The notes under the pieces are model-generated. The model ran no database searches. It was not told where the DNA came from and saw only the letters and a list, made by a program, of their open reading frames with translations. Positions 1 through 64,000 of a DNA stretch of 64,000 nt are shown in pieces (the stretch's first letter is position 1; each line of letters starts with the position of its first letter). Made by a program: the position numbers and the translations under genes. The stretch is from Rhodovulum robiginosum (GTDB lineage Bacteria > Pseudomonadota > Alphaproteobacteria > Rhodobacterales > Rhodobacteraceae): NCBI RefSeq assembly GCF_003944755.1, contig NZ_RWGU01000051.1, positions 1 to 64,000 of the forward strand. The letters are read 5' to 3'.

Positions 1-1833
1 CGCGCGCAGACCGGCGGCGGCGTCTGTGGGCAGAGGCGCGGCGGCGCCCGCCGGGCGGGCCGCGGCGAGCGCCCGGAGTTTACCCTCTTCCACCGAGAAC
101 CCGAGCCCGGCCAACCGCACCGCCGCGGGGGCCGGCAACCCTGATTCGGGCAGGGTCAGACCGGCTCCCGACAGCGCCGCCGCCACTTGGCGGAGGAACG
201 CGGCATCGCCGCCGCGGTCGGTCAGGGTGGCCAGCACGGCGTCGCAAAGCGCGCGGTCCGCCAACAGGCCGTGCCGGCGCATCTGTGCCAGCGCGTCGTC
301 GAACGCGCCCCCGAGGGCAAGGCCCTTTACCGCGGCCCGCACCAGGCGCGGCCCGAGCGGCCCGCGCCGGTGCTCATGCGCGAGGGCAAGCGCGGCAAGC
401 ACCGCGTCGGTCGTCGGGGGCACGCCGCGGGCGATCCGGTGTTCCAGCAACATCGCCGCCGCCTCGGCCCCCGCCGCACCGCCCCGTGCGGCCAGCGCCG
501 AAAGCGCCGCCTCGGCGGCCTCGGGATGCGCGCCATCCAGCGCGACGCGGGCCTCCAGCAGCCGCGTCTCGGGGGCCGGGCTGGCCCCGGGCCGGTCGAG
601 CGCCGCGCGCAGCACGCTGGCCGTGTCACGGTCCCCGATGTCGAGAAAGCGCGCGACCAGCGGCGGGCCGAGCAACCGGCGCAGATGCGGCGGAAGGCCG
701 GAAAAGGCGCGCCGAACCGCGGCCCGGTCGATCGCCACGCCGCGGGCCAGGTGCGGCTGCGCCAGCACCGCCCAGAGCGCCGCGTCGCCGCTGCACGACA
801 TCTGCGGCGCGAACTTCGCCGGGTGCCGGGCGGCGCCGTGGTCGATGATCTCGGCCATTTCCAGCAGCAGCCAGACCTGCCTCGCGGGCGGCTCGGCCTC
901 TGCGAGGGCGGCGCGGGCTTCGGCGCCGAAGCCCAGCGCCAGGTAGGTGCGGGCCAGATGCAGCGCCGCGCCGGGCACCGCGCGGTCGCGCCCGTCGAAA
1001 AGCGCCGCGCGCGCCGCCCCGATATCGGCCGCCGCCCTGTGCGGGCCGGTCCAGTCGCCCAGGGCGAAAAGGTCGTCGGGCAGACACGCGGTGCCGGATT
1101 CGGTGACGGGCGGGTGCGCAACCGCTCCAAGCCCGCGGTCGATGCTGGTCGAGACCCGCATCTGGGGCCCCTCGGGCACGGGCGGCGGCGCCGGCACGGG
1201 CGCCGCCCGGCGGCGGGCCGCAGGCGCGGCCTGCACCGGCAGGTCGATTTCGGGGGCGATAAGACCCTGCGCCGCCGCCCGCCCGAGGTCGCGCGCGAGC
1301 CGGCGCTGAAGCTGCGCCGCGCGGGCCGCGTCCGGGCCGTCAGATGGCAGAGCGAAAGGCCCGATCGGGTCGATCGGCGGGCGCGCCATGGCGGGTGGAG
1401 GCAGGACCGGCGCCACCGCCGCCGCTGCAACCGGGGCGAGCCGCGCCTCGAAACGGCCGGTCGCGGGCGGCGGGCCGTCCTTGATGTCGAGCACGACGAG
1501 GCCCGGGCGCAGCTCGAAAGCGTCGGCATGGCAGGTGCAGGCGAGTGCGACACGCACGAGGCCGGCCTCGGGATCGGCGGTGACCGAAGCGATCCGGTCG
1601 CGCCGGATAAACCGGAACACCCGGCCGAGGTCGAACGCCATGTCGGTGCGCCCGAACCGCAGCACATACCCGTTGCCGTCGCGCCCCAGCCGCCAGTCCG
1701 TGGGCTCGGCAAGGGGAAAGACCAGCCGGGCGAACCCCGCATGCTCGCCCGACCGCACCGGCACCGTCTCGGCCAGTGCCGCCGGCCCGCCGCAGAGCGA
1801 AAGCATCGCCAACAGTACGAAGGCAGGTCTCAT
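1..1833 (-). CDS. Secreted helical-repeat (TPR-like) protein of the flagellar cluster, partial (3' end outside window)
   Basis: The frame opens at the ATG at 1833 and stays open to the window edge, giving 611 codons without a stop. The start overlaps the motA stop in an ATGA, so translation is probably coupled to motA. Residues 1 to about 21 look like a Sec signal peptide ending near Ala-Leu-Ala. About 100 residues of mixed beta character follow, then a long Pro/Ala-rich linker (roughly residues 110-240). The rest is an Ala/Leu/Arg-rich helical region with TPR-like spacing. I do not recognise a named family. Position after motA suggests a periplasmic role in motility, perhaps around the stator, but that is inference. 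The C-terminus cannot be assessed. Confidence 0.75.
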   Translation of the reverse strand, partial: MRPAFVLLAMLSLCGGPAALAETVPVRSGEHAGFARLVFPLAEPTDWRLGRDGNGYVLRFGRTDMAFDLGRVFRFIRRDRIASVTADPEAGLVRVALACTCHADAFELRPGLVVLDIKDGPPPATGRFEARLAPVAAAAVAPVLPPPAMARPPIDPIGPFALPSDGPDAARAAQLQRRLARDLGRAAAQGLIAPEIDLPVQAAPAARRRAAPVPAPPPVPEGPQMRVSTSIDRGLGAVAHPPVTESGTACLPDDLFALGDWTGPHRAAADIGAARAALFDGRDRAVPGAALHLARTYLALGFGAEARAALAEAEPPARQVWLLLEMAEIIDHGAARHPAKFAPQMSCSGDAALWAVLAQPHLARGVAIDRAAVRRAFSGLPPHLRRLLGPPLVARFLDIGDRDTASVLRAALDRPGASPAPETRLLEARVALDGAHPEAAEAALSALAARGGAAGAEAAAMLLEHRIARGVPPTTDAVLAALALAHEHRRGPLGPRLVRAAVKGLALGGAFDDALAQMRRHGLLADRALCDAVLATLTDRGGDAAFLRQVAAALSGAGLTLPESGLPAPAAVRLAGLGFSVEEGKLRALAAARPAGAAAPLPTDAAAGLRA

Positions 1834-2699
1834 GCGGCCTCCTTGCGGGTGGCCTTGAGCGCCTTTTCCAGCTCGGCAAAGCCCGGGCGCACGGTACCGG
1901 GCGCGTTTTGCCGGCCGACCTCGATGCAGATATTCGGCGCGTGGTTGTAAAGGTTGGCGACCAGCACCTCGCGGATCAGACGGTAGAAATGGCTGTCTTC
2001 CTCGACCACGGCGCGCAGCTTGACGGCGAACGGGCCGACCAGGCCGTAGGCCAGGAAGACGCCGAGAAACGTCCCCACCAGGGCGCCGCCGATCAGCTTT
2101 CCCAGGATCTCGGGCGGCTGGTCGATCGCGCCCATGGTCTTGATCACCCCCAGGACGGCGGCGACGATGCCGAGCGCGGGCAGGCCGTCGGCCACCGTCT
2201 GCAGGGCGTGGCTGGAATGCAGCGCAAGGGCGTGGTGCCCGTCCATCCGTTTTTCCAGAACCTCCTCGACCTGATGCGGGTCGTCGTAGTTCATTGCCGC
2301 GGCCCGCAAGGTGTCGCAGATCAACGACACGGCCTCGGCATCGGCCTGCACGCGCGGGTATCGGGCGAAGATGGCCGAGCTTTCGGGCGATTCCACATGC
2401 TCTTCCAGCCCGACCGGGTTCTGCCGGGCCAGGCGGATCAGCTCGAACAGCAGGCAGAGCAGGTCGCGGTAGTCGGCTGGCGTCCATCTCGGGCCTTTGA
2501 ACACCCGGCCGATATCGCCGAGCGTGCGCTTGATCGCCGCCATGTCGTTGCCCAGGACAAACGCGCCGGCCGCCGCGCCGCCGATCATCGCCAGTTCGTA
2601 GGGCAGCGCGTGCAGTATGATCCCCAGCTTGCCGCCGGCGGCGACATAACCGCCGAAGACCATGACGAAGACGAGGGCGATGCCTGCGAGCCCGATCAT
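1830..2699 (-). CDS. motA: Flagellar motor stator protein MotA
   Basis: This 289-residue inner-membrane protein forms, with MotB, the proton channel that drives flagellar rotation. The N-terminus is the typical MotA hydrophobic helix starting Met-Ile-Gly-Leu, with a Gly-Gly-Tyr turn. A second membrane segment near residue 35-50, a long cytoplasmic loop and a C-terminal pair of helices follow, with the conserved GLPALGIVAAVLGV and GGALVGTFLGVFLAYG stretches. An upstream in-frame ATG at 2801 would add 34 unlikely basic residues, so I chose 2699. Its partner motB is not adjacent but lies about 10 kb away on the same strand. The stop overlaps the next gene by four bases. Confidence 0.92.
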   Translation of the reverse strand: MIGLAGIALVFVMVFGGYVAAGGKLGIILHALPYELAMIGGAAAGAFVLGNDMAAIKRTLGDIGRVFKGPRWTPADYRDLLCLLFELIRLARQNPVGLEEHVESPESSAIFARYPRVQADAEAVSLICDTLRAAAMNYDDPHQVEEVLEKRMDGHHALALHSSHALQTVADGLPALGIVAAVLGVIKTMGAIDQPPEILGKLIGGALVGTFLGVFLAYGLVGPFAVKLRAVVEEDSHFYRLIREVLVANLYNHAPNICIEVGRQNAPGTVRPGFAELEKALKATRKEAA

Positions 2700-2766
2700 C
2701 GCCGCGCCTCGCCGATGGCGGTGGGCCGGCGCCGCATGGCAAACGGAGACGGTGACGATGGGCATG

Positions 2767-3321
2767 TCATTTCGTGGGCACCTCGGCGTTGCGGCCGGCA
2801 AGGATCACGCTGATCGAATAGGCGGCCTCGGGCGGCAGGCCGGCCATCACCGCCGCCGCGGCCTCGGGCCGCATCCGGCCGAGAAAGCCGGCCGCGAAAC
2901 TCGGCGCCATCTCGGCGAAGAGCGCGGCGGCCTCTTTCGGTTTCATGTTCTCGTAGACCGCCGTCAGCCGCGCCACGTCGCTTTCGGCGGCTTTCTCGGC
3001 CACGGCCAGAACCGCGCGCAGGCTGTCCTCGGCGGCCTCGAGGTCCGACATCTGGATGGCGATCTCCTTGCGCGCGAGGGTGAGGGCCGTCTCGCGCTCG
3101 ACCAGGCGGGCCTCGCGCTCGGAAAGCGCCGCGTCGCGCGCGCTCAACGCCCCCAGAGTCGCCGCGATGCCCGGTGGCTGGGCACAGGGGGCGGCGGCCG
3201 CCTGGACCTCGGCGGCCAGCGCCTGGGCCATACCGCCCCCCATGCGGGCCGCGCCAGAGACGACGAAGAGCCCGGCGATGACCAGCAACGCCCCGGGGCC
3301 TGCGCGCCGCGCACGGCTCAT
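2767..3321 (-). CDS. motE: MotE-type flagellar motility protein (MgtE-N-like domain)
   Basis: A 184-residue protein with an N-terminal membrane anchor or signal segment (about residues 10-30). A charged coiled coil of about 50 residues follows, then a C-terminal helical domain of the MgtE intracellular type, with the motif YENMKPKEAAALF and a later GLPPEAA turn. This layout matches the periplasmic MotE proteins of alphaproteobacteria, which act as chaperone or partner of a stator-associated protein. It overlaps the preceding 125-residue gene by four bases (ATGA) and precedes motA by 67 bases. Placement with fliL and motA supports a stator function. The identity of its partner here is not shown by the sequence. 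Confidence 0.8.
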   Translation of the reverse strand: MSRARRAGPGALLVIAGLFVVSGAARMGGGMAQALAAEVQAAAAPCAQPPGIAATLGALSARDAALSEREARLVERETALTLARKEIAIQMSDLEAAEDSLRAVLAVAEKAAESDVARLTAVYENMKPKEAAALFAEMAPSFAAGFLGRMRPEAAAAVMAGLPPEAAYSISVILAGRNAEVPTK

Positions 3322-3695
3322 GCCCCGGCCTCCCGGCGGCTGCGCCAGAAAAACCCGTCGGGCGCGTCGTCGCGCGATTCGGGCTGCGCAGGTTCTTGGG
3401 TGCCATGGGCCGGCGGCAGGTCATGCAGGGCGGCCACCATAAGCTCCAGCCGCTGGGCCGCGCCTTCGGCGCGGGCGGTGACCCCCTCCAGCGAGGCCGA
3501 CGAGGCATGCGCAGCCTCACGCGCGCCGTCCAGCGCCCGGGTCATGTCGTCGACCTGGGCCGACAGCGTGGCGATCGCCCCGCCCATCCCCGATTCGAGG
3601 TCGTTGAACCGGCGCAGGCGCCGGGCCAGGACAAGGCAGTAGATGGCGGCGCCCAGGGCGCCCGCCACCAGCAGGATATCCGCGATCAAGGCCAT
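3318..3695 (-). CDS. Small membrane protein with coiled coil, flagellar cluster (possibly DUF6468)
   Basis: 125 residues: a single N-terminal membrane helix (about residues 3-24), an Arg-rich cytoplasmic junction, then a long alanine-rich amphipathic helix predicted to form a coiled coil. The C-terminal tail is Pro- and charge-rich. The architecture and its position between fliL and motE resemble the DUF6468 proteins found beside fliL in alphaproteobacterial flagellar loci; I could not confirm the family. It starts nine bases after the fliL stop and its own stop overlaps the motE start, so the group is clearly one operon. No enzymatic motif is visible. Confidence 0.7.
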   Translation of the reverse strand: MALIADILLVAGALGAAIYCLVLARRLRRFNDLESGMGGAIATLSAQVDDMTRALDGAREAAHASSASLEGVTARAEGAAQRLELMVAALHDLPPAHGTQEPAQPESRDDAPDGFFWRSRREAGA

Positions 3696-3704
3696 ATCAC
3701 CCCC

Positions 3705-4190
3705 TCAGTTCAGCACGAATTCGGTTATCAGCAGGTCCTGCACGCGGCCGTCGCCGGCGATCAGCTGTACCCGCCGCAACATCTGGGCCCGCAGCCGGAT
3801 CAGCGCCGCGGGGTTTTCCAGCTCGGCCAGTTCGACCGCCCGCAGGTAGCTGTTGAAGAGATCGAGGATGCGCGGCAGCAGGTGCCGCACCTCGCCTGCA
3901 TGGGCCGGATCGACCTGAAGCTCGGCCTCGAATCGCAGATGCCGCGCCGACGCGGCCGGGCCGAGTGACACGATCAGCGGATCGACCGGCACGAAGGCGG
4001 GCAGATCGGCCTTGCCATCCCCCGCCGCCGACGCGGTGCCGCCATGCCCGACCGCGGCCAGCGGAAGCGTCACCAGCCCCAGGTATGTCGCCGCGAACGC
4101 GGCCGCGCCAAGGGTCGCGGCCAGCACCAGCCCAAGCAAAAGGCCCCGGCGCGGGGATCGGGGCGCGGTGTCTGCGGTTGCGTCGGTCAT
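3705..4190 (-). CDS. fliL: Flagellar basal body-associated protein FliL
   Basis: 161 residues with a short cytoplasmic N-terminus, one membrane helix (about residues 16-40) and a periplasmic domain. The domain contains the FliL pattern of a conserved beta strand (PLIVSLG), the helix HLLPRILDLFNSYLRAVE, and a C-terminal strand ending LLITEFVLN. FliL forms rings around the stator and supports motor function. It is the first gene of the leftward group fliL, 125-residue protein, motE, motA and the TPR-like protein. It is divergent from fliF across a 124-base region that carries a CtrA box. Confidence 0.9.
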   Translation of the reverse strand: MTDATADTAPRSPRRGLLLGLVLAATLGAAAFAATYLGLVTLPLAAVGHGGTASAAGDGKADLPAFVPVDPLIVSLGPAASARHLRFEAELQVDPAHAGEVRHLLPRILDLFNSYLRAVELAELENPAALIRLRAQMLRRVQLIAGDGRVQDLLITEFVLN

Positions 4191-4237
4191 GGTCGGGCTC
4201 CGGTTCCTGGCGTTGTCCCGTCCTAACCCTGCGAGGG

Positions 4238-4252
4238 CTAACCGATTGTTAA
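4238..4252. promoter_or_regulatory. CtrA box between fliL and fliF
   Basis: The sequence CTAA-N7-TTAA matches the CtrA consensus TTAA-N7-TTAA with one mismatch. It lies 62 bases before the fliF start and about 47 before the divergent fliL start, so it could serve either or both. Binding is inferred from the motif. Confidence 0.6.
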
Positions 4253-4314
4253 GCGCGGCGCGTGCAGGATCGGCCCTGCAACCGGGCAGAAGCCCTCAAC
4301 CGGAGTACGACGCC

Positions 4315-5859
4315 TTGGCCCAGATCATGGCTGTCTGGTCAGCGCTCGACGCGCGAAAACGCGCGATCGTCGCGCTGGCGACGCTTGGCGTGTTCGCCGC
4401 CGTTCTCGCGCTGTCGCAGATGGCTGCGGCGCCCCGGATGGCGCTGCTGTATTCCGGGCTGGCGCCCGGTGCCGCCGGCGAGGTCGTCCGCGCACTCGAA
4501 CAGGCCGCCGTCGCCCACGAGGTGCGCGGCGAGGCGATCTATGTGGACGCGCGCCAGCGCGACGCGCTGCGCCTGACGCTGGCCAGCGACGGGTTGCCCA
4601 GCAACGGCGCGGCGGGCTACGAGCTGCTCGATTCGCTTTCGGGTTTCGGCACCACGTCGCAGATGTTCGACGCCGCCTACTGGCGCGCGAAGGAGGGCGA
4701 GCTTGCGCGCACGGTCCTGGCCTCGCCACAGATCCGCAGCGCAAGGGTGCACCTGGCCACGCCCGCGCGGCAGAGCTTTCGCAGGGTGGCGGCGCCCTCG
4801 GCGGCAGTCACCGTCACCACGGTCAGCGGGCCGCTCGCGCCGGGCCAGGCGCAGGCGCTCCGGCATCTGGTCGCGGCCTCGGTCGCCGGTCTCGCCCCCG
4901 AGGCGGTCGAGGTGATCGACGGCGCGCGCGGGCTGATCCTGTCGGACAGCGCCGCGCTGCCCGGCGCGGTGGCCGACCGCGCCGGCGCACTGAAACGCAA
5001 TGTCGAGCGTCTGCTCGAGGCGCGCCTCGGGCCCGGCCGGGCGGTGGTCGAGGTCAACGTCGCCACCGTGACGCAACGCGAATCGATCCGCGAACGCCGC
5101 TTCGACCCCGATGGGCGGGTCGTCGTCAGCACCGAAACCACGGAGCGCCGGCAAACCGCCAAGGACAACGACGGCGGCGCCGTGACCGTGGCCAGCAACC
5201 TGCCCGACGGCGACGCCAGTTCAGAGCGGACGAGCGCCCGCGAAGACAGCGAAACCCGCACCCGCACCAATTACGAGCTGTCCGAGACCGCGCGCGAGAT
5301 CCTGCGCCAGCCCGGCGCGCTGAAACGGCTGAGCGTGGCGGTGCTTATCGACGCGGGCGAGGCCGCCGGCGGGCCTCTGCCCGAGGACGAGATGCAGGCG
5401 CTGCACGACCTGATCGCCTCTTCGGTGGGGTTCGACGCCGCGCGCGGCGACGTGATCACCCTGCGCGCGCTGCCCTTCACCGCGGTCGCGCCCACGGGCA
5501 CGGCGGCTGCGGCCGCCGGGGTCTGGTCGGCGCTGGCCGACCCGATGGCGCTGTTGCAACTGGCCGTCTTCGCCGTGGTGGCATTGGTTCTGGGGTTGTT
5601 CGTCTTGCGCCCCGTGCTGGTCGGGCGGGCCACGGCGGGCGCCGCCGAACTGCCGCCGCCCGAGGGCCTGACCGGCGAGATCGAGGGCACCGCCGCCCCG
5701 GCGGCCGAGATTACCCTGATCGGCCAAACCGGCACCGACGCGACGACGCCGGACGACGCGCCCCCCGCCGCCCGGCTGCGCCGGCTGATAGAGCACCGCC
5801 GCGGCGAGGCCGTCGAGATCCTGCGCGACTGGATCGAACAGGGCGAGGAGCGCGCGTAA
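4315..5859 (+). CDS. fliF: Flagellar MS-ring protein FliF
   Basis: FliF builds the MS ring in the inner membrane, the base on which the export gate and C-ring assemble. I place the start at the TTG at 4315: a GGAG lies nine bases upstream, while the next ATG (4327) is too far from it. The product is 514 residues. A first membrane helix is at about residues 16-36, then the ring-building YscJ/FliF domains with LYSGLAPG and the LLDSLSGFGTTSQMFDAAYWRAKEGEL region. A second membrane helix is at about 411-432, and a C-terminal FliG-binding helix follows. It is slightly short for the family. The stop overlaps fliH in TAATG. Confidence 0.93.
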   Translation: MAQIMAVWSALDARKRAIVALATLGVFAAVLALSQMAAAPRMALLYSGLAPGAAGEVVRALEQAAVAHEVRGEAIYVDARQRDALRLTLASDGLPSNGAAGYELLDSLSGFGTTSQMFDAAYWRAKEGELARTVLASPQIRSARVHLATPARQSFRRVAAPSAAVTVTTVSGPLAPGQAQALRHLVAASVAGLAPEAVEVIDGARGLILSDSAALPGAVADRAGALKRNVERLLEARLGPGRAVVEVNVATVTQRESIRERRFDPDGRVVVSTETTERRQTAKDNDGGAVTVASNLPDGDASSERTSAREDSETRTRTNYELSETAREILRQPGALKRLSVAVLIDAGEAAGGPLPEDEMQALHDLIASSVGFDAARGDVITLRALPFTAVAPTGTAAAAAGVWSALADPMALLQLAVFAVVALVLGLFVLRPVLVGRATAGAAELPPPEGLTGEIEGTAAPAAEITLIGQTGTDATTPDDAPPAARLRRLIEHRRGEAVEILRDWIEQGEERA

Positions 5860-6440
5860 TGGCCGCCCCCTTGCGCCTGGAAAGCTTTGACGCGGTGCCG
5901 GCCGAACCGACCGCCGCACCGGCCGACGCCCTGCCGCAGGCCGGCTATGAAGACGGCTATCGCGCCGGCTGGGACGATGCCGTGGCAGCGGCCGCGGCCG
6001 AGCGCGACCACATCACCGCCGATTTCGGCAAGGCGCTGCAGGAGCTTTCGTTTTCCTATCACGAGGCCCGCGGCCACGTGGTGCAGTCCGTGGCCCCGCT
6101 GTTGCGCACCATGGCCGAGCGGGTGTTGCCCGAGGTCGCGCACGCCCGGTTCGCCGACACGGTTCTCGAAGCGGCCCAGCGGCTGGCCGAGGCCGCCGCC
6201 GGCGCCCCGGTCGAGATCCGCGTCTGCCCCGAGAACCGCGCCGCGCTGGAGGCCGCGCTGGGCCCGGGGCCGCCGCTGTCGCTCACGCTCGTCGAGGATG
6301 ACGACCTCGGCCCGGGCCAGGCGCGGCTGACGGGGCGCGATGCCGAGCGCGAGGTCGATATCGAGCCTGTTCTGGCCGAACTCGGCGCCGCTATCAGCGA
6401 TTTTCTGGAAACCGAAGGAGAGGAGTCAGCTTATGGATGA
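5859..6440 (+). CDS. fliH: Flagellar export apparatus protein FliH
   Basis: 193 residues. FliH links the export ATPase FliI to the C-ring. The protein has a low-complexity acidic/Ala-rich N-terminus, a Gly-x-x-x-Gly segment (Gly-Tyr-Glu-Asp-Gly-Tyr-Arg-Ala-Gly) typical of FliH, a long central helix, and a C-terminal alpha/beta domain with the HJ-like region ending in the acidic DDDLGPGQARL segment. It lies directly between fliF and fliN, overlapping both, which fits the usual fliF-(fliG)-fliH-fliN order. Sequence identity in this family is low, so the call rests on layout, the Gly repeat and position. Confidence 0.8.
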   Translation: MAAPLRLESFDAVPAEPTAAPADALPQAGYEDGYRAGWDDAVAAAAAERDHITADFGKALQELSFSYHEARGHVVQSVAPLLRTMAERVLPEVAHARFADTVLEAAQRLAEAAAGAPVEIRVCPENRAALEAALGPGPPLSLTLVEDDDLGPGQARLTGRDAEREVDIEPVLAELGAAISDFLETEGEESAYG

Positions 6441-6720
6441 CGGCCCCGAGGCCCGCGCCGCCGCACCCGGCAACCCGCTGATCGGGGTGCCGATCGAGAT
6501 CACCGTGGCGCTCGGCCGGGCGCGGCCCCGCGTGGGCGAACTGTTGGCGCTGGCGCAGGGCGCGGTGCTGCCCCTCGACCGTCGGGTGGACGACCCGGTC
6601 GAGCTTTTCGTCGGCGACCGGCTGATCGCCCGCGGCGAGCTGCAAGAGCTCGACGGCGACCCGCCGGGGCGCATCGCGGTCCGCCTGACCGAGGTGGCCG
6701 ACCTCTCGGGCGGGTTCTGA
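6433..6720 (+). CDS. fliN: Flagellar motor switch protein FliN
   Basis: A compact 95-residue FliN consisting almost only of the SpoA/surface-presentation domain: VPIEITVALGRARPRVGELL, then LPLDRRVDDPVELFVGDRLIARGEL. FliN forms the lower C-ring and takes part in torque and switching. I chose the ATG at 6433 because a GGAGAGGAG sits 7 bases upstream and the start overlaps the fliH stop by eight bases. A longer frame starting at 6340 would be antisense-like in composition and lies wholly inside fliH. No FliM or FliG gene is visible in the window. Confidence 0.92.
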   Translation: MDDGPEARAAAPGNPLIGVPIEITVALGRARPRVGELLALAQGAVLPLDRRVDDPVELFVGDRLIARGELQELDGDPPGRIAVRLTEVADLSGGF

Positions 6721-6723
6721 GCG

Positions 6724-7446
6724 GTGCGCGCGCTTTGGGCCTGTCTCGCGCTGCTCGCCCTCGCCGTGCCGGCCGGGGCGCAGGAGATCACGCTGTCGCT
6801 GGGCGAGGGCGGCTCGCTCAGCGGCCGGGCGATCCAGCTGTTCCTGCTGATCACGGTGCTGAGCCTCGCGCCCGGCCTTGCCATCATGCTGACCTGCTTT
6901 CCCTTTATCGTCACGGTGTTGGCGATCCTGCGGCAGGGGCTGGGGTTACAGCAATCGCCGCCCAACATGCTGATCGTCAGCCTTGCGCTTTTTCTGACCT
7001 ATTTCGTGATGGAGCCGGTCTTTGCCGAGGCCTGGCAGGCGGGCATCGCGCCCTTCGTGGCCGAAACGCTGGCCCCCGAAGAGGCGTTCGCGCGCACCCT
7101 CGCCCCGTTCCGCGAGTTCATGGCCGGCCGGCTGGACCCCGACACGCTGGACAGCCTCTGGGCGCTGCGCGACGGCGCGGCGGCGAGCGGGCCGATCGAC
7201 GAGGCGCCGCTTTCGGTGATGGTCCCCGCCTTCCTGCTGAGCGAGGTTTCGCGGGCTTTCGAGGTCGGCTTTCTGGTCTTTCTGCCGTTTCTCGTCATCG
7301 ACCTGGTGGTGGCCGCGGTGCTGATGTCGATGGGCATGATGATGGTGCCGCCGGCGGTGGTTTCGCTGCCGTTCAAGCTGGCGTTTTTCGTGGTGTCCGA
7401 CGGCTGGCGGCTGGTGTCGGAGGCGCTGGTCCGCAGCTATGGCTAG
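6724..7446 (+). CDS. fliP: Flagellar type III export protein FliP
   Basis: 240 residues starting at a GTG three bases after the fliN stop. Residues 1-20 form a cleavable signal peptide (ends Ala-Gly-Ala-Gln), as usual for FliP. Next come a membrane pair with ITVLSLAPGLAIMLTCFP, the segment RQGLGLQQSPPNMLI, a periplasmic loop, and the C-terminal pair with FLLSEVSRAFEVGF and MSMGMMMVPP. These are signature FliP stretches. FliP is the core of the export gate with FliQ and FliR, which are not in the window. It ends 30 bases from the convergent flgI stop. Confidence 0.95.
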   Translation: MRALWACLALLALAVPAGAQEITLSLGEGGSLSGRAIQLFLLITVLSLAPGLAIMLTCFPFIVTVLAILRQGLGLQQSPPNMLIVSLALFLTYFVMEPVFAEAWQAGIAPFVAETLAPEEAFARTLAPFREFMAGRLDPDTLDSLWALRDGAAASGPIDEAPLSVMVPAFLLSEVSRAFEVGFLVFLPFLVIDLVVAAVLMSMGMMMVPPAVVSLPFKLAFFVVSDGWRLVSEALVRSYG

Positions 7447-7476
7447 GGCGGGCCCTGAAGTGGCCTCGATCAGTCT

Positions 7477-8604
7477 CTAACGCACCACGAATTCGGCATG
7501 CAGCGCGCCAGCCGCCTTGATGCTTTTCAGGATGTCGATCATGTCGCGCGGCGAGACGCCGAGCGCGTTGAGCCCAGCGACCACCTCTGACAGCGACGTG
7601 CCGCCCGCGACCTCGGCCAGCCCGGTGCCAGGCTCTTCCTCGAGCGACGCCTCGGTACGCGGCACGACCACCGTCTCGCCGCGGGCAAAGGGGTTGGGCT
7701 GGGCGACCAGCGGCGTTTCGCTGATCCGCAGCGTGAGATTGCCCTGCGAAACGGCGACGCGAGATAGGCGCACATCCTCGCCCATCACGATCGTGCCCGA
7801 GCGCTGGTCGACCACCACCCGTGCCTTGCGCTGGGGCCGGACCGACAGCGTTTCGATCTGCTGCAACGCATGGGCCGGCGAGCGGGCGCCGGTCGCTGCG
7901 ATGTCGATCTCGACCGTGCCGGAATCGAGCATCCGCGCAACCGGGCGGCCATAGGCGGCGTTCACCGCCGCCTCGATCCGCGCCGCGGTGGTGAAATCGG
8001 CCGTCCTTAGCGCCATCCGCAGCCGGGTCATGCCCGCGAAGTCGAAATCGAGCTCGCGCTCGACCCGGGCGCCGGCGGGCACCGAGCCCGATGTCGGCAC
8101 CCCCTGCACGACGCGCGCGGCCTCGCCCTCGGCCGAGGCGCCGCCGGCGATCACCGTGCCCTGGGCAACGGCGTAGATCTGCCCGTCGGCGGCGTTGAGC
8201 GGGGTCATCACCAGGGTGCCGCCCAGCAGGCTCTTGGCGTCGCCGATGGCCGACACGGTCACGTCGATGCGCGCGCCGGCGCGGGCAAAGGGCGGCAATT
8301 CGGCGGTCACGAAGACCGCGGCCACGTTCTTGGGCCGTACCTGTTCGCCCGCGACATTGACGCCGAGCCGTTCGAGCATGTTCGACAGGATCTCTTCGGT
8401 GAAGGGTGCGTTTCGGATACCGTCGCCGCTGCCGTTCAGCCCGACCACGAGGCCGTAACCGACCAGGTCGTTACCGCGCACGCCGTCGAATTCCACCAGG
8501 TCCTTGATCCGGACCGTTGCGCCGGTGCCGTCGAAAACGCCTGCGCATACCGGCGTCGCGGCGAGCCAGAGCGCGAGCAGGCCGGCCAAAGAGCGGCAGC
8601 GCAT
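7477..8604 (-). CDS. flgI: Flagellar P-ring protein FlgI
   Basis: 375 residues. FlgI forms the P ring, the bushing of the flagellar rod in the peptidoglycan layer. A signal peptide occupies about residues 1-22 (ends Pro-Val-Cys-Ala). The mature protein begins with the family hallmark IKDLVEFDGVRGNDLVGYGLVVGLNGSGDG in overlapping short blocks, and the C-terminus has the conserved LSEVVAGLNALGVSPRD segment. The ATG at 8604 shares one base with the flgL stop; a GTG at 8607 is an equally possible start. It is the last gene of the flgE-flgK-flgL-flgI unit. Confidence 0.95.
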   Translation of the reverse strand: MRCRSLAGLLALWLAATPVCAGVFDGTGATVRIKDLVEFDGVRGNDLVGYGLVVGLNGSGDGIRNAPFTEEILSNMLERLGVNVAGEQVRPKNVAAVFVTAELPPFARAGARIDVTVSAIGDAKSLLGGTLVMTPLNAADGQIYAVAQGTVIAGGASAEGEAARVVQGVPTSGSVPAGARVERELDFDFAGMTRLRMALRTADFTTAARIEAAVNAAYGRPVARMLDSGTVEIDIAATGARSPAHALQQIETLSVRPQRKARVVVDQRSGTIVMGEDVRLSRVAVSQGNLTLRISETPLVAQPNPFARGETVVVPRTEASLEEEPGTGLAEVAGGTSLSEVVAGLNALGVSPRDMIDILKSIKAAGALHAEFVVR

Positions 8605-9614
8605 CACAGATACGCCGTCAGGCTGAGCCGGGCGAGCCGCGCGGTGACCGCGTAAAGCGCCGAAAGCTGCGTCTCGGTCTCGGTCAGCGCGGTTGCCGTG
8701 TCATACGGGTCGACATCGACAAGCGCCGCACGGGCCAGCGCCAAAGCATCGCGTTGGGCGGTGTTTTCGGCATGAATGGTCTCGATTTCGGCCTCGGCCG
8801 TGCCAATCCTTGCCTGCAGCTCGGCCACGCCGCCGACCGCGCCCAGGGCCTGTGCGCCCGACTGCCGCGCCAGCGCCGCCTGCGCGTCAAGATCGCCGCC
8901 GATCACCCCCCCGTCGGCCAAGAGCGCGGCGGTGGCCAGCGCCTTCAGCCCGGCCCGCAGGGCGGGATCGGCGGCGGTCACGTCGAGGGCAAACGATTGC
9001 GTGTCGGACAGGCGCATGCCCCCGGCCGCCGCCGCGCCGCCCCGGTAGGCCAGCGTGTCGAAGCCGCCGCCGGGCGTGTCGAACCAGGTATCGACCGCGG
9101 CCTGCAACCCGGCCACGGTGGTTTCGCCCGCCACCGCCGTCGCCAGCGCACCGAGTATTTCTTCGGCCGGGGCGAGGGCAGCGGCGCCGGCAGCTTCCCC
9201 GGCAAAGACCGACCGGCCGGCGATCTGGGCGTTGAGCGCCGCGACGGCCTGGCCGAACCCGGCCTCTGCCCCCGCGCCGACGGCCCGGAGCGCCGCGTTA
9301 TCGCTGGCCGAGGCAGCCTGCAACAGCTCTGCGCCCGTGCCCCCCAGCCGCGCACCCAGCGCGTCGAGACTCGTTGTCATCGCCGCGGCCAGGCCACCGG
9401 CACTCGCTGCGGATATGTCGTAAACGTCGAGCAACGCGAGGCTGCGGTCGATCGCGGCGAGGGGGGCGAACTGGCCGCGCAGACGCCCGGCCGGATCGGC
9501 CGTTTCGCCGCTGGCGACTTCGTCGGTCAGGCGCGCCAGGCGGGTCTGGAGCAGGGCGTGGTGCTGGCGCATCTGCAAGCTGCGCGAGAGATCGCCGATC
9601 GATTGAAAACTCAT
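8604..9614 (-). CDS. flgL: Flagellar hook-filament junction protein FlgL (HAP3)
   Basis: 336 residues, the second junction protein between hook and filament. The N-terminal flagellin-like helix (about residues 1-60: SLQMRQHHALLQTRLARLTDEVASGE) and the C-terminal helix (about 270-336) form the expected D0/D1 coiled-coil pair, with a variable Ala/Gly-rich middle. It follows flgK by three bases and its stop overlaps flgI. Length and terminal helices distinguish it from flagellin, whose conserved N-terminus is different. The family is variable, so the call also uses the flgK-flgL order. Confidence 0.87.
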   Translation of the reverse strand: MSFQSIGDLSRSLQMRQHHALLQTRLARLTDEVASGETADPAGRLRGQFAPLAAIDRSLALLDVYDISAASAGGLAAAMTTSLDALGARLGGTGAELLQAASASDNAALRAVGAGAEAGFGQAVAALNAQIAGRSVFAGEAAGAAALAPAEEILGALATAVAGETTVAGLQAAVDTWFDTPGGGFDTLAYRGGAAAAGGMRLSDTQSFALDVTAADPALRAGLKALATAALLADGGVIGGDLDAQAALARQSGAQALGAVGGVAELQARIGTAEAEIETIHAENTAQRDALALARAALVDVDPYDTATALTETETQLSALYAVTARLARLSLTAYL

Positions 9615-9617
9615 CGC

Positions 9618-11075
9618 TCATATCTCCATCAGAAGGTCGATCAGGGCGCTTGCGGTCTGCAGCACCTTGGCATTGGCCGCGTAGGCCTCTTCGAGGCGCA
9701 GCAGGTCCTGCAATTCGGTGTCGGTATCGACGCCGCCGGCCAACTCGGCCATCTGCAGCGCCGTGCGGCGGGTGGCGGTATAGCTTTGCTCGGCCGCGGC
9801 AGTCTCTCCCGCCGCTGCAACGCTGCTGAGAAACCGCGCGGCAAGGTCGGCGGCGCTGCCCGGCCGGGCCGAAAACGGCCCGCTGGCTGGCGTGCGCGCG
9901 GCCTGCATCGCATCGGCGCAACCGTTCAGCAGCACGGTATCGTAGCCGGTGCCGGGGGCCACGGCCCCCAGCCCGTCGCGCAGCCGCCAAAGCGCCCCGC
10001 CCGCCGCCGGGTCGACCGCTGGATTGACCGAGATCCGGCCCGCAAGCCCACTTTCGTCGGCCGGGTCCAGCGCGGCACCGGAATCGGTAAAAAGCCCGGC
10101 CGCCCCCGGCGGCTGCGTGGGGTCGAGACCGGCGTTTTGAAACCGTTCGATCAGATCGCGTGCGAGCGCGTCGAGGCTTTGCTGGGCTGCGGGGGCCAGC
10201 GCGTCGCGCTGTTCGAAGAGGGCGGCCAGCCGGCCACCGGCCATGGGACCCGCCGCATCGCTGAAATCGATCGCACGGCCCCCGACATAGAGGTCCGACA
10301 AGCGACCGTCCTCGACGCGCATATCCGCCGTTATGACGCCCGCTTCTGCAAAGGAGAACACCGCCGCACGACCGTCGAGCAGGCTGGTTCCGGTCTCGGT
10401 ATAAAGCGCGACCGCGCCGTTCTCACGGGCCACCTGCCGCAACGCAACCAGCCCTGAGATGCCGTCGATCAGGGCCTGGCGGCGGTCCTGCAACGCGGCT
10501 GTGTCGTGCCCCGAGGCGGCGGTGCGAACGATATCGGTGTTCAGCGCCTCGACCCTGGCGAGGGCGTCGTTCAGTTGCCCGACGCCAGCGGCGATCTCGG
10601 CCTCGGCCGCCATTCGCGCGCCCTGGATCGCGTCGTCGAGTCCGTTGAATTTGCCGGCCAGCACCGCGGCGGCGTCGCGCACCGCCGCCAGTGCCGCCTC
10701 TGACTCGGGCTGGGCGGTCGCGGAGGCAAGGGCGGCCTCGAACCCCGCGATGCGGCCCGACAGCGATCCGCCGGTCTCGGGCAGGCCGATGGCATCGGAA
10801 AGCCCGGCGTAGAACGCGGCGCGGGCGTCGGCCGCGCCCGCGGCTGCGTCGGCCTGGCGGCGCGCCCCGGTCAGGGCGGCGTCATGGGCCCGCGCGACGC
10901 CGTCGATCTGCACGCCGGCGCCCCGGCCGCCCACCAGGGCCGCCGACAGCTCCAGGCTGCGGCGGCCATAGCCCTCGGTCGACGCGTTGGCGATATTGGC
11001 CGAGACCAGCTCGGCGCCGCGCGCCGCGGCGTGAAGCCCCGACAGCGCGTTGGCCATGGTGCCCGAAATGCTCAT
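9618..11075 (-). CDS. flgK: Flagellar hook-associated protein FlgK (HAP1)
   Basis: 485 residues. FlgK is the first hook-filament junction protein. The N-terminus has the rod/hook signature: MANALSGLHAAARGAELVSANIANASTEGYGRR in overlapping short pieces, the ANIANASTEGY core being diagnostic for the flagellar axial family. The middle (about 100-350) is FlgK-like helical sequence with the NDALARVEALN helix. The C-terminus has the ELQDLLRLEEAYAANAKVL motif found in hook and HAP1 proteins. It lies 22 bases after flgE and directly before flgL, so it is probably transcribed with flgE from the CtrA-controlled promoter. Confidence 0.93.
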   Translation of the reverse strand: MSISGTMANALSGLHAAARGAELVSANIANASTEGYGRRSLELSAALVGGRGAGVQIDGVARAHDAALTGARRQADAAAGAADARAAFYAGLSDAIGLPETGGSLSGRIAGFEAALASATAQPESEAALAAVRDAAAVLAGKFNGLDDAIQGARMAAEAEIAAGVGQLNDALARVEALNTDIVRTAASGHDTAALQDRRQALIDGISGLVALRQVARENGAVALYTETGTSLLDGRAAVFSFAEAGVITADMRVEDGRLSDLYVGGRAIDFSDAAGPMAGGRLAALFEQRDALAPAAQQSLDALARDLIERFQNAGLDPTQPPGAAGLFTDSGAALDPADESGLAGRISVNPAVDPAAGGALWRLRDGLGAVAPGTGYDTVLLNGCADAMQAARTPASGPFSARPGSAADLAARFLSSVAAAGETAAAEQSYTATRRTALQMAELAGGVDTDTELQDLLRLEEAYAANAKVLQTASALIDLLMEI

Positions 11076-11097
11076 CTCTCAGCCCTTTCGGCGCGGT

Positions 11098-12396
11098 TCA
11101 GCGCTTGATGTTGGTGGTTTCCTGCAGCATCTCGTCGACGGTCTGGATGACCTTGGCGTTCGACGAATAGGCGCGCTGGGTCTCGATAAGGTTGGTCAGT
11201 TCGTCGGCGACGTCGGTGGCCGATTGTTCGCGGGCATAGCCGATCAACGCGCCGGTGGCCCCGCTGCCGGCATCCCACAGGAAAAACGGCCCGCTGTCGG
11301 CGGAGATCTCGTAGGTCTGGTAATCGCCCGCGACCAGACCGTCGGGGTTGGGCACATCGACCAGCGGGATCTGGTAGATCGGCCGGGTAAAGCCACTGTC
11401 GTAGATCGCGTTGAGCATCCCGTCGGGATCGACCTCAAGGCCCGTCAGCGTGCCCGCCGCCGCCCCGTTCTTGGTGATCGACGAAGGCGCGAACATGTCG
11501 GAGATCTGGGTCATGCCGCCCGGCAGGCCGGGCCGGCCGATGGTCAGCTCGATCGGCCCGCCGTCGACATCGACGGTCATCGCGCCCGTGGCCGGGTCAT
11601 AGGCGCCGCCGGTGACCGTGGCGACCGAGGCCAGCGTGCCGCCGGCGGCGCGGGTGTCGTCAAATGTCAGACCGTATTCGCCCACCACCGCGCCGCCAGA
11701 GGCCGAATCGGCGACGGTCATCGTCCATTCGTTCGAGGCCCCGACGCCCGGCACCGTGGGGGTAAAGCTGAAGGTCAGCGTCTCGGACGTGCCGAGGTTG
11801 TCGAAATACTCGACCGTGAGGTCCCGCGCGCTGCCGTCGGCGCCGGCGACGGTGTCGGTGGCGGGCAGGTTGAGGGTGAGCCCGACCTCGGTCGTCGGAT
11901 TGCCGGCAAAGGTCCGCCCGTCGATCTGCACCGGCTCCAGCCCATCGGTGGAATCGCGCGGGGGCGCGGCCACGGTGCCGTCGGCGGCGGCGGGCCAGCC
12001 CAGCAGAACCATGCCCGTTTCGGTGCGCAGGATGCCGTCCTGGTCGGCGCGGAACGCGCCGGTGGTCATCAGGCGAAGCGGCAGCGCGGCGTCACCGCCA
12101 GAGAGCGCCAGCTCGGTCGTGACCGGCAACATGCCGCGGCCTCCGACCGCCAGGTCCGTGGCGTTGCCCGTGGTGGTCAGCGCGCCGCCGTCGCTGATCA
12201 CGCGCTGGGTGGTGCTGCGCACGCCCCCGGCGGTGTAGGCCGCCGCGCCCCCGACCACCATCGCGTGGAACTCGGTCTCGGCGCGGCGGTACCCGTAGGT
12301 CGAGGAATTGGCGATGTTGTCGGAAATCGTGGCCAGGCGCGTGGCATTGGCGTTCAGGCCGGCGACGCTGGCATTGAGCGAGGAAGAAATCGTCAT
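11098..12396 (-). CDS. flgE: Flagellar hook protein FlgE
   Basis: 432 residues forming the flagellar hook. It starts at the ATG at 12396 with AAGGGGA upstream; an in-frame ATG at 12453 would add a basic, non-homologous extension. The N-terminus carries ISSSLNASVAGLNANATRL and ISDNIANSSTYGYRRAETEF, the hook/rod signature. The C-terminus has LTNLIETQRAYSSNAKVIQT, the D0 helix. The central domain is Thr/Gly/Asp-rich beta structure, as in other hooks. The upstream gap to motB contains a CtrA box, so flgE probably begins its own transcription unit flgE-flgK-flgL-flgI. Confidence 0.94.
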   Translation of the reverse strand: MTISSSLNASVAGLNANATRLATISDNIANSSTYGYRRAETEFHAMVVGGAAAYTAGGVRSTTQRVISDGGALTTTGNATDLAVGGRGMLPVTTELALSGGDAALPLRLMTTGAFRADQDGILRTETGMVLLGWPAAADGTVAAPPRDSTDGLEPVQIDGRTFAGNPTTEVGLTLNLPATDTVAGADGSARDLTVEYFDNLGTSETLTFSFTPTVPGVGASNEWTMTVADSASGGAVVGEYGLTFDDTRAAGGTLASVATVTGGAYDPATGAMTVDVDGGPIELTIGRPGLPGGMTQISDMFAPSSITKNGAAAGTLTGLEVDPDGMLNAIYDSGFTRPIYQIPLVDVPNPDGLVAGDYQTYEISADSGPFFLWDAGSGATGALIGYAREQSATDVADELTNLIETQRAYSSNAKVIQTVDEMLQETTNIKR

Positions 12397-12458
12397 GAAC
12401 GGTCCCCTTGAGGTCTGGTCTGCGCGAAAGCTTGCCCCCAGCCCTAACGGCACGGGGC

Positions 12459-12473
12459 TTAAGGCGCCGCTAA
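12459..12473. promoter_or_regulatory. CtrA box upstream of flgE
   Basis: TTAA-N7-CTAA, one mismatch from the CtrA consensus, lies in the 102-base gap between motB and flgE. It ends 62 bases before the flgE start, the same distance as the box before fliF. Confidence 0.6.
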
Positions 12474-12498
12474 CGGCTAAAATGCGCCGGATCTCGGC

Positions 12499-13341
12499 CT
12501 AGAGGTCAGAGCGCAGCAGGATCAGCTCGACCCGGTTATTGCGCACCGCCATGGGCGCGCGGGCCGCGGGTGCGCGGTCGGCATGGCCGGTCACGCGCTT
12601 CAGGCGGGCCGGTACGATGCCGCCCGACTCAAGCTCTAGGCGCGTTGCCTGGGCACGCGCGGTCGACAGCTCCCACACCGGGTTGGCGGCCAGCACGATG
12701 GGGCGCGACCGGACATGGCCCGCGACGGCGATGTCATTTGCGACCGTTGCAAACAGCCCGGCGACGACCTCGACAATGGCCCGAAACGTCGGCGTCGGTG
12801 CATCGCCGTCGGGCGCAAAGAGCGGCGCGTCGTCGAGGTCGAACACCTCGACGATGAGCCCCTCGTCGGTCAGCCGGGTGACGACATGGCGCAACAGCCC
12901 GTCGTCCAGCAGGCTTTCCCCGCTGCGCCCGGTCAGCCGGTTTTCCAGCTCGGCCAGCGCGCGGTCGCCGGGGCCCGCCTCGGCGGCGGCGGCATCGGTG
13001 CCGGTGCTGCCGCGGGCCTGCCGCTCTAGCCCGGGCATGCGGTGCATGGCGCCGGTGCCGTTCCGGGCCAGCACGTCTTCGGCGAACATGCTGTCGCCGC
13101 TGAACGACCCGTCGCCGCCCCCCGAGACCCGGTTGATCGGGATCGTCGGGTTGAAATAGTCAGCAATCCCCTTGCGCTGCTTCTCGGTCGTGGCGTTCAG
13201 CAGCCACATCAGCATGAAAAACGCCATCATCGCCGTGACGAAATCGGCATAGGCCACCTTCCAAGCGCCGCCATGGTGGACCTCGGCGGCGACCACCTTC
13301 TTGCGCTTGATGATGACCGGGGCGTTCGATCCTGCGCCCAT
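12499..13341 (-). CDS. motB: Flagellar motor stator protein MotB
   Basis: 280 residues. MotB pairs with MotA and anchors the stator to peptidoglycan. The sequence shows a basic cytoplasmic N-terminus (IIKRKK), the single membrane helix with the essential proton-carrying Asp at residue 33 (KVAYADFVTAMMAFFMLMWLL), a plug/linker region, and a C-terminal OmpA-like domain (about 150-280) with GHVRSRP and RAQATRLELESGGI motifs. The ATG at 13341 has AGGTGG seven bases upstream; the frame is open to 13410 but that extension has no support. The gene is separate from motA and has its own probable CtrA site. Confidence 0.94.
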   Translation of the reverse strand: MGAGSNAPVIIKRKKVVAAEVHHGGAWKVAYADFVTAMMAFFMLMWLLNATTEKQRKGIADYFNPTIPINRVSGGGDGSFSGDSMFAEDVLARNGTGAMHRMPGLERQARGSTGTDAAAAEAGPGDRALAELENRLTGRSGESLLDDGLLRHVVTRLTDEGLIVEVFDLDDAPLFAPDGDAPTPTFRAIVEVVAGLFATVANDIAVAGHVRSRPIVLAANPVWELSTARAQATRLELESGGIVPARLKRVTGHADRAPAARAPMAVRNNRVELILLRSDL

Positions 13342-13386
13342 CGCACCACCTACTTTCACCCCCGGCCCCTCGATAGGCGGCACGGA

Positions 13387-13401
13387 TGAACGCCGGCTTA
13401 A
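13387..13401. promoter_or_regulatory. CtrA box upstream of motB
   Basis: On the minus strand the sequence reads TTAA-N7-TTCA, one mismatch from the consensus, 45 bases before the motB start. It lies in the region divergent from the VOC dioxygenase gene. This is weaker evidence than the other boxes because the last half-site is altered inside the TAA. Confidence 0.42.
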
Positions 13402-13513
13402 TCGGTGCATGGCTGCACAGGGCGCGTGCCGGGCGCGGCCTTGTCACGGGCGGCCGCAGCGCGACATCTGACTCCGACACCGCATCGAGCGGTACGACAA
13501 AAGGAGCGACACA

Positions 13514-14440
13514 ATGCGCGACCAGATCAACGGGCTGCACCATGTCACGGCGCTGGCCAGCGGCGCCGTGGCGAATAACGCCTTTTTCACCGGCACGCTG
13601 GGGCTGCGACGGGTCAAGAAAACGGTGAATTTCGACGCGCCCGACGTCTATCACCTTTATTACGGCGACGCGGCCGGCACGCCCGGCACGGTGATGACCT
13701 ACTTTCCGTTCGAGGGCGCGCGGCGCGGGCGGGCGGGCACGGGCGAGGTCGCGCTGACCGCTTTCGCCGTGCCCGTGGGCAGCCTCGACGCCTGGCAGCG
13801 CCGGCTGGCCGCCGCCAAGGTGGCGGGGCTGTCGCAAGAGACACGGTTCGGCGCACCGCGGCTGCGGTTCGAGGGTCCCGACGGCGAGGGGCTGGCGCTG
13901 GTCGAGACCGAAGAGGCCCGCGTGGGCTGGACCGATGACGGCCTGGACGCCCGCATCGCCATCCGCGGCTTTCGCGGCGTCACGCTGCGCCTGGCCGAGG
14001 CGGGGCCCACCGCCGATCTGCTATCGCTGATGGGCTATGAAGAGGCGGCGCGCGAAGGCAGCACCACGCGATATGTCCGTCCGGGCGGCAACGGTGCCGA
14101 TATCGTGGATGTCGACGTTGTTGCCGCGCCGCCGGCGTCGCAGGGCGCGGGCTCGGTGCATCATATCGCGTTTTCGGTGCCCGACCGGGCGGCGCAGCAG
14201 ACGGTGCGCGAGGGCCTGATCGGGGCCGGGTTCGACGTGACCCCGCCGATCGACCGCGACTATTTCATGGCGATCTATTTCCGCAGCCCGGGCGGTGTGC
14301 TGTTCGAGGTCGCAACCGACGACCCCGGTTTCGACCGCGACGAGGACCCGGCGCATCTGGGCGAGGCGCTAAAACTGCCCCGCCAGCACGAGCATCTGCG
14401 CACCCGGCTGGAGAAGGATCTCGTACCGCTGGAAGGTTGA
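13514..14440 (+). CDS. VOC-family ring-cleaving dioxygenase-like protein
   Basis: 308 residues made of two vicinal-oxygen-chelate (glyoxalase-fold) modules, about 1-140 and 150-290. The first begins INGLHHVTALAS, with a likely metal-binding His near residue 9-10. The second has the VHHIAFSVPDR strand and the LFEVATDDPGF strand, supplying a second His and a Glu. This is the pattern of the MhqO/LinE-type proteins annotated as ring-cleaving (hydroquinone) dioxygenases; the true substrate is unknown. AAGGAG lies seven bases upstream of the ATG. The gene stands alone, divergent from motB, and ends in a hairpin. It is unrelated to motility. Confidence 0.82.
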   Translation: MRDQINGLHHVTALASGAVANNAFFTGTLGLRRVKKTVNFDAPDVYHLYYGDAAGTPGTVMTYFPFEGARRGRAGTGEVALTAFAVPVGSLDAWQRRLAAAKVAGLSQETRFGAPRLRFEGPDGEGLALVETEEARVGWTDDGLDARIAIRGFRGVTLRLAEAGPTADLLSLMGYEEAAREGSTTRYVRPGGNGADIVDVDVVAAPPASQGAGSVHHIAFSVPDRAAQQTVREGLIGAGFDVTPPIDRDYFMAIYFRSPGGVLFEVATDDPGFDRDEDPAHLGEALKLPRQHEHLRTRLEKDLVPLEG

Positions 14441-14443
14441 GCG

Positions 14444-14469
14444 CGGCGCGGGTCCCTGCACCCGCGCCG
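14444..14469 (+). terminator. GC hairpin after VOC gene
   Basis: A perfect 9-bp stem (CGGCGCGGG paired with CCCGCGCCG, loop of eight bases) begins four bases after the stop codon. No T-tract follows, so it may terminate weakly or only protect the mRNA end. Confidence 0.45.
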
Positions 14470-14772
14470 GTCGGATGCGATGCGCGCCCCCACGGCCTTT
14501 TCAAGCTCAGGTCCAGCCGGGGCTCTATCCTTGGCCGGGGCAGTCTCGGGCATGGACGTCCCTCGCTGGTCTCAGGACTTAACAAGGTACGAAAAGACGA
14601 GCCTTGGGACTGGTCCCCAACCTGGCATCTGGCACATCCCGACCCGGCCCGGCCCATCGTGATCTACACCGGCCCCGGCTCGCATGACGGCCCGATAGGT
14701 GGATAATGGCAGGCATTCTGGCGAAACGGAAAACGATTTCCCATTTCTGGTCATATACTTCCATATTGGAAG
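14470..14772. other. Gene-free stretch between VOC gene and tRNA-Thr
   Basis: About 300 bases with no convincing gene. The right half is visibly richer in A+T than the surroundings. Short open frames are present on both strands but lack ribosome sites and recognisable motifs. No direct repeat of the tRNA 3' end is visible that would mark an integrated element. Confidence 0.4.
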
Positions 14773-14773
14773 T
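14757..14773 (-). repeat. Perfect palindrome at the tRNA-Thr 3' end
   Basis: ACTTCCA-TAT-TGGAAGT, a 7-bp perfect inverted repeat touching the CCA end of the tRNA gene. In the tRNA transcript it would form a hairpin immediately after the mature 3' end, so it may act as a terminator or processing signal. There is no long T-run after it. Confidence 0.5.
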
Positions 14774-14848
14774 GGTGCCGGTGATAGGACTCGAACCTAC
14801 GACCCCATCATTACGAATGACGTGCTCTACCAGCTGAGCTACACCGGC
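14773..14848 (-). tRNA. tRNA-Thr (anticodon CGT)
   Basis: The minus strand folds as a 76-nt tRNA with a GCCGGTG acceptor strand paired to CACCGGC, the D-arm GCTCAGCTGGTAGAGC, the anticodon loop TTCGTAA (anticodon CGT, reading ACG), and the T-arm with GGTTCGAGTCC. The 3' CCA is encoded. It lies downstream of hemY on the same strand, separated by 116 bases, and is probably transcribed on its own. Confidence 0.95.
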
Positions 14849-14964
14849 TAACCTGCCCCTTCCGGGGCCCTCTTCTGCACACGCGTGTCGGGGTGTCCGC
14901 TGGACGACCCCGGCGTCGTGGCGCGCCTATTAGCACCTGCGCCGGGGGTTGTGTAGCCCAAAAT

Positions 14965-16428
14965 TCACGCGGGTTTCTCCGCTTCGGCCTGCGGCGCCGC
15001 CTCCGGTTCGTCGGGCTCCGGGGCCGGGCCGTCCGGCGCGGTGCGGGGCGCGATGCCGCCGACGATGAGCGGCAGCATCTCGGCCGAGCTTGGCAGCGAC
15101 GGTTCGCCCTCTGGCGCGGCTTTCCAGGCCAGAGTGTCGAAGGCATGGCAATTGCTGCAGACCGGCATCCAGGCGCCGTGCACCGTGCCGCATTTGTCGC
15201 AAACCCATTGCGGGCCGCGCGGCGCGGTCAGCGCCTTGGCCAGCCAGCCGCGCACGACGCTTTCCTCGGCGCCCTGCCCCCGCTCGATGGCGGCCATCAG
15301 GGCCATGACCCGCGAGGTCGGCCCGGTCTCTGCCAGGTCGCCCAGCGCCTTGCGCGCGGCGGGAAAATCCTCGGCGGCGAGGTTGAGTTCGGCCATCAGC
15401 ATGCGCGATTCGGGGTGATCGGCACGCAGCGAGGTGAGCTCTTCGAACCGGGTCACGCGCTCGGCCGGCGTCTCGTCGGGGGCGAGTTCGGCGAAGGCGG
15501 CGGCCAGCTCGGGGTGCGGCTCGGTCTCCCACGCCTTTTTCAGCACGCGGGCGGCGTTACGCGCCTTGTCCCGCTCGATCAGCACGCGGGCGGCCATCAC
15601 CGCGGCCGGCACCAGATCGGGTGACAGCCGGTTGGCCTCGGTCGCCGCGTCGTGGGCGCGCGCGGAGTTGTCGTCGGCCATCGCCTCGCGCGCCTCTTGC
15701 AGCGCCAGCACGGCGTCGCGCCGCTTGTGCACGTCGCGCGGCAGCGCACCGTGGCGCAGCTTGGCGTTCAGCGTCTTGCGCGCGCCCTTCCAGTCTTCGT
15801 GCTGGGCCTGAAGCTGCAACAGCGTGTCCTGGGTTTCCTCGTGACGCGGTTTCAGCGCAAAGGCCTTTTCGCAGAGCTTGAGCGCGGTATCGACATCGCC
15901 CTCGTCGAGCTTTTGTTTCATCAGGCCGCGGACCCCGACGAAGCGCGTGCGGTCATCCTTGATCAGCCGCTTGTAGACCTCTGTCGCCTTGCGCCGGTCG
16001 CCCACCATTTCGGCGGCCTGGGCGGTCAAAAGGCCGGTGATCTCGGGCCGGCGCAGGAACCGCTCGGCCTTGGCGGCGTGCGACATCGCGAGCCGCCCCT
16101 CGCCCGAGGCGATCGCCATCAGCCCGTCGGACAGCGCCTGCACGCCGCGCCGTTCGCGCGAGCGGCTGAAATACCGGCTGATCGCCGTCTCGTCGCCGTT
16201 GAGAAAGCGCAGGACCGCGACCAACAGCCCGGCAAAGCGCAGGGTCAGCCAGATCGCCGCCACCAGCACCAGCGCCGCGATGACGGACTGAAGCGGACCG
16301 AGCGTCAGTTCCATGCCGCCCACGGCGATGCGCACGCCGGTGCCGGTTTCCATCAACAGCCCGGCGCCATAGGTCAGGCCCGCGACGAGGACGACGAAGA
16401 ATAGGATCTTGAGAAGAGACCAGAGCAT
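14965..16428 (-). CDS. hemY: HemY-like inner-membrane TPR protein
   Basis: 487 residues. Two N-terminal membrane helices (about 4-26 and 43-65) form the HemY_N module, with the pattern AAIWLTLRFAGLLVAVLRFL. A long cytoplasmic or periplasmic array of TPR helices follows to about residue 400, and the Pro/Glu-rich C-terminus contains CDKCGTVHGAW and CSNCHAF, two Cys pairs that could hold zinc. This is the TPR protein called HemY in proteobacteria, not the protoporphyrinogen oxidase of the same name. Its exact role in haem synthesis is unclear. It follows hemD and a mitofilin-like gene, matching the order seen in other haem operons. Confidence 0.87.
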   Translation of the reverse strand: MLWSLLKILFFVVLVAGLTYGAGLLMETGTGVRIAVGGMELTLGPLQSVIAALVLVAAIWLTLRFAGLLVAVLRFLNGDETAISRYFSRSRERRGVQALSDGLMAIASGEGRLAMSHAAKAERFLRRPEITGLLTAQAAEMVGDRRKATEVYKRLIKDDRTRFVGVRGLMKQKLDEGDVDTALKLCEKAFALKPRHEETQDTLLQLQAQHEDWKGARKTLNAKLRHGALPRDVHKRRDAVLALQEAREAMADDNSARAHDAATEANRLSPDLVPAAVMAARVLIERDKARNAARVLKKAWETEPHPELAAAFAELAPDETPAERVTRFEELTSLRADHPESRMLMAELNLAAEDFPAARKALGDLAETGPTSRVMALMAAIERGQGAEESVVRGWLAKALTAPRGPQWVCDKCGTVHGAWMPVCSNCHAFDTLAWKAAPEGEPSLPSSAEMLPLIVGGIAPRTAPDGPAPEPDEPEAAPQAEAEKPA

Positions 16429-16439
16429 GTTTCGCGTCC

Positions 16440-17612
16440 TTAGTTGCTGTTCAGGCTGTCGGCGAGAGCGTCGGCCGCGGCCACGGCCTCGGCCCGGGTG
16501 CGTGCCCGCTCGGCCCAGGGCGCCATTTCGGCCTGCCCGGCCTCGGGCAGGGCGGCGATCTCGTTCAGCGCGTCGTCCAGATTACCCGCGTTCAGCGCGG
16601 CCTCGGCCCGCGACAGCACCGCGTCGGGGTCGTCGCCCTCGCGCGGCTCCAGCGAGCGCGCGCCGAGCTGGCTACGCAAAAAGGCGCTCAGACGATCGCT
16701 TGGCGCGCCGTCGGCCGCGTCCTTCAACGATTCCCGCAGCGCCGCACGGGCGTAGCCGGCAAAGCTGGCGCGCAGCTCGGCCATGGTGGCAACGCCGTCG
16801 TCGGCCACCTCTGCCAGCGCCGCGGGCACCTCGGTGCCGTCGAGATCGGCAACCGCGCTGTCAAAGCCGCCGCCGCCATCGAGGGCTGCATTGATGCGCA
16901 TCAGGGCGGCGCGCGTCACCGCCTGGTCGACCTCGGCCTTGGCGCTGTCGGCCACGCTGTCGACGCGGGCAGACAGTTCCTCGTTCCGCGCGCGCTGTTC
17001 GTTCAGGGCGGCGCGCATCTCGTCGATCTCGCGCTGGTAGGCCTCGGCCACCTGCTCGGCCCCGTCGGTGGGCAGCGGGCGCGATTCCAGCTTGCTCAGG
17101 CGATTGTCGATGGTGGACAGTTGCTCGCCCAGCCCGGCGATCGTCTCATTCAGTTCGGCGGGCATCTCGACCGGGCCGGTCTCGGCCGGCAGCGCCGCCA
17201 CCGCGTCGCCAAGCTCGGCGATCCGCGCCTCGAGCGCGGCGAGGCGGTCGGTGCTTTCGGACACCGACGTGGCGATGGCATCGAAGTTCGTCGCTTCGGC
17301 GGTCGGCTCGGTGCCGGGAAAGGTAAAACCCTCCGGCTTGATGTATTGCGCCGCGCCGTAGCCCAGCGCCACCGCGATCACCCCGCCGACAATGCCGCGG
17401 AAAACGCCGCTGCCGCCCTTGGCCGGGGCCGGCTGCGGGGCCTCCTTGGCGGGCGGGCTGTCGGGTTCCTGCACGGTCTCGGCCTCTTCGACCGCAACCG
17501 CGTCGTCGGCCGCGTTGTCCGGCTGGGCCTCAGTCGCCGCCGCGCCTGCGTCTTCGGATTCAGGCCGGTCGGCCATGCCTTCGGCCTCTGCGTCTTTGTT
17601 GGAATTCGCCAC
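16440..17612 (-). CDS. Mitofilin/Mic60-like inner-membrane protein (HemX position)
   Basis: 390 residues: a long acidic, Glu/Pro/Ala-rich cytoplasmic N-terminus, one membrane helix (about residues 68-90, with GVFRGIVGGVIAVALGYG), a long coiled coil (about 110-230), and a C-terminal helical domain with LSAFLRSQLGARSLEPREGDDPDAVLSRAE in overlapping pieces. This is the layout of alphaproteobacterial mitofilin homologues (COG4223), which shape intracytoplasmic membranes. It occupies the place of hemX between hemD and hemY. I chose the GTG at 17612 with AGGCAGGG nearby; an ATG at 17576 is also possible. It ends 11 bases before hemY. Confidence 0.8.
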   Translation of the reverse strand: MANSNKDAEAEGMADRPESEDAGAAATEAQPDNAADDAVAVEEAETVQEPDSPPAKEAPQPAPAKGGSGVFRGIVGGVIAVALGYGAAQYIKPEGFTFPGTEPTAEATNFDAIATSVSESTDRLAALEARIAELGDAVAALPAETGPVEMPAELNETIAGLGEQLSTIDNRLSKLESRPLPTDGAEQVAEAYQREIDEMRAALNEQRARNEELSARVDSVADSAKAEVDQAVTRAALMRINAALDGGGGFDSAVADLDGTEVPAALAEVADDGVATMAELRASFAGYARAALRESLKDAADGAPSDRLSAFLRSQLGARSLEPREGDDPDAVLSRAEAALNAGNLDDALNEIAALPEAGQAEMAPWAERARTRAEAVAAADALADSLNSN

Positions 17613-17699
17613 GGGACCCTGCCTTTCGATTCGCAGTACATGCAAAATGACGCCTCCGGGGCGCCGTCGGCGGCACATTAGCTTGGTGCAGGCCCTCTC

Positions 17700-18404
17700 T
17701 CAAGCCGCCGCACCCGTCTCTATCAGTTTGCCCAGCGCGTCGAGCATCGCCTCGGCATCGGGCGCCGCGGCCATCTCGGCGGCGACGGGCGCCGGGCCGG
17801 CCCAGGCGTCGCGCACCGCGGGGCTCATGTAAATGAGCGCCAGCCGCGCCGGGCTTTCCGCCAGCCAAGCGCCGACCAGCGCCGCGCTGCGCGGCGAGAA
17901 GAGCGGCAAGAGGGTCAGCCGGGCCGCCGCCGCCGCGTCCAGCGCCGCGTCCGGCAGGGGTTGGGCGTGCTGGTCGTAGATCACCGCCTCGCGCGTGGGG
18001 ATCCCCGCCGCCGTCAGCCGGTCGGCCACGTTGCCGCGCGCATGGGCGCCGCGCAGGTGCATCAGCCGGCCCTCGGGGGGCGCGGCGATCAGGTCGGCCA
18101 TCAGGTCCTCGGCGGTGCCGCGCGAGGAAAAGGCCGTGAACCCGGCGGCGCGGGCGGCGTTGGCAGTGCGATCGCCCACACAATAGGCGGTGAGGTCGCG
18201 CGCCTCATGCGTCTCGGCAAAGGCCGAAACGCCATTTTCGGAGGTAAAGATCAGCCCCGATACCCCGTCCAGCGCAAGCTGTGCGCCGGTTGGCGCGATC
18301 GTCATGACCGGCGCGGTCAGGATGTCGATGTCACAGCCGAACCGGGCCCGGAACGCCGCGGCGAAGCGGGCGGACTGCGCCTCGGGGCGCGTGAGAAGAA
18401 GCAT
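17700..18404 (-). CDS. hemD: Uroporphyrinogen-III synthase HemD
   Basis: 234 residues. HemD closes and inverts ring D of hydroxymethylbilane to make uroporphyrinogen III. The protein shows the bilobed Rossmann-like layout with weak conservation: N-terminal [14 protein letters not shown], the [12 protein letters not shown] motif near residue 60, [15 protein letters not shown], and the C-terminal [13 protein letters not shown]. These are the recognisable HemD landmarks. The ATG at 18404 is preceded by GAGGG; longer in-frame extensions overlap the tsaD start region and lack homology. hemD is divergent from tsaD and heads the hemD-mitofilin-hemY unit; hemC is not adjacent. Confidence 0.88.
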
Positions 18405-18496
18405 CAAAGGGCCCTCGGCCACCCTGCCCCCGCCGGGATTGTGTGAAACCTTCGCCGGTGTTACCTGCCAAGAGAATTTCACGCAACGGAAAGCAC

Positions 18497-19594
18497 ATGG
18501 CCGCGACACTGACGATCCTCGGGCTGGAAAGCAGCTGCGACGACACCGCCGCAGCCGTGGTGCGCCAGCGCGCGGGCGCGCGCCCCGAGATCCTTTCATC
18601 GGTGGTCGAGGGACAGACGGCGCTGCACGCGGCCTTCGGCGGCGTGGTGCCCGAAATCGCCGCACGCGCCCACGCCGAAAAGCTGGACCTTTGCGTGGAA
18701 CAGGCGATGGCCGAGGCCGCGATCGGCTTTGACGATCTCGACGCCATCGCGGTGACGGCCGGGCCCGGCCTGATCGGCGGCGTCTTGGCGGGGGTGATGT
18801 GCGCCAAGGGGCTGGCTGCGGCCACCGGCCTGCCGCTTGTCGGGGTCAACCATCTGGCGGGCCATGCGCTGACCCCGCGGCTGACCGACGACCTGGCCTT
18901 TCCCTACCTCATGCTGCTGGTCTCGGGCGGTCACGCGCAGTTTCTGCTGGTGCGCGGGGCCGACGATTTCCGCCGCCTCGGCGGCACCATCGACGACGCC
19001 CCCGGCGAAGCGTTCGACAAGACGGCCAAGCTGTTGGGCCTGCCCCAGCCGGGCGGGCCGGCGGTCGAGACCGAGGCGGCAAAGGGCTGCGCCACCCGTT
19101 TCGCCTTTCCGCGTCCGCTGTTGGACCGGCCAGGGTGCGACATGTCCTTTTCGGGGCTCAAGACCGCGCTTTTGCGGGCTCGCGATGCGCTGGTCGCCGA
19201 AAAGGGCGGGCTCACGCGTGCCGACAGGGCCGACCTTTGCGCCGGCTTCCAGGCGGCGGTGCGCGACGTTCTGGCCGAGAAATCCCGCCGGGCGCTGGCG
19301 GCCTATTCTGAGACGGACCCGGCCCAACCGGCCTTTGCGGTGGCCGGCGGGGTGGCTGCCAACGCGGCGCTGCGCGCGGCGCTGAAAGATGTGGCGGCCG
19401 AGGCGGCCGCGCAGTTCGTGGCACCGCCGCTCGCGCTATGCACCGACAATGCGGCGATGATCGCCTGGGCGGGCCTTGAGATGGTCCGCGCGGGCCACCG
19501 CGACGACCTGACGCTGACCGCACGCCCGCGCTGGCCGCTCGACCGGACCAGCCCGGCGCTGATCGGCGCGGGCAAGAAAGGGGCCAAGGCATGA
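18497..19594 (+). CDS. tsaD: tRNA N6-threonylcarbamoyladenosine transferase TsaD
   Basis: 365 residues. TsaD transfers the threonylcarbamoyl group to A37 of ANN-decoding tRNAs, with TsaB and TsaE. The sequence begins with the ASKHA-fold motif [17 protein letters not shown] and has the metal-binding NHLAGHA motif (His119 and His123), the LVSGGHAQ loop, and the FSGLKTAL and [10 protein letters not shown] motifs. The ATG at 18497 fits homologue N-termini; the frame is open further upstream. TsaE is encoded at 30.7 kb in this window. The stop overlaps gpsA in ATGA. Confidence 0.96.
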
Positions 19595-20556
19595 GCCGGC
19601 TGGCCGTGGCAGGTGCCGGCGCCTTTGGCACCGCCTTGGCCGTGACGCTGGCCCGCGACGGTCGGCAGGTGACGCTTTGGGCACGCGATGCAGACCATGT
19701 GGCCGAGATGAAATCCTTCGGCTACAACCGCCGCCTGCCCGGCGTGACCCTGCCCGACGGCATCGCGCTGACGGCGGATATGGCCGACCTCGCCGGGCAG
19801 GAGGCCGTCTTGCTGGCCGTCCCGATGCAGGCGCTTTCGGGGGTCCTGGCCGCCGCCGCGCCCGCCCTTGGCAGAACGCCCCTGGTCGCCTGCTGCAAGG
19901 GGATCGACCTTGCCAGCGGCGACGGGCCCAGCGCGGTGATCGGCCATGGTTGCCCCGATGCGCTGCCGGCGGTGCTGACCGGCCCCAGCTTTGCCCGCGA
20001 TATCGCCGCCGGGCTGCCCACCGCGCTGACCCTGGCCTGCCGCGACGCCGAAGCGGGCACCGCGCTGCAAACCCTGCTGTCGACACCAACGTTGCGGCTC
20101 TATCGCAGCACCGATGTGACCGGGGCGGAACTGGGCGGCGCGCTGAAAAACGTGATCGCCATCGCCGCGGGCATCGTGATCGGCGCAGGGCTGGGCGAAA
20201 GCGCGCGCGCGGCGCTGATGACCCGCGGCTTTGCCGAGATGCAGCGGCTGGCGCGTGACTTCGACGCCCTGCCCGAGACGCTGGGCGGCCTGTCGGGCCT
20301 CGGCGACCTTGTGCTGACCTGCACCTCGAACCAGTCGCGCAATTTCCGATATGGCGCGGCGTTGGGGCACAGCGATGGCTTTGACCCGTCGCTGACGGTC
20401 GAGGGCGTGGCGACGGCCCAGGCGGTGGCCGCGCTGGCCCGCGACCGCGGCATCGACATGCCCATCTCCCAGGCGGTGGCGGATGTGATTGACGGCCGCC
20501 ACACCATCGCCGAGGTTGTCGATACCCTGCTGTCCCGCCCGCTGAAGGAGGAATGA
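19591..20556 (+). CDS. gpsA: Glycerol-3-phosphate dehydrogenase [NAD(P)+] GpsA
   Basis: 321 residues. It reduces dihydroxyacetone phosphate to sn-glycerol 3-phosphate, the backbone for phospholipids. The N-terminus has the dinucleotide-binding loop [13 protein letters not shown] (about residues 5-17). The GPSFARDIA motif, the catalytic Lys region ([18 protein letters not shown]) and [20 protein letters not shown] are all present and complete. It overlaps tsaD by four bases and is followed two bases later by the YciI gene, so the four rightward genes here form one operon. Confidence 0.97.
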
Positions 20557-20557
20557 C

Positions 20558-20833
20558 ATGCCGCTTTTTGCGCTCATTTGCCGCGACAAACCCGGCCACC
20601 TGGACACCCGCAAGGCCAACCGTGCCGCGCATCTGGCCTATATCGAGCAAACGGGCGTCGTCGCCCAGGCCGGGCCGTTCCTGGACGAGGCGGGCGCGAT
20701 GTGCGGCTCGCTGGTGATCCTGGACGTGGCAGACCGCACAGCGGCCGAGGGCTGGGCCGAAAACGACCCCTACGCCAAGGCAGGGCTGTTCGAAAACGTC
20801 TCTGTTCAGGCCTGGAACAGGGTCATCGGCTGA
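20558..20833 (+). CDS. YciI family protein
   Basis: 91 residues with the ferredoxin-like YciI fold. Hallmarks are the N-terminal strand FALICRDKPG, the His-containing helix (RAAHLAYIEQTG), a Gly-rich turn near residue 50 (GSLVILDVAD), and the C-terminal FENVSVQAWN strand with the conserved Trp. The biochemical role of such proteins is mostly unknown; a His-Asp pair is often proposed as catalytic. It sits between gpsA and an EVE-domain gene, sharing one base with the latter (TGATG). This YciI-EVE pairing after gpsA is common in Rhodobacteraceae, as far as I recall. Confidence 0.88.
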   Translation: MPLFALICRDKPGHLDTRKANRAAHLAYIEQTGVVAQAGPFLDEAGAMCGSLVILDVADRTAAEGWAENDPYAKAGLFENVSVQAWNRVIG

Positions 20834-21246
20834 TGGCCTACTGGTTGTTCAAATCCGAACCCAACACCTGGAGCTGGGACGACCAGGTCAGGAAAGGCGC
20901 GGATGGCGAGGAATGGGACGGCGTGCGCAACTATCAGGCCCGCAACAACATGCGGGCAATGAAGGTGGGCGACCGGGGGTTTTTCTACCACTCGCTGAAA
21001 GAGAAAGCGATCGTCGGCATCGTCGAGGTGATCGCCGAGGCGCACCCCGATTCCACAACCGATGACGCGCGTTGGGAATGCGTGGATATCAAGGCGGTGG
21101 AGCCGCTGCCCAAGCCTGTCACGCTGGACATGGTGAAGGCGGATGAGCGCCTCAAGGACATGGTGCTGGCGAACAATTCGCGGCTGTCCGTCCAGCCCGT
21201 GAGTGACGAGGAATGGGCGCTCATCCGCCGGATGGGCGGGCTCTAG
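20833..21246 (+). CDS. EVE domain-containing protein
   Basis: 137 residues, entirely an EVE domain (PUA-like fold): AYWLFKSEPNTWSWDDQ at the N-terminus, WDGVRNYQARNNMRAMKVGDRGFFYHS in the middle, and VDIKAVEPLPKPVTLDMVK. EVE domains bind modified bases in DNA or RNA. The call is firm; the ligand is unknown. The ATG lies on the last base of the YciI stop codon. The TAG stop lies in a CTAG that also holds the stop of the convergent MBL-fold gene, so there is no intergenic DNA between them. Confidence 0.92.
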   Translation: MAYWLFKSEPNTWSWDDQVRKGADGEEWDGVRNYQARNNMRAMKVGDRGFFYHSLKEKAIVGIVEVIAEAHPDSTTDDARWECVDIKAVEPLPKPVTLDMVKADERLKDMVLANNSRLSVQPVSDEEWALIRRMGGL

Positions 21247-22127
21247 CGGCCGCCTTGCCCCAAGGCCTGGTTCAGCGGGATCTTCAGGTAGGACGTCGCA
21301 TCCTCTTCCGGTTCGGGCAGGCGGCCGCCGCGGATATTCACCTGCAGCGCCGAAAGCATCAGTTTCGGCAGGGTCAGGGTCGCATCGCGGGCCGCGCGGA
21401 TCTCGGTAAACTCTTCGAGGGTGGCGCCGCCTTTCAGGTGCTTGTTGGCGGCCTTGTGCTCGGCCACGGTGGCTTCGCATCGGGCCTCGCGCCCATCGGG
21501 GCGGTAATCGTGGCCGATGAACAGCCGCGTGTCGTCGGGAAGCGCAAGGATGCGCTGGATCGAGGCGTAAAGCGCCTTTGAATCGCCGCCGGGGAAATCG
21601 GCCCGGCTGGTGCCGCTGTCGGGCATCATCAGCGTGTCATGTACAAAGGCGGCATCGCCCGCAATATAGGTGATCGAGGCCATCGTGTGGCCGGGCGAGA
21701 ACATCACCCTGACCGGCAGCGCGCCGACCATGAACTCTTCGCCATCGGCAAACAGCCGGTCCCACTGGCGCCCGTCGGTCGGAAAGCCGTCGGGCAGGTT
21801 GTAGATCTCTTTCCAGAGCTTCTGCACGCGGACCACATGTTCGCCGATCGCCGCGGGCACGCCCAGCCTCTCCTTGAGATAGGTCGCGGCCGAGAAATGG
21901 TCGGCATGGGGGTGCGTGTCGAGCACCCATTCGATGTCGAGGCCCTGCCCGGCGACATAGGCGAGGATCCGGTCGGCGTTGTCGGTCGCGGTCCGCCCGG
22001 AATCCAGGTCGAAATCCAGCACCGGGTCGACGATGGCGCCTTTCATGGTGGCGGGGTCGTGAAACACGTACTGCCAGCTACCGGTCAGTTCGTCCCAGAA
22101 GCCCTTGACGATGGGCGATACGGTCAT
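21243..22127 (-). CDS. MBL-fold metallo-hydrolase, persulfide dioxygenase (ETHE1/Blh)-like
   Basis: 294 residues. The metallo-beta-lactamase motif HPHADH is at residues 72-77, with further ligands in FSPGHTMAS and GHDYRPDG. The GTSRADFPGG segment resembles the mononuclear-iron persulfide dioxygenases of the ETHE1 family, which oxidise glutathione persulfide to sulfite. Related proteins are also annotated simply as MBL-fold hydrolases, so substrate assignment is tentative. AGGAGG lies six bases before the ATG. The stop overlaps that of the EVE gene on the other strand. No rhodanese or BigR-type regulator is adjacent. Confidence 0.85.
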   Translation of the reverse strand: MTVSPIVKGFWDELTGSWQYVFHDPATMKGAIVDPVLDFDLDSGRTATDNADRILAYVAGQGLDIEWVLDTHPHADHFSAATYLKERLGVPAAIGEHVVRVQKLWKEIYNLPDGFPTDGRQWDRLFADGEEFMVGALPVRVMFSPGHTMASITYIAGDAAFVHDTLMMPDSGTSRADFPGGDSKALYASIQRILALPDDTRLFIGHDYRPDGREARCEATVAEHKAANKHLKGGATLEEFTEIRAARDATLTLPKLMLSALQVNIRGGRLPEPEEDATSYLKIPLNQALGQGGR

Positions 22128-22244
22128 CTTGTCCTCCTGTGCGATGCGCTGAGGGTGCGTTGTGAAGGTTCAACGCTTAGGCCGTGATTTGGTGCCGAGG
22201 AAAAATCGAAGGCGGCACAAGTCAGGACTCAAGAAAACCGATCC

Positions 22245-22294
22245 GCCAAGAAAAGAGAAGGCGGAGGGCCGGGGCAAACCCGGAACCCTCCGCC
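22245..22294 (-). terminator. Strong intrinsic terminator on the minus strand
   Basis: GGCGGAGGG pairs with CCCTCCGCC around an inner CCGGG/CCCGG stem (22260-22294), followed on the minus strand by a T-rich run (CTTCTCTTTTCTT). It lies about 160 bases after the DUF2853 stop and before the MBL gene, ending that transcript or a separate small RNA. Confidence 0.72.
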
Positions 22295-22451
22295 ATCGTC
22301 CCACGCGCACCCCACCGCACCACACGTGACCGGCAAAGCCGTGAGGGCCATCCTGCCCCTGCGCCGGAACGCTATTCGGTCTGGAGGTGCCCCGCGCAAA
22401 CGGGAAATATCCCCGTGTGAATGCGAATGCTGGCAGTCTCCAGAGTTCGGG
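22295..22451 (-). other. Possible structured 3' UTR or small RNA downstream of DUF2853
   Basis: The interval between the DUF2853 stop and the terminator has no gene. On the minus strand it contains several short complementary segments (a GGGGATATTTCCC hairpin, ACGGCTTTGCCG, and CACAC facing GTGTG), so the RNA could fold. The identity is unknown; I see no match to SRP RNA, and a 6S-like RNA cannot be shown by eye. Confidence 0.25.
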
Positions 22452-22793
22452 TCAGCCGTAGATGTGCTCTTTGCCGAAATGCTTGGTCAGCATGTAGTAG
22501 ACAACGGCGCGGTACTTGTCGCGCTCGGACCGGCCGTAGATGTCGATCACCGCGTCGATGGCCTGCATGAGTTCGGGCCCGTCAGACAGGCCCAACTTCT
22601 TCATCAGGAAGTTCTTCTTGACGGTTTCCAGTTCGCCCGGCTGGGTGGCGGCGACGGTCGCGGCGTCGGCGTCGTAAATCGCCGGGCCGCAGCCGATGGT
22701 CACCTTTTCCAGAAGGCTCATGTCCGGCTGCATTCCGCATTTATTGCGCAGATCTTCGGCGTATTTCGCGATCAGGTCGTCCCTCTTGCCCAT
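22452..22793 (-). CDS. DUF2853 family protein
   Basis: 113 residues, soluble and mostly helical: the start Met-Gly-Lys-Arg-Asp-Asp-Leu-Ile, then KYAEDLRNKCGMQPDMSLLEKVTIGCGPAIYD in overlapping pieces, and a C-terminal YRAVVYYMLTKHFGK. The IGCGPAIYDADAATVA segment is typical of DUF2853 proteins. Function is unknown. I chose the ATG at 22793 with GAGGAGGGG upstream; a longer frame to 22844 is not supported. It is a single-gene unit with its own terminator about 160 bases downstream. Confidence 0.85.
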   Translation of the reverse strand: MGKRDDLIAKYAEDLRNKCGMQPDMSLLEKVTIGCGPAIYDADAATVAATQPGELETVKKNFLMKKLGLSDGPELMQAIDAVIDIYGRSERDKYRAVVYYMLTKHFGKEHIYG

Positions 22794-22918
22794 TTCGGCC
22801 CCTCCTCGGCGTGGTTCGGACACAGCGTTTCCCGCGGCTCGCACGGTACAATTTGCCGCATGAGGTTAGCTGGCCTTCATCGCCAGAGAAACGAAAATCT
22901 TGAGGGGCCGCGTCCCGC

Positions 22919-22950
22919 AAAAATCGCGGCGCCCCACGGGATGGGGCGCC
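22919..22950 (-). terminator. ahcY terminator
   Basis: On the minus strand, GGCGCCCCA and TGGGGCGCC form a perfect 9-bp stem with a five-base loop, followed by GCGATTTTTG. It starts 25 bases after the ahcY stop: a clear rho-independent terminator. Confidence 0.85.
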
Positions 22951-22974
22951 GGATTTCGCCAAAACGGCCGGGAT

Positions 22975-24369
22975 TCAATAGCGGTAGTGTTCGGGCTTGA
23001 ACGGGCCTTCGGGTGTGACGCCGATATAGGCGGCCTGCTCGGCGCTGAGCTCGGTCAGCCTGACACCGATCCGTTGCAGGTGCAGCCGCGCAACCTTTTC
23101 ATCCAGATGCTTGGGCAGGATGTAGACGGCGTTGTCATACTCGTCGCCGCGGGTCCACAGCTCGATCTGCGCCAGAACCTGGTTGGTAAAGCTCGCCGAC
23201 ATCACGAAAGACGGGTGGCCGGTGGCGTTGCCGAGGTTCAGAAGGCGCCCTTCGGACAGCAGGATGATGCGGTTGCCCGAGGGCATCTCGATCATGTCCA
23301 CCTGGTCCTTGATGTTGGTCCATTTGTGGTTCTTCAGCGCGGCCACCTGGATCTCGTTGTCGAAGTGGCCGATGTTGCCGACGATCGCCATGTCCTTCAT
23401 CTCGCGCATGTGTTCGATGCGGATCACGTCGCGGTTGCCGGTGGTGGTCACGAAGATGTCGGCGTCTTTGACCACATCTTCCAGCGTCACCACCTCGAAG
23501 CCGTCCATTGCGGCCTGCAGGGCGCAGATCGGGTCGACCTCGGTCACCTTGACCCGTGCGCCGGCACCGCGCAGCGAGGCGGCTGAGCCCTTGCCCACGT
23601 CGCCATAGCCGCAGACGCAGGCGACCTTGCCGGCCATCATCGTGTCGGTGGCCCGGCGGATACCGTCGACCAGGCTTTCCTTGCAGCCGTACTTGTTGTC
23701 GAACTTGGACTTGGTGACGCTGTCGTTGACGTTGATCGCCGGGAACGGCAGGTGGCCCTTTTCCATCATCTGGTAAAGGCGATGCACGCCGGTGGTGGTT
23801 TCCTCGGTCACGCCCTGGATCATGTGGCGCTGCTTGGTAAACCAGCCGGGGCTCTCGGCCAGGCGCTTGCGGATCTGGGCAAAGAGCGCCTCTTCCTCTT
23901 CCGAGGTGGGCACGGCGATCAGGTCTTCCTCGCCTTCCTCGACGCGCGCGCCGAGCAGGATGTAAAGCGTGGCGTCGCCACCGTCGTCCAGGATCATGTT
24001 GGCGCCGCCCGCCTCGAACTGGAAGATGCGGTCGCAATAGTCCCAGTACTCGGCCAGTGTCTCGCCCTTGACGGCGAAGACCGGCACGCCGCCCTCGGCA
24101 ATCGCCGCGGCCGCGTGATCCTGCGTCGAGAAGATGTTGCACGAGGCCCAGCGCACCTCGGCCCCCAGCGCCACCAGCGTCTCGATCAGGACGGCGGTCT
24201 GGATCGTCATGTGCAGCGATCCGGCGATGCGCGCGCCCTTGAGCGGCTTGGACTCGCCGAACTCCTCGCGGCAGGCCATCAGGCCCGGCATCTCGGTCTC
24301 GGCGATGTCCAGCTCTTTGCGGCCGAAGGCGGCGAGCGAAATGTCCTTGACGATATAGTCGTTCGGCAT
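22975..24369 (-). CDS. ahcY: Adenosylhomocysteinase (S-adenosylhomocysteine hydrolase)
   Basis: 464 residues. It splits S-adenosylhomocysteine to adenosine and homocysteine, removing the inhibitor made by methyltransferases. Conserved landmarks: [12 protein letters not shown] at the N-terminus, [15 protein letters not shown], the NAD-binding GYGDVGKG at residues 254-261 (in [12 protein letters not shown]), [10 protein letters not shown], and the C-terminal ending in KPEHYRY. The ATG at 24369 gives the normal family length; an open frame continues upstream but is not homologous. It has a good promoter and terminator and is therefore monocistronic. In Rhodobacter, ahcY lies next to hvrB and is regulated by it, which fits this context. 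Confidence 0.98.
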
Positions 24370-24406
24370 CGGGCCGGTCTCCTGATTTGGTCTTGCGTTG
24401 GCTGGG

Positions 24407-24435
24407 CACATAGCACCGCCGACCCCGCTCGACAA
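24407..24435 (-). promoter_or_regulatory. Probable sigma-70 promoter of ahcY
   Basis: On the minus strand TTGTCG (24430-24435) and TATGTG (24407-24412) are 17 bases apart, 38 bases before the ahcY start. No riboswitch-like element is evident in the short leader. Confidence 0.5.
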
Positions 24436-24477
24436 TGCACGCCGACCGTGGCAAGCGAACACCGAGGGAGGCTGTCG

Positions 24478-25068
24478 ATGAAACAACCCCGCGCCTGGCA
24501 GAGGATGCTCTCGGGTCGCCGGCTCGATCTGCTGGACCCGACGCCCGTGGATATCGAGATCGAGGACATCGCCCACGGGCTGGCCTTCGTGGCCCGGTGG
24601 AACGGCCAGACCGAGGGCGACTATGCCTATTCGGTCGCCGAACATTCGCTGCTGGTCGAAGAGATATACGGCAGGTTGGAACCCGAGGCACCGGTGAAAT
24701 GGCGCCTCGCCGCGCTGTTGCACGATGCCCCCGAATACGTGATCGGCGACATGATCTCGCCTGTGAAGGCCGCGGTGGGCCCCGAATACGGGCGCCTGGA
24801 CGAGCGGCTGGCCGCGGCGATCCACATCCGCTTCGGTCTGCCGGCGGCTGTGCCCAAGACGGTGAAAAAAACGATCAAGAAGGCCGACAAGGTGTCGGCC
24901 TGGCTGGAGGCCACGCAGATCGCGGGTTTTTCACAGACCGAGGCTGCGCGATTTTTCAGCCGGCCGCGTCCCGAGTTGGTCGACGGGCTGGCAATCCGGC
25001 TGCGCCCGCCGCTGGAGGTGCGCGCGGCCTACACCGCGCGCCACGCAGACCTGCTGGCGCGGCTTTAG
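24478..25068 (+). CDS. HD-domain phosphohydrolase (YfbR-like)
   Basis: 196 residues with the HD-domain metal site: a His in [10 protein letters not shown], the HDAPEY pair near residue 82, and a later Asp in [12 protein letters not shown]. The spacing resembles YfbR-type 5'-nucleotidases acting on deoxynucleoside monophosphates, but substrate is inferred only from the fold. GGGAGG lies upstream of the ATG at 24478. It is divergent from ahcY across about 108 bases, and its far end faces the hvrB promoter region. The first 40 residues, with Trp-Gln-Arg-Met-Leu-Ser-Gly, are a common N-terminal region in alphaproteobacterial members. Confidence 0.85.
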
Positions 25069-25365
25069 CCTAATTGCCGAGCCGGCCATCGCCGTTCGAT
25101 CAGGCAAGTGGCCGGCAAGAGCCATTTTTCCTGCCGTCTCTGGTCAGAAACGGCGCAGCCGGGGCCGGGTATTCGTCTCAGCCGGGAGGCCCCGCGATGC
25201 CGTCGGGCGATAGCGGTGATCCTGACGTGCTGCGGTGATCAGCGTTGATGAAAGAATTCCGAACATCTTTTCGCCCTCCTTCTTGGCGGTTGCACCCTCG
25301 CGATACGCCTATGTATGATTCGACGCGAGCCAAGAATTTTTCCACAGTGAAAGCTGTTCTTACAT
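25069..25365. other. Intergenic region upstream of hvrB
   Basis: Nearly 300 bases with no gene. The distal half is more A+T-rich and carries the candidate hvrB promoter. A TTTTCCACA 9-mer at 25338-25346 is one base from the DnaA-box consensus, but it stands alone. Confidence 0.45.
25290..25319 (+). promoter_or_regulatory. Candidate hvrB promoter
   Basis: TTGCAC (25290-25295) and TATGAT (25314-25319) are separated by 18 bases, 46 bases before the hvrB ATG. The -10 element is close to consensus. Confidence 0.45.
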
Positions 25366-26265
25366 ATGACCGATATCGACTGGGCCCGCCTGCCGCCGCT
25401 GACCGCGCTGCGCGCCTTCGAGGCGACGGCGCGGCTGGCCAGCTTCAGCGCGGCGGCGCGGGCGCTGAACGTCACCCATGCGGCCGTCGCCCAGCAGGTG
25501 CGCGCGCTGGAGGAAACGCTGGGGGTGACGCTGGTGCAACGCGATGGGCGCGGCATGACCGTGACGCCCGACGGCGCACAACTGTCTGCCGCGCTGAGCG
25601 AGGGATTCGCGACGATCCAGGACGGCATCGTCGCGCTACAGCAAACGCGCGAGGGCGCACCGCTAAAGGTGTCGCTGACGCCGGCCTTCGCGGAAAACTG
25701 GCTGATGCCGCGGCTGGGGGCGTTCTGGGCGGCCCATCCCGAGACCGAGCTTGCGCTCGTGCCCTCCACGGGGTTGGTCGACCTGCGGCGCGACGGATAC
25801 GACATGGCGATCCGTTATGGCGACGGCGACTGGCCGGGGCTGGAGGTGGCGCCGCTGACGCGCACGCGGTTTGCCGTGGTCGGCACGCCCGAGTTGGTGC
25901 GAAGGGTGACGCGGAGGGGTGGCCGCATCGAAGACCTGGGCGCCCATGGCTGGCTGACCGCGCAGGATTCGCCCGAACAGGACCTCTGGGCCGAGAGTAT
26001 CGGGATGGATTTCCAGCGGACCCATGCCACCGCCTTTCCGACCACCTCGCTGGCGCTGTCGGCGACACGGGCGGGCTATGGGCTGTCGATCCAGCCGATC
26101 GCCCTGGTCGAGGACGACCTTTCCCAGGGGCGGCTCGTCGCGCTATTCGAACAAGAGGCCGAGACGCTGGGCTATTACCTGCTCATGCGGCGCGGGCCGC
26201 AGCGGCGGGCCCTTGCCGATTTCGCAAACTGGCTGCGCCGGGCGGCGCATAGCGACAGGGCCTAG
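25366..26265 (+). CDS. hvrB: LysR-family regulator HvrB-like
   Basis: 299 residues. The N-terminal winged helix-turn-helix (about residues 8-67) reads LRAFEATARLASFSAAARALNVTHAAVAQQVRALEETLG in overlapping parts, a standard LysR DNA-binding domain. The rest is the periplasmic-binding-type effector domain of the GcvA subgroup. In Rhodobacter capsulatus, HvrB is encoded beside regA and activates ahcY and light-harvesting genes under low light; the conserved neighbourhood here (ahcY, regA, senC, regB) is why I use the name. Its stop codon overlaps that of convergent regA in a CTAG. Confidence 0.82.
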   Translation: MTDIDWARLPPLTALRAFEATARLASFSAAARALNVTHAAVAQQVRALEETLGVTLVQRDGRGMTVTPDGAQLSAALSEGFATIQDGIVALQQTREGAPLKVSLTPAFAENWLMPRLGAFWAAHPETELALVPSTGLVDLRRDGYDMAIRYGDGDWPGLEVAPLTRTRFAVVGTPELVRRVTRRGGRIEDLGAHGWLTAQDSPEQDLWAESIGMDFQRTHATAFPTTSLALSATRAGYGLSIQPIALVEDDLSQGRLVALFEQEAETLGYYLLMRRGPQRRALADFANWLRRAAHSDRA

Positions 26266-26816
26266 CGCGGGCTGCGCTTGGCCAGGATGCGCTGCAGCGT
26301 GCGGCGGTGCATGTTCAGCCGGCGCGCGGTCTCGCTGACGTTGCGGTCGCACAGCTCGTAGACCCGCTGGATATGTTCCCAGCGTACCCGGTCGGCCGAC
26401 ATGGGGTTTTCCGGCGGCGGCGGCAGCGCCTCGCCGCTGGCCAGCAGGGCTGCGGTGATGTCGTTGGCATCGGCGGGTTTCGACAGGTAGTCGGTGGCAC
26501 CCACCTTGACCGCGGCCACCGCGGTGGAGATGGCGCCATAACCGGTCAGCACCACGATCCGGGCATCGGGCCGCTTTTCGCGCAGCACCTCGACGACGTC
26601 GAGCCCGTTGCCGTCTTCGAGACGGAGGTCGACCACTGCATAGGCCGGCGGGCGGGCGGTTGCGATCGCCTTGCCGGCGGCAACGGTTTCGGCCGTTTCC
26701 GGCTGGAATCCGCGCTTTTCCATGGCGCGCGCCAGGCGCCTCAAGAACGGCTCGTCATCGTCAACCAAGAGCAGCGACGGGTCCTCGCCGATCTCCCCGA
26801 GTTCGCGGTCCGCCAT
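26262..26816 (-). CDS. regA: Redox response regulator RegA/PrrA (ActR)
   Basis: 184 residues. The receiver domain (about 13-130) has the acidic pocket LLVDDDEPF, the phosphoacceptor Asp at residue 63 (YAVVDLRLEDG), and the conserved Thr and Lys (VLTGYG, LSKPAD). A Pro-rich hinge (SGEALPPPPENP) and a very conserved Fis-type helix-turn-helix (VRWEHIQRVYELCDRNVSETARRLNMHRRTL, split across residues about 143-177) follow. This is the global regulator that activates photosynthesis, respiration and fixation genes when oxygen falls. GGAGGTG is seven bases upstream. It lies 77 bases after senC and converges on hvrB. Confidence 0.97.
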   Translation of the reverse strand: MADRELGEIGEDPSLLLVDDDEPFLRRLARAMEKRGFQPETAETVAAGKAIATARPPAYAVVDLRLEDGNGLDVVEVLREKRPDARIVVLTGYGAISTAVAAVKVGATDYLSKPADANDITAALLASGEALPPPPENPMSADRVRWEHIQRVYELCDRNVSETARRLNMHRRTLQRILAKRSPR

Positions 26817-26893
26817 GCGGCACCTCCAGAACTGTTTTTATTTGCCTTCCCCGCGTTTTAAGACGTTATGCGGGATGGGTCAATTTACCTCAC

Positions 26894-27517
26894 TCATTTC
26901 GCATCGACGAAGCACGCGACTCGGTCTGCCAGCTCTTCGGGCGTGAGGTCGCGCCTGAAGAATTCCACGAAGCCGATCTCGGGGAAGACGAGATAGGTAA
27001 AGGTGGAATGGTCGATGAGATAGTATTCCTCTTCCGGGTCGCGGATCTTGTAGTAGGTCTTGTAGGCGCGGCTGGCGGCCTTGATCTGCTCGGCGTTGCC
27101 GGTCAGGCCCAGCATGCGCGGGTGCATGTAGTCGGTGAACTCGGCCATCGTCGCGGGCGTGTCGCGCCCCGAATCGACCGAGATGAAGACCGGGGTCACG
27201 TCATAGCCGCGCTCGTCGAGCAGGTAGACGGCCTGGGCATTGCGCGCGGTGTCGAGCGGGCACACGTCGGGGCAGAAGGTGTAGCCGAAATAGACAAGCG
27301 TCGGGCCGGTGATGACGTCCTCGTCCGTCACCGTCTCGCCTGTCTCGCTGACCAGGGTGAACGGCCCGCCGATCTGCCCCGCGCCACCGGCGACCTGGCC
27401 CGAGCGGCACTGGGCAAATCGGTCGGGCTGGCCCTTGGGAAACAGCAGGAAAGCCGCCGCGCCGGCGATCAGAACGGCCGCGCCAGCCACAAGCGCGATC
27501 AGGACAGAACGAGGCAT
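26894..27517 (-). CDS. senC: SCO1/SenC/PrrC copper-binding thioredoxin-like protein
   Basis: 207 residues anchored by one N-terminal membrane helix (about 5-26). The thioredoxin-like domain carries the copper-binding CPDVC motif (Cys82 and Cys86 of FCPDVCP) and the third ligand His170 (in YYLIDHSTFTYLV). Such proteins deliver copper to cytochrome c oxidase, and in the reg locus they affect redox signalling through RegB. The ATG at 27517 has GGAG eight bases upstream; one at 27538 is less well placed. It precedes regA on the same strand and is divergent from regB. Confidence 0.95.
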   Translation of the reverse strand: MPRSVLIALVAGAAVLIAGAAAFLLFPKGQPDRFAQCRSGQVAGGAGQIGGPFTLVSETGETVTDEDVITGPTLVYFGYTFCPDVCPLDTARNAQAVYLLDERGYDVTPVFISVDSGRDTPATMAEFTDYMHPRMLGLTGNAEQIKAASRAYKTYYKIRDPEEEYYLIDHSTFTYLVFPEIGFVEFFRRDLTPEELADRVACFVDAK

Positions 27518-27611
27518 TGGATTACTCCGAGGCTTCATTAGAGCGCATTGATCGACCTTCCGGGCCGGATTAACAAGGGCCAAAGCGGCGCGATCAAGGG
27601 AACAGAGCAGG

Positions 27612-29009
27612 ATGTCCGATACAGGCCTTGGCCCGATTGCGCCGTCCGAGCGCAGCCAGTGGATCCGGCTGCGCACGCTGATATCGCTTCGCTGGATCGC
27701 CATTTGCGGGCAATTGTTTGCAATCGCCGTGGCCAGCACTCAATTCAACCTGCAACTGGAGATCGGCCTGTGCCTGGCCGCCGTGGGCGTTGCGGTCATC
27801 GCCAACCTTATCGCGATCTTCGTCTATCCCGAGAACAAGCGCCTGTCGGAGAACGAGACCGTCCTGACGCTGTTGTTCGATGTGGCGCAGCTGGCCGTCC
27901 TTTTGTTTCTCACCGGCGGGCTGAGCAATCCTTTCGCCCTGCTGATGTTGACGCCGGTGATCATCTCGGCGACCGCCCTGCAATTGCGCTCGACCATTCT
28001 GATGGGCGCAGCGGCGATCGGGCTGACCACCCTGGTGGCGTTCTTCCACCTGCCGCTGATCACCTCCGACGGGACGGTGCTAACCCTGCCCGACATGTTT
28101 CAGTTCGGATTCTGGGCGGCGCTGGTTGTGGGCGTGACCTTTCTCGCGCTCTATGCCGGTTGGGTCACGTCCGAGATCAACTCGATGTCCGACGCGCTGC
28201 TGGCCACGCAGATGGCGCTGGCGCGAGAGCAGAAACTGACCGATCTGGGCGGGGTCGTTGCCGCGGCCGCGCATGAGCTGGGCACGCCGCTGGCCACGAT
28301 CAAGCTGGTCAGCTCCGAACTGGCCGACGATCTGGCCGACCGGCCCGAACAGCGCGAGGACGTGGAACTTATCCGCGACCAGGCCGACCGGTGCCGCGAT
28401 ATCCTGCGCTCGATGGGCCGGGCCGGAAAGGACGATCTGCACATTCATACCGCGCCGCTGGGCTCGGTCATCGACGAGGCGGCCGAGCCGCATCAGGACC
28501 GCGGCAAGAAATTGATCATCACCGTGGCGCCCGGCAACGGCACCAACACGCGCCAGCCGGTGATCCGGCGGCAACCCGAGGTGATCCACGGTTTGCGCAA
28601 CCTCATCCAGAACGCGGTCGATTTCGCCAACACCTCGGTCTGGATCGAGGCCCAGTGGACCGAGGCGGCGCTGACCGTGCGCATCATGGACGACGGTCCG
28701 GGCTATCCGCCGCATCTGATCGGCCGCATCGGCGACCCGTTCGTGCGCCAGCGCAAGAACGACCACGAGGTCAAGAAACGGCCCGAATACGAGGGGATGG
28801 GGCTGGGCCTTTTCATCGCCAAAACCCTGCTGGAACGCTCGGGCGCCGAGCTGAGTTTCGCCAACGGCTCGGACCCGTTCCTCGCCAATTCCGAACAGCC
28901 CGAGCGCAGCGGCGCGGTGGTCGAGGTGATCTGGCCCTTCGACGTGATCGTGCCCGATGCCGACTCGCTGTCGGCGCCCCTGGGCGACAATATGCGCATC
29001 GAGGCCTGA
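27612..29009 (+). CDS. regB: Redox sensor histidine kinase RegB/PrrB
   Basis: 465 residues. Six membrane helices fill residues about 25-185 and include the ubiquinone-binding motif GGLSNPF at residues 102-108. The dimerisation domain has the phosphoacceptor His221 in AAAHELGTPLATIK and the redox-active Cys261 in DRCRDILRSMG, the residue known to control RegB. The ATP-binding domain has LRNLIQNAVDFA, DDGPGYP and GMGLGLFIAKTLLERSGA. It phosphorylates RegA when the respiratory chain is reduced. It is divergent from senC across 94 bases and is followed by a DivL-like gene. Confidence 0.98.
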   Translation: MSDTGLGPIAPSERSQWIRLRTLISLRWIAICGQLFAIAVASTQFNLQLEIGLCLAAVGVAVIANLIAIFVYPENKRLSENETVLTLLFDVAQLAVLLFLTGGLSNPFALLMLTPVIISATALQLRSTILMGAAAIGLTTLVAFFHLPLITSDGTVLTLPDMFQFGFWAALVVGVTFLALYAGWVTSEINSMSDALLATQMALAREQKLTDLGGVVAAAAHELGTPLATIKLVSSELADDLADRPEQREDVELIRDQADRCRDILRSMGRAGKDDLHIHTAPLGSVIDEAAEPHQDRGKKLIITVAPGNGTNTRQPVIRRQPEVIHGLRNLIQNAVDFANTSVWIEAQWTEAALTVRIMDDGPGYPPHLIGRIGDPFVRQRKNDHEVKKRPEYEGMGLGLFIAKTLLERSGAELSFANGSDPFLANSEQPERSGAVVEVIWPFDVIVPDADSLSAPLGDNMRIEA

Positions 29010-29028
29010 GCCCCCGCGCCCCGTCGCG

Positions 29029-29043
29029 TTAAGCATGTCTTAA
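29029..29043. promoter_or_regulatory. Perfect CtrA box upstream of the DivL-like gene
   Basis: TTAA-GCATGTC-TTAA followed by CC: both half-sites match the CtrA consensus exactly with the correct 7-base spacer. It is 51 bases before the GTG of the PAS protein and just after the regB stop codon. Confidence 0.68.
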
Positions 29044-29094
29044 CCATTCCCGCGATTTCCTTGCCGCAGCCAATGACCGGGACGGAGCGGCCAT

Positions 29095-30654
29095 GTGACC
29101 GAGGGCTGGGCCTTCACCGCAATTCTGTTCGCCAGCTCTTTCGCCGCGGCGGTGGGCGCCTTGCTGCTGGTTGCGCGCCTTCCGGCGCGGTTGATCGCGT
29201 GCGGCACGCCCCCGCCCGACATGCTGATCGAGGACACCGTGTTCCTGTTTGAAGGCGACCGGCTGGTCGATGCGTCACCCGCGGCGTCGCGCCTGCTGGC
29301 GCAGGGGCCACCGGGCATGGGCGACCGCGCGCGGCTGATGGCGCTGCTGGTTCCGCGCTTTCCCGCCCTGCCCGGCGCATTGGACGATCTGCGCGAGACC
29401 GGCCTGGCCGTGCTGGACGAGGCCGGCGGACCGGCGCGTTTGCGGCTGCGGCAGGCGGGCGGCGCGATCCGGCTGTCGCTGCTGGAGCGGGGCGTGGGCG
29501 GCGACGGCGCGGCCGGGCGCGCGCTGCTGGACGAGCTGGCGCAGCTGCGCGCGCTTGTCGACGGTGCGCCCGCGCTTGCCTGGCGCGAGGACGGGCGCGG
29601 CGCGGTGGTCTGGGCCAACAGGGCCTATCTGGACCATATGGGGCTGGCCCGGGCGGACGGGGCGGGACTGGTCTGGCCGCTGCCCAACCTGTTTCGCGTC
29701 TCGGGCCAGGATGCCGGCAGCGACGACGCGCCGCGGCGCGTCTCGCTCACCCTGCCCGACGGCAAGGCGCGCTGGTTCGACCTTTCCCGCCAGCCCGAGG
29801 CGGGCGGAACGCTCTGCTTCGCCCAGCCTGCCGATGCCGCCGTACGCGCGGAATCGGCGCTGGGCGAGTTTCACCAGACGCTTACCAAGACCTTCGCCGA
29901 TCTGCCGATCGGCCTGGCCGTGTTCAACCGCGCCCGGCAACTGGTGCTGTTCAACCCTGCCCTTGCCGAGCTGTGCGCGCTGGAGCCCGAGTTCCTGACC
30001 GCCCGGCCCCGGCTCGGCGATATGCTGGACCGGCTACGGGAAAAGCGGATGATGCCCGAGCAGAAGGACTATCCGGCCTGGCGCGATGCCATCACCCGGC
30101 TGGAAAAGGACGCCGCCAGCGGCGGCTACGAGGAAACCTGGAGCCTGCCCTCGGGGCTGACCTACCGCGTGACGGGGCGGCCGCACCCGGACGGGGCCAT
30201 CGCGTTCCTGTTTCAGGACATCAGCGGCGAGATCGCGCTGACCCGGCGGTTCCGGGCAGAGATGGAGACCGGCCAGGCGGTCCTGGACGGCCTGCCAGAG
30301 GCGATCGCGGTGTTCGACGCCGCCGGCGTGCTGGTGGCAGCGAATGCCGCCTATACGCGGCTCTGGGGGCAGGACCCCAACGAATGCCTTGGCCAGATCG
30401 GGCTGGCAGAGGCCGGCGCGTTGTGGCAGGCGCGCTGCCAGACCGACGCCGCGTGGTCGGCGATGCAGGCCGCGCTGTGGCAGATCGACCGGCGCGCGGG
30501 CTGGCAGGGCGCGCTGACGCTCAGGGACGGCGCGGTGATGTCCGGCCGGATCGCCCCGCTGGCCGGCGGCGCGCGGCTGGTGGCGTTTGGCGGCGCCGGG
30601 GACGGGTCGGCAGCCGACGCGCCGGCCCCTGCGCTTTCTTCGCACGATGCCTGA
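29095..30654 (+). CDS. divL: DivL-like PAS-domain protein without a kinase domain
   Basis: 519 residues from a GTG with GGAG seven bases upstream. One N-terminal membrane helix (about 5-28) precedes a globular region and at least three PAS-like modules, near residues 145-240, 265-385 and 390-490. The clearest is in FADLPIGLAVFNRARQLVLFN, then the PAS core LDGLPEAIAVFDAAGVLVAANAAYTRLWG in overlapping parts. No His-box or HATPase domain follows; the protein simply ends. Rhodobacteraceae DivL, a controller of the CckA-ChpT-CtrA pathway, is a PAS protein of this kind and size, and a perfect CtrA box lies upstream. The name is therefore probable, not proven. It precedes tsaE. Confidence 0.6.
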   Translation: MTEGWAFTAILFASSFAAAVGALLLVARLPARLIACGTPPPDMLIEDTVFLFEGDRLVDASPAASRLLAQGPPGMGDRARLMALLVPRFPALPGALDDLRETGLAVLDEAGGPARLRLRQAGGAIRLSLLERGVGGDGAAGRALLDELAQLRALVDGAPALAWREDGRGAVVWANRAYLDHMGLARADGAGLVWPLPNLFRVSGQDAGSDDAPRRVSLTLPDGKARWFDLSRQPEAGGTLCFAQPADAAVRAESALGEFHQTLTKTFADLPIGLAVFNRARQLVLFNPALAELCALEPEFLTARPRLGDMLDRLREKRMMPEQKDYPAWRDAITRLEKDAASGGYEETWSLPSGLTYRVTGRPHPDGAIAFLFQDISGEIALTRRFRAEMETGQAVLDGLPEAIAVFDAAGVLVAANAAYTRLWGQDPNECLGQIGLAEAGALWQARCQTDAAWSAMQAALWQIDRRAGWQGALTLRDGAVMSGRIAPLAGGARLVAFGGAGDGSAADAPAPALSSHDA

Positions 30655-30696
30655 TCGCGGCTTGCGGGCAGCGGACCCGGCGGTAAAACTGCGCCC

Positions 30697-31200
30697 ATGA
30701 CCGGCGGCTTTCCCCTGACGGTAATGCTCGGCTCGGAGGCCGACACCGCCGCGCTGGCCGCGCGGCTGGGCGCGGTGCTGGGCGCAGGCGACGTGGTACT
30801 CCTGCAGGGTCCGATCGGCGCGGGCAAGACAGCCTTTGCCCGGGCGCTGATCCAGTCGCGCCAGGCCGCGCTTGGGCCGGTCGAGGACGTGCCCTCGCCC
30901 ACCTTCACACTGGTCCAGAGCTACCGCGCCGGCGAGTTGGAAATCCTTCACGCCGATCTTTATCGTCTGTCGCACCCCGACGAGGCGCTGGAGCTGGGGC
31001 TGGAGGACGGGTTCGAGACCGCGCTCTGCCTCGTGGAATGGCCAGAGCGGCTGGGCAGCCTCGCGCCCGAGGGGGCGCTCTGGCTGCGCTTTGCACCGGG
31101 CGATGGACCCGACGAACGGCGGCTGACTGTCGAAAGCGACGGTTTTTCCCGCGCCGCCGCGGTGCGCGGCGCGCTTGAAACGGTGCGCCACGATGCCTGA
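30697..31200 (+). CDS. tsaE: tRNA threonylcarbamoyladenosine biosynthesis ATPase TsaE
   Basis: 167 residues. TsaE is the P-loop ATPase that resets the TsaBD complex during t6A37 synthesis. Walker A GPIGAGKT is at residues 38-45, the family-specific VPSPTFTLVQ block follows near residue 70, and HADLYRL and the LVEWPERLG motif complete the set. It starts 42 bases after the DivL-like gene, and its end overlaps amgK by eight bases. Its partner TsaD is encoded 12 kb away in this window. The tsaE-amgK-murU order is common in alphaproteobacteria. Confidence 0.96.
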   Translation: MTGGFPLTVMLGSEADTAALAARLGAVLGAGDVVLLQGPIGAGKTAFARALIQSRQAALGPVEDVPSPTFTLVQSYRAGELEILHADLYRLSHPDEALELGLEDGFETALCLVEWPERLGSLAPEGALWLRFAPGDGPDERRLTVESDGFSRAAAVRGALETVRHDA

Positions 31201-32221
31201 CCGCCAGGCGCTGAGCGCAGCCTTTCTGGAGCGCGCGGGCTGGGGCGGCGCCCTGCGGGGGCCGCTCGCCGGCGATGCCTCGCATCGCCGCTACGACCGG
31301 CTGACCCGCCCCGACACCGGCGAAAGCGCGGTGTTGATGGACGCCCCGCCCGACACCGGCGAAGACGTGCGCCCCTTTACCGCCATCGCCAGGCATCTCT
31401 CGGCGCATGGCCTGTCGGCCCCGGCGATCCTGGCCGAGGATGAGGGGCACGGCTTTGTCCTGATGGAGGATTTCGGCGACGGGCTGTTCGCGCGGCTGCT
31501 GGAGCGGGACGAGGCCGACGAAACCGCCCTTTATGCCGCGGCGACCGACCTGCTGAGCGCGCTGCACAAGGCGCCGCTGCCGCCCGACCTGGGCCATTAC
31601 GACCCGGCGAAGATGGCCGATCTGGCCTGCCTTGCCTTCGACTGGTACCTCGCCGGGTCCGGCACGCCCGTTCCGGCGGCCCGGCGTGCAGCGATTTCGG
31701 CCGAGTTAGAGACGGTCCTGGCCCGGCTCTGCCGCGGCCCCGAGGTGATGGTGCTGCGCGACTATCACGCGGAAAACCTGATCTGGCTGCCGGGGCGCGA
31801 CGGGGTCGCACGGGTCGGGCTGCTCGATTTCCAGGATGCGCTGGGCGGGCACCCGGCCTACGATCTGGTCTCGCTCTTGTGGGACGCGCGGCGCGATGTG
31901 CCCGAGGCGCTGCAAGAGGCGATGCTCGCCCGCTACCTTGTCGAGACGGGGCAGCCCAAGGCCGAGTTTCGCACCGCCTTTGCCGCGCTGGGCGTTCAGC
32001 GCAACCTGCGCATTCTCGGTGTCTTCGCGCGGCTTTGCCTGCGCGATGGCAAGCCGGGCTACCTCGACCTGCTGCCCCGGGTCTGGGGCCACCTGCAACG
32101 CGGCCTCGCCCATCCCGCCCTTGCACCTTTGAAGGCGGGCGCGCTTGCCGCCCTGCCCCCGCCCACGCCCGCCCTGTGCCAGACGATCCGAGAAAAATGC
32201 GCGACACGCCCGACGCCCTGA
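31193..32221 (+). CDS. amgK: Aminoglycoside-phosphotransferase-fold sugar kinase AmgK
   Basis: 342 residues with the APH kinase fold. The catalytic loop is RDYHAENLIWL, and the magnesium-binding segment is LLDFQDALGGHPAYDLVSLL. Together with the neighbouring MurU this marks it as AmgK, which phosphorylates N-acetylmuramate (and N-acetylglucosamine) at the anomeric carbon in the cell-wall recycling route that bypasses early MurA/MurB steps. The ATG at 31193 overlaps tsaE by eight bases; an ATG 18 bases earlier is also in frame. The end overlaps murU by 25 bases. Confidence 0.88.
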   Translation: MPDRQALSAAFLERAGWGGALRGPLAGDASHRRYDRLTRPDTGESAVLMDAPPDTGEDVRPFTAIARHLSAHGLSAPAILAEDEGHGFVLMEDFGDGLFARLLERDEADETALYAAATDLLSALHKAPLPPDLGHYDPAKMADLACLAFDWYLAGSGTPVPAARRAAISAELETVLARLCRGPEVMVLRDYHAENLIWLPGRDGVARVGLLDFQDALGGHPAYDLVSLLWDARRDVPEALQEAMLARYLVETGQPKAEFRTAFAALGVQRNLRILGVFARLCLRDGKPGYLDLLPRVWGHLQRGLAHPALAPLKAGALAALPPPTPALCQTIREKCATRPTP

Positions 32222-32895
32222 TGCTGTTTGCCGCCGGGCTCGGCACCCGGATGCGGCCGCTTACCGATGCGCGGCCCAAGCCGCTGATCGAAGTCGCCGG
32301 CCGCACGCTGATCGACCACGCGCTGGAACAGGCGCGGGGCGTGCCGCTGGCCCGGATCGTGGCCAACGCGCATTACAGGTCCGGCCAGCTCGCCGCGCAT
32401 CTGGAGGGACGACCGGGCGTCGCGCTTTCGCGCGAAGACGATCTCTTGCGCGATACCGGTGGCGGTCTGCGCCATGCGCTGCCGCTCTTGGGCGAGGGGC
32501 CGGTTTTCGCCATGAACACCGATGCGGTCTGGACGGGCCCCGGCGCGCTGGCCCAGCTCGCCGAGGCCTGGGACCCGGCGCAGATGGATGCGCTGTTGCT
32601 GCTGGTGCCACGGGCGGCGGCGCGCAGCCATGCCGGCGCGGGCGATTTCACGATGGATGCGGCGGGCCGGCTGCGCCGCGGGCCGGGCCATGTCTACACC
32701 GGCGCGCAAATCCTGCGCACCGAGCGGCTGGCCGCCATGTCAGAGCCGGTCTTTTCGCTCAACGCTGTGTGGGATGCGATGGCCGCCGTGGGGCGGCTGT
32801 TCGGCGCGCTGCATTGCGGGCTCTGGTGCGACGTGGGCCGGCCCGAAAGCATCGCGGTCGCCGAGGCGATGCTGGCGGAGGCGGGCAATGCTTGA
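32197..32895 (+). CDS. murU: N-acetylmuramate alpha-1-phosphate uridylyltransferase MurU
   Basis: 232 residues of nucleotidyltransferase fold. The signature is at the N-terminus: LMLFAAGLGTRMRPLT followed by KPLIEVAGRTLIDHAL. Other family marks are EDDLLRDTGGGLRHAL and FAMNTDAVW (metal-binding Asp). The C-terminus has CDVGRPESIAVAEAML. MurU makes UDP-MurNAc from MurNAc-1-phosphate provided by AmgK. The ATG at 32197 lies inside the end of amgK, with AGAAAA just upstream and no strong Shine-Dalgarno, so it is likely translated by coupling. The end overlaps addB by eight bases. Confidence 0.93.
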   Translation: MRDTPDALMLFAAGLGTRMRPLTDARPKPLIEVAGRTLIDHALEQARGVPLARIVANAHYRSGQLAAHLEGRPGVALSREDDLLRDTGGGLRHALPLLGEGPVFAMNTDAVWTGPGALAQLAEAWDPAQMDALLLLVPRAAARSHAGAGDFTMDAAGRLRRGPGHVYTGAQILRTERLAAMSEPVFSLNAVWDAMAAVGRLFGALHCGLWCDVGRPESIAVAEAMLAEAGNA

Positions 32896-35833
32896 GGGGG
32901 CCGCACCGCGCCTGTTCGGCCTGCCGCCCGGTGCGGATTTCCCCGCCGAGCTGGTGATCGGGCTGGAACAGAGACTGAAAGACCGCCCGCCCGAGGCGCT
33001 GGCCCGCGTCGAGCTGTTCGTCAACACGCGGCGGATGCAGCGGCGCATTCGGGCCTTGCTGACGCGCGGGGGGGCGCGTCTGTTGCCGCGCATCCGGCTG
33101 ATCACCGATCTTTCCAACGCCCCTGGCGAGGCCGACCTGCCCCCGCCGGTGCGGCCGCTGCGCCGCCGGCTGGAACTGGCCCAGCTGGTCGAGGCGCTGC
33201 TCACCGCCCATCCCGAGCTTGCGCCGCGCGCGGCGGCCTTCGACCTGGCCGACAGCCTGGCCGCGCTGATGGACGAGATGCAGGGCGAGGGCGTGGCGCC
33301 CGAGGTGCTGCACGGCCTCGATGTCAGCGAGATGTCGGCCCATTGGGCCCGCAGCCGTGCCTTCATCGACCTGGTCGAGCGCTATGTCAGCCCCGGCGCG
33401 GCCGAGCCGCCCGATGCCGAGGGGCGGCGGCGGCAGGTGATCGAACGGCTGGCCGCGCGCTGGGAAACCGACCCGCCCGCGCATCCGGTGATCGTTGCGG
33501 GCTCGACCGGGTCGCGGGGGGCGACGGCGCTGTTCATGCAGGCGGTGGCGCGGCTGCCCCAGGGGGCGCTGGTGTTGCCGGGCTTCGACTTCGACCAGCC
33601 GGCGCAGGTCTGGGCCGGGCTCGACGACGCGATGACTGCCGAGGACCATCCGCAATACCGGTTCCGCCTGTTGATGGAGATGCTGGGCGCTGGCCCCGGC
33701 GACGTGCGCCCCTGGCACGCGCGGGCCGCGGCCCCCTGCCCCGCGCGCAACCGGCTGGTCTCGCTCGCGCTGCGGCCGGCGCCGGTGACCGATCAGTGGC
33801 GCGACGAGGGCCGCGGCCTGAGCGACATGGCCGAGGCCACGGCGGACATGACCCTGATCGAGGCGCCCTCGCCCCGGACCGAGGCCGCGGCGATCGCGGC
33901 GCGGCTGCGCAAGGCACGGCAAGACGGGGTCACGGCGGCGCTGATCACCCCCGACCGGATGCTGACGCGGCAGGTGACCGCCGCGCTGGACCGCTGGGGT
34001 ATAGAACCCGACGACAGCGCCGGTGTGCCCCTGCCGCTGTCCGCGCCGGGGCGGTTCCTGCGGCAAGTCGCGGCGCTTTTCGGCGCGCCGCTGACAGGGG
34101 CGGCGCTGTTGGCGCTGCTCAAGCACCCTTTGGCCGCCTCGGTTTCCGGTGTCCGTGGCCCACACATGATCTGGACGCGCGAGCTGGAGCTGAGCCTGCG
34201 CCGCCATGGCCCGGCCTTTCCCGACGCTGCGGCGCTGGTGGCATGGGCCGCCAAGAGGCCGGAGGACGGGCGCGCCGCGTGGGCCGACTGGCTGGCCGGG
34301 TTGCTGGCCGGGCTGGCCGAGACCGGCGCGCGGCCCCTTGAGGATCATCTCGCCGCCCACCTCGCCCTGGCCGAGGCGCTCGCCGCCGGGCCGGGCGGAG
34401 AGGGCAGCGGCGCGCTGTGGGACGAGGCCGCCGGGCGCGAGGCAAGAAAGGCCTGCACCGCGCTGGCCGACGCCGCGCCCCATGGCGGCAGCCTGACACC
34501 CACGGATTACGCGAGCCTGTTCCAGGCGGTCCTGCAACGCGACGAGGTGCGCAACCCGGTAGAGCCCGATCCCGGCGTGATGATCTGGGGCACCCTCGAG
34601 GCGCGGGTGCAGGGCGCCGATCTGGTGATCCTCGGCGGGCTCAACGAAGGGGTCTGGCCCGAATCCGCCCCGCCCGACCCCTGGCTCAACCGGCAGATGC
34701 GGGTGCAGGCGGGGCTGCTCTTGCCCGAGCGGCGGATCGGGCTGTCGGCGCATGATTTTCAACAGGCGGTGGCGGCGCGCGAGGTGGTGCTGTCGCGCGC
34801 GGTGCGCAATGCCGAGGCCGAGACGGTGCCCTCTCGCTGGCTGAACCGGCTGCAAAACCTGATGGGCGGGCTCGACGCGCAGGGCGGGCCAGAGGCGCTG
34901 AAGGCAATGCGCGCGCGGGGGGCCGATTGGGTGCGCCTTGGCGCCGCGCTCGACCGGCCCGACGCGCCGGTGCCCCCCTGCCCTCGCCCCTCGCCCCGCC
35001 CGCCGGTCGAGGCCCGGCCGAAAAAGCTGCCGGTGACCGGCGTCGAGCGGCTGATCCGCGACCCCTACGCGATCTACGCCCGTTACATATTGAACCTGCG
35101 CCCGCTGGACCCCCTGACGCGGCAGGCCGATGCGCCGCTCCGGGGCACGCTGCTGCACGAGGTTCTCGAACGGTTTCTTGAGGCCGGAATCGACCCTGAC
35201 CCGGCCCAAGCCACGGCCGATCTGCTGCGCCACGCCGACGAGGTCTTTGCCGAACAGGCCCCCTGGCCCGCCGCCCGGCGGCTGTGGCGGGCCCGGCTGG
35301 CGCGGGTGGCCGGCTGGTTTCTGGCCGGCGAAGCGCGGCGAAGCGCCCAGGGCCGCTGGATCGCGCTGGAACGCTGGGGCGAGGTCCCGCTTGCCAACGG
35401 TTTCACCCTCAGCGCCGAGGCCGACCGCATCGACCGGCTGACTGACGGGCGGCTGGCGATCTACGACTACAAGACCGGCACGCCCCCCACCCTGAAATCG
35501 ATGGAAGCCTTCGACAAGCAGCTCTTGCTGGAGGCCGGGATTGCCGAGCGCGGCGGTTTTAAGGACATCCCGGCCGCGCCGGTGGCCCATGTGGCCTATC
35601 TGGGCCTCGGGGCAAAGCCGGCCGAGGTGGTCAACACGCTGGCAGACGGGCTGACCGACCGCACCTGGGAAGAGCTGACACGTCTGACCGGCCGCTACCA
35701 GGACCGCGCGCTCGGCTATACCGCGCGCAACCACTTGCAGCGCCAAACTGAGGTCACCGATTACGACGGGCTGTCGCGCTATGGCGAATGGGACGAAAGC
35801 CAGCCGCCCGAGCCAGAGGAGGTAGGCGAATGA
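32888..35833 (+). CDS. addB: ATP-dependent helicase-nuclease subunit AddB
   Basis: 981 residues, the B subunit of the AddAB helicase-nuclease that processes double-strand DNA ends for RecA recombination (the alphaproteobacterial RecBCD equivalent). The N-terminal half is inactivated-helicase-like (FVNTRRMQRRIRALL, ARSRAFIDLVERY). The C-terminal RecB-type nuclease (about 725-930) has HEVLERFLEAG and the catalytic EADRIDRLTDGRLAIYDYKTG region. The four-Cys iron-sulfur cluster of Bacillus AddB is not evident, as usual for the proteobacterial type. It starts within the end of murU and overlaps addA by four bases. Confidence 0.95.
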   Translation: MLEGAAPRLFGLPPGADFPAELVIGLEQRLKDRPPEALARVELFVNTRRMQRRIRALLTRGGARLLPRIRLITDLSNAPGEADLPPPVRPLRRRLELAQLVEALLTAHPELAPRAAAFDLADSLAALMDEMQGEGVAPEVLHGLDVSEMSAHWARSRAFIDLVERYVSPGAAEPPDAEGRRRQVIERLAARWETDPPAHPVIVAGSTGSRGATALFMQAVARLPQGALVLPGFDFDQPAQVWAGLDDAMTAEDHPQYRFRLLMEMLGAGPGDVRPWHARAAAPCPARNRLVSLALRPAPVTDQWRDEGRGLSDMAEATADMTLIEAPSPRTEAAAIAARLRKARQDGVTAALITPDRMLTRQVTAALDRWGIEPDDSAGVPLPLSAPGRFLRQVAALFGAPLTGAALLALLKHPLAASVSGVRGPHMIWTRELELSLRRHGPAFPDAAALVAWAAKRPEDGRAAWADWLAGLLAGLAETGARPLEDHLAAHLALAEALAAGPGGEGSGALWDEAAGREARKACTALADAAPHGGSLTPTDYASLFQAVLQRDEVRNPVEPDPGVMIWGTLEARVQGADLVILGGLNEGVWPESAPPDPWLNRQMRVQAGLLLPERRIGLSAHDFQQAVAAREVVLSRAVRNAEAETVPSRWLNRLQNLMGGLDAQGGPEALKAMRARGADWVRLGAALDRPDAPVPPCPRPSPRPPVEARPKKLPVTGVERLIRDPYAIYARYILNLRPLDPLTRQADAPLRGTLLHEVLERFLEAGIDPDPAQATADLLRHADEVFAEQAPWPAARRLWRARLARVAGWFLAGEARRSAQGRWIALERWGEVPLANGFTLSAEADRIDRLTDGRLAIYDYKTGTPPTLKSMEAFDKQLLLEAGIAERGGFKDIPAAPVAHVAYLGLGAKPAEVVNTLADGLTDRTWEELTRLTGRYQDRALGYTARNHLQRQTEVTDYDGLSRYGEWDESQPPEPEEVGE

Positions 35834-38800
35834 CGCGCGACGCGGCCACCGAACGGCAGGTGCAGGCGGCGCGGCCGGACTGTTCCACGTGGCTGTCGGC
35901 CAATGCGGGCTCGGGCAAGACGCGGGTGCTGACCGACCGGGTGGCGCGGCTCTTGCTGAACGAGGTGCCGCCCCAGCGCATCCTGTGCCTGACCTACACC
36001 AAGGCCGCGGCCAGCGAGATGCAGAACCGGCTTTTCCGCCGGCTGGGCGCCTGGGCGATGCTGGACGACGCGCCGCTGAGGGACGAATTGCGCCAGCTTG
36101 GGGTCGATTCAGGCATCGGCGAAGCAATGTTGCGCCGCGCGCGGCGGCTGTTCGCCCGGGCGATCGAGACGCCGGGCGGGCTGAAGATCCAGACCATCCA
36201 CTCCTTTTGCGCCGGGCTCTTGCGGCGGTTTCCGCTCGAGGCGGGGGTGTCGCCGCAATTTTCCGAGATGGACGACCGCGCCGCGCGGCACCTGCGCGCC
36301 GAGATCGTCGAGGAGATCGCCAACGGCCCCGAGGTCGCCGCCTTCGACGCGCTGGCCGAGTGGCATACGAGCGACGATCTGGACGGGCTGACCGCCGAGA
36401 TCGCCGGGCGTCGGGCCGCGTTTGCCGACCGGCCCGACGCCGGCGCGCTGTGGCGGCAGTTCGGGCTCGCGCCAGGCACCGACGCGGCCGACGTGTTGGC
36501 CGGGGTGTTTCTGGGCGGCGAGGCCGGGCTGCTGGCGCGGCTGGGCAGGGCGATGGCGGCCGGCAGTACGAATGACATCAGGGCCGCGGACAAGCTGGCC
36601 GAACTCGACCCGTCCCGCCCCGACCTGGCGCTATTGAAGGGCCTTGAGGGTCTGTTTCTGACCGGCGAGGGGGCCAAGGCGCCGTTCAGCGCCAAGATCG
36701 GGAGTTTTCCGACCAAGACGACCCGCGGAACCCTTGGCCCCGACCTCGACGCGCTCGACGCGCTGATGGCGCGGGTCGAGGCCGCCCGGCACCGCCGCAT
36801 CGCATTGGCCGCCGCTCAGCGAACGCTGGCGCTGCACCGCTTTGCCGCGGTGTTCCTGCCCGCCTACGCGGCGCGGAAAGAGGCCCGCGGATGGCTGGAT
36901 TTCGACGACCTGATCCTGAAGGCCCGCGCACTCCTGACCGACCCCGGCGTGGCGCAATGGGTGCTGTTCCGCCTCGATGGCGGGATCGACCATATCCTGG
37001 TCGACGAGGCGCAGGACACCAGCCCCGTGCAGTGGGAGGTGATCGACCTGCTGAGCCACGAGTTTACCACCGGGTACGGCGCGCGGAACGACGTGGCGCG
37101 GACGATCTTCGTGGTGGGGGACAAGAAACAGTCGATCTATTCCTTCCAGGGGGCCGACCCGGAAGAGTTCGACCGGATGAAGGATCACGTCGCCGGCCGG
37201 CTGGGAAATGTGGCTCTATCCTTGCAGGATTTGCAGCTGGAATATTCCTTCCGCTCGGCCGATGCGGTGCTGCGGCTGGTCGATTGCACCTTTCCAGAGG
37301 GCGCCCGGCAGGGGCTTGGGCGCGAGATGCTGCACCGCGCCTTCCGTGCCGAGATGCCGGGCCGCGTCGACCTCTGGCCGCTGGTCGAACGCAGCGAGAA
37401 CCCGGAAAAACCCCATTGGGCCGACCCCGTCGACATGCTGACGCCCGAGCATCACACCGCGCGCCTGGCCCGGCGCGTGGCAGAGCAGATCCGGGCGATG
37501 GTCGAGGGCGGCGCGGCGCTGTGGGACGCGCCGAAAGACGGGCCGGCGCGCCGGCGACCGGTCACCGAGGGCGACGTGCTGATCCTGGTCCAGCGCCGGT
37601 CGGACCTGTTTCACGAGATCATCCGGGCCTGCAAATCGGAGGGGCTGGCGGTGGCGGGCGCCGACCGGCTGAAGATCGGCGGCGAAATGGCGGTGCGCGA
37701 CCTGACCGCGCTTTTATCCTTCCTCGCCACACCCGAGGACAGCCTGTCGCTGGCCGCGGCCCTGCGCTCACCGCTGTTCGGCTGGGGCGAGGGGGCGGTT
37801 TACGACCTGGCGCAGGGGCGCGGCAAGCAATATCTCTGGCAGGTTCTGCGAGCCCGCGATTGCGCTGAATCAGAGACGCTTTCAGCGTTGCTGGACGATG
37901 CCGATTTCCTGCGCCCCTACGACCTGATCGACCGCATCCTCACCCGCCATGACGGGCGGCGACGGCTGATCGCGCGGCTGGGCGAAGAGGCCGAGGACGG
38001 CATCGACGCGCTGCTCGCCCAGGCGCTGGCCTACGAGCGGATGGAGGTGCCATCGCTGACCGGGTTCCTTGCCTGGATGGAAAGCGACGAGGTCGAGATC
38101 AAGCGCCAGCTCGACAGCGCGGGCAACCGGCTGCGCGTGATGACGGTGCATGGCGCCAAGGGGCTGGAGGCGCCCATCGTGATCCTTCCCGACACGCTGG
38201 CAGGCGAGGCGCGGCTGCGCGCCCAGGTGGTGGCGGGCGACGGCGGCCAGCCGCTGTGGCGCGGGCCCGCGGACCAAAGCCCGCCAGCCGAGGCCGAGGC
38301 CGTCGAGGCGCTGCGCGTCCGGCAGGAGGAAGAGCGCGCCCGGCTGCTCTACGTGGCGATGACCCGGGCCGAGCAATGGCTGATCGTCTGCGGCGCGGGA
38401 GAGGCGCCCAAATCAGGGACGAGTTGGTACCAGAAGGTCGCGGCAGGAATGGAACGCTCGGGCGCGCTGCCGTTCGATTTCGGGTTCGGTGAAGGCAAGC
38501 GGCTGGAGACCGGCGACTGGGCGGCGGGCGATTTGCACGCGCCCGACCGGACAGAGCCCGAGGCCCCCGCCCTGCCCGGCTGGGCCACGGCGCGCGCCAC
38601 CCCGCCGCCGCGCGCACCGCAGCCGCTGTCGCCCTCCGATCTGGGCGGGGACAAGGCGCTGCCGGGCGAGGCGGCCGGGCGCGATGCCGAGGCGGCGAAG
38701 GCGCGCGGCACCTGGGTACATGCGCTGCTGGAACATCTGCCCGGCAACCCCCGGCCGGACCGCGCGGCGGTGGCTGCGCAGATCCTGGCCGCTATCGACC

Positions 38801-39210
38801 CGCCCGCGCCGGACGCCGCCCTGCCCGACCTGCTGGAAGAGGCCGAGCGGGTGCTGGACGCGCCCCACCTGGCCAAGATCTTCGCGCCCGAAACGCTGGC
38901 CGAGGTCGAGATCGCGGCCGATCTGCCCGCGTTCGCCCCACGAATGCTGGAAGGCACCATCGACCGCTTGCTGATCGGGCCGGACCGCGTGCTGGCGGTC
39001 GATTTCAAGACCAACGCCGTTGTGCCGGCCAGCCCCGAGGACGTGCCCGAGGGGCTGTTGCGCCAGATGGGCGCCTATGCCGCCGCGCTGGCGCAGATCT
39101 ATCCGGGGCGAACGGTGGAAACCGCGATCCTCTGGACGCGGGCGGTCGACCTGATGCCGCTGCCCGACGCGCTGATCACGGCTGCGCTGGGCCGGGCCGC
39201 TCCGGCTTGA
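35830..39210 (+). CDS. addA: ATP-dependent helicase-nuclease subunit AddA
   Basis: 1126 residues. UvrD-type superfamily 1 helicase with Walker A NAGSGKT (residues 25-31), [16 protein letters not shown], the DEAQD box ([16 protein letters not shown] near residue 395), [13 protein letters not shown], and the helicase motif [15 protein letters not shown]. The C-terminal nuclease has [21 protein letters not shown]. AddA supplies the helicase motor and one nuclease. The ATG at 35830 overlaps the addB stop in ATGA. A longer in-frame start at 35788 would lie inside addB. It is followed by trxA after 59 bases. Confidence 0.97.
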
Positions 39211-39269
39211 CGCGCCTTGGTGCGCTGCTTACCTTCCGCATCCAATTCCAGGTCTCAAGGAGAGCGCAG

Positions 39270-39590
39270 ATGGCAACCCATGCCGTGACCGACGACACGT
39301 TCGACGCCGAGGTTCGAAAATCCGACATCCCCGTCGTTGTGGATTTCTGGGCAGAGTGGTGCGGCCCCTGCAAGCAGATCGGCCCGGCGCTGGAGGAATT
39401 GTCGAACGAGATGGACGGCCGCATCAAGGTCGTGAAGGTCAATGTCGACGACAACCCCAACAGCCCCGCCCAACTGGGCGTGCGCGGCATTCCCGCCCTG
39501 TTTCTGTTCAAGGACGGGCAGGTGGTTTCCAGCAAGATCGGCGCTGCGCCCAAGGCCGCGCTGCAAAGCTGGATCGAAGAATCGGTCTGA
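39270..39590 (+). CDS. trxA: Thioredoxin 1
   Basis: 106 residues, standard thioredoxin. The active site WCGPC has Cys31 and Cys34 ([13 protein letters not shown]); the cis-Pro is in [11 protein letters not shown]. It reduces protein disulfides with thioredoxin reductase. AAGGAGAGC lies just upstream of the ATG; a longer reading frame starts at 39207, overlapping the addA end, but is not homologous. A strong terminator follows 23 bases downstream. Placement of trxA after addA is typical for this family of bacteria. Confidence 0.98.
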
Positions 39591-39612
39591 GCCACCCCAG
39601 ACGGGCTGAGAC

Positions 39613-39643
39613 AAAGGGGCGCTTCGGCGCCCCTTTCTGCTTT
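39613..39643 (+). terminator. Intrinsic terminator after trxA
   Basis: AAAGGGGCGC-TTCG-GCGCCCCTTT is a perfect 10-bp stem with a stable TTCG tetraloop, followed by CTGCTTT. It likely ends the transcript reading through from addA and trxA. Confidence 0.88.
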
Positions 39644-39648
39644 GCGGC

Positions 39649-39676
39649 TTGTGGGGCAGCATCGGGCACATATATC
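39649..39676 (+). promoter_or_regulatory. Candidate hslVU promoter
   Basis: TTGTGG (39649-39654) and TATATC (39671-39676) are 16 bases apart, 29 bases before hslV. Part of it (CTTGTGG) could be a heat-shock sigma-32 -35 element, but the -10 is not diagnostic. Confidence 0.3.
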
Positions 39677-39705
39677 GGCGCAAACGAGGCAACGGAGGGC
39701 GCCCC

Positions 39706-40266
39706 ATGGCGAACAGCGATTTCCCGGGCTGGCACGGCACCACGATCGTCGGCGTGAAACGCGGGGCCGAGGTGGTGATCGCCGGCGACGGGCAGGTGAG
39801 CCTGGGCCAGACGGTCATCAAGGGCACGGCGCGCAAGGTGCGCCGCCTGTCGCCCGGCGGCTATGACGTGGTGGCGGGGTTTGCAGGCTCGACCGCGGAT
39901 GCCTTTACCCTGCTGGAGCGGCTGGAGTCCAAGCTGGAGGCCACGCCGGGGCAGTTGCAGCGCGCGGCAGTGGAACTGGCCAAGGACTGGCGCACCGACA
40001 AGTACCTGCAAAAGCTCGAGGCCATGCTGATCGTCACCGACGGCGCCGACATGTACGTGATCACCGGGGCAGGCGACGTGCTGGAGCCGGAACATGACGT
40101 GGCCGCCATTGGCTCGGGCGGGAATTTCGCACTCGCCGCGGCGCGGGGGCTGATGGAAAAGACCGAGCTGTCGGCCGAAGAGATCGCGCGCAAGGCAATG
40201 GCGATCGCGGCCGATATCTGCGTCTACACGAATGGCAACCTTACGGTGGAGAGCATCTCGAAATGA
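39706..40266 (+). CDS. hslV: ATP-dependent protease subunit HslV
   Basis: 186 residues, proteolytic subunit of the HslUV (ClpQY) protease. The catalytic Thr is in the segment [11 protein letters not shown]; the 10 or so residues before it form the short N-terminal extension found in alphaproteobacterial HslV, which is removed. [14 protein letters not shown] and [15 protein letters not shown] are conserved family blocks. CGGAGGGCG lies upstream of the ATG at 39706. The stop overlaps hslU in ATGA. The protease degrades misfolded and regulatory proteins, usually under heat stress. Confidence 0.97.
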
Positions 40267-41573
40267 CCGACCTGACCCCCCGCGAGATCGTTTCCGAGCT
40301 CGACCGCTTCATCATCGGGCAGGCCGACGCCAAGCGCGCCGTCGCCGTCGCCTTGCGCAACCGCTGGCGGCGCAAGCAACTGGGCGACGATTTGCGCGAA
40401 GAGGTGTATCCGAAAAACATCCTGATGATCGGGCCCACCGGCGTGGGCAAGACCGAAATATCGCGCCGGCTGGCGCGGCTGGCGCGGGCGCCTTTCATCA
40501 AGGTCGAGGCGACCAAGTTCACCGAGGTGGGCTATGTCGGCCGCGATGTCGAGCAGATCATCCGCGACCTGGTGGACAGCGCCATCGCCCAGACCCGCGA
40601 ATGGATGCGCGAGGACGTCAAGGCGCGCGCGCACGCGGCCGCCGAGGAACGGGTGATCGAGGCCATCGCAGGCACCGACGCCCGCGCGCAGACACGCGAC
40701 ATGTTCCGCAACAAGCTGAAGAAGGGCGAGCTGGACAACACCGAGATCGAGCTGGACATCCAGGACACCTCGAACCCGCTGCCGATGATGGAAATGCCCG
40801 GCATGCCGCCGGGGCAGGGCGGCGGAATGATGAATCTCGGCGATCTGTTCGGCAAGGCCTTCGGCGGGCGCACGGTCAGGCGCAAGATGACCGTGGCCGA
40901 CAGCTATGACATCCTGATCTCGGAAGAGGCCGACAAGCTGCTGGATGACGAGGCGGTCAACCGTACCGCGCTGGAATCGGTACAGGAAAACGGCATCGTC
41001 TTCCTCGACGAGATCGACAAGGTCTGCGCCCGCACCGAGGCCCGCGGCGGCGATGTCAGCCGCGAGGGCGTGCAGCGCGACCTGCTGCCGCTGATCGAGG
41101 GCACGACGGTGTCGACCAAGTACGGGCCGGTCAAGACCGACCACATCCTGTTCATCGCCTCGGGCGCCTTTCACATTGCAAAACCGTCGGACCTGCTGCC
41201 CGAGCTTCAGGGCCGGCTGCCGATCCGGGTCGAGCTGCGCGCCCTGACCGAGGCCGATTTCGTGCGCATCCTGACCGAGACCGACAACGCGCTGACCCGG
41301 CAATATTCCGCCCTGATGAAGACCGAGGATGTCGCGGTGAGCTTTACCGACGAGGGCATCGCGGCGCTGGCGCAGATCGCCGCCGAGGTCAATGAGAGCA
41401 TCGAGAATATCGGTGCGCGGCGGCTTTACACCGTGATGGAGCGCGTGTTCGAGGAGCTCAGCTATACCGCGCCCGACCGCGGCGGCGAGACCGTCGAAGT
41501 CGACGCCGATTTCGTCGAGAAAAACCTTGGCGAGCTGACGCGCTCCGCCGACGTGACCCGGTATATTCTCTGA
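40263..41573 (+). CDS. hslU: ATP-dependent protease ATPase subunit HslU
   Basis: 436 residues, AAA+ unfoldase of HslUV. It shows the N-terminal [17 protein letters not shown], Walker A GPTGVGKT (residues 57-64), the family [18 protein letters not shown] pore region, Walker [10 protein letters not shown], and the C-terminal sensor 2 [16 protein letters not shown] ending in TRYIL. These are complete and in order. The I-domain (about 100-240) has the [10 protein letters not shown] insertion usual in alphaproteobacteria. It overlaps hslV and ends the unit. Confidence 0.98.
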
Positions 41574-41926
41574 GCGCGCCCTACGGGCGCCAGGCGCGCC
41601 GGCCAGGCCCGCGCAGGCGGGCGGGCATCATCGAGACGGCCGCGGGCGTGGCCGGCCTTGACGTGACGCAGCTGTCTGTGGCCCGGCTCTCGCGCGGGCT
41701 GGGCCAATTTTCCCCCGGTGGTCCACGGTCCTGATTTCGGTACCCGGCGACACCCGCTGCCCGGCGCAGGCGTCCCGCGAAAACCGAACGGGCCGCACCG
41801 GGCTATTGCCGGGACCGGTGCAGACGGTGCAGAACGCACCCGAGGCGATCCTGTCGCCTTTCGCCGCGCTTTCGGCGCAATCATCGCGCGCCCGCCGCTG
41901 GGCCGGCCGCGTTTCGAAAGGCCGTC
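41574..41926. other. Gene-free stretch between hslU and MFS gene
   Basis: 353 very GC-rich bases. A 6-bp stem (GCGCCC-TAC-GGGCGC) lies just after hslU and may be a weak terminator. No frame on either strand has homologous-looking sequence or a ribosome site. It could be decayed coding DNA or the transporter's leader; I see no promoter. Confidence 0.35.
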
Positions 41927-43150
41927 ATGCCGGTTTTGCAGTTCATCTCGGGCAACTGGCGCTGGCTTTCGGCCGGCGCGCTTCTGACCTTTTCGTCGAG
42001 TTTCGGCCAGACCTTCTTCATCTCGATCTTTGCGGGCGAGATCCGCGGCGCCTTTGGCCTCAGCCACGGGGCATGGGGCGCGATCTACACGATGGGCACG
42101 GCGGCCTCGGCGCTTGCGATGGTCTGGGCCGGGGCGCTGACGGACCGCTGGCGGGTGCGCAGCCTGGCGCGGATCGTTCTGGTCTTTCTGGCGACGGCTT
42201 GCCTGGCAATGGCCGCGGTGCCGGGCGCCTGGGCGCTGCCCGTGGTGATCTTCGCGTTGCGCTTTGCGGGGCAGGGGATGTGCAGCCACCTGGCGATGGT
42301 AGCCATGGCGCGCTGGTTTGCGGCCAATCGGGGCCGGGCGCTGTCGATCGCGCTGGTCGGCTTCGCCTTGGGCGAGGCTTTGTTGCCCGTCAGTTTCGTG
42401 GCGCTGATGCCGTTCGTGGGCTGGCGCAGCCTGTGGGTCGCGGCGGCGGTGATGGCGCTCGTTGCGCTGCCCGTTCTCGCCTTTCTGCTGCGCCAGGAGC
42501 GGACGCCGCAATCGCACGCCGCCGCCAGCCAGAGCCTCGGGATGGGCGGCCGGCACTGGCCCCGCCGCGCCGTGCTGCGCCACTGGCTGTTCTGGATGAT
42601 GGTCCCCGCGCTGCTGGGCCCGGCGGCCTTCGTCACGTCGTTCTTCTTTCAGCAGGTGCATCTGGCCGAGGTCAAAGGCTGGGAGCACGTGCAACTCGTG
42701 GCACTGTTCCCGCTCGCCACCGGGGCGGGACTTATATCGATGTTCGGCGCGGGCTGGGCGATCGACCGGTTTGGAACCGCCCGGCTGATGCCGCTCTACC
42801 AAGTGCCGATCGTGGTTGCGTTTCTGATTTTCTGGCAGGCCGAGGGGCTGGGCGCCGCCGCGGTGGGGCTGACCTTCATGGCGATCACCATCGGCGCGAA
42901 TTCGACCTTGCCGGCGGCGTTCTGGGCCGAATTCTACGGAACGGCGCATCTGGGTGCGGTCAAGGCCATGGGATCGGCCGTGATGGTTCTGGGCACGGCG
43001 CTGGGGCCGGGGCTGACCGGGGCGCTGATCGACCTTGGGCTGCCCTTTCCGGCGCAAATGCCGGCGATTGCCGCCTATTTCGCGCTGGCCTCGGCGCTGG
43101 TTCTGGCGGGTACGCTGCGCGCGCGGCGCGACCTACCGGTGGCGGCGTAG
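41927..43150 (+). CDS. MFS transporter
   Basis: 407 residues with 12 predicted membrane helices and the standard MFS two-bundle layout. The loop between helices 2 and 3 has a motif-A-like AGALTDRWRVR (the GxxxDR core), and the second half repeats it as AGWAIDRFGTAR. Substrate is unknown. Near the N-terminus, FGQTFFISIFAGEIRGAFGLSHG resembles the monocarboxylate/oxalate-type MFS proteins common in Rhodobacteraceae. It ends with an 18-base convergent overlap into the Smr-domain gene. No regulator is adjacent. Confidence 0.85.
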   Translation: MPVLQFISGNWRWLSAGALLTFSSSFGQTFFISIFAGEIRGAFGLSHGAWGAIYTMGTAASALAMVWAGALTDRWRVRSLARIVLVFLATACLAMAAVPGAWALPVVIFALRFAGQGMCSHLAMVAMARWFAANRGRALSIALVGFALGEALLPVSFVALMPFVGWRSLWVAAAVMALVALPVLAFLLRQERTPQSHAAASQSLGMGGRHWPRRAVLRHWLFWMMVPALLGPAAFVTSFFFQQVHLAEVKGWEHVQLVALFPLATGAGLISMFGAGWAIDRFGTARLMPLYQVPIVVAFLIFWQAEGLGAAAVGLTFMAITIGANSTLPAAFWAEFYGTAHLGAVKAMGSAVMVLGTALGPGLTGALIDLGLPFPAQMPAIAAYFALASALVLAGTLRARRDLPVAA

Positions 43151-43708
43151 ATAGACGTAATAGGCCCCGGCGCCGCCATGCTTGCGGTGCGCCTCGGTCA
43201 CCTGCAGCACGAGGCCGGCCAGCGGCGGCGCGCCCAGCCAGGCCGGAACCTGGTGTTTCAGCACGCCCCTGCGCTGGGGAACCGGGCCGCCCTCGTCCCT
43301 GTCCCTGCCCTTTCCGGTGATCACGAGGACCAGCCGCTTGCCGTCGGAATGGGCGCGGCGGACAAAGCCGGTCAGCGCCGGGTGCGCCTGCGCCAGCGTC
43401 ATGCCGTGCAGATCGATCCGGGCCTCGGGCACCAGTTTGCCGCCCTTCATCCTGAGAAAGGATTTGCGGTCCATCCTGATCGGCGCGTGGGTCGGCCGCG
43501 CGCCCGGCTCGGCGGTGGCGTCCGGCGCCCGCTCGCCCACGCGAAACTCCGGCAGGCGGGGCGGGGGTGGGGTGCGGTCGGCGGGTTCCGGGCTGCGGCC
43601 AAGCTCGGGGCGGGGCCCGGTGCCATGAAGGGGCGTGGCGCTGTCGGCCACCTTTCGCCAGAGCGCGCGGTCTTCGGCGCTAAGGGTTCCGGGCCGCCGC
43701 CGCGCCAT
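43133..43708 (-). CDS. Smr domain protein (MutS2 C-terminal-like)
   Basis: 191 residues. A charged, Pro-rich N-terminal half is followed by the Smr domain (about 95-190) with IDLHGMTLAQAHPAL (the conserved DLHG) and the Gly-rich VLVITGKGR loop, then the AGAYYVYLRR end. Smr domains nick or bind branched DNA or act as RNA endonucleases; a DLHG-to-TGKG pair is needed for activity and both are present. It overlaps the MFS gene end and is three bases after the mltA stop. It is the third gene of the tim44-mltA-smr unit, an order seen widely in alphaproteobacteria. Confidence 0.9.
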   Translation of the reverse strand: MARRRPGTLSAEDRALWRKVADSATPLHGTGPRPELGRSPEPADRTPPPPRLPEFRVGERAPDATAEPGARPTHAPIRMDRKSFLRMKGGKLVPEARIDLHGMTLAQAHPALTGFVRRAHSDGKRLVLVITGKGRDRDEGGPVPQRRGVLKHQVPAWLGAPPLAGLVLQVTEAHRKHGGAGAYYVYLRRHR

Positions 43709-43711
43709 CCC

Positions 43712-44746
43712 TCACCCCTCGGGCGCCAGGCGCAGGGCCTCGGAAATCGGCAAGAGCACGACCAGCCGGCCGCTGTCGCGCACGGTGCCGGCGCGTTTTC
43801 CCGCCGCAGCGCCGGTGCCGAAAAAGATATCGGCCCGCTGCGCCCCCTTGATGGCCGAGCCGGTGTCCTGGGCCACCATCAGTTTATGCATCGGGTCCTT
43901 GCCGCCCTTCTCGATCCAGACAGGGGCGCCAAGCGGTACGTAGTCGGGGTCGACCGCCACGCTGCGCAGCGCTGTGACCGAGCGGTTCATCGCGCCGAGC
44001 GGGCCCTTTTCGGCCGGGACATCACCGATTTCACGGAAAAAGACGAAGGACGGGTTGTGCCACAGCAGCGTGCGCCCCTCGTCGGGGTTTCGGCGGACCC
44101 AGTTGCGGATCACCTGGGCCGAAACCTGATGCGGGCGATAGACGCCGCGGCGGACCAGTTCCTGCCCGATCGAACGGTAGGGGTGGCCGTTCTTGCCGCC
44201 ATAGCCCACGCGAAGGGCGCTGCCGTCGCGCAGCCGTACGCGGCCCGAGCCCTGTACCTGAAGGAAGAACACCTCGACCGGGTCGTCGAGCCAGACGATT
44301 TCCAGCCCGCGGCCCTGCAGGAGCTCTTGTTCCTCGATCTCGGCGCGGGTGAACCACGGTTCGCCCGGCGTAACCTCGGGCGGGTAGCGGTAGATCGGGT
44401 AGCGAAAGCGCGCGGTGGGGGTGCGCGAGCCCTCAAGCTCGGGCTCGAAATAGCCGGTAAACAGCGCGGGTGTGCCGTCGCCGATGAGAACCGGCCGGAA
44501 AAACAGCTCGAAAAAGCCGCGCGCATCGGTCAAATCGCCGGCCAGCGCGCAGAGCGGGCCCCAGTCGGGCCGGTCGATATCGGGGCAGGTTTCACGAAAG
44601 ACCGACAGCGCGGCCATGTGGTCGTCGCCGTCCCATCCCTTGAGATCCTGAAAGCGCAGGATCTGCGCCCGGCCGTCGGCACCAGCGGGCAGGCCCGTCA
44701 TGGCAAACGCCAGAACAAGGGCCGCCGCATGCCGAAACGCCCTCAT
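43712..44746 (-). CDS. mltA: Membrane-bound lytic murein transglycosylase A
   Basis: 344 residues. MltA cleaves the glycan strands of peptidoglycan, forming 1,6-anhydro-MurNAc. A signal peptide is at about 1-24 (ends Pro-Ala-Gly-Ala) without a lipobox Cys, so it is likely soluble periplasmic rather than a lipoprotein. GYFEPELEGSR, FLQVQGSGRVRL and the catalytic Asp region MVAQDTGSAIKGAQRADIFFGTG (split here) are present, including the 3D-domain motif. The ATG at 44746 overlaps the Tim44-like gene's stop in ATGA. Recycling of its products could feed AmgK/MurU elsewhere in this window. Confidence 0.94.
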   Translation of the reverse strand: MRAFRHAAALVLAFAMTGLPAGADGRAQILRFQDLKGWDGDDHMAALSVFRETCPDIDRPDWGPLCALAGDLTDARGFFELFFRPVLIGDGTPALFTGYFEPELEGSRTPTARFRYPIYRYPPEVTPGEPWFTRAEIEEQELLQGRGLEIVWLDDPVEVFFLQVQGSGRVRLRDGSALRVGYGGKNGHPYRSIGQELVRRGVYRPHQVSAQVIRNWVRRNPDEGRTLLWHNPSFVFFREIGDVPAEKGPLGAMNRSVTALRSVAVDPDYVPLGAPVWIEKGGKDPMHKLMVAQDTGSAIKGAQRADIFFGTGAAAGKRAGTVRDSGRLVVLLPISEALRLAPEG

Positions 44747-45411
44747 TCGCCGGTGGCGACCAGTTGCCAGTTCGGGTCGTCTACGCCCATGCGGCGCGCA
44801 AAGGTCCACACATCGCGCTGGCGCTTGATCTCGTTCGGGTCACCCTCGACGACGTCGCCGACGGCGTTTCGCACGGTCGAAATCAGCTCGCCCACGAATT
44901 TGACGGTCAGCTCGGCCTCGGCGGTCTCGCGGTCGAACGTTGCATCCACAAGCTGCAATTCGCGGATGCCGACAAAATTGGCCTCGACCGTCAGACCCTG
45001 CTGTTCACGCAAGCGCACAACTTCGTCAAAGCTGTCGAAAACATCGGCTGCAAGGAAGGGGCGGACGCTTTCCATGTCGCCCTTTTCGAAGGACATCAGG
45101 ATCATCTCGTAGGCGCCACGCGCCCCTTGCAGGAAATCGCCGACCGAAAAGCCGGGCTCGGCCATCTTCATGGCGGCCAGCGCCTTGGCGGCATCGCTGC
45201 CATCGGGGACGTGGTCGATGATGTCGTTATCCACGCCGCCCTCGATCACCTCGAAATCACGGCGTTGTCCGTTGCGCTGCTGCGACGGGCCCGGCATCGG
45301 CGAGGGCGGCTTTTCGAACCCGTCGCGCGTGCCCAGAACCGAGCGCAGGCGCAGGATCAGAAACAGCGCAATCCCCGCGATAACCAGAAGTTGGATTATA
45401 GCAGAGCTCAT
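44743..45411 (-). CDS. timA: Tim44-like domain protein (TimA)
   Basis: 222 residues. One membrane helix at the N-terminus (about 4-22) is followed by a charged linker and a Tim44-like domain (about 75-220), with FLQGARGAYEMILMSFEKGD and the C-terminal DVWTFARRMGVDDPNWQLVATGE (in parts) typical of the family. Mitochondrial Tim44 recruits Hsp70 to the import channel; in alphaproteobacteria its function is membrane-linked but not settled. It heads the leftward unit with mltA and the Smr gene and has a good promoter. The name timA is used for some bacterial members. Confidence 0.88.
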   Translation of the reverse strand: MSSAIIQLLVIAGIALFLILRLRSVLGTRDGFEKPPSPMPGPSQQRNGQRRDFEVIEGGVDNDIIDHVPDGSDAAKALAAMKMAEPGFSVGDFLQGARGAYEMILMSFEKGDMESVRPFLAADVFDSFDEVVRLREQQGLTVEANFVGIRELQLVDATFDRETAEAELTVKFVGELISTVRNAVGDVVEGDPNEIKRQRDVWTFARRMGVDDPNWQLVATGE

Positions 45412-45458
45412 GTAGGAACCTTTCGGGCGGGGGCTGGGTTTGCATCACAGTGTCAGGG

Positions 45459-45486
45459 CACATATGTAAGCGTTGGCCGGGGTCAA
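45459..45486 (-). promoter_or_regulatory. Probable promoter of the tim44-like/mltA/smr unit
   Basis: On the minus strand, TTGACC (45481-45486) and TATGTG (45459-45464) are separated by 16 bases. They lie 48 to 75 bases before the Tim44-like gene, in the region divergent from fxsA. Confidence 0.55.
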
Positions 45487-45521
45487 GTCTACCGGCGCCG
45501 CCCAGTCGAAAGGTGGATCTT

Positions 45522-46013
45522 ATGTGGCTTTTCCTGCTTTTCATTCTCGTACCGCTGATCGAGATCGGGTTGTTCATCCAGGTGGGCGGTCTGATCGGGC
45601 TGTGGCCGACGCTGGGAGTCGTGGTTTTGACCGCGATCGCCGGCACCGCGCTGATGCGCCAGCAGGGCGCGCTGGCGCTGGCGCAGCTGCGCACGTCGTT
45701 CAACGAATTGCGCGATCCGGCAGAGCCGCTGGCGCATGGCGCGATGATCCTTTTCTCCGGCGCGCTGTTGCTGACGCCCGGGTTTTTCACCGATACGGTT
45801 GGCTTTTTGCTGCTGCTGCCGCCGGTACGCCGGGCGGCCTATAACTGGCTGCGCTCGCGCGTGAAGGTTCAGACCTTCAGCTACGGCGAGGGGCAGACGC
45901 CGCCGCGGCCGGGCCCGCGCGGCGGCGACGGCGATGTCATCGAGGGCGATTTCTCCGAGGTGCCGCCGGAAAAACGCGCGACCCACCACACCTCGGGCTG
46001 GACACGGCATTGA
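45522..46013 (+). CDS. fxsA: FxsA family membrane protein
   Basis: 163 residues. FxsA proteins have three or four membrane helices in the first 110 residues and a hydrophilic, Pro/Gly-rich tail. Here the N-terminus has LFLLFILVPLIEIGLFIQVGG, then GLWPTLGVVVLTAIAGTALMRQQG, and the strongly conserved LLLTPGFFTDTVGFLLLLPPVR. In E. coli FxsA suppresses F exclusion of phage T7; the normal role is unknown. AGGTGG lies before the ATG at 45522; a longer in-frame start at 45450 lacks support. It precedes secB by 58 bases. Confidence 0.9.
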   Translation: MWLFLLFILVPLIEIGLFIQVGGLIGLWPTLGVVVLTAIAGTALMRQQGALALAQLRTSFNELRDPAEPLAHGAMILFSGALLLTPGFFTDTVGFLLLLPPVRRAAYNWLRSRVKVQTFSYGEGQTPPRPGPRGGDGDVIEGDFSEVPPEKRATHHTSGWTRH

Positions 46014-46071
46014 GGCAACTCCGGCGACCTGCTAGAGACCCTGCTACGCAAACATTTCGCAGGAGCGGAAG

Positions 46072-46581
46072 ATGACCGATACGGATCCCAACGGCAGCGC
46101 CGCGGCTGACCAGCCGCAGCAGGTCAAGATGCAGGTTCTTGGCCAGTTCATCCGGGACATGTCGTTCGAGAACATGCTGGTGCGCAAGAACGCGGGCGCC
46201 GAGGTGACGCCGGACGTTCAGGTGCAGGTGGGCCTCGACGCGCGCAAGCGCCCGACCGATCACCAGTACGAGGTGATCTCGAAATACACGATCCGCTCGA
46301 ACAACAAGGCCGACCAGGCCCCGCTCTTCCTGATGGAGCTGGAATATGGCGGCGTGTTCCACATCGAGAACGTGCCCGAAGAGCAGTTGCACCCGTTCCT
46401 TCTGATCGAGTGCCCGCGGCTGTTGTTCCCCTTCGTGCGCCGGATCGTCAGCGACGTGACCCGCGATGGCGGCTTCCCGCCGCTGAACCTGGACATGGTC
46501 GATTTTGTTCAGCTCTACCGGCAGGAACTTGCCCGGCGGGCCGAGGCGCAGAAGCCAGCCGCCGAAAACTCCGACGCCTAG
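46072..46581 (+). CDS. secB: Protein-export chaperone SecB
   Basis: 169 residues. SecB keeps preproteins unfolded and hands them to SecA. Family blocks: MQVLGQFIRDMSFENM, then VQVQVGLDARKR, APLFLMELEYGGVF, and the strongly conserved CPRLLFPFVRRIVSDVTRDGGFPPLNLDMVDF (in overlapping sections). The acidic N-terminus and Ala/Glu-rich C-terminal tail are usual. GGAG lies upstream of the ATG. The TAG stop lies in a CTAG that also contains the dnaQ stop on the other strand. Confidence 0.98.
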   Translation: MTDTDPNGSAAADQPQQVKMQVLGQFIRDMSFENMLVRKNAGAEVTPDVQVQVGLDARKRPTDHQYEVISKYTIRSNNKADQAPLFLMELEYGGVFHIENVPEEQLHPFLLIECPRLLFPFVRRIVSDVTRDGGFPPLNLDMVDFVQLYRQELARRAEAQKPAAENSDA

Positions 46582-47276
46582 GACAGACGTTTCCAAAGCG
46601 CGCCGTCGCCCATCGCCTCGACAAAGGCGGCATGGGCGGCGGCCTCTTGCTCGGTCACGCGCGGGGGCAGGGGGGCCGGGCGCGGGCGCGGGCGCCAAAC
46701 CGTGTCGCCCGATGTCTGCTGGCCGCCGCCAGTGACGACACCCAGCGCGAAGTCGGGCTGCCGGCCGCCGATCAGCTCCAGGTAGACTTCGGCCAAGATC
46801 TCGGAATCGAGCAGCGCGCCGTGCTTTTCGCGGGCCGAGTTGTCGACACCGAAGCGCCGGCAAAGCGCATCCAGCGTGGCCGGCGAGCCGGGGAATTTCT
46901 GCCGCGCGATCGCCAGCGTGTCGAGCGCTTGTTCGTTGGGCAGCAGCGGCAACCCCATCCGCCCGAGTTCGGCATTGAGAAATTTCATGTCGAAGGCGGC
47001 GTTGTGGATCACCAGCCGTGCATCGCCCACGAAATCGAGAAACGCCTGGCCGACATGGGCGAAGACCGGCTTGTCACGCAGAAAATCGTCGCCCAGCCCG
47101 TGCACCTCGAACGCCGCCTGCGGCATGGCGCGCTCGGGGTTGATATATTCGTGAAAGGTCTTGCCGGTGGGCAGGTGGTTCCACAGCTCGACCGCGCCGA
47201 TCTCGACAATGCGGTCACCTTCGCCCGGTTCGAACCCCGTCGTTTCGGTATCGAGGACAATCTCACGCATCTGCAA
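46578..47276 (-). CDS. dnaQ: DNA polymerase III epsilon subunit (3'-5' exonuclease)
   Basis: 232 residues. The proofreading exonuclease of the DnaQ/DEDDh family: the ExoI motif is LDTETTGFEPGEGDRIVEIGAVEL (split), ExoII is FLDFVGDARLVIHNAAFDMKFL, and the ExoIII His/Asp region is REKHGALLDSEILAEVY. It binds the alpha subunit of the replicase. The end is variable and Pro-rich, as in other alphaproteobacterial forms. The start overlaps coaE by 14 bases, so the dnaQ-coaE-aroE-maf genes form one overlapping unit reading away from the putative origin. Confidence 0.96.
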   Translation of the reverse strand: MQMREIVLDTETTGFEPGEGDRIVEIGAVELWNHLPTGKTFHEYINPERAMPQAAFEVHGLGDDFLRDKPVFAHVGQAFLDFVGDARLVIHNAAFDMKFLNAELGRMGLPLLPNEQALDTLAIARQKFPGSPATLDALCRRFGVDNSAREKHGALLDSEILAEVYLELIGGRQPDFALGVVTGGGQQTSGDTVWRPRPRPAPLPPRVTEQEAAAHAAFVEAMGDGALWKRLS

Positions 47277-47868
47277 CCCGCTGTTTTATTTCCGCCATCA
47301 AAGCCTGCACCTCGGCGCGTGTCTGTTCAAGGTTTCGTGTCTCGATGACGTAGTCGGCGCGCCTGCGCTTTTCCGTATCCGGGGTCTGTTTGGCCAGAAT
47401 AGTCTCGAATTGTGCCTCGGTCATGCCGGGGCGGGCCAGTACCCTTTCGCGCTGTTGCGCGGGCGGGGCGGTGACCACGAGAACGGCGTCCAGGCCGCCC
47501 TCGGAGCCGGTTTCGAACAACAACGGGATGTCGAGCAGAAGGAGCGGCGCGTCGGCGTGGGCGGCGACGAAGGCCGCGCGGTCCCGCGCCACCAGCGGAT
47601 GCACGGCGGCCTCGATCCTTGCCAGGGCCGTCCGGTCTTCGGCGATCCAGGCTTTCAGCGCGCCGCGGTCGACCTCGTCATCCTGCACGGCGTCGGGGCA
47701 CAGCGCCGCGATCGCCGGCACCGCCGCGCCGCCCTTGGCGTAAAGCCGGCGCACCGCGGCATCGGCATCCCAGACCGGCACGCCGGCCTCGGCGAACATC
47801 CGGGCGGTGGTGGATTTGCCCATTCCGATAGAGCCGGTGAGCCCCAGAAGGAAAGGCCGCGCGCTCAT
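47263..47868 (-). CDS. coaE: Dephospho-CoA kinase
   Basis: 201 residues. CoaE phosphorylates dephospho-CoA in the last step of coenzyme A synthesis. The P-loop GSIGMGKST is at residues 12-20, VPVWDADAAVRRLY follows, and the LID-like region with QRERVLARPGMTEAQFETILAKQ and RADYVIET is present. The ATG at 47868 overlaps the aroE stop (47865) in ATGA; a longer frame to 47985 would cover aroE's end and is not homologous. It overlaps the dnaQ start. Confidence 0.96.
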   Translation of the reverse strand: MSARPFLLGLTGSIGMGKSTTARMFAEAGVPVWDADAAVRRLYAKGGAAVPAIAALCPDAVQDDEVDRGALKAWIAEDRTALARIEAAVHPLVARDRAAFVAAHADAPLLLLDIPLLFETGSEGGLDAVLVVTAPPAQQRERVLARPGMTEAQFETILAKQTPDTEKRRRADYVIETRNLEQTRAEVQALMAEIKQRVADA

Positions 47869-48698
47869 CCCTCCAGGACCGCGGCGCGGGTGGCGGCATC
47901 GACCTCGGGGCGCTGGCCGAACCAGCGTTCGAAACCGGGCGCGGCCTGATGCAGCAACATGCCCAGCCCGTCGACCACGGTGCATCCGCGTTTTTCGGCC
48001 TCGGCCAGAAGGCCGGTTTTCAACGGGGCGTAGACGATATCGGTGACCACCATGTCGGGTGTCAGCCCGTCGAGGGGGATGCGCAACTCGGGCTTTCCGG
48101 TCATGCCCAGCGAGGTGGTGTTCACCACGGTGGCCGCGCCGTCGATCATGTTGCCCGCCTGCACCCAGTCATAGACCGCGATCTTGGGCCCGAATTCGGT
48201 CCGCAGGGCCTCGGCCCGGGCGCGGGTGCGGTTGGCCAGCCGGATCTCGCGCACGCCAACCTCTATCAGCGACGTGATGATCGCGCGGGCGGCCCCGCCG
48301 GCGCCGAACACCGCGGCCGGCCCGGCCTCGGGTCGCCAGCCGGGGACGCCCTGCCGCAGGTTGGCAATAAACCCGTAGCCGTCGGTGTTGTCCGCGTGCA
48401 GCTTGCCGTCGGAACGGAAGATCAGCGTATTCGCTGCTCCGATCAGCGCCGCGCGGTCGGTGACCAGGTCGGCCAGCCCCAGCACCTTTTCCTTGTGAGG
48501 GATCGTGACGTTGAGCCCGACGAAACCCAGCCGGGGCAGCAACTGCAACGCCTCTTTCAGATCCTCCTGGACCACGTCCATCGGGATGTAATGGCCCTTC
48601 AGCCCGTAGCTCTGTAGCCAATGGCCATGAAGTTTTGGCGATTTCGAATGGGCAACCGGAGAGCCGATGACGCCGGCCAAGGGGATACGATCTGTCAT
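47865..48698 (-). CDS. aroE: Shikimate dehydrogenase (NADP+)
   Basis: 277 residues. AroE reduces 3-dehydroshikimate to shikimate in aromatic amino acid synthesis. Motifs: GVIGSPVAHSKSPKLH, the catalytic Lys in NVTIPHKEKVLG, LHADNTDGYGF with the conserved Asp, and the Rossmann loop VFGAGGAARAII. The C-terminal DGLGMLLHQAAPGFERWFG is also standard. It overlaps maf at the start (48695-48698, ATGA) and coaE at the end. All active-site residues are present. Confidence 0.97.
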   Translation of the reverse strand: MTDRIPLAGVIGSPVAHSKSPKLHGHWLQSYGLKGHYIPMDVVQEDLKEALQLLPRLGFVGLNVTIPHKEKVLGLADLVTDRAALIGAANTLIFRSDGKLHADNTDGYGFIANLRQGVPGWRPEAGPAAVFGAGGAARAIITSLIEVGVREIRLANRTRARAEALRTEFGPKIAVYDWVQAGNMIDGAATVVNTTSLGMTGKPELRIPLDGLTPDMVVTDIVYAPLKTGLLAEAEKRGCTVVDGLGMLLHQAAPGFERWFGQRPEVDAATRAAVLEG

Positions 48699-49294
48699 CG
48701 GGCCAGAACTCCGCGTGTGGTCAGGAAGGTGAGCAGGGGCAAGAGCGGCAGGCCAAGCACCGTAAAGAAATCCCCGTCGATCGCGTTGAACAGGCGCACG
48801 CCTTCTTCCTCCAGCTTGTAGCCTCCGACAGAGTCGCGCACGCTGTTCCAGTTCCGGTCCAGATACTCGTCGAGATAGGTGTCGGAAAAGGGGCGCATGG
48901 TCAATGTGGCCACGCCGACATGGCGCCAGAGCGGCGCACCCTCGTCGAAAACGGCAACGGCCGACAAGAGGCGGTGGGGCCGGCCCCGCAGACGCAGAAG
49001 CTGGGTGCGCGCCTCGTCCCTGGTTTCGGGTTTTGCCAGCACCCTATCGCCCAGGGCCAAGACCTGATCGGCCCCGATCACCAGGGCGTCGGGGCGGCTT
49101 TCGGCAACCCGGCGGGCCTTGAACTCGGCCAGAGCCTCAGCCACCTCGCGCGGGCCGGCGCCATCGTGGGTCATGCCGTCGCGAATGGCGGCTTCGTCAA
49201 CGCGGGCTGGCTGAACGGTGAAAGCGACGCCGGCATTTCGCAGCAGCAGCGCGCGCGCAGCCGATCCAGAAGCGAGGATGATGTCTTGGGCCAT
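48695..49294 (-). CDS. maf: Maf-family nucleoside triphosphate pyrophosphatase
   Basis: 199 residues. Maf proteins hydrolyse non-canonical or excess nucleoside triphosphates and have been linked to septation arrest. The N-terminus has LASGSAARALLLRNAGV; the catalytic segment is VIGADQVLALGDRVLAKPE, then SAVAVFDEG and SVGGYKLEEEGVRLF. I chose the ATG at 49294; a longer frame to 49393 extends into the putative origin and is not homologous. It heads the leftward unit maf-aroE-coaE-dnaQ, whose start faces the AT-rich region. Substrate specificity (dTTP/UTP or other) cannot be told here. Confidence 0.93.
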   Translation of the reverse strand: MAQDIILASGSAARALLLRNAGVAFTVQPARVDEAAIRDGMTHDGAGPREVAEALAEFKARRVAESRPDALVIGADQVLALGDRVLAKPETRDEARTQLLRLRGRPHRLLSAVAVFDEGAPLWRHVGVATLTMRPFSDTYLDEYLDRNWNSVRDSVGGYKLEEEGVRLFNAIDGDFFTVLGLPLLPLLTFLTTRGVLAR

Positions 49295-49703
49295 GTGGGC
49301 GAGCCTGTGGATGAACGAAGGTAACAGCCGGGGACGAACGTGGGAGCGTTCGCCCCGCATCGCGGCTTGGCGAACAACCGCCCGGGTTGTCAAGCATTGC
49401 CCCGGTTTCGTCCCAAGGGGACCAAGTTGTCACGCGATTGTGGATTGCGGCGAAATGCGCGTCTTTGGCCGAAGTTCTCCACACGTTGGCTGAGGCGAAT
49501 ACAGACTTAATTCATTGTAATACATATAAAAATTCTTGGTATGAAATTATTCTGCAAGTTATCTTCAGAATTGTTAACATCGCGTCTGCTGTGCAAAACG
49601 GTCGGGAGGACAGGATAATCCCGGTTTTCCCCAGCCCCTACTGCATCCCCATCTTTTCTTTTCTTTCTTTTTTATTTTAGAAGGGGCCCGACGTTACCGG
49701 AGC
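49295..49703. other. oriC: Probable chromosomal replication origin (oriC)
   Basis: A 409-base gene-free region whose core, about 49495-49580, is strongly A+T-rich in an otherwise very GC-rich window. A pyrimidine-rich tract with T runs follows (about 49651-49680). DnaA-box-like 9-mers: TGTGGATGA (49306-49314) and TTCTCCACA (49475-49483), each one base from TTATCCACA or its complement. TGTGGATTG (49439-49447) and TTATCTTCA (49559-49567) are two bases away. Neighbours maf-aroE-coaE-dnaQ on one side and hemJ-rho-mnmE-mnmG-rsmG-parAB on the other, and parS within 6 kb, match alphaproteobacterial origin context. No perfect DnaA box is present. Confidence 0.65.
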
Positions 49704-50165
49704 ATGGGGCACCCGATGGGCGATCTGCTGGCAAGCATCTATCCTTGGACCAAGTCGCTGCACATCGTTGCTGTGCTGACATGGATGGCGGGGCTGTTCT
49801 ACCTGCCCCGGCTTTTCGTCTATCACACCGAGCGGGTGACGGTAGGCGAGCCCACGGACGAGCTGTTCCAGACCATGGAAATGAAGCTCTTCAAATACAT
49901 CATGAACCCGTCGCTGATCGCCGTGTGGCTGTTCGGGCTGTTGCTGGTCTTTACGCCGGGGCTCGTCGACTGGTGGTCGATCTGGCCCTACACCAAGGGC
50001 GCGGCGATCATCGCGATGACCTGGTTCCATATGTGGCTGGGGATTCGCCGCAAGGAATTCGTTGCCGGAACCAACGCGCGCAGCGGCCGTGCGTTTCGCA
50101 TGATGAACGAAGTGCCGACGATCCTGATGCTGGTGATCGTGTTTTCTGTCGTCTTCAAATTCTGA
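49704..50165 (+). CDS. hemJ: Protoporphyrinogen oxidase HemJ
   Basis: 153 residues with four membrane helices. The helix near residues 18-40 carries the conserved His in KSLHIVAVLTWMAGLFYLPRLFVYH; later blocks include FKYIMNPSLIAVWLFGLLL and WFHMWLGIRRKEFV. HemJ oxidises protoporphyrinogen IX to protoporphyrin IX in bacteria without HemG or HemY oxidase. The start is uncertain: the ATG at 49704 has GGAG only three bases before it, and the ATG at 49716 (then LLASIYPW) is also possible. It is the first gene rightward of the putative origin, followed 116 bases later by rho. Confidence 0.92.
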   Translation: MGHPMGDLLASIYPWTKSLHIVAVLTWMAGLFYLPRLFVYHTERVTVGEPTDELFQTMEMKLFKYIMNPSLIAVWLFGLLLVFTPGLVDWWSIWPYTKGAAIIAMTWFHMWLGIRRKEFVAGTNARSGRAFRMMNEVPTILMLVIVFSVVFKF

Positions 50166-50281
50166 GATCGTTGACTCGGAGCGACGTGACGCCTAATGAA
50201 GGCGCCAATCGGCCGGTCCCGGCCGCCTGCTTCCCGTAATGCGAAAGACGATGTGCCCCGGTGCATCGCGATGGATTTCCG

Positions 50282-51553
50282 ATGACCCAAGAGAGTCTCA
50301 ACCTCGCCGAGCTCAAGGCGAAGAGCCCCAAAGACCTGCTGTCCATGGCCGAGGAACTCGAGATCGAGAATGCCTCGACCATGCGCAAGGGCGACATGAT
50401 GTTCGCCATCCTCAAGGAGCGCGCCGAGGACGGCTGGGAAATCTCGGGCGATGGCGTGCTCGAGGTGTTGCAGGACGGGTTCGGGTTTCTTCGCTCGCCC
50501 GAGGCCAATTACCTGCCCGGCCCCGATGACATCTACGTCTCGCCTGACATGATCCGGCAACATTCGCTGCGCACCGGCGACACGGTGCAGGGCGTCATGC
50601 AGGCCCCGCGTGAGAACGAGCGGTACTTCGCGGTCACCAAGGTGACCAAGATCAACTTCCAGGATCCCGAACAGGCCCGGCACAAGATCAACTTCGACAA
50701 CCTCACGCCGCTTTATCCCGACGAGCGGCTGAATATGGAAATCGAAGATCCGACGATCAAGGACCGTTCGGCCCGGATCATCGACCTGGTGGCACCGATC
50801 GGGAAGGGCCAGCGCGCGCTGATCGTTGCGCCGCCGCGGACCGGCAAGACCGTGCTTCTGCAAAACATCGCCCATTCGATCGAGACCAACCATCCCGAGA
50901 CCTACCTGATCGTTCTGCTGATCGACGAACGCCCCGAAGAGGTCACCGACATGCAGCGGTCGGTGAAGGGCGAGGTGATTTCCTCGACCTTCGACGAACC
51001 TGCGACGCGGCACGTCGCCGTGGCCGAGATGGTGATCGAAAAGGCCAAGCGGCTGGTCGAGCATAAACGAGATGTTGTTATTCTTCTCGACTCGATCACA
51101 AGACTTGGGCGCGCCTACAACACGGTTGTGCCGTCGTCGGGCAAGGTTCTGACCGGCGGCGTCGATGCCAACGCGCTGCAGCGGCCGAAACGGTTTTTTG
51201 GCGCGGCGCGGAACATCGAAGAGGGCGGGTCGCTGACCATCATCGCCACCGCGCTGATCGACACGGGCAGCCGGATGGACGAGGTGATCTTCGAAGAGTT
51301 CAAGGGCACCGGCAACTCCGAGATCGTGCTCGACCGCAAGGTGGCCGACAAGCGCGTGTTCCCGGCGATGGACATCCTCAAATCCGGCACGCGGAAAGAG
51401 GATCTGCTGGTCGACAAGGGCGACCTGCAAAAGACCTTCGTTCTGCGCCGCATCCTGAACCCGATGGGCACGACCGATGCCATCGAGTTCCTGATTTCCA
51501 AGCTCAAGCAGACCAAGACCAACTCGGAGTTCTTCGATTCGATGAACACCTGA
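50282..51553 (+). CDS. rho: Transcription termination factor Rho
   Basis: 423 residues. The N-terminal part (about 1-48) is the Rho helix bundle with [21 protein letters not shown]. The RNA-binding cold-shock-like domain has [27 protein letters not shown], and the ATPase has the P-loop PPRTGKT at residues 184-190, then [13 protein letters not shown] and the [11 protein letters not shown] motif. All residues of the hexameric helicase core are present, and the R-loop [20 protein letters not shown] is conserved in the form GGVDANALQ. No insertion is seen. I chose the ATG at 50282; an upstream ATG at 50261 is also in frame. Confidence 0.98.
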
Positions 51554-51572
51554 GCCAGGGCCGGGGCCTTTC

Positions 51573-52859
51573 ATGGACACGATCTTCGCCCAGGCGACGG
51601 CGCGCGGCAAAGCGGGCGTCGCGGTCATTCGCATTTCCGGGCCTAGGGCCCGCGCGGCGGCGGCGCTGTTGGCCGGTCCCTTGCCAGAGCCGCGCCGGGC
51701 CGGGCTGCGCCGGTTGCGCGACGGTGACACCATGCTGGACGAGGCGCTGGTGATCTGGTTCGAGGTGGGGGCCAGCTTTACCGGCGAAGAGGTTGTCGAG
51801 TTGCAGTGCCATGGCAGCCCGGCCACGTCTCGGGCGATCCTGCGCGTGCTGTCACGGGTCGATGGGCTGCGCGGCGCCGAGCCGGGCGAATTCACCCGCC
51901 GGGCGCTGGAAAACGGCTGCCTCGACATGGCGCAGGTCGAAGGGCTGGCCGACCTCCTGGAGGCCGAGACCGAGGCGCAACGCCGGCAGGCGCTGCGCGT
52001 GCTGTCCGGCGCGTTGGGGGCCAAGGCCGAAGGGTGGCGCGCGGCGTTGATTCGCGCCGCCGCTCTGATGACCGTGACCATCGACTTTGCCGACGAAGAG
52101 GTGCCGGCGGATGTGTCGGACGAGGTCTCGACGCTTTTGTCAAATGTGGCCGCCGAGCTGGCGCGAGAGATCGACGGCGTCGGAATCGCCGAGCGTATCC
52201 GGGAGGGGTTCGAGGTGGCCATCGTCGGGCCCGTGAATGCCGGAAAATCCACCCTTCTCAACGCGTTGGCCGGGCGCGACGCGGCCATCACCTCCGAACA
52301 TGCGGGCACGACCCGCGACGTGATCGAGGTGCGGATGGAGCTGAACGGGCTACCGGTGACAATGCTCGACACGGCCGGTCTGCGCGAGACAGACGACGCG
52401 GTCGAGGCGATCGGGGTCGCCCGTGCCCGGCAGCGCGCGCAGGGAGCCGACCTGCGGATCTTCCTGCTGGACGAAACCGGGTCCACCCTGGGGATCGAGC
52501 CGGGGCCCGAGGATATCGTGGTCTTGGGCAAGGCCGACCTGCACGCGGCAGGGCGGCTGGCCGTGTCGGGAAAGACGGGGGCCGGGCTGTCTGAGCTGAT
52601 CGCGCGGGTGACAATGGTTCTGGAGGGCCGGGCGGAGGGTGCTGCAACTGCCACGCGGGAACGCCACAGGGCCGCGATGAAACGTGCGCTGGTGTCTATC
52701 GAATCTGCTGGCGAGCATATATCTATGGGCGAGGCTGCGGCGGAACTCGCGGCGGAAGATGTGCAGGCCGCGATCCGGGCGCTTGATTCGCTTGTGGGGC
52801 GCGTGGATGTCGAGGCCGTGCTCGACGAGATCTTCGCGAGTTTCTGCCTCGGAAAGTGA
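51573..52859 (+). CDS. mnmE: tRNA modification GTPase MnmE
   Basis: 428 residues. With MnmG it installs the 5-carboxymethylaminomethyl group on wobble U34. The N-terminal THF-binding domain (about 1-115) has [20 protein letters not shown], then the helical domain and the inserted G domain with GPVNAGKST (219-227), TTRD and [10 protein letters not shown]. The G4 motif is GKAD, not NKxD. The C-terminus ends CLGK, supplying the catalytic Cys. The stop lies immediately before the mnmG Shine-Dalgarno sequence. Confidence 0.95.
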
Positions 52860-52863
52860 GGAG

Positions 52864-52879
52864 TGTTTCACGTGAAACA
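52864..52879. promoter_or_regulatory. parS: parS site 1 (ParB-binding), at the mnmG start
   Basis: TGTTTCACGTGAAACA, a perfect 16-bp palindrome identical to the canonical parS. It begins right after the AGGAG of mnmG and includes the GTG start codon. ParA and ParB are encoded 2.5-4 kb downstream. Confidence 0.93.
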
Positions 52880-54737
52880 TCGCGCATTCGATGTGGTGGT
52901 GATCGGCGGCGGTCATGCAGGGGCCGAGGCGGCCCATGCGGCCGCGCGGCTGGGCGTGCGTGCTGCACTGGTCACATTGCGCCGAACCGATCTTGGCGTG
53001 ATGTCTTGCAACCCGGCCATTGGCGGCTTGGGCAAGGGCCACCTCGTCCGAGAGATCGACGCTCTGGACGGGCTGATGGGCCGGGCGGCCGACCGCGCCG
53101 GCATCCAGTTCCGCCTGTTGAACCGCCGCAAGGGTCCCGCAGTGCAGGGGCCGCGGGCGCAGGCCGACCGTCGGCTGTACCGTGCCGCGGTGCAGGATAT
53201 GCTGGGGACATGCGAAAACCTGACGATCATCGAGGGCGAGGCCGTCGACCTGATCGAGCGGGCCGGCGGTGTTTGCGGCGTGGTGCTGGCCGATGGGACA
53301 CGGCTGGAGGCTGCTGCCGTCGTGCTGACCACGGGCACGTTCCTGCGTGGCGTGATCCATATCGGCGAACGGCAGATCGCCGGGGGCCGCATGGGTGATT
53401 CGCCGGCAGTGCGCCTGGCCGAGCGGATCGACGGGTTCGGCCTGCCGCTGGGGCGGCTCAAGACGGGTACGCCGCCGCGGCTGGACGGGCGCACCATCGA
53501 TTGGGCTGCGCTGGACAAGCAGCCCGGCGACGACTCCCCGGTGATGTTTTCCTTTTTGCACCGGGCGCCGTTCGTGCGGCAGGTGGCGTGCGGGATCACG
53601 CATACCAACGCGCGCACGCATCAGATTATCCGAGACAATCTCGGCCGCTCGGCCATGTATGGCGGGCGGATCGAGGGCGTCGGGCCGCGCTATTGCCCCT
53701 CGATTGAGGACAAGGTGCAGCGCTTCGCCGACAAGGACTCGCACCAGATTTTCCTCGAACCCGAGGGGCTGGACGATGTGACGGTCTATCCCAACGGGAT
53801 CTCCACCTCTTTGCCCGAAGAGGTGCAGGACGCGTATGTGCACTCCATCGCCGGGCTGGAGGCCGCGCGCATTTTGCAGCCGGGCTATGCCATCGAATAC
53901 GATTACGTCGATCCGCGCGCCTTGACGGCCGAGTTGCGGCTGCGTGATGTGGCGGGGCTGTACCTTGCCGGGCAGATCAACGGCACGACCGGCTATGAAG
54001 AGGCCGCCGCCCAAGGGCTGGTGGCGGGGCTGAACGCGGGGCTTGCGGCCTTGGGGCGCGACGCGACACGGTTTCAGCGGACCGACAGCTATATCGGCGT
54101 CATGATCGATGATCTTGTCACCCGCGGTGTGAGCGAGCCCTACCGGATGTTTACCTCGCGGGCCGAGTTCCGCCTGTCGCTGCGGGCCGACAACGCCGAC
54201 CAGCGGCTAACGCCACTGGGCATGGACATCGGATGCGTCGGCGAGCCCCGACGGCAGGCCTTTCTGGCAAAGATGGATCGGATTGGCCAGGTGCGCGAGG
54301 TGTTGGACGGCATGTCCTTGACACCGAAGGAGGTCGCTGCCGCCGGGATCCGGGTGAATGCCGATGGCACCCGCCGGTCGGGCATGGACCTGCTGGCCTT
54401 TCCGGATGTGGGCTTTGACGACCTGCTGCCGCTGGATTCGCGGCTGGCCGCGGCGGACGCGGAAACGCGGGCCCAGGTGGCGCGCGATGCGCTTTACGCC
54501 AACTACATCCGCCGGCAGGCGCAGGATGTTGCGCAGATGAAGCGGGACGAGGCGGTGCGCTTGCCCGCCGACATGGATTTTGCGTCGATTGATGGCCTGT
54601 CGAGCGAGTTGCGGCAAAAACTGTCGTCGACGCGGCCCGAAACCCTCGCCCAGGCCGCGAGAATCGACGGGATGACGCCGGCGGCGCTGGCCCTGGTGCT
54701 GGCCAAGCTGCGGCAGGCGCAGCGGCGCAGCGCATGA
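52872..54737 (+). CDS. mnmG: tRNA uridine 5-carboxymethylaminomethyl modification enzyme MnmG (GidA)
   Basis: 621 residues from the GTG at 52872. That start has AGGAG eight bases upstream; a GTG at 52863, in the same frame, would overlap the Shine-Dalgarno sequence. FAD-binding [14 protein letters not shown] follows, then [22 protein letters not shown], the [17 protein letters not shown] segment, [13 protein letters not shown], and the C-terminal [10 protein letters not shown] helix region. It forms the MnmEG complex with the preceding gene. The parS palindrome covers the start codon, so ParB binding and translation initiation signals share the same bases in DNA and RNA. The end overlaps rsmG by four bases. 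Confidence 0.96.
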
Positions 54738-55354
54738 CCCCCAGCCAGGCCGAGCTGGGGCTTGATGTTTCACGTGAAACATTCGAGCGGCTCGAAATCT
54801 ACGCGGCGCTGCTGCGCAAGTGGAACCGGGCGATCAACCTTGTTTCGCCCGCCTCGCTCGACGCGCTGTGGACGCGGCACATCGCCGATTCCGCCCAGGT
54901 GTTTTCGCTAGCGCCGGAAGGTGCCGAGACCTGGGCCGATCTGGGCAGCGGGGGCGGGTTTCCGGGGATGGTCATTGCCATTCTCGCGGCCGAACTGCGG
55001 CCGTCGCTGGCCGTGACCCTGGTCGAAAGCGACAAGCGCAAGGCGACTTTCCTGCAAGCCGTCGCGCGGGATACCGGGGTCGCGGCCGATATCCGACCCG
55101 CCCGAATCGAAGAGGTTTCGCCGCTGGGCGCAGAGGTGCTGAGCGCCCGCGCGCTGGCGCCTTTGATTGTGCTTTTGGGCTATGCAGAACGGCATCTGGC
55201 GGCAGGCGGAGTGGCCCTGTTCCCAAAAGGCGCACGCCATCGCGGCGAAGTCGCCGCGGCGCTTGCATCCTGGCAGTTCGACGTTCAAACAGTTGCCAGC
55301 CGGACCGAGGCAGACGGCGTTATCCTAAGAATCGGAGGCATTTCCCGTGTCTGA
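54734..55354 (+). CDS. rsmG: 16S rRNA (guanine-527-N7)-methyltransferase RsmG (GidB)
   Basis: 206 residues. It methylates G527 of 16S rRNA; loss gives low-level streptomycin resistance. The N-terminus has [24 protein letters not shown], with Val-Ser-Arg-Glu-Thr encoded by parS 2. The SAM-binding loop is [15 protein letters not shown], followed by [13 protein letters not shown] and the [16 protein letters not shown] motif. The ATG overlaps the mnmG stop in ATGA, and the end overlaps parA by eight bases. Confidence 0.96.
54766..54781. promoter_or_regulatory. parS: parS site 2, inside the rsmG coding sequence
   Basis: A second perfect TGTTTCACGTGAAACA, 1.9 kb from the first, within codons 11-16 of rsmG. 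The palindrome is translated as Val-Ser-Arg-Glu-Thr. Confidence 0.93.
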
Positions 55355-56156
55355 TCCCACGCGCCCGTACGCGCCGAAAATCATCGCTGTGGCCAACCAG
55401 AAAGGCGGGGTCGGCAAGACGACCACCGCCATCAACCTGGGCGCGGCGCTGGTCGATGAGGGTATGACCGTCCTCATCGTCGACATCGACCCGCAGGGCA
55501 ACGCCTCTACCGGGCTCGGGATCGAGGCCGAGCAGCGCACGCGGACAACCTACGACCTGTTGCTGGAGGATGCGCCCCTGTCCGAGGTGATTCGGGCCAC
55601 CAATGTCGACGGCCTGCTGATCGCGCCGGCCACGACCGACCTCAGCTCGGCCGACATTGAAATGGTGGCGAATGAAAAGCGCAGCTATCTGCTGCATGAC
55701 GCACTGCGCCAGCCCGCGATCGACAGCTATGGCATTGATTATATCCTGATCGACTGCCCGCCATCGCTCAGCCTGCTGACGGTGAACGCGATGGTCGCGG
55801 CGCATTCGGTGTTGGTGCCTCTGCAAAGCGAGTTCTTCGCGCTGGAGGGGCTATCGCAACTGATGCTGACGATCCGCGAATTGCGCCAGACTGCGAATCC
55901 GCGTTTGCGGATCGAGGGCGTGGTGCTGACCATGGCCGATTCGCGCAACAAGCTGTCTCAACAGGTGGAACATGATGCACGCGCCTACCTGGGCGAGCTG
56001 GTCTTCGACACGGTGATCCCGCGCAATGTCCGCGTCAGCGAGGCGCCGTCTTTTGCGGTGCCGGTGCTGGAATACGACCCGGCCTCGAAGGGTTCCGCAG
56101 CCTATCGGGCCTTGGCGCGCGAGATGTTGCGCGGCAAGCTGTCGGCAGCGGGATAA
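55347..56156 (+). CDS. parA: Chromosome partitioning ATPase ParA (Soj)
   Basis: 269 residues, beginning at a GTG inside the end of rsmG. The deviant Walker A motif KGGVGKTT lies at residues 19-26 (AVANQKGGVGKTTTAINLG), followed by VDIDPQGNASTGLG and the LIDCPPSLSLLTVNAM Walker B region. ParA forms a DNA-bound gradient that pulls the ParB-parS complexes, moving the newly copied origin. The N-terminal extension is short, so this is a chromosomal type. It is followed 13 bases later by parB. Confidence 0.97.
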   Translation: MSDPTRPYAPKIIAVANQKGGVGKTTTAINLGAALVDEGMTVLIVDIDPQGNASTGLGIEAEQRTRTTYDLLLEDAPLSEVIRATNVDGLLIAPATTDLSSADIEMVANEKRSYLLHDALRQPAIDSYGIDYILIDCPPSLSLLTVNAMVAAHSVLVPLQSEFFALEGLSQLMLTIRELRQTANPRLRIEGVVLTMADSRNKLSQQVEHDARAYLGELVFDTVIPRNVRVSEAPSFAVPVLEYDPASKGSAAYRALAREMLRGKLSAAG

Positions 56157-56169
56157 GCGGAGGCAGAGC

Positions 56170-57072
56170 ATGAACACGAAAAAACCCGAACGCCGTGGCC
56201 TTGGGCGGGGGCTGTCGGCCCTGATGGCCGATGTGAACATCGAGCCCGAGGGCGACGCGCCTGCGCGCAAACCCGACCAGACCCTGCCGCTGGAGCTGCT
56301 GGAGCCGAACCCCGACCAGCCGCGGCGGCAGTTTTCCGACGAGGCACTGGGCGAGCTGGCCGATTCGATCCGCGAAAAGGGGATCATCCAGCCGCTGATC
56401 GTGCGGCCGAGCAAAAAGCGCGAGGGCGCGTTCGAAATCGTGGCGGGCGAGCGGCGCTGGCGCGCCGCGCAACGCGCGCAGTTGCACGATGTGCCGGTGA
56501 TCATCCGCGAGCTTGACGACGTCGAAGTGCTGGAAATCGCAATCATCGAGAACATCCAGCGCGCCGACCTCAACGCGGTGGACGAAGCGACCGGCTATCG
56601 CCAGTTGATGGATCGATTCGGCCATACCCAGGAAAAGGTGGCCGAGGCGCTGGGCAAGAGCCGCAGCCATATCGCCAACTTGCTGCGGCTTCTGCAACTG
56701 CCGGACGAGGTTCAGACCCATCTGCGCGAGGGGCGGCTGTCGGCGGGCCATGCCCGCGCGCTGATCACCAGCGACGACCCGGTTGCACTGGCGCGGCGGG
56801 TGATCGAGGGCGGCCTGTCGGTGCGTGAAACCGAGGCGATGACCCGCAAGCCCACGGCCGAAGTGCCGCGCAAGCCCAAGGCCGTGGCCGAAAAGGACGC
56901 CGACACCCGCGCGCTGGAAGAAGACCTGTCGGCCAATCTCGGGATGACCGTCAGCATCGACCATCGGCCCGGCGGCGAATCGGGCGAGGTGGTGATCCGC
57001 TACCGGACGCTCGATCAGCTCGATACCTTGTGCGGCAAGCTGACGGCCAGTTCGGGCAACATCTTCGAGTAG
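56170..57072 (+). CDS. parB: Chromosome partitioning protein ParB (Spo0J)
   Basis: 300 residues. ParB binds parS and spreads as a CTP-dependent sliding clamp. The ParA-interacting N-terminus RRGLGRGLSALMAD is present. The CTPase motifs are in the Noc/ParB domain: QPRRQFSDEAL, IQPLIVRP and GERRWRAAQRA. The helix-turn-helix has EKVAEALGKSRSHIANLLRLL, and the C-terminal dimer domain (about 255-300) includes MTVSIDHRPGGESGEVVIRYRTLDQLD in pieces. CGGAGG lies upstream. parS sites 1 and 2 lie about 2.4 and 1.4 kb upstream of parA-parB boundary genes. Confidence 0.97.
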   Translation: MNTKKPERRGLGRGLSALMADVNIEPEGDAPARKPDQTLPLELLEPNPDQPRRQFSDEALGELADSIREKGIIQPLIVRPSKKREGAFEIVAGERRWRAAQRAQLHDVPVIIRELDDVEVLEIAIIENIQRADLNAVDEATGYRQLMDRFGHTQEKVAEALGKSRSHIANLLRLLQLPDEVQTHLREGRLSAGHARALITSDDPVALARRVIEGGLSVRETEAMTRKPTAEVPRKPKAVAEKDADTRALEEDLSANLGMTVSIDHRPGGESGEVVIRYRTLDQLDTLCGKLTASSGNIFE

Positions 57073-57075
57073 CGG

Positions 57076-58239
57076 TCAGTCCGGCAATAGCGCGCGCAGA
57101 AGAGCGTTGAGCAGGCTGCGGCCGGTTGCGGTGGCGCGCAGGGTGCCGCCGGTGGTTTCGACCAGGCCAATTTCCGATAAATCCTTGATTTTATTATCAT
57201 TAACGGTCTGGTCGGCGATCGCTTCGTAACGGTCCAGGGAAATGCCCTCGCGCAGCCGCAGCCCCATCATCAGGTATTCCGCCGCCTGATCGGCGGGCGA
57301 CAGGGGCATGCGCGGCAGCTCTCCGTCGCCCCGCGTCTCGACCGCGTCCAGCCACGCTGCGGGCGCCAGCGGCGTCTCGGTGGCCCAGCGCGTGCCGCCC
57401 AGGGTCAGGCGGCCATGTGCGCCGGGGCCGATACCGGCATAATCGCCGGCGCGCCAGTAAATCAGGTTGTGGCGCGATTCCGCCCCGGGTCGCGCGTGGT
57501 TGGAAATCTCGTAGGCGGGCAGACCGGCGGTCTCGCAGATCTCTTGGGTGGCGGCATAAAGGTCGGCGGCGCGGTCGTCGTCGGGCAGGCCGCGCAGGCC
57601 GCCCCGCGCGTGGCGGTCCCCGAAGGCGGTGCCGGGTTCGATGGTCAACTGGTAGAGTGACAGGTGATCGGCGGCCATCCCCAGCGCCTCGGTCAGCTCC
57701 GTCTGCCAGTCTTCGAGGCGCTGATCCTGCCGCGCATAGATCAGGTCAAAGCTGACCCGGTCAAAGCTGTCGCGCGCCACGTCAAAGGCAGCGCGGGCCT
57801 CGGCCACGCTGTGCATCCGCCCAAGCCGCTTGAGGTCGGCGTCGTTCAGCGCCTGGATGCCCATCGAGACACGGGAAACGCCGGCGTCCCGATAGGCTCT
57901 GAAGCGGCCCGATTCCACCGATGTCGGGTTGGCCTCCAGCGTGACTTCGGGGTCGTTCGCGGCCGGCCAGGCGGCGCGCACCCGTTCCAGGATCGCGGCC
58001 ACCAGGTCCGGCGCCATCAGGCTGGGCGTGCCGCCGCCGAAGAACACGCTGTTCAGTACCCGCGGCCCGGTTTCGGCTGCAACACGGTCGATTTCCGCGA
58101 GGTAGGCGCGCTGCCAGCGGGCCTGATCGATCTCGGCAGAGACGTGCGAGTTGAAATCGCAATACGGGCATTTCGCCAGGCAGAACGGCCAGTGCATATA
58201 GAGGCCGAACCCGCCCGCCTGCCAAATCTCAGCGGTCAA
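57076..58239 (-). CDS. hemW: Radical SAM haem chaperone HemW
   Basis: 387 residues. The radical-SAM [4Fe-4S] cysteines are Cys20, Cys24 and Cys27 (HWPFCLAKCPYCDFN), with an additional partner-like Phe-Asn pattern typical of HemW rather than the true coproporphyrinogen dehydrogenase HemN, which has a longer N-terminal extension. FFGGGTPSLM, the EANPTS motif and GPGAHGRL are present. HemW binds haem and inserts it into respiratory proteins. It converges on parB, three bases separating the stops, and its start overlaps rdgB by 11 bases. Confidence 0.93.
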   Translation of the reverse strand: MTAEIWQAGGFGLYMHWPFCLAKCPYCDFNSHVSAEIDQARWQRAYLAEIDRVAAETGPRVLNSVFFGGGTPSLMAPDLVAAILERVRAAWPAANDPEVTLEANPTSVESGRFRAYRDAGVSRVSMGIQALNDADLKRLGRMHSVAEARAAFDVARDSFDRVSFDLIYARQDQRLEDWQTELTEALGMAADHLSLYQLTIEPGTAFGDRHARGGLRGLPDDDRAADLYAATQEICETAGLPAYEISNHARPGAESRHNLIYWRAGDYAGIGPGAHGRLTLGGTRWATETPLAPAAWLDAVETRGDGELPRMPLSPADQAAEYLMMGLRLREGISLDRYEAIADQTVNDNKIKDLSEIGLVETTGGTLRATATGRSLLNALLRALLPD

Positions 58240-58837
58240 AGACCTTCACCAACTCTGCAAAGGCGCGGGCGCGGTGGCTGATCTTGTTCTTTTCCCAGCG
58301 GTCCATCTCGCCAAAGGTCATATCGTAGCCCTCGGGCTGAAAGATCGGGTCGTAGCCGTGGCCCTGATCGCCACGCATCGGCCAGACGATGCGCCCCGGC
58401 ATCCGGCCGGCAAACACCTCGTCATGCCCGTCGGGCCAGGCCAGCACGAAGGTGCAGCAAAACGTGGCAAGCCTGGGTTCGGGCGCGGCCGCCTCTTCGA
58501 GCTTGCGCCAGACCTTTTCCATCGCCATGGGGAAGTCCCGGCCAGAGCCTGTTTCGGCCCAATCTGCGGTGTAGACGCCCGGCGCGCCGTCCAGCGCCGC
58601 GACCTCCAGCCCGCTATCGTCGGCCAGCGCGGGCAGGCCGGAGGCACGGGCGGCGCCGTGGGCCTTGATCCGGGCGTTGCCGACAAAGGAGGTTTCGGTT
58701 TCCTCGGGTTCGGGCAGTCCGTGATCGGCCGCCGAGGTCACGGAAATGCCGAACGGGTCGAGCAGATGCGCGATCTCTTCCAGCTTGCCGCGGTTGTGGG
58801 TCGCCACCAGGAGTGTCTTGTCGGTAAAGCGCCGCAT
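58229..58837 (-). CDS. rdgB: Non-canonical purine NTP pyrophosphatase (RdgB/HAM1)
   Basis: 202 residues. It hydrolyses dITP, XTP and dHAPTP, preventing mis-incorporation into DNA. Family blocks: LLVATHNRGKLEEI, the ETETSFVGNARIKAHGAARASGLPALADDSGLEV stretch (shown in sections), YDPIFQPEGYD, and the C-terminal SHRARAFAEL. The ATG at 58837 is one base from the rph stop; a longer frame to 58873 lies within rph and is not supported. It overlaps the hemW start. rph-rdgB-hemW is a widespread gene order. Confidence 0.96.
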   Translation of the reverse strand: MRRFTDKTLLVATHNRGKLEEIAHLLDPFGISVTSAADHGLPEPEETETSFVGNARIKAHGAARASGLPALADDSGLEVAALDGAPGVYTADWAETGSGRDFPMAMEKVWRKLEEAAAPEPRLATFCCTFVLAWPDGHDEVFAGRMPGRIVWPMRGDQGHGYDPIFQPEGYDMTFGEMDRWEKNKISHRARAFAELVKVFDR

Positions 58838-58838
58838 C

Positions 58839-59555
58839 TCAGCGCCCCACGGCGGCCTTTTGCGCGGCGGCAAGCTGGGCGACGCCCGTCTCGGCCAGCT
58901 CCATCAACGTATCCATCTGCGCACGGCTGAAGGTGGCCCCCTCGGCCGACATCTGCACCTCGATCAGCCGGCCGTGGCCCGTCATCACGAAATTGCCATC
59001 GACCCCGGCCTCGCTGTCCTCGGGGTAGTCGAGATCCAGCACGGGCTGGCCGGCGTAGATCCCGCAGGACACCGCCGCGACGGGCTCGATCAGCGGGTCC
59101 GAGATGACCTCGCCGGTTTTCATCAGCTTGTCGACGGCCAGCCGCAGGGCGACCCAGCCGCCGGTGATCGACGCGCAGCGGGTGCCGCCATCGGCCTGGA
59201 TGACGTCGCAATCCACGGTGATCTGACGTTCGCCCAGCGCCACCCGGTCGACGCCTGCACGCAGGCTGCGCCCGATCAGGCGTTGGATTTCGACGGTGCG
59301 TCCGCCCTGTTTTCCGGCCGTCGCCTCGCGGCGCATCCGGCTGCCCGTGGCGCGCGGCAGCATGCCGTATTCGGCGGTGACCCACCCAAGCCCGCTGTTT
59401 TTCAGAAACGGCGGCACGCGCTCCTCCAGCGAGGCGGTGCACAGCACATGCGTGTCGCCGACCTTGATCATGCAAGACCCTTCGGCATGTTTCGTGACGC
59501 CCGTCTCGATTGAAATCGGGCGCATTTCACTTATCTCTCGACCAGACGGGCGCAT
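58839..59555 (-). CDS. rph: Ribonuclease PH
   Basis: 238 residues. RNase PH removes 3' extra nucleotides from tRNA precursors using phosphate. The start is the family-typical [19 protein letters not shown]. Motifs [38 protein letters not shown] and [14 protein letters not shown] are complete, as is the phosphate-binding region. It is divergent from hrcA across 101 bases and heads the leftward rph-rdgB-hemW unit. All catalytic residues appear to be present, unlike the frameshifted copy in some E. coli strains. Confidence 0.97.
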
Positions 59556-59617
59556 GGGTCGTCCTCATATGAATTCGGCGCTTTGCTCCCATGCCGCGCC
59601 GCGCGATGCAAGCCCGA

Positions 59618-59646
59618 TTGACGCCACGCCAAGCTGCCCTTTAATG
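59618..59646 (+). promoter_or_regulatory. Candidate hrcA promoter
   Basis: TTGACG (59618-59623) and TTAATG (59641-59646) are 17 bases apart, ending 10 bases before the hrcA ATG, so the 5' leader would be very short. No CIRCE element is visible between rph and hrcA. Confidence 0.45.
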
Positions 59647-59656
59647 GCGGGGCTTC

Positions 59657-60742
59657 ATGGAGATGAGACCGGTGAACGAGAGTGCCAACATTCTCGCGGA
59701 AATGAACGAACGCTCGCGCGAGGTGTTTCGGCGGGTGGTCGAAGGCTATCTGGACAGCGGCGACCCGGTGGGGTCGCGCACTCTGACCCGCAGCATGAGC
59801 CAAAAGGTCAGCGCGGCCACCATCCGCAACGTGATGCAGGATCTCGAATATCTCGGCCTTCTCGACAGCCCGCACGTGTCGGCGGGGCGGGTGCCCACGC
59901 AACTGGGGCTGAGGATGTTCGTCGACGGGCTGCTGGAGGTGAACAGCCTCGATGCCGCCGACCGCGAAAAGATCGACGCGACGATGGGCAGCAACGAGCG
60001 CGACGTGGCCACCATGCTCGACCGTGTGGGGTCGGCGCTGTCGGGCGTGACGCACGGGGCCAGCCTGGTGCTGGCGCCCAAGCACGAGGCGCCGATTCGG
60101 CATATCGAGTTCGTCAGCCTCGCGCCCGACAGGGCGCTCGCGGTGCTGGTCTTTGCCGACGGGCACGTGGAGAACCGCGTGTTCCGACCGGCGGCCGGGC
60201 ACACCCCGTCGGCGATGCGGGAGGCCGCGAATTTCGTCAACGCGCTGGCCGAGGGCAAGACCCTGACCGACCTGCGCGAGGTGATGGAGGCCGAGATCGT
60301 CCGCCGCCGGAGAGAGCTCGACGGCCTCGCCCGCGACATGATCGAAAGCGGCATGGCCATCTGGGAGAACGAGGGCGAGCCTTATGAGCGCCTGATCGTG
60401 CGCGGGCGCGCCAACCTCCTGGGCGACGGGCCCGAGGTGGAGGATCTCGAACGCATCCGAAACCTGTTCGACGACCTCGAACGAAAGCGCGATATCGTCG
60501 AGTTTCTTGAACTTGCCGAAGACGGCGAAGGCGTGCGCATCTTCATCGGCTCTGAGAACAAGCTTTTTTCACTTTCGGGTTCCTCTTTGGTGGTCTCTCC
60601 ATATATGAACGCGGATCGTAAGATTATCGGCGCCGTGGGCGTAATCGGGCCGACCCGGCTGAACTACGGGCGGATCGTTCCCATCGTCGATTACACGGCG
60701 CAACTGGTCGGGCGGCTGATCTCTGACCGGGGCAAGGGGTAA
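59657..60742 (+). CDS. hrcA: Heat-inducible transcription repressor HrcA
   Basis: 361 residues. The winged helix-turn-helix N-terminus has LDSGDPVGSRTLTRSMSQKVSAATIRNVMQDLEYLGLL (in sections) and SAGRVPTQLGLRMFVD; the C-terminal part has the IFIGSENKLFSLSGSSLVVSPY and GAVGVIGPTRLNYGRIVPIV blocks. HrcA represses groESL-type operons by binding CIRCE; none is upstream here, so the repressor is probably not autoregulated through CIRCE. ATGs at 59657 and 59663 and a GTG at 59672 are possible starts. It is followed three bases later by grpE. Confidence 0.95.
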   Translation: MEMRPVNESANILAEMNERSREVFRRVVEGYLDSGDPVGSRTLTRSMSQKVSAATIRNVMQDLEYLGLLDSPHVSAGRVPTQLGLRMFVDGLLEVNSLDAADREKIDATMGSNERDVATMLDRVGSALSGVTHGASLVLAPKHEAPIRHIEFVSLAPDRALAVLVFADGHVENRVFRPAAGHTPSAMREAANFVNALAEGKTLTDLREVMEAEIVRRRRELDGLARDMIESGMAIWENEGEPYERLIVRGRANLLGDGPEVEDLERIRNLFDDLERKRDIVEFLELAEDGEGVRIFIGSENKLFSLSGSSLVVSPYMNADRKIIGAVGVIGPTRLNYGRIVPIVDYTAQLVGRLISDRGKG

Positions 60743-60745
60743 GAC

Positions 60746-61303
60746 ATGGCAGAAGCGAAAAAAGACGACAGCATCGACATCGACGAGCAGGCCGAGGCTG
60801 ACGCGCCCGACCTGGCGGAAGCCGGGGCGCAGGAGGACGAGTACGAGACACTGCGCGCCGAGCGCGACGAGCTGCGCGACCGGTTCATGCGCGCGCTGGC
60901 CGATGCCGAAAACGCGCGCAAGCGCGGCGAGCGCGACCGGCGCGAGGCCGAGCAATACGGCGGCTCGAAACTGGCCCGCGATATGCTGCCCGTCTACGAT
61001 CACCTCTCGCGCGCCCTCGACGTGGTGAGCGAGGAACAGCGCGAGGCCAACAAGGCGTTCCTGGAGGGCGTCGAGCTGACCCTGCGCGAGCTGCTGAACG
61101 TGTTCGCCAAACACGGGATCGAGCGGCTGGCGCCCCAAGAGGGCGACACGTTCGACCCGCAGCTTCACCAGGCGATGTTCGAGGCCCCGGTGCCCGGCAC
61201 CAAGGCCGGTGAGATCATTCAGGTGATGACGGTGGGCTTCATGCTGCACGACAGGCTCTTGCGGCCGGCGCAGGTGGGCGTGTCGTCGACCCCGGCCGGT
61301 TAG
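60746..61303 (+). CDS. grpE: Nucleotide exchange factor GrpE
   Basis: 185 residues. GrpE releases ADP from DnaK. A long acidic N-terminal helix with EAGAQEDEYETLRAERDELRDRFMRALADAENARKRGERDR (in sections) forms the dimeric stalk. The DNA-K-binding beta domain near the C-terminus has EGDTFDPQLHQAMFEAPVPGT, then IIQVMTVGFMLHDRLLRPAQVGVS. This is typical and complete. The hrcA-grpE pair is transcribed together. The TAG stop overlaps the mutS stop (TAA on the other strand) in a TTAG. Confidence 0.97.
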   Translation: MAEAKKDDSIDIDEQAEADAPDLAEAGAQEDEYETLRAERDELRDRFMRALADAENARKRGERDRREAEQYGGSKLARDMLPVYDHLSRALDVVSEEQREANKAFLEGVELTLRELLNVFAKHGIERLAPQEGDTFDPQLHQAMFEAPVPGTKAGEIIQVMTVGFMLHDRLLRPAQVGVSSTPAG

Positions 61304-63951
61304 TCTTCGCCGGAGAGCGATTTCAACTCGTAGATCAGATCCAGCGCCGCCTTCGGTGTCAGCTCGTCGGGATGCACCCCGGCGAGCTTTTCATTCAGCG
61401 GCGAGGGGCCCTGGGCTGCGGCGGCCGGCGGGGCCTGCGTGGCGGCCGAGAACAGCGGCAGATCGTCGATCAGCGTCTTTTGCGGGCGTCCGCCCTCGCG
61501 GTCGCCGCGCTCCAGCGCGTCCAGCACCACGCGGGCACGATCCACCACCGCGGCGGGCAACCCGGCCAGGCGCGCCACCTGCACCCCGTAGGACCGATCC
61601 GCCGCCCCCTTGCGCACCTCGTGCAGAAAGATCACCTCGCCTTGCCATTCCTTGACGGCGACGGTGGCGTTGTCGACGCCCGCCAGCTTGTGCGCCAGCC
61701 CCGTCAACTCGTGGTAATGCGTGGCGAACAAGGCCCGGCAGCGGTTGACATCGTGCAGGTGTTCCAGCGTCGCCCAGGCGATGGACAGCCCGTCATAGGT
61801 GGCCGTGCCGCGGCCGATCTCGTCGAGGATGACCAATGCGCGGTCGTCGGCCTGGTTCAGGATCGCGGCGGTTTCCACCATCTCGACCATGAAGGTCGAC
61901 CGGCCGCGGGCCAGATCGTCGGCCGCGCCGACCCGGCTGAAGATCTGTGAAACAAGCCCGACCCGCGCGCGGCGGGCGGGCACGTAGCTGCCCGTCTGCG
62001 CCAGGAGCGCGATCAGCGCGTTCTGGCGCAGAAATGTGGATTTGCCGGCCATGTTGGGCCCGGTCAGCAGCCAGATATCGGTGCCTTGCCCCAGCGACAC
62101 ATCATTGGCCACGAACGGCCCGCCGCCGCCCGCGCGCAGGGCCTTTTCCACCACCGGATGCCGGCCGCCCTCGACCTCCAGCACGCGGCTGTCGTCGGTC
62201 TCGGGCGCGCACCAATCCTCGTCGCGGGCCAGATCGGCAAGGGCGGCGGCCAGGTCGATCTCGGCGAGGGCCGCCCCGGCGGCGGAAATGCGGGCAGCCT
62301 CGTCCAGGATCGCAGCTTTCAGGCTGTCATAGAGACGTTTTTCGATTTCCAGCGCCCGATTTCCGGCGTTCAGGATGCGGGTTTCCATCTCTGACAGCTC
62401 GACGGTGGTAAAGCGCACCGCGTTGGCCGTGGTCTGGCGATGGATAAAGGTCTCGGACAGCGGGGCCGAGAGCATCTTGTCGGAATGGGTGGCCGTGACT
62501 TCGATGAAATAGCCCAGCACGTTGTTATGCTTGATTTTCAAAGAGGCGACGCCGGTCTGCTGGCAGAAATGGGCCTGCATCCCTGCGATGACCGACCGCC
62601 CCTCGTCGCGCAGGCGTCGCGCCTCGTCCAGATCGGCATCGAAGCCATTGGCGATGAACCCGCCGTCACGGGCCATCAGCGGCGGGTCGGCCACCAGGGC
62701 GTCGCCCAGTCGGGTCAGCAGGGCATCGTGGCCGATCAGCGCATCCCGCGCCGCGGCCAGCGGGGCGGGCAGGTCGGCCTCGGGCAGGGAGAGAAGGATA
62801 TCGACCCCCTGTTCCAGCCCGTTGCGGATCGCCGACAGGTCGCGCGGGCCGCCCCGGTCGAGCGACAGACGCGACAGCGCGCGGTCGATGTCGGGGCATT
62901 TCCTGAGCCCGGCCCGCAGCCGGCCGCCCAGATCGGACCGTTCCACGAGAAACGCCACCGCCGCCAGCCGGCCCCGGATGACCGGCAATTCGGTCGAGGG
63001 GCTGGAAAGCCGCCGCTCCAGCAGGCGGGCACCGGGGGCCGTCACCGTGCGGTCGATCGCGGCCAGCAGGCTGCCGTCGCGCCGGCCCGACAGGCTGTGC
63101 GTCAGTTCCAGGTTGCGCCGCGTGGCGGCGTCGATCTGCACCGCGCCCGAGGCCAGTTCGCGCACCGGCGGCAATAGCAGCGGCAGCCGCCCCTTCTGGG
63201 TCAGGTCCAGGTACTCGACGATGGCGCCCATCGCCGACAGTTCGGCCCGGCCGAAACGGCCGTAGGCGTCGAGCGTCCTGACCCCGAACAGGCCGGTCAG
63301 CCGCGCCTCGGCGCCGGTACTGTCAAAGCTCGACCGGGCGAGCGGGGTGAGTGCGGCGCCCGATTCAGTGACGAGTCCGGCCCAATCGTCGTGGCAGGCT
63401 TCGGAAATGACGACCTCGCGCGGGGCCAGCCGTGCCAGTTCGGGCCCCAGCCGCACGGGCGGGCAGGGGATCACGCGGAACGCCCCTGTCGAGATATCGA
63501 CCCAGGCCAGCGCCCCCTCGCCGCGCACCTCGGCGAAGGCCGCAAGATAGTTGTGCCGACGCGCCTCGAGCAGCGAATCCTCGGTCAGCGTGCCGGGGGT
63601 GACGAGGCGCACCACCTCGCGCCGCACCACCGATTTCGCGCCGCGCTTCCTGGCCTCGGCGGGGTCTTCCATCTGCTCGCAGACCGCGACACGAAAGCCT
63701 TTGCGGATCAGCGTCAAAAGGTAGCTCTCCGCCGCGTGCACCGGTACGCCGCACATCGGGATATCGGCGCCCTTATGCTTGCCGCGCTTGGTCAGCGCGA
63801 TGTCCAGCGCGGCGGCCGCGGCCACCGCGTCATCGAAGAACATCTCGTAGAAATCGCCCATCCGGTAGAACAGAAGCGCGCCTGGATGGCCCTCCTTGAT
63901 CTCCAGATATTGCGCCATCATCGGCGTGACGGTTGCGCTATCCCCGCTCAC
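61300..63951 (-). CDS. mutS: DNA mismatch repair protein MutS
   Basis: 883 residues. MutS recognises mismatches. The mismatch-binding domain has the Phe-x-Glu motif FYRMGDFYEMF near the N-terminus (about residues 28-40); connector, lever and clamp domains follow; and the ATPase has the P-loop GPNMAGKST near residue 630, the Walker B/signature region VILDEIGRGTATYDGLSIAWA, and FATHYHEL. I used the GTG at 63951, with GGGGG upstream; ATGs at 63921 are also in frame. It converges on grpE, sharing four bases. The C-terminal helix (HPDELTPKAALDLIYELK) for tetramerisation is present. Confidence 0.97.
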   Translation of the reverse strand: MSGDSATVTPMMAQYLEIKEGHPGALLFYRMGDFYEMFFDDAVAAAAALDIALTKRGKHKGADIPMCGVPVHAAESYLLTLIRKGFRVAVCEQMEDPAEARKRGAKSVVRREVVRLVTPGTLTEDSLLEARRHNYLAAFAEVRGEGALAWVDISTGAFRVIPCPPVRLGPELARLAPREVVISEACHDDWAGLVTESGAALTPLARSSFDSTGAEARLTGLFGVRTLDAYGRFGRAELSAMGAIVEYLDLTQKGRLPLLLPPVRELASGAVQIDAATRRNLELTHSLSGRRDGSLLAAIDRTVTAPGARLLERRLSSPSTELPVIRGRLAAVAFLVERSDLGGRLRAGLRKCPDIDRALSRLSLDRGGPRDLSAIRNGLEQGVDILLSLPEADLPAPLAAARDALIGHDALLTRLGDALVADPPLMARDGGFIANGFDADLDEARRLRDEGRSVIAGMQAHFCQQTGVASLKIKHNNVLGYFIEVTATHSDKMLSAPLSETFIHRQTTANAVRFTTVELSEMETRILNAGNRALEIEKRLYDSLKAAILDEAARISAAGAALAEIDLAAALADLARDEDWCAPETDDSRVLEVEGGRHPVVEKALRAGGGGPFVANDVSLGQGTDIWLLTGPNMAGKSTFLRQNALIALLAQTGSYVPARRARVGLVSQIFSRVGAADDLARGRSTFMVEMVETAAILNQADDRALVILDEIGRGTATYDGLSIAWATLEHLHDVNRCRALFATHYHELTGLAHKLAGVDNATVAVKEWQGEVIFLHEVRKGAADRSYGVQVARLAGLPAAVVDRARVVLDALERGDREGGRPQKTLIDDLPLFSAATQAPPAAAAQGPSPLNEKLAGVHPDELTPKAALDLIYELKSLSGED

Positions 63952-64000
63952 TCTGCCCCCCGGTTCGCTGGTCAGCGGACCTTACAAACCGCATCTTGGC

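Follow-up and report, generated by a model that had tools for sequence, protein, structure and literature searches.

Chromosomal origins of related bacteria

The origins of 101 closed Rhodobacteraceae genomes were previously predicted using Ori-Finder, and the portions of that report drawn on here give as criteria DnaA boxes, a local GC minimum, a GC-disparity minimum, and nearness to parAB (PMC6699656). The cited part of another study places parAB near ori in almost all of its alphaproteobacterial genomes (PMC8116508), and in an excerpt of PMC6473078, a web database supplied the origin positions for Dinoroseobacter shibae and Rhodobacter capsulatus. A search by title of the open-licence literature returned no experimental origin mapping in Rhodobacteraceae. 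The origin of Caulobacter crescentus, Cori, lies between hemE and COG1806, a ppsR-type gene, in the account excerpted from PMC1914354.

Here, we analyzed a window of 64,000 nucleotides that forms the start of a 501-kb contig (C11) in a 3.71-Mb draft genome of 51 contigs, focusing on the intergenic region between maf and hemJ (the gap). See Table 1 for the coordinates of all features. The gap is very probably the oriC of the main chromosome of this Rhodobacteraceae member, because it lies near the GC-skew switch of its relatives, its box positions are conserved, it is syntenic with the ppsR/hemE gap of outgroups, and parS sites are a few kb away. It has the features listed in the cited portions of PMC6699656, with the disparity minimum seen in relatives only, and our genome, assigned to Rhodobacteraceae by the best named matches of Rho, is probably of the same family as those 101.

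Like Cori, as described in the cited part of PMC1914354, the gap is AT-rich, has several DnaA boxes, and occupies the same place in the gene order. Unlike Cori, it is not between hemE and ppsR: the hemE of our genome is on another contig (C36), and PF03618 (ppsR) was not found in the genome. Also unlike the Cori type, our gap has no CtrA site (TTAA-N7-TTAA) within one mismatch. Among the 41 related gaps, perfect sites occur in 4 (40 shuffles: mean 0.5, highest 2) and sites within one mismatch in 14 (40 shuffles: mean 8.0, highest 16). No GANTC is present between 49000 and 50000.

Many of the related gaps also resemble the basal unwinding system of Bacillus subtilis oriC, as far as it is set out in the excerpted parts of PMC8287927, PMC6669920, and PMC10721633, in having two co-oriented boxes, a short GC-rich spacer, TAC/ATC triplets, and T-rich DNA. 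They differ from that system in their irregular trios, and our own copy differs in its degenerate boxes and in failing the box/trio rule as we coded it. Unlike B. subtilis oriC, our gap is not beside dnaA, which is on contig C14.

Gene order and conservation

The initial annotation had placed a probable origin between maf and hemJ, next to rho, mnmE, mnmG, rsmG, and parAB and within 6 kb of two perfect parS sites, a gene order that it recognized from alphaproteobacterial origins. This gene neighbourhood is confirmed, with maf and hemJ forming a divergent pair around the gap, and maf, rho, mnmE, mnmG, rsmG, and parB all pass NCBIfam cut-offs. The parA product matches ParA-type models only, all below cut-off. 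We took the ATG that ends at 49294 as the maf start; the open frame of maf continues to a TTG at 49393, and the best maf model starts from residue 1 of the ATG start. Both parS sites were recovered, one 3.2 kb and the other 5.1 kb from the gap, and they are the sole sites with two or fewer mismatches in the genome. The relative G003 likewise has two perfect parS sites at +3.2 and +5.1 kb.

Table 1. Features of the candidate origin and its surroundings in the window
Feature	Position	Strand	Basis or remark
maf, left boundary gene	48695..49294	-	NCBIfam model match above cut-off
Candidate oriC, whole maf/hemJ intergenic region	49295..49703	.	409 bp
DnaA-box-like site 1, TCATCCACA, 1 mismatch, adjoins maf	49306..49314	-	genus-alignment column identity 0.91
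DnaA-box-like site 2, CAATCCACA, 2 mismatches	49439..49447	-	column identity 0.80
DnaA-box-like site 3 (central), TTCTCCACA, 1 mismatch	49475..49483	+	column identity 0.86
Most AT-rich 100 bp of window, 71% AT	49498..49597	.	AT content
Degenerate IHF-like site, 2 mismatches	49508..49520	-	near place of perfect site in 8/41 gaps
Two weak box-like sites, TTATCTTCA (2 mismatches) + TTGTTAACA (>2 mismatches)	49559..49579	+	column identity 0.77
Weak DnaA-box-like site, TTTTGCACA, 2 mismatches	49590..49598	-	column identity 0.76
Two abutting box-like 9-mers, TAATCCCGG + TTTTCCCCA	49616..49633	+	column identity 0.84
GC-rich stretch ending in TAC, GCCCCTAC	49634..49641	+	column identity 0.90
Pyrimidine-rich tract, proposed unwinding stretch	49642..49680	+	column identity 0.87 for 49649-49672
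hemJ, right boundary gene	49704..50165	+	127 bits, below curated cut-off 138
parS, no mismatch, at mnmG start	52864..52879	.	motif search
parS, no mismatch, within rsmG	54766..54781	.	motif search
parA (55347-56156) + parB (about 56176-57072)	55347..57072	+	parB start chosen

In translation, the parS site at the mnmG start gives MFHVKH and the one in the 5' part of rsmG gives DVSRETF. Both are inside coding sequence, and therefore protein and DNA are constrained together. At the contig start, positions 1–1000 have 78% GC, the top 1-kb value in the window.

A hemJ match is present in 54 of 61 genomes, and the 30 best-scoring of these 54 loci were examined, some family members having weak hemJ matches. 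The order maf/gap/hemJ is found in 27 of the 30, including all 16 loci of the genus (our own counted), with gaps of ~357–464 bp, and the box positions are conserved across the 16 genus gaps. In L026 and L031, maf and the gap are separated by a ppsR-type gene (PF03618), and in L027 hemE precedes hemJ. We also inspected 20 named Rhodobacteraceae-like loci from the best 80 of a named scan, a sample from which relatives near our own genome may be missing; 14 have maf/gap/hemJ, 5 have maf/gap/rho with no hemJ match, and 1 ends before maf. The third core pattern described below is found in one of the five maf/gap/rho loci (L181). By eye, the box, TAC, and CATCATC are present in L166, and parts of the core only in L170, L174, and L177. 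The locus of a Paracoccaceae MAG (L171) has ~1 kb between hemJ (1507–1956) and rho (3001), which exceeds the other named loci.

Profiles made from the related gaps, with our own left out, each gave one match in 564 kb of our own sequence: 49297–49693 for the 15 genus relatives (E 7e-39) and 49296–49687 for 25 gaps of other genera (E 9.4e-25). The gap lies between divergent genes, and part of this conservation may represent promoter sequence. Among outgroups, hemE precedes hemJ in all eight loci examined, and ppsR lies beyond the gap in the three that reach far enough (Sphingobium L211, Novosphingobium L217, and Marinicaulis L197), with maf beyond ppsR in the Sphingobium locus. The claimed alphaproteobacterial gene order is thus borne out, as the maf/hemJ gap is syntenic with the ppsR/hemE gap of outgroups. 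With no PF03618 match in our genome and hemE on contig C36, the place has therefore been kept and the boundary genes are gone.

AT content and DnaA-box-like sites

Within the gap, the initial annotation had reported the only AT island of such strength in the window, a pyrimidine tract, and four DnaA-box-like 9-mers, all imperfect. The island does stand alone. The window's most AT-rich stretch falls in the gap at 50, 100, 200, and 400 bp, with 71% AT against 55% for the second-best 100 bp, 61.5% against 49% at 200 bp (49483–49682), and 51.5% against 42% at 400 bp (49387–49786). The weakest duplex of the window is likewise in the gap at 50, 80, and 100 bp, at -118.0 kcal/mol per 100 bp vs a window mean of -163.2 (sd 8.2), and the gap therefore has the easily melted AT-rich stretch of an oriC. 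In 464 kb of our own contig (the window and the next 400 kb), it shares the top AT rank at 100 bp and comes third at 200 bp and fifth at 400 bp, the stretches above it being at 91.5–93 kb and, at 400 bp, also at 349.6 kb.

The AT-rich DNA at ~91.4–93.2 kb of the contig (L102:7400–9200), outside the window, extends over 1.5–2 kb with at most 65% AT over 200 bp, and the DNA around it has about 64–68% GC. This stretch may be an insertion, because the matches on either side of it are only 0.3 kb apart in G003.

The tract was found as described, and the boxes are all imperfect as stated, but their count was too low. The gap carries six 9-mers within two mismatches of TTATCCACA, starting at 49306, 49439, and 49590 on the minus strand and at 49475, 49559, and 49625 on the plus strand; two have one mismatch, and none is perfect. 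The window averages 0.39 such sites per 400 bp, with its maximum in the gap. TTGTTAACA is counted as box-like through the alignment only. In the genus alignment, the place of site 3 holds a perfect TTATCCACA in L011, L012, L013, and L015. Perfect copies of TTATCCACA number 7 in our genome and 0 in the window, and the genome has 14 copies of the backward control pattern.

When one mismatch or fewer was allowed, TTATCCACA took the top rank among 1680 letter orders in the genus, other-genus, and own gaps, although such related gaps are not independent. It had 42 matches against a mean of 1.2 in the 16 genus gaps, 32 against 1.1 in 11 other-genus gaps, and 2 against 0.05 in our own gap. At two mismatches, another letter order equals it in our own gap. 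At zero mismatches, it is second in the genus gaps, is reached by 8 orders in other genera, and has no match in our own gap. The gap thus contains a cluster of DnaA boxes beyond chance, with the boxes of our own copy all imperfect. The neighbourhood of dnaA was also considered as a rival origin and rejected, with a top box score there of 1.

GC skew

The initial annotation proposed GC skew as a check. Because our genome is in 51 contigs, whole-chromosome skew is impossible, and we used the skew of relatives. Six fetched relatives have hemJ on a contig >3 Mb, of which G001 and G028 were left out and four were sampled, namely G013, G015, and G003 of the same genus and G018 of the family. The hemJ contigs of these four are 3.56–4.14 Mb, and each relative contributed 20 stretches of 20 kb, spaced at 5% of the chromosome. 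After a split half a chromosome from hemJ, in the orientation of the window, the right half was positive in 9/10 stretches of G015, 9/10 of G003, 6/10 of G013, and 8/10 of G018, and the left half was negative in 9/10, 8/10, 8/10, and 9/10, respectively. Among two-segment fits within 5% of the best one, the origin fell 0–4% of the chromosome from hemJ in G015 and in G003, 1–5% in G013, and 6–10% in G018, with the best terminus at 0.46–0.52 of the chromosome. The check therefore places a skew switch near the gap in all four relatives (0–5% from hemJ in three and 6–10% in one), at a resolution of ~5% of the chromosome, or tens of kb in G003.

G003 is the best hemJ match among 60 relatives searched, at 85% identity. 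Over 400 kb of this genome, the cumulative-skew minimum is 13 kb left of hemJ, and the cumulative skew is almost flat between -70 and 0 kb. TA skew was inconsistent, with best fits 15% (G013), 9% (G015), 11% (G018), and 29% (G003) from hemJ, and the corresponding values for GC+TA skew were 15%, 9%, 1%, and 29%.

On our own contig, 19 of 20 stretches to the right of the window have positive GC skew. Within the window, the skew is still positive from 20 to 49 kb, to the left of the gap, which speaks against an origin there, and the window taken alone has no switch at 49.5 kb. Our own left arm is covered only as far as window base 1, where C11 begins. The unplaced contig C3 holds a block of the G003 left arm and has 4 of 5 stretches positive in the G003-matching orientation. 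Reading our left arm through C3 was dropped, as blocks have moved between G003 and our own genome. Several G003 blocks left of hemJ match the right part of C11 (184–207, 262–275, and 387–396 kb), and segments seem to have changed chromosome arms.

The hemJ-side core

From maf to hemJ, the genus alignment shows box 1, the central box, the AT island, the weak boxes, the abutting boxes, the GC stretch with TAC, and the pyrimidine tract. The abutting TAATCCCGG and TTTTCCCCA align with TAATCCMCA and nnnTCCACA of many relatives, and the GC-TAC stretch is GGCCCTAC in many of them. The duplex at 49635–49684 has -60.3 kcal/mol per 50 bp vs a window mean of -80.8. Column identity averages 0.83 within the listed elements vs 0.61 outside; the P value of 2e-18 for this difference is too good, as the elements were chosen partly from the same alignment. 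Perfect IHF sites occur in the 8 gaps noted in Table 1, always on the minus strand and at positions 190–249 (40 shuffles: mean 1.0, highest 3), and sites within one mismatch in 24 of 41 (40 shuffles: mean 15.1, highest 22).

The hemJ-side core, consisting of the abutting boxes, GC stretch, TAC, and pyrimidine tract, resembles a DnaA-box/DnaA-trio unwinding module, and we liken it to the module described in the cited portions of PMC8287927 and PMC10721633. A coded box/trio rule (a DnaA box, then at least three NAN trios within 16 bp) has no match in our own gap and is satisfied by 26 of 41 gaps (30 shuffles: mean 9.8, highest 14), with a match at the core in 11 of these 26, among the two matches listed. 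A 26-base core pattern was found in 17 of 198 family genomes, once each, our own included, and its backward control in 3 genomes. This pattern was written from the genus alignment, so our own copy fits by construction, and the hemJ-side position was checked for our own match and G031. A looser box-plus-TAC pattern, run with no control, matched the core in 24 of 41 gaps and a single place elsewhere (L015), with no match in our own gap. A third core pattern found our own core and, of 13 loci given, L002 and L181 alone.

Alternative explanations and the site of opening

The gap could instead be solely the divergent promoter region of maf and hemJ, conserved as such, with the origin in another gap within tens of kb. 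The two genes are indeed divergent, skew resolves the origin to tens of kb at best, and the left flank in the window is still positive. However, the weighted box score of the gap is unmatched by any other 400 bp, both in the 464 kb of our own contig (8 vs next 5) and in the 400 kb of G003 that surround hemJ, where the orthologous gap ranks top (8 vs next 6). No place in the sampled stretches of G013, G015, G018, or G003 scores above the gap of the same genome (3 vs 8, 8 vs 17, 10 vs 17, and 7 vs 8). The five named loci with the gap between maf and rho, where all or parts of the core persist with no hemJ match, and the ppsR/hemE counterpart in outgroups also argue against a promoter-only role, which we regard as quite unlikely. 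Several replicons are common in Rhodobacteraceae, and with an assembly in 51 contigs the gap might belong to a plasmid or secondary replicon. We give this almost no credence, as our own contig is 501 kb, six relatives carry the orthologous gap on a 3.56–4.33 Mb contig, and the skew switch was seen in the four of those six that were sampled.

For the gap as oriC, we propose that DnaA would bind the conserved boxes and that IHF would bend the AT island in relatives, perhaps weakly in our own gap. DnaA on the abutting boxes (49616–49633) would extend through the GC stretch to one strand of the TAC and the pyrimidine tract (49639–49680), which would then open and receive the helicase, and ParB at the parS sites would aid separation of the copied origins. 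The first opening may thus be in the tract adjoining hemJ rather than in the most AT-rich island; we infer this site, as our own gap fails the coded rule and a core match is among the two listed in 11 of the 26 passing gaps. Taken together, the chromosome in this family might open at the C/T tract beside hemJ via two abutting boxes, with the AT island as an IHF-type bend; the absence of ppsR and relocation of hemE might have left a compact maf/hemJ origin lacking recognisable CtrA sites in this species; and our own copy might work with weak boxes only. As a whole, this reading is tentative and rather doubtful. At the same origin, the 71%-AT island could itself be the unwinding element, with the pyrimidine tract serving hemJ expression or something else, and we put the chance of this slightly below even. 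The island is the weakest duplex (-118.0 vs -136.1 kcal/mol per 100 bp for 49606–49705). Our own gap fails the coded rule, and because the core match is in under half of the rule-passing gaps, we rated opening at the island up and the combined reading above down. Yet the island has few conserved columns outside the box-like sites, against 0.84–0.90 in the abutting boxes, GC-TAC stretch, and tract, and in relatives it has the IHF-type site inside it.

Such origins are already known in related bacteria, and the addition here is the bases that may open first. The draft genome gains a precise candidate origin, and the 41 related gaps form a set for testing the boxes, the bend site, and the opening site. 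A search by hemE and ppsR landmarks would miss the maf/hemJ origin, since the boundary genes have changed and the place is the same.
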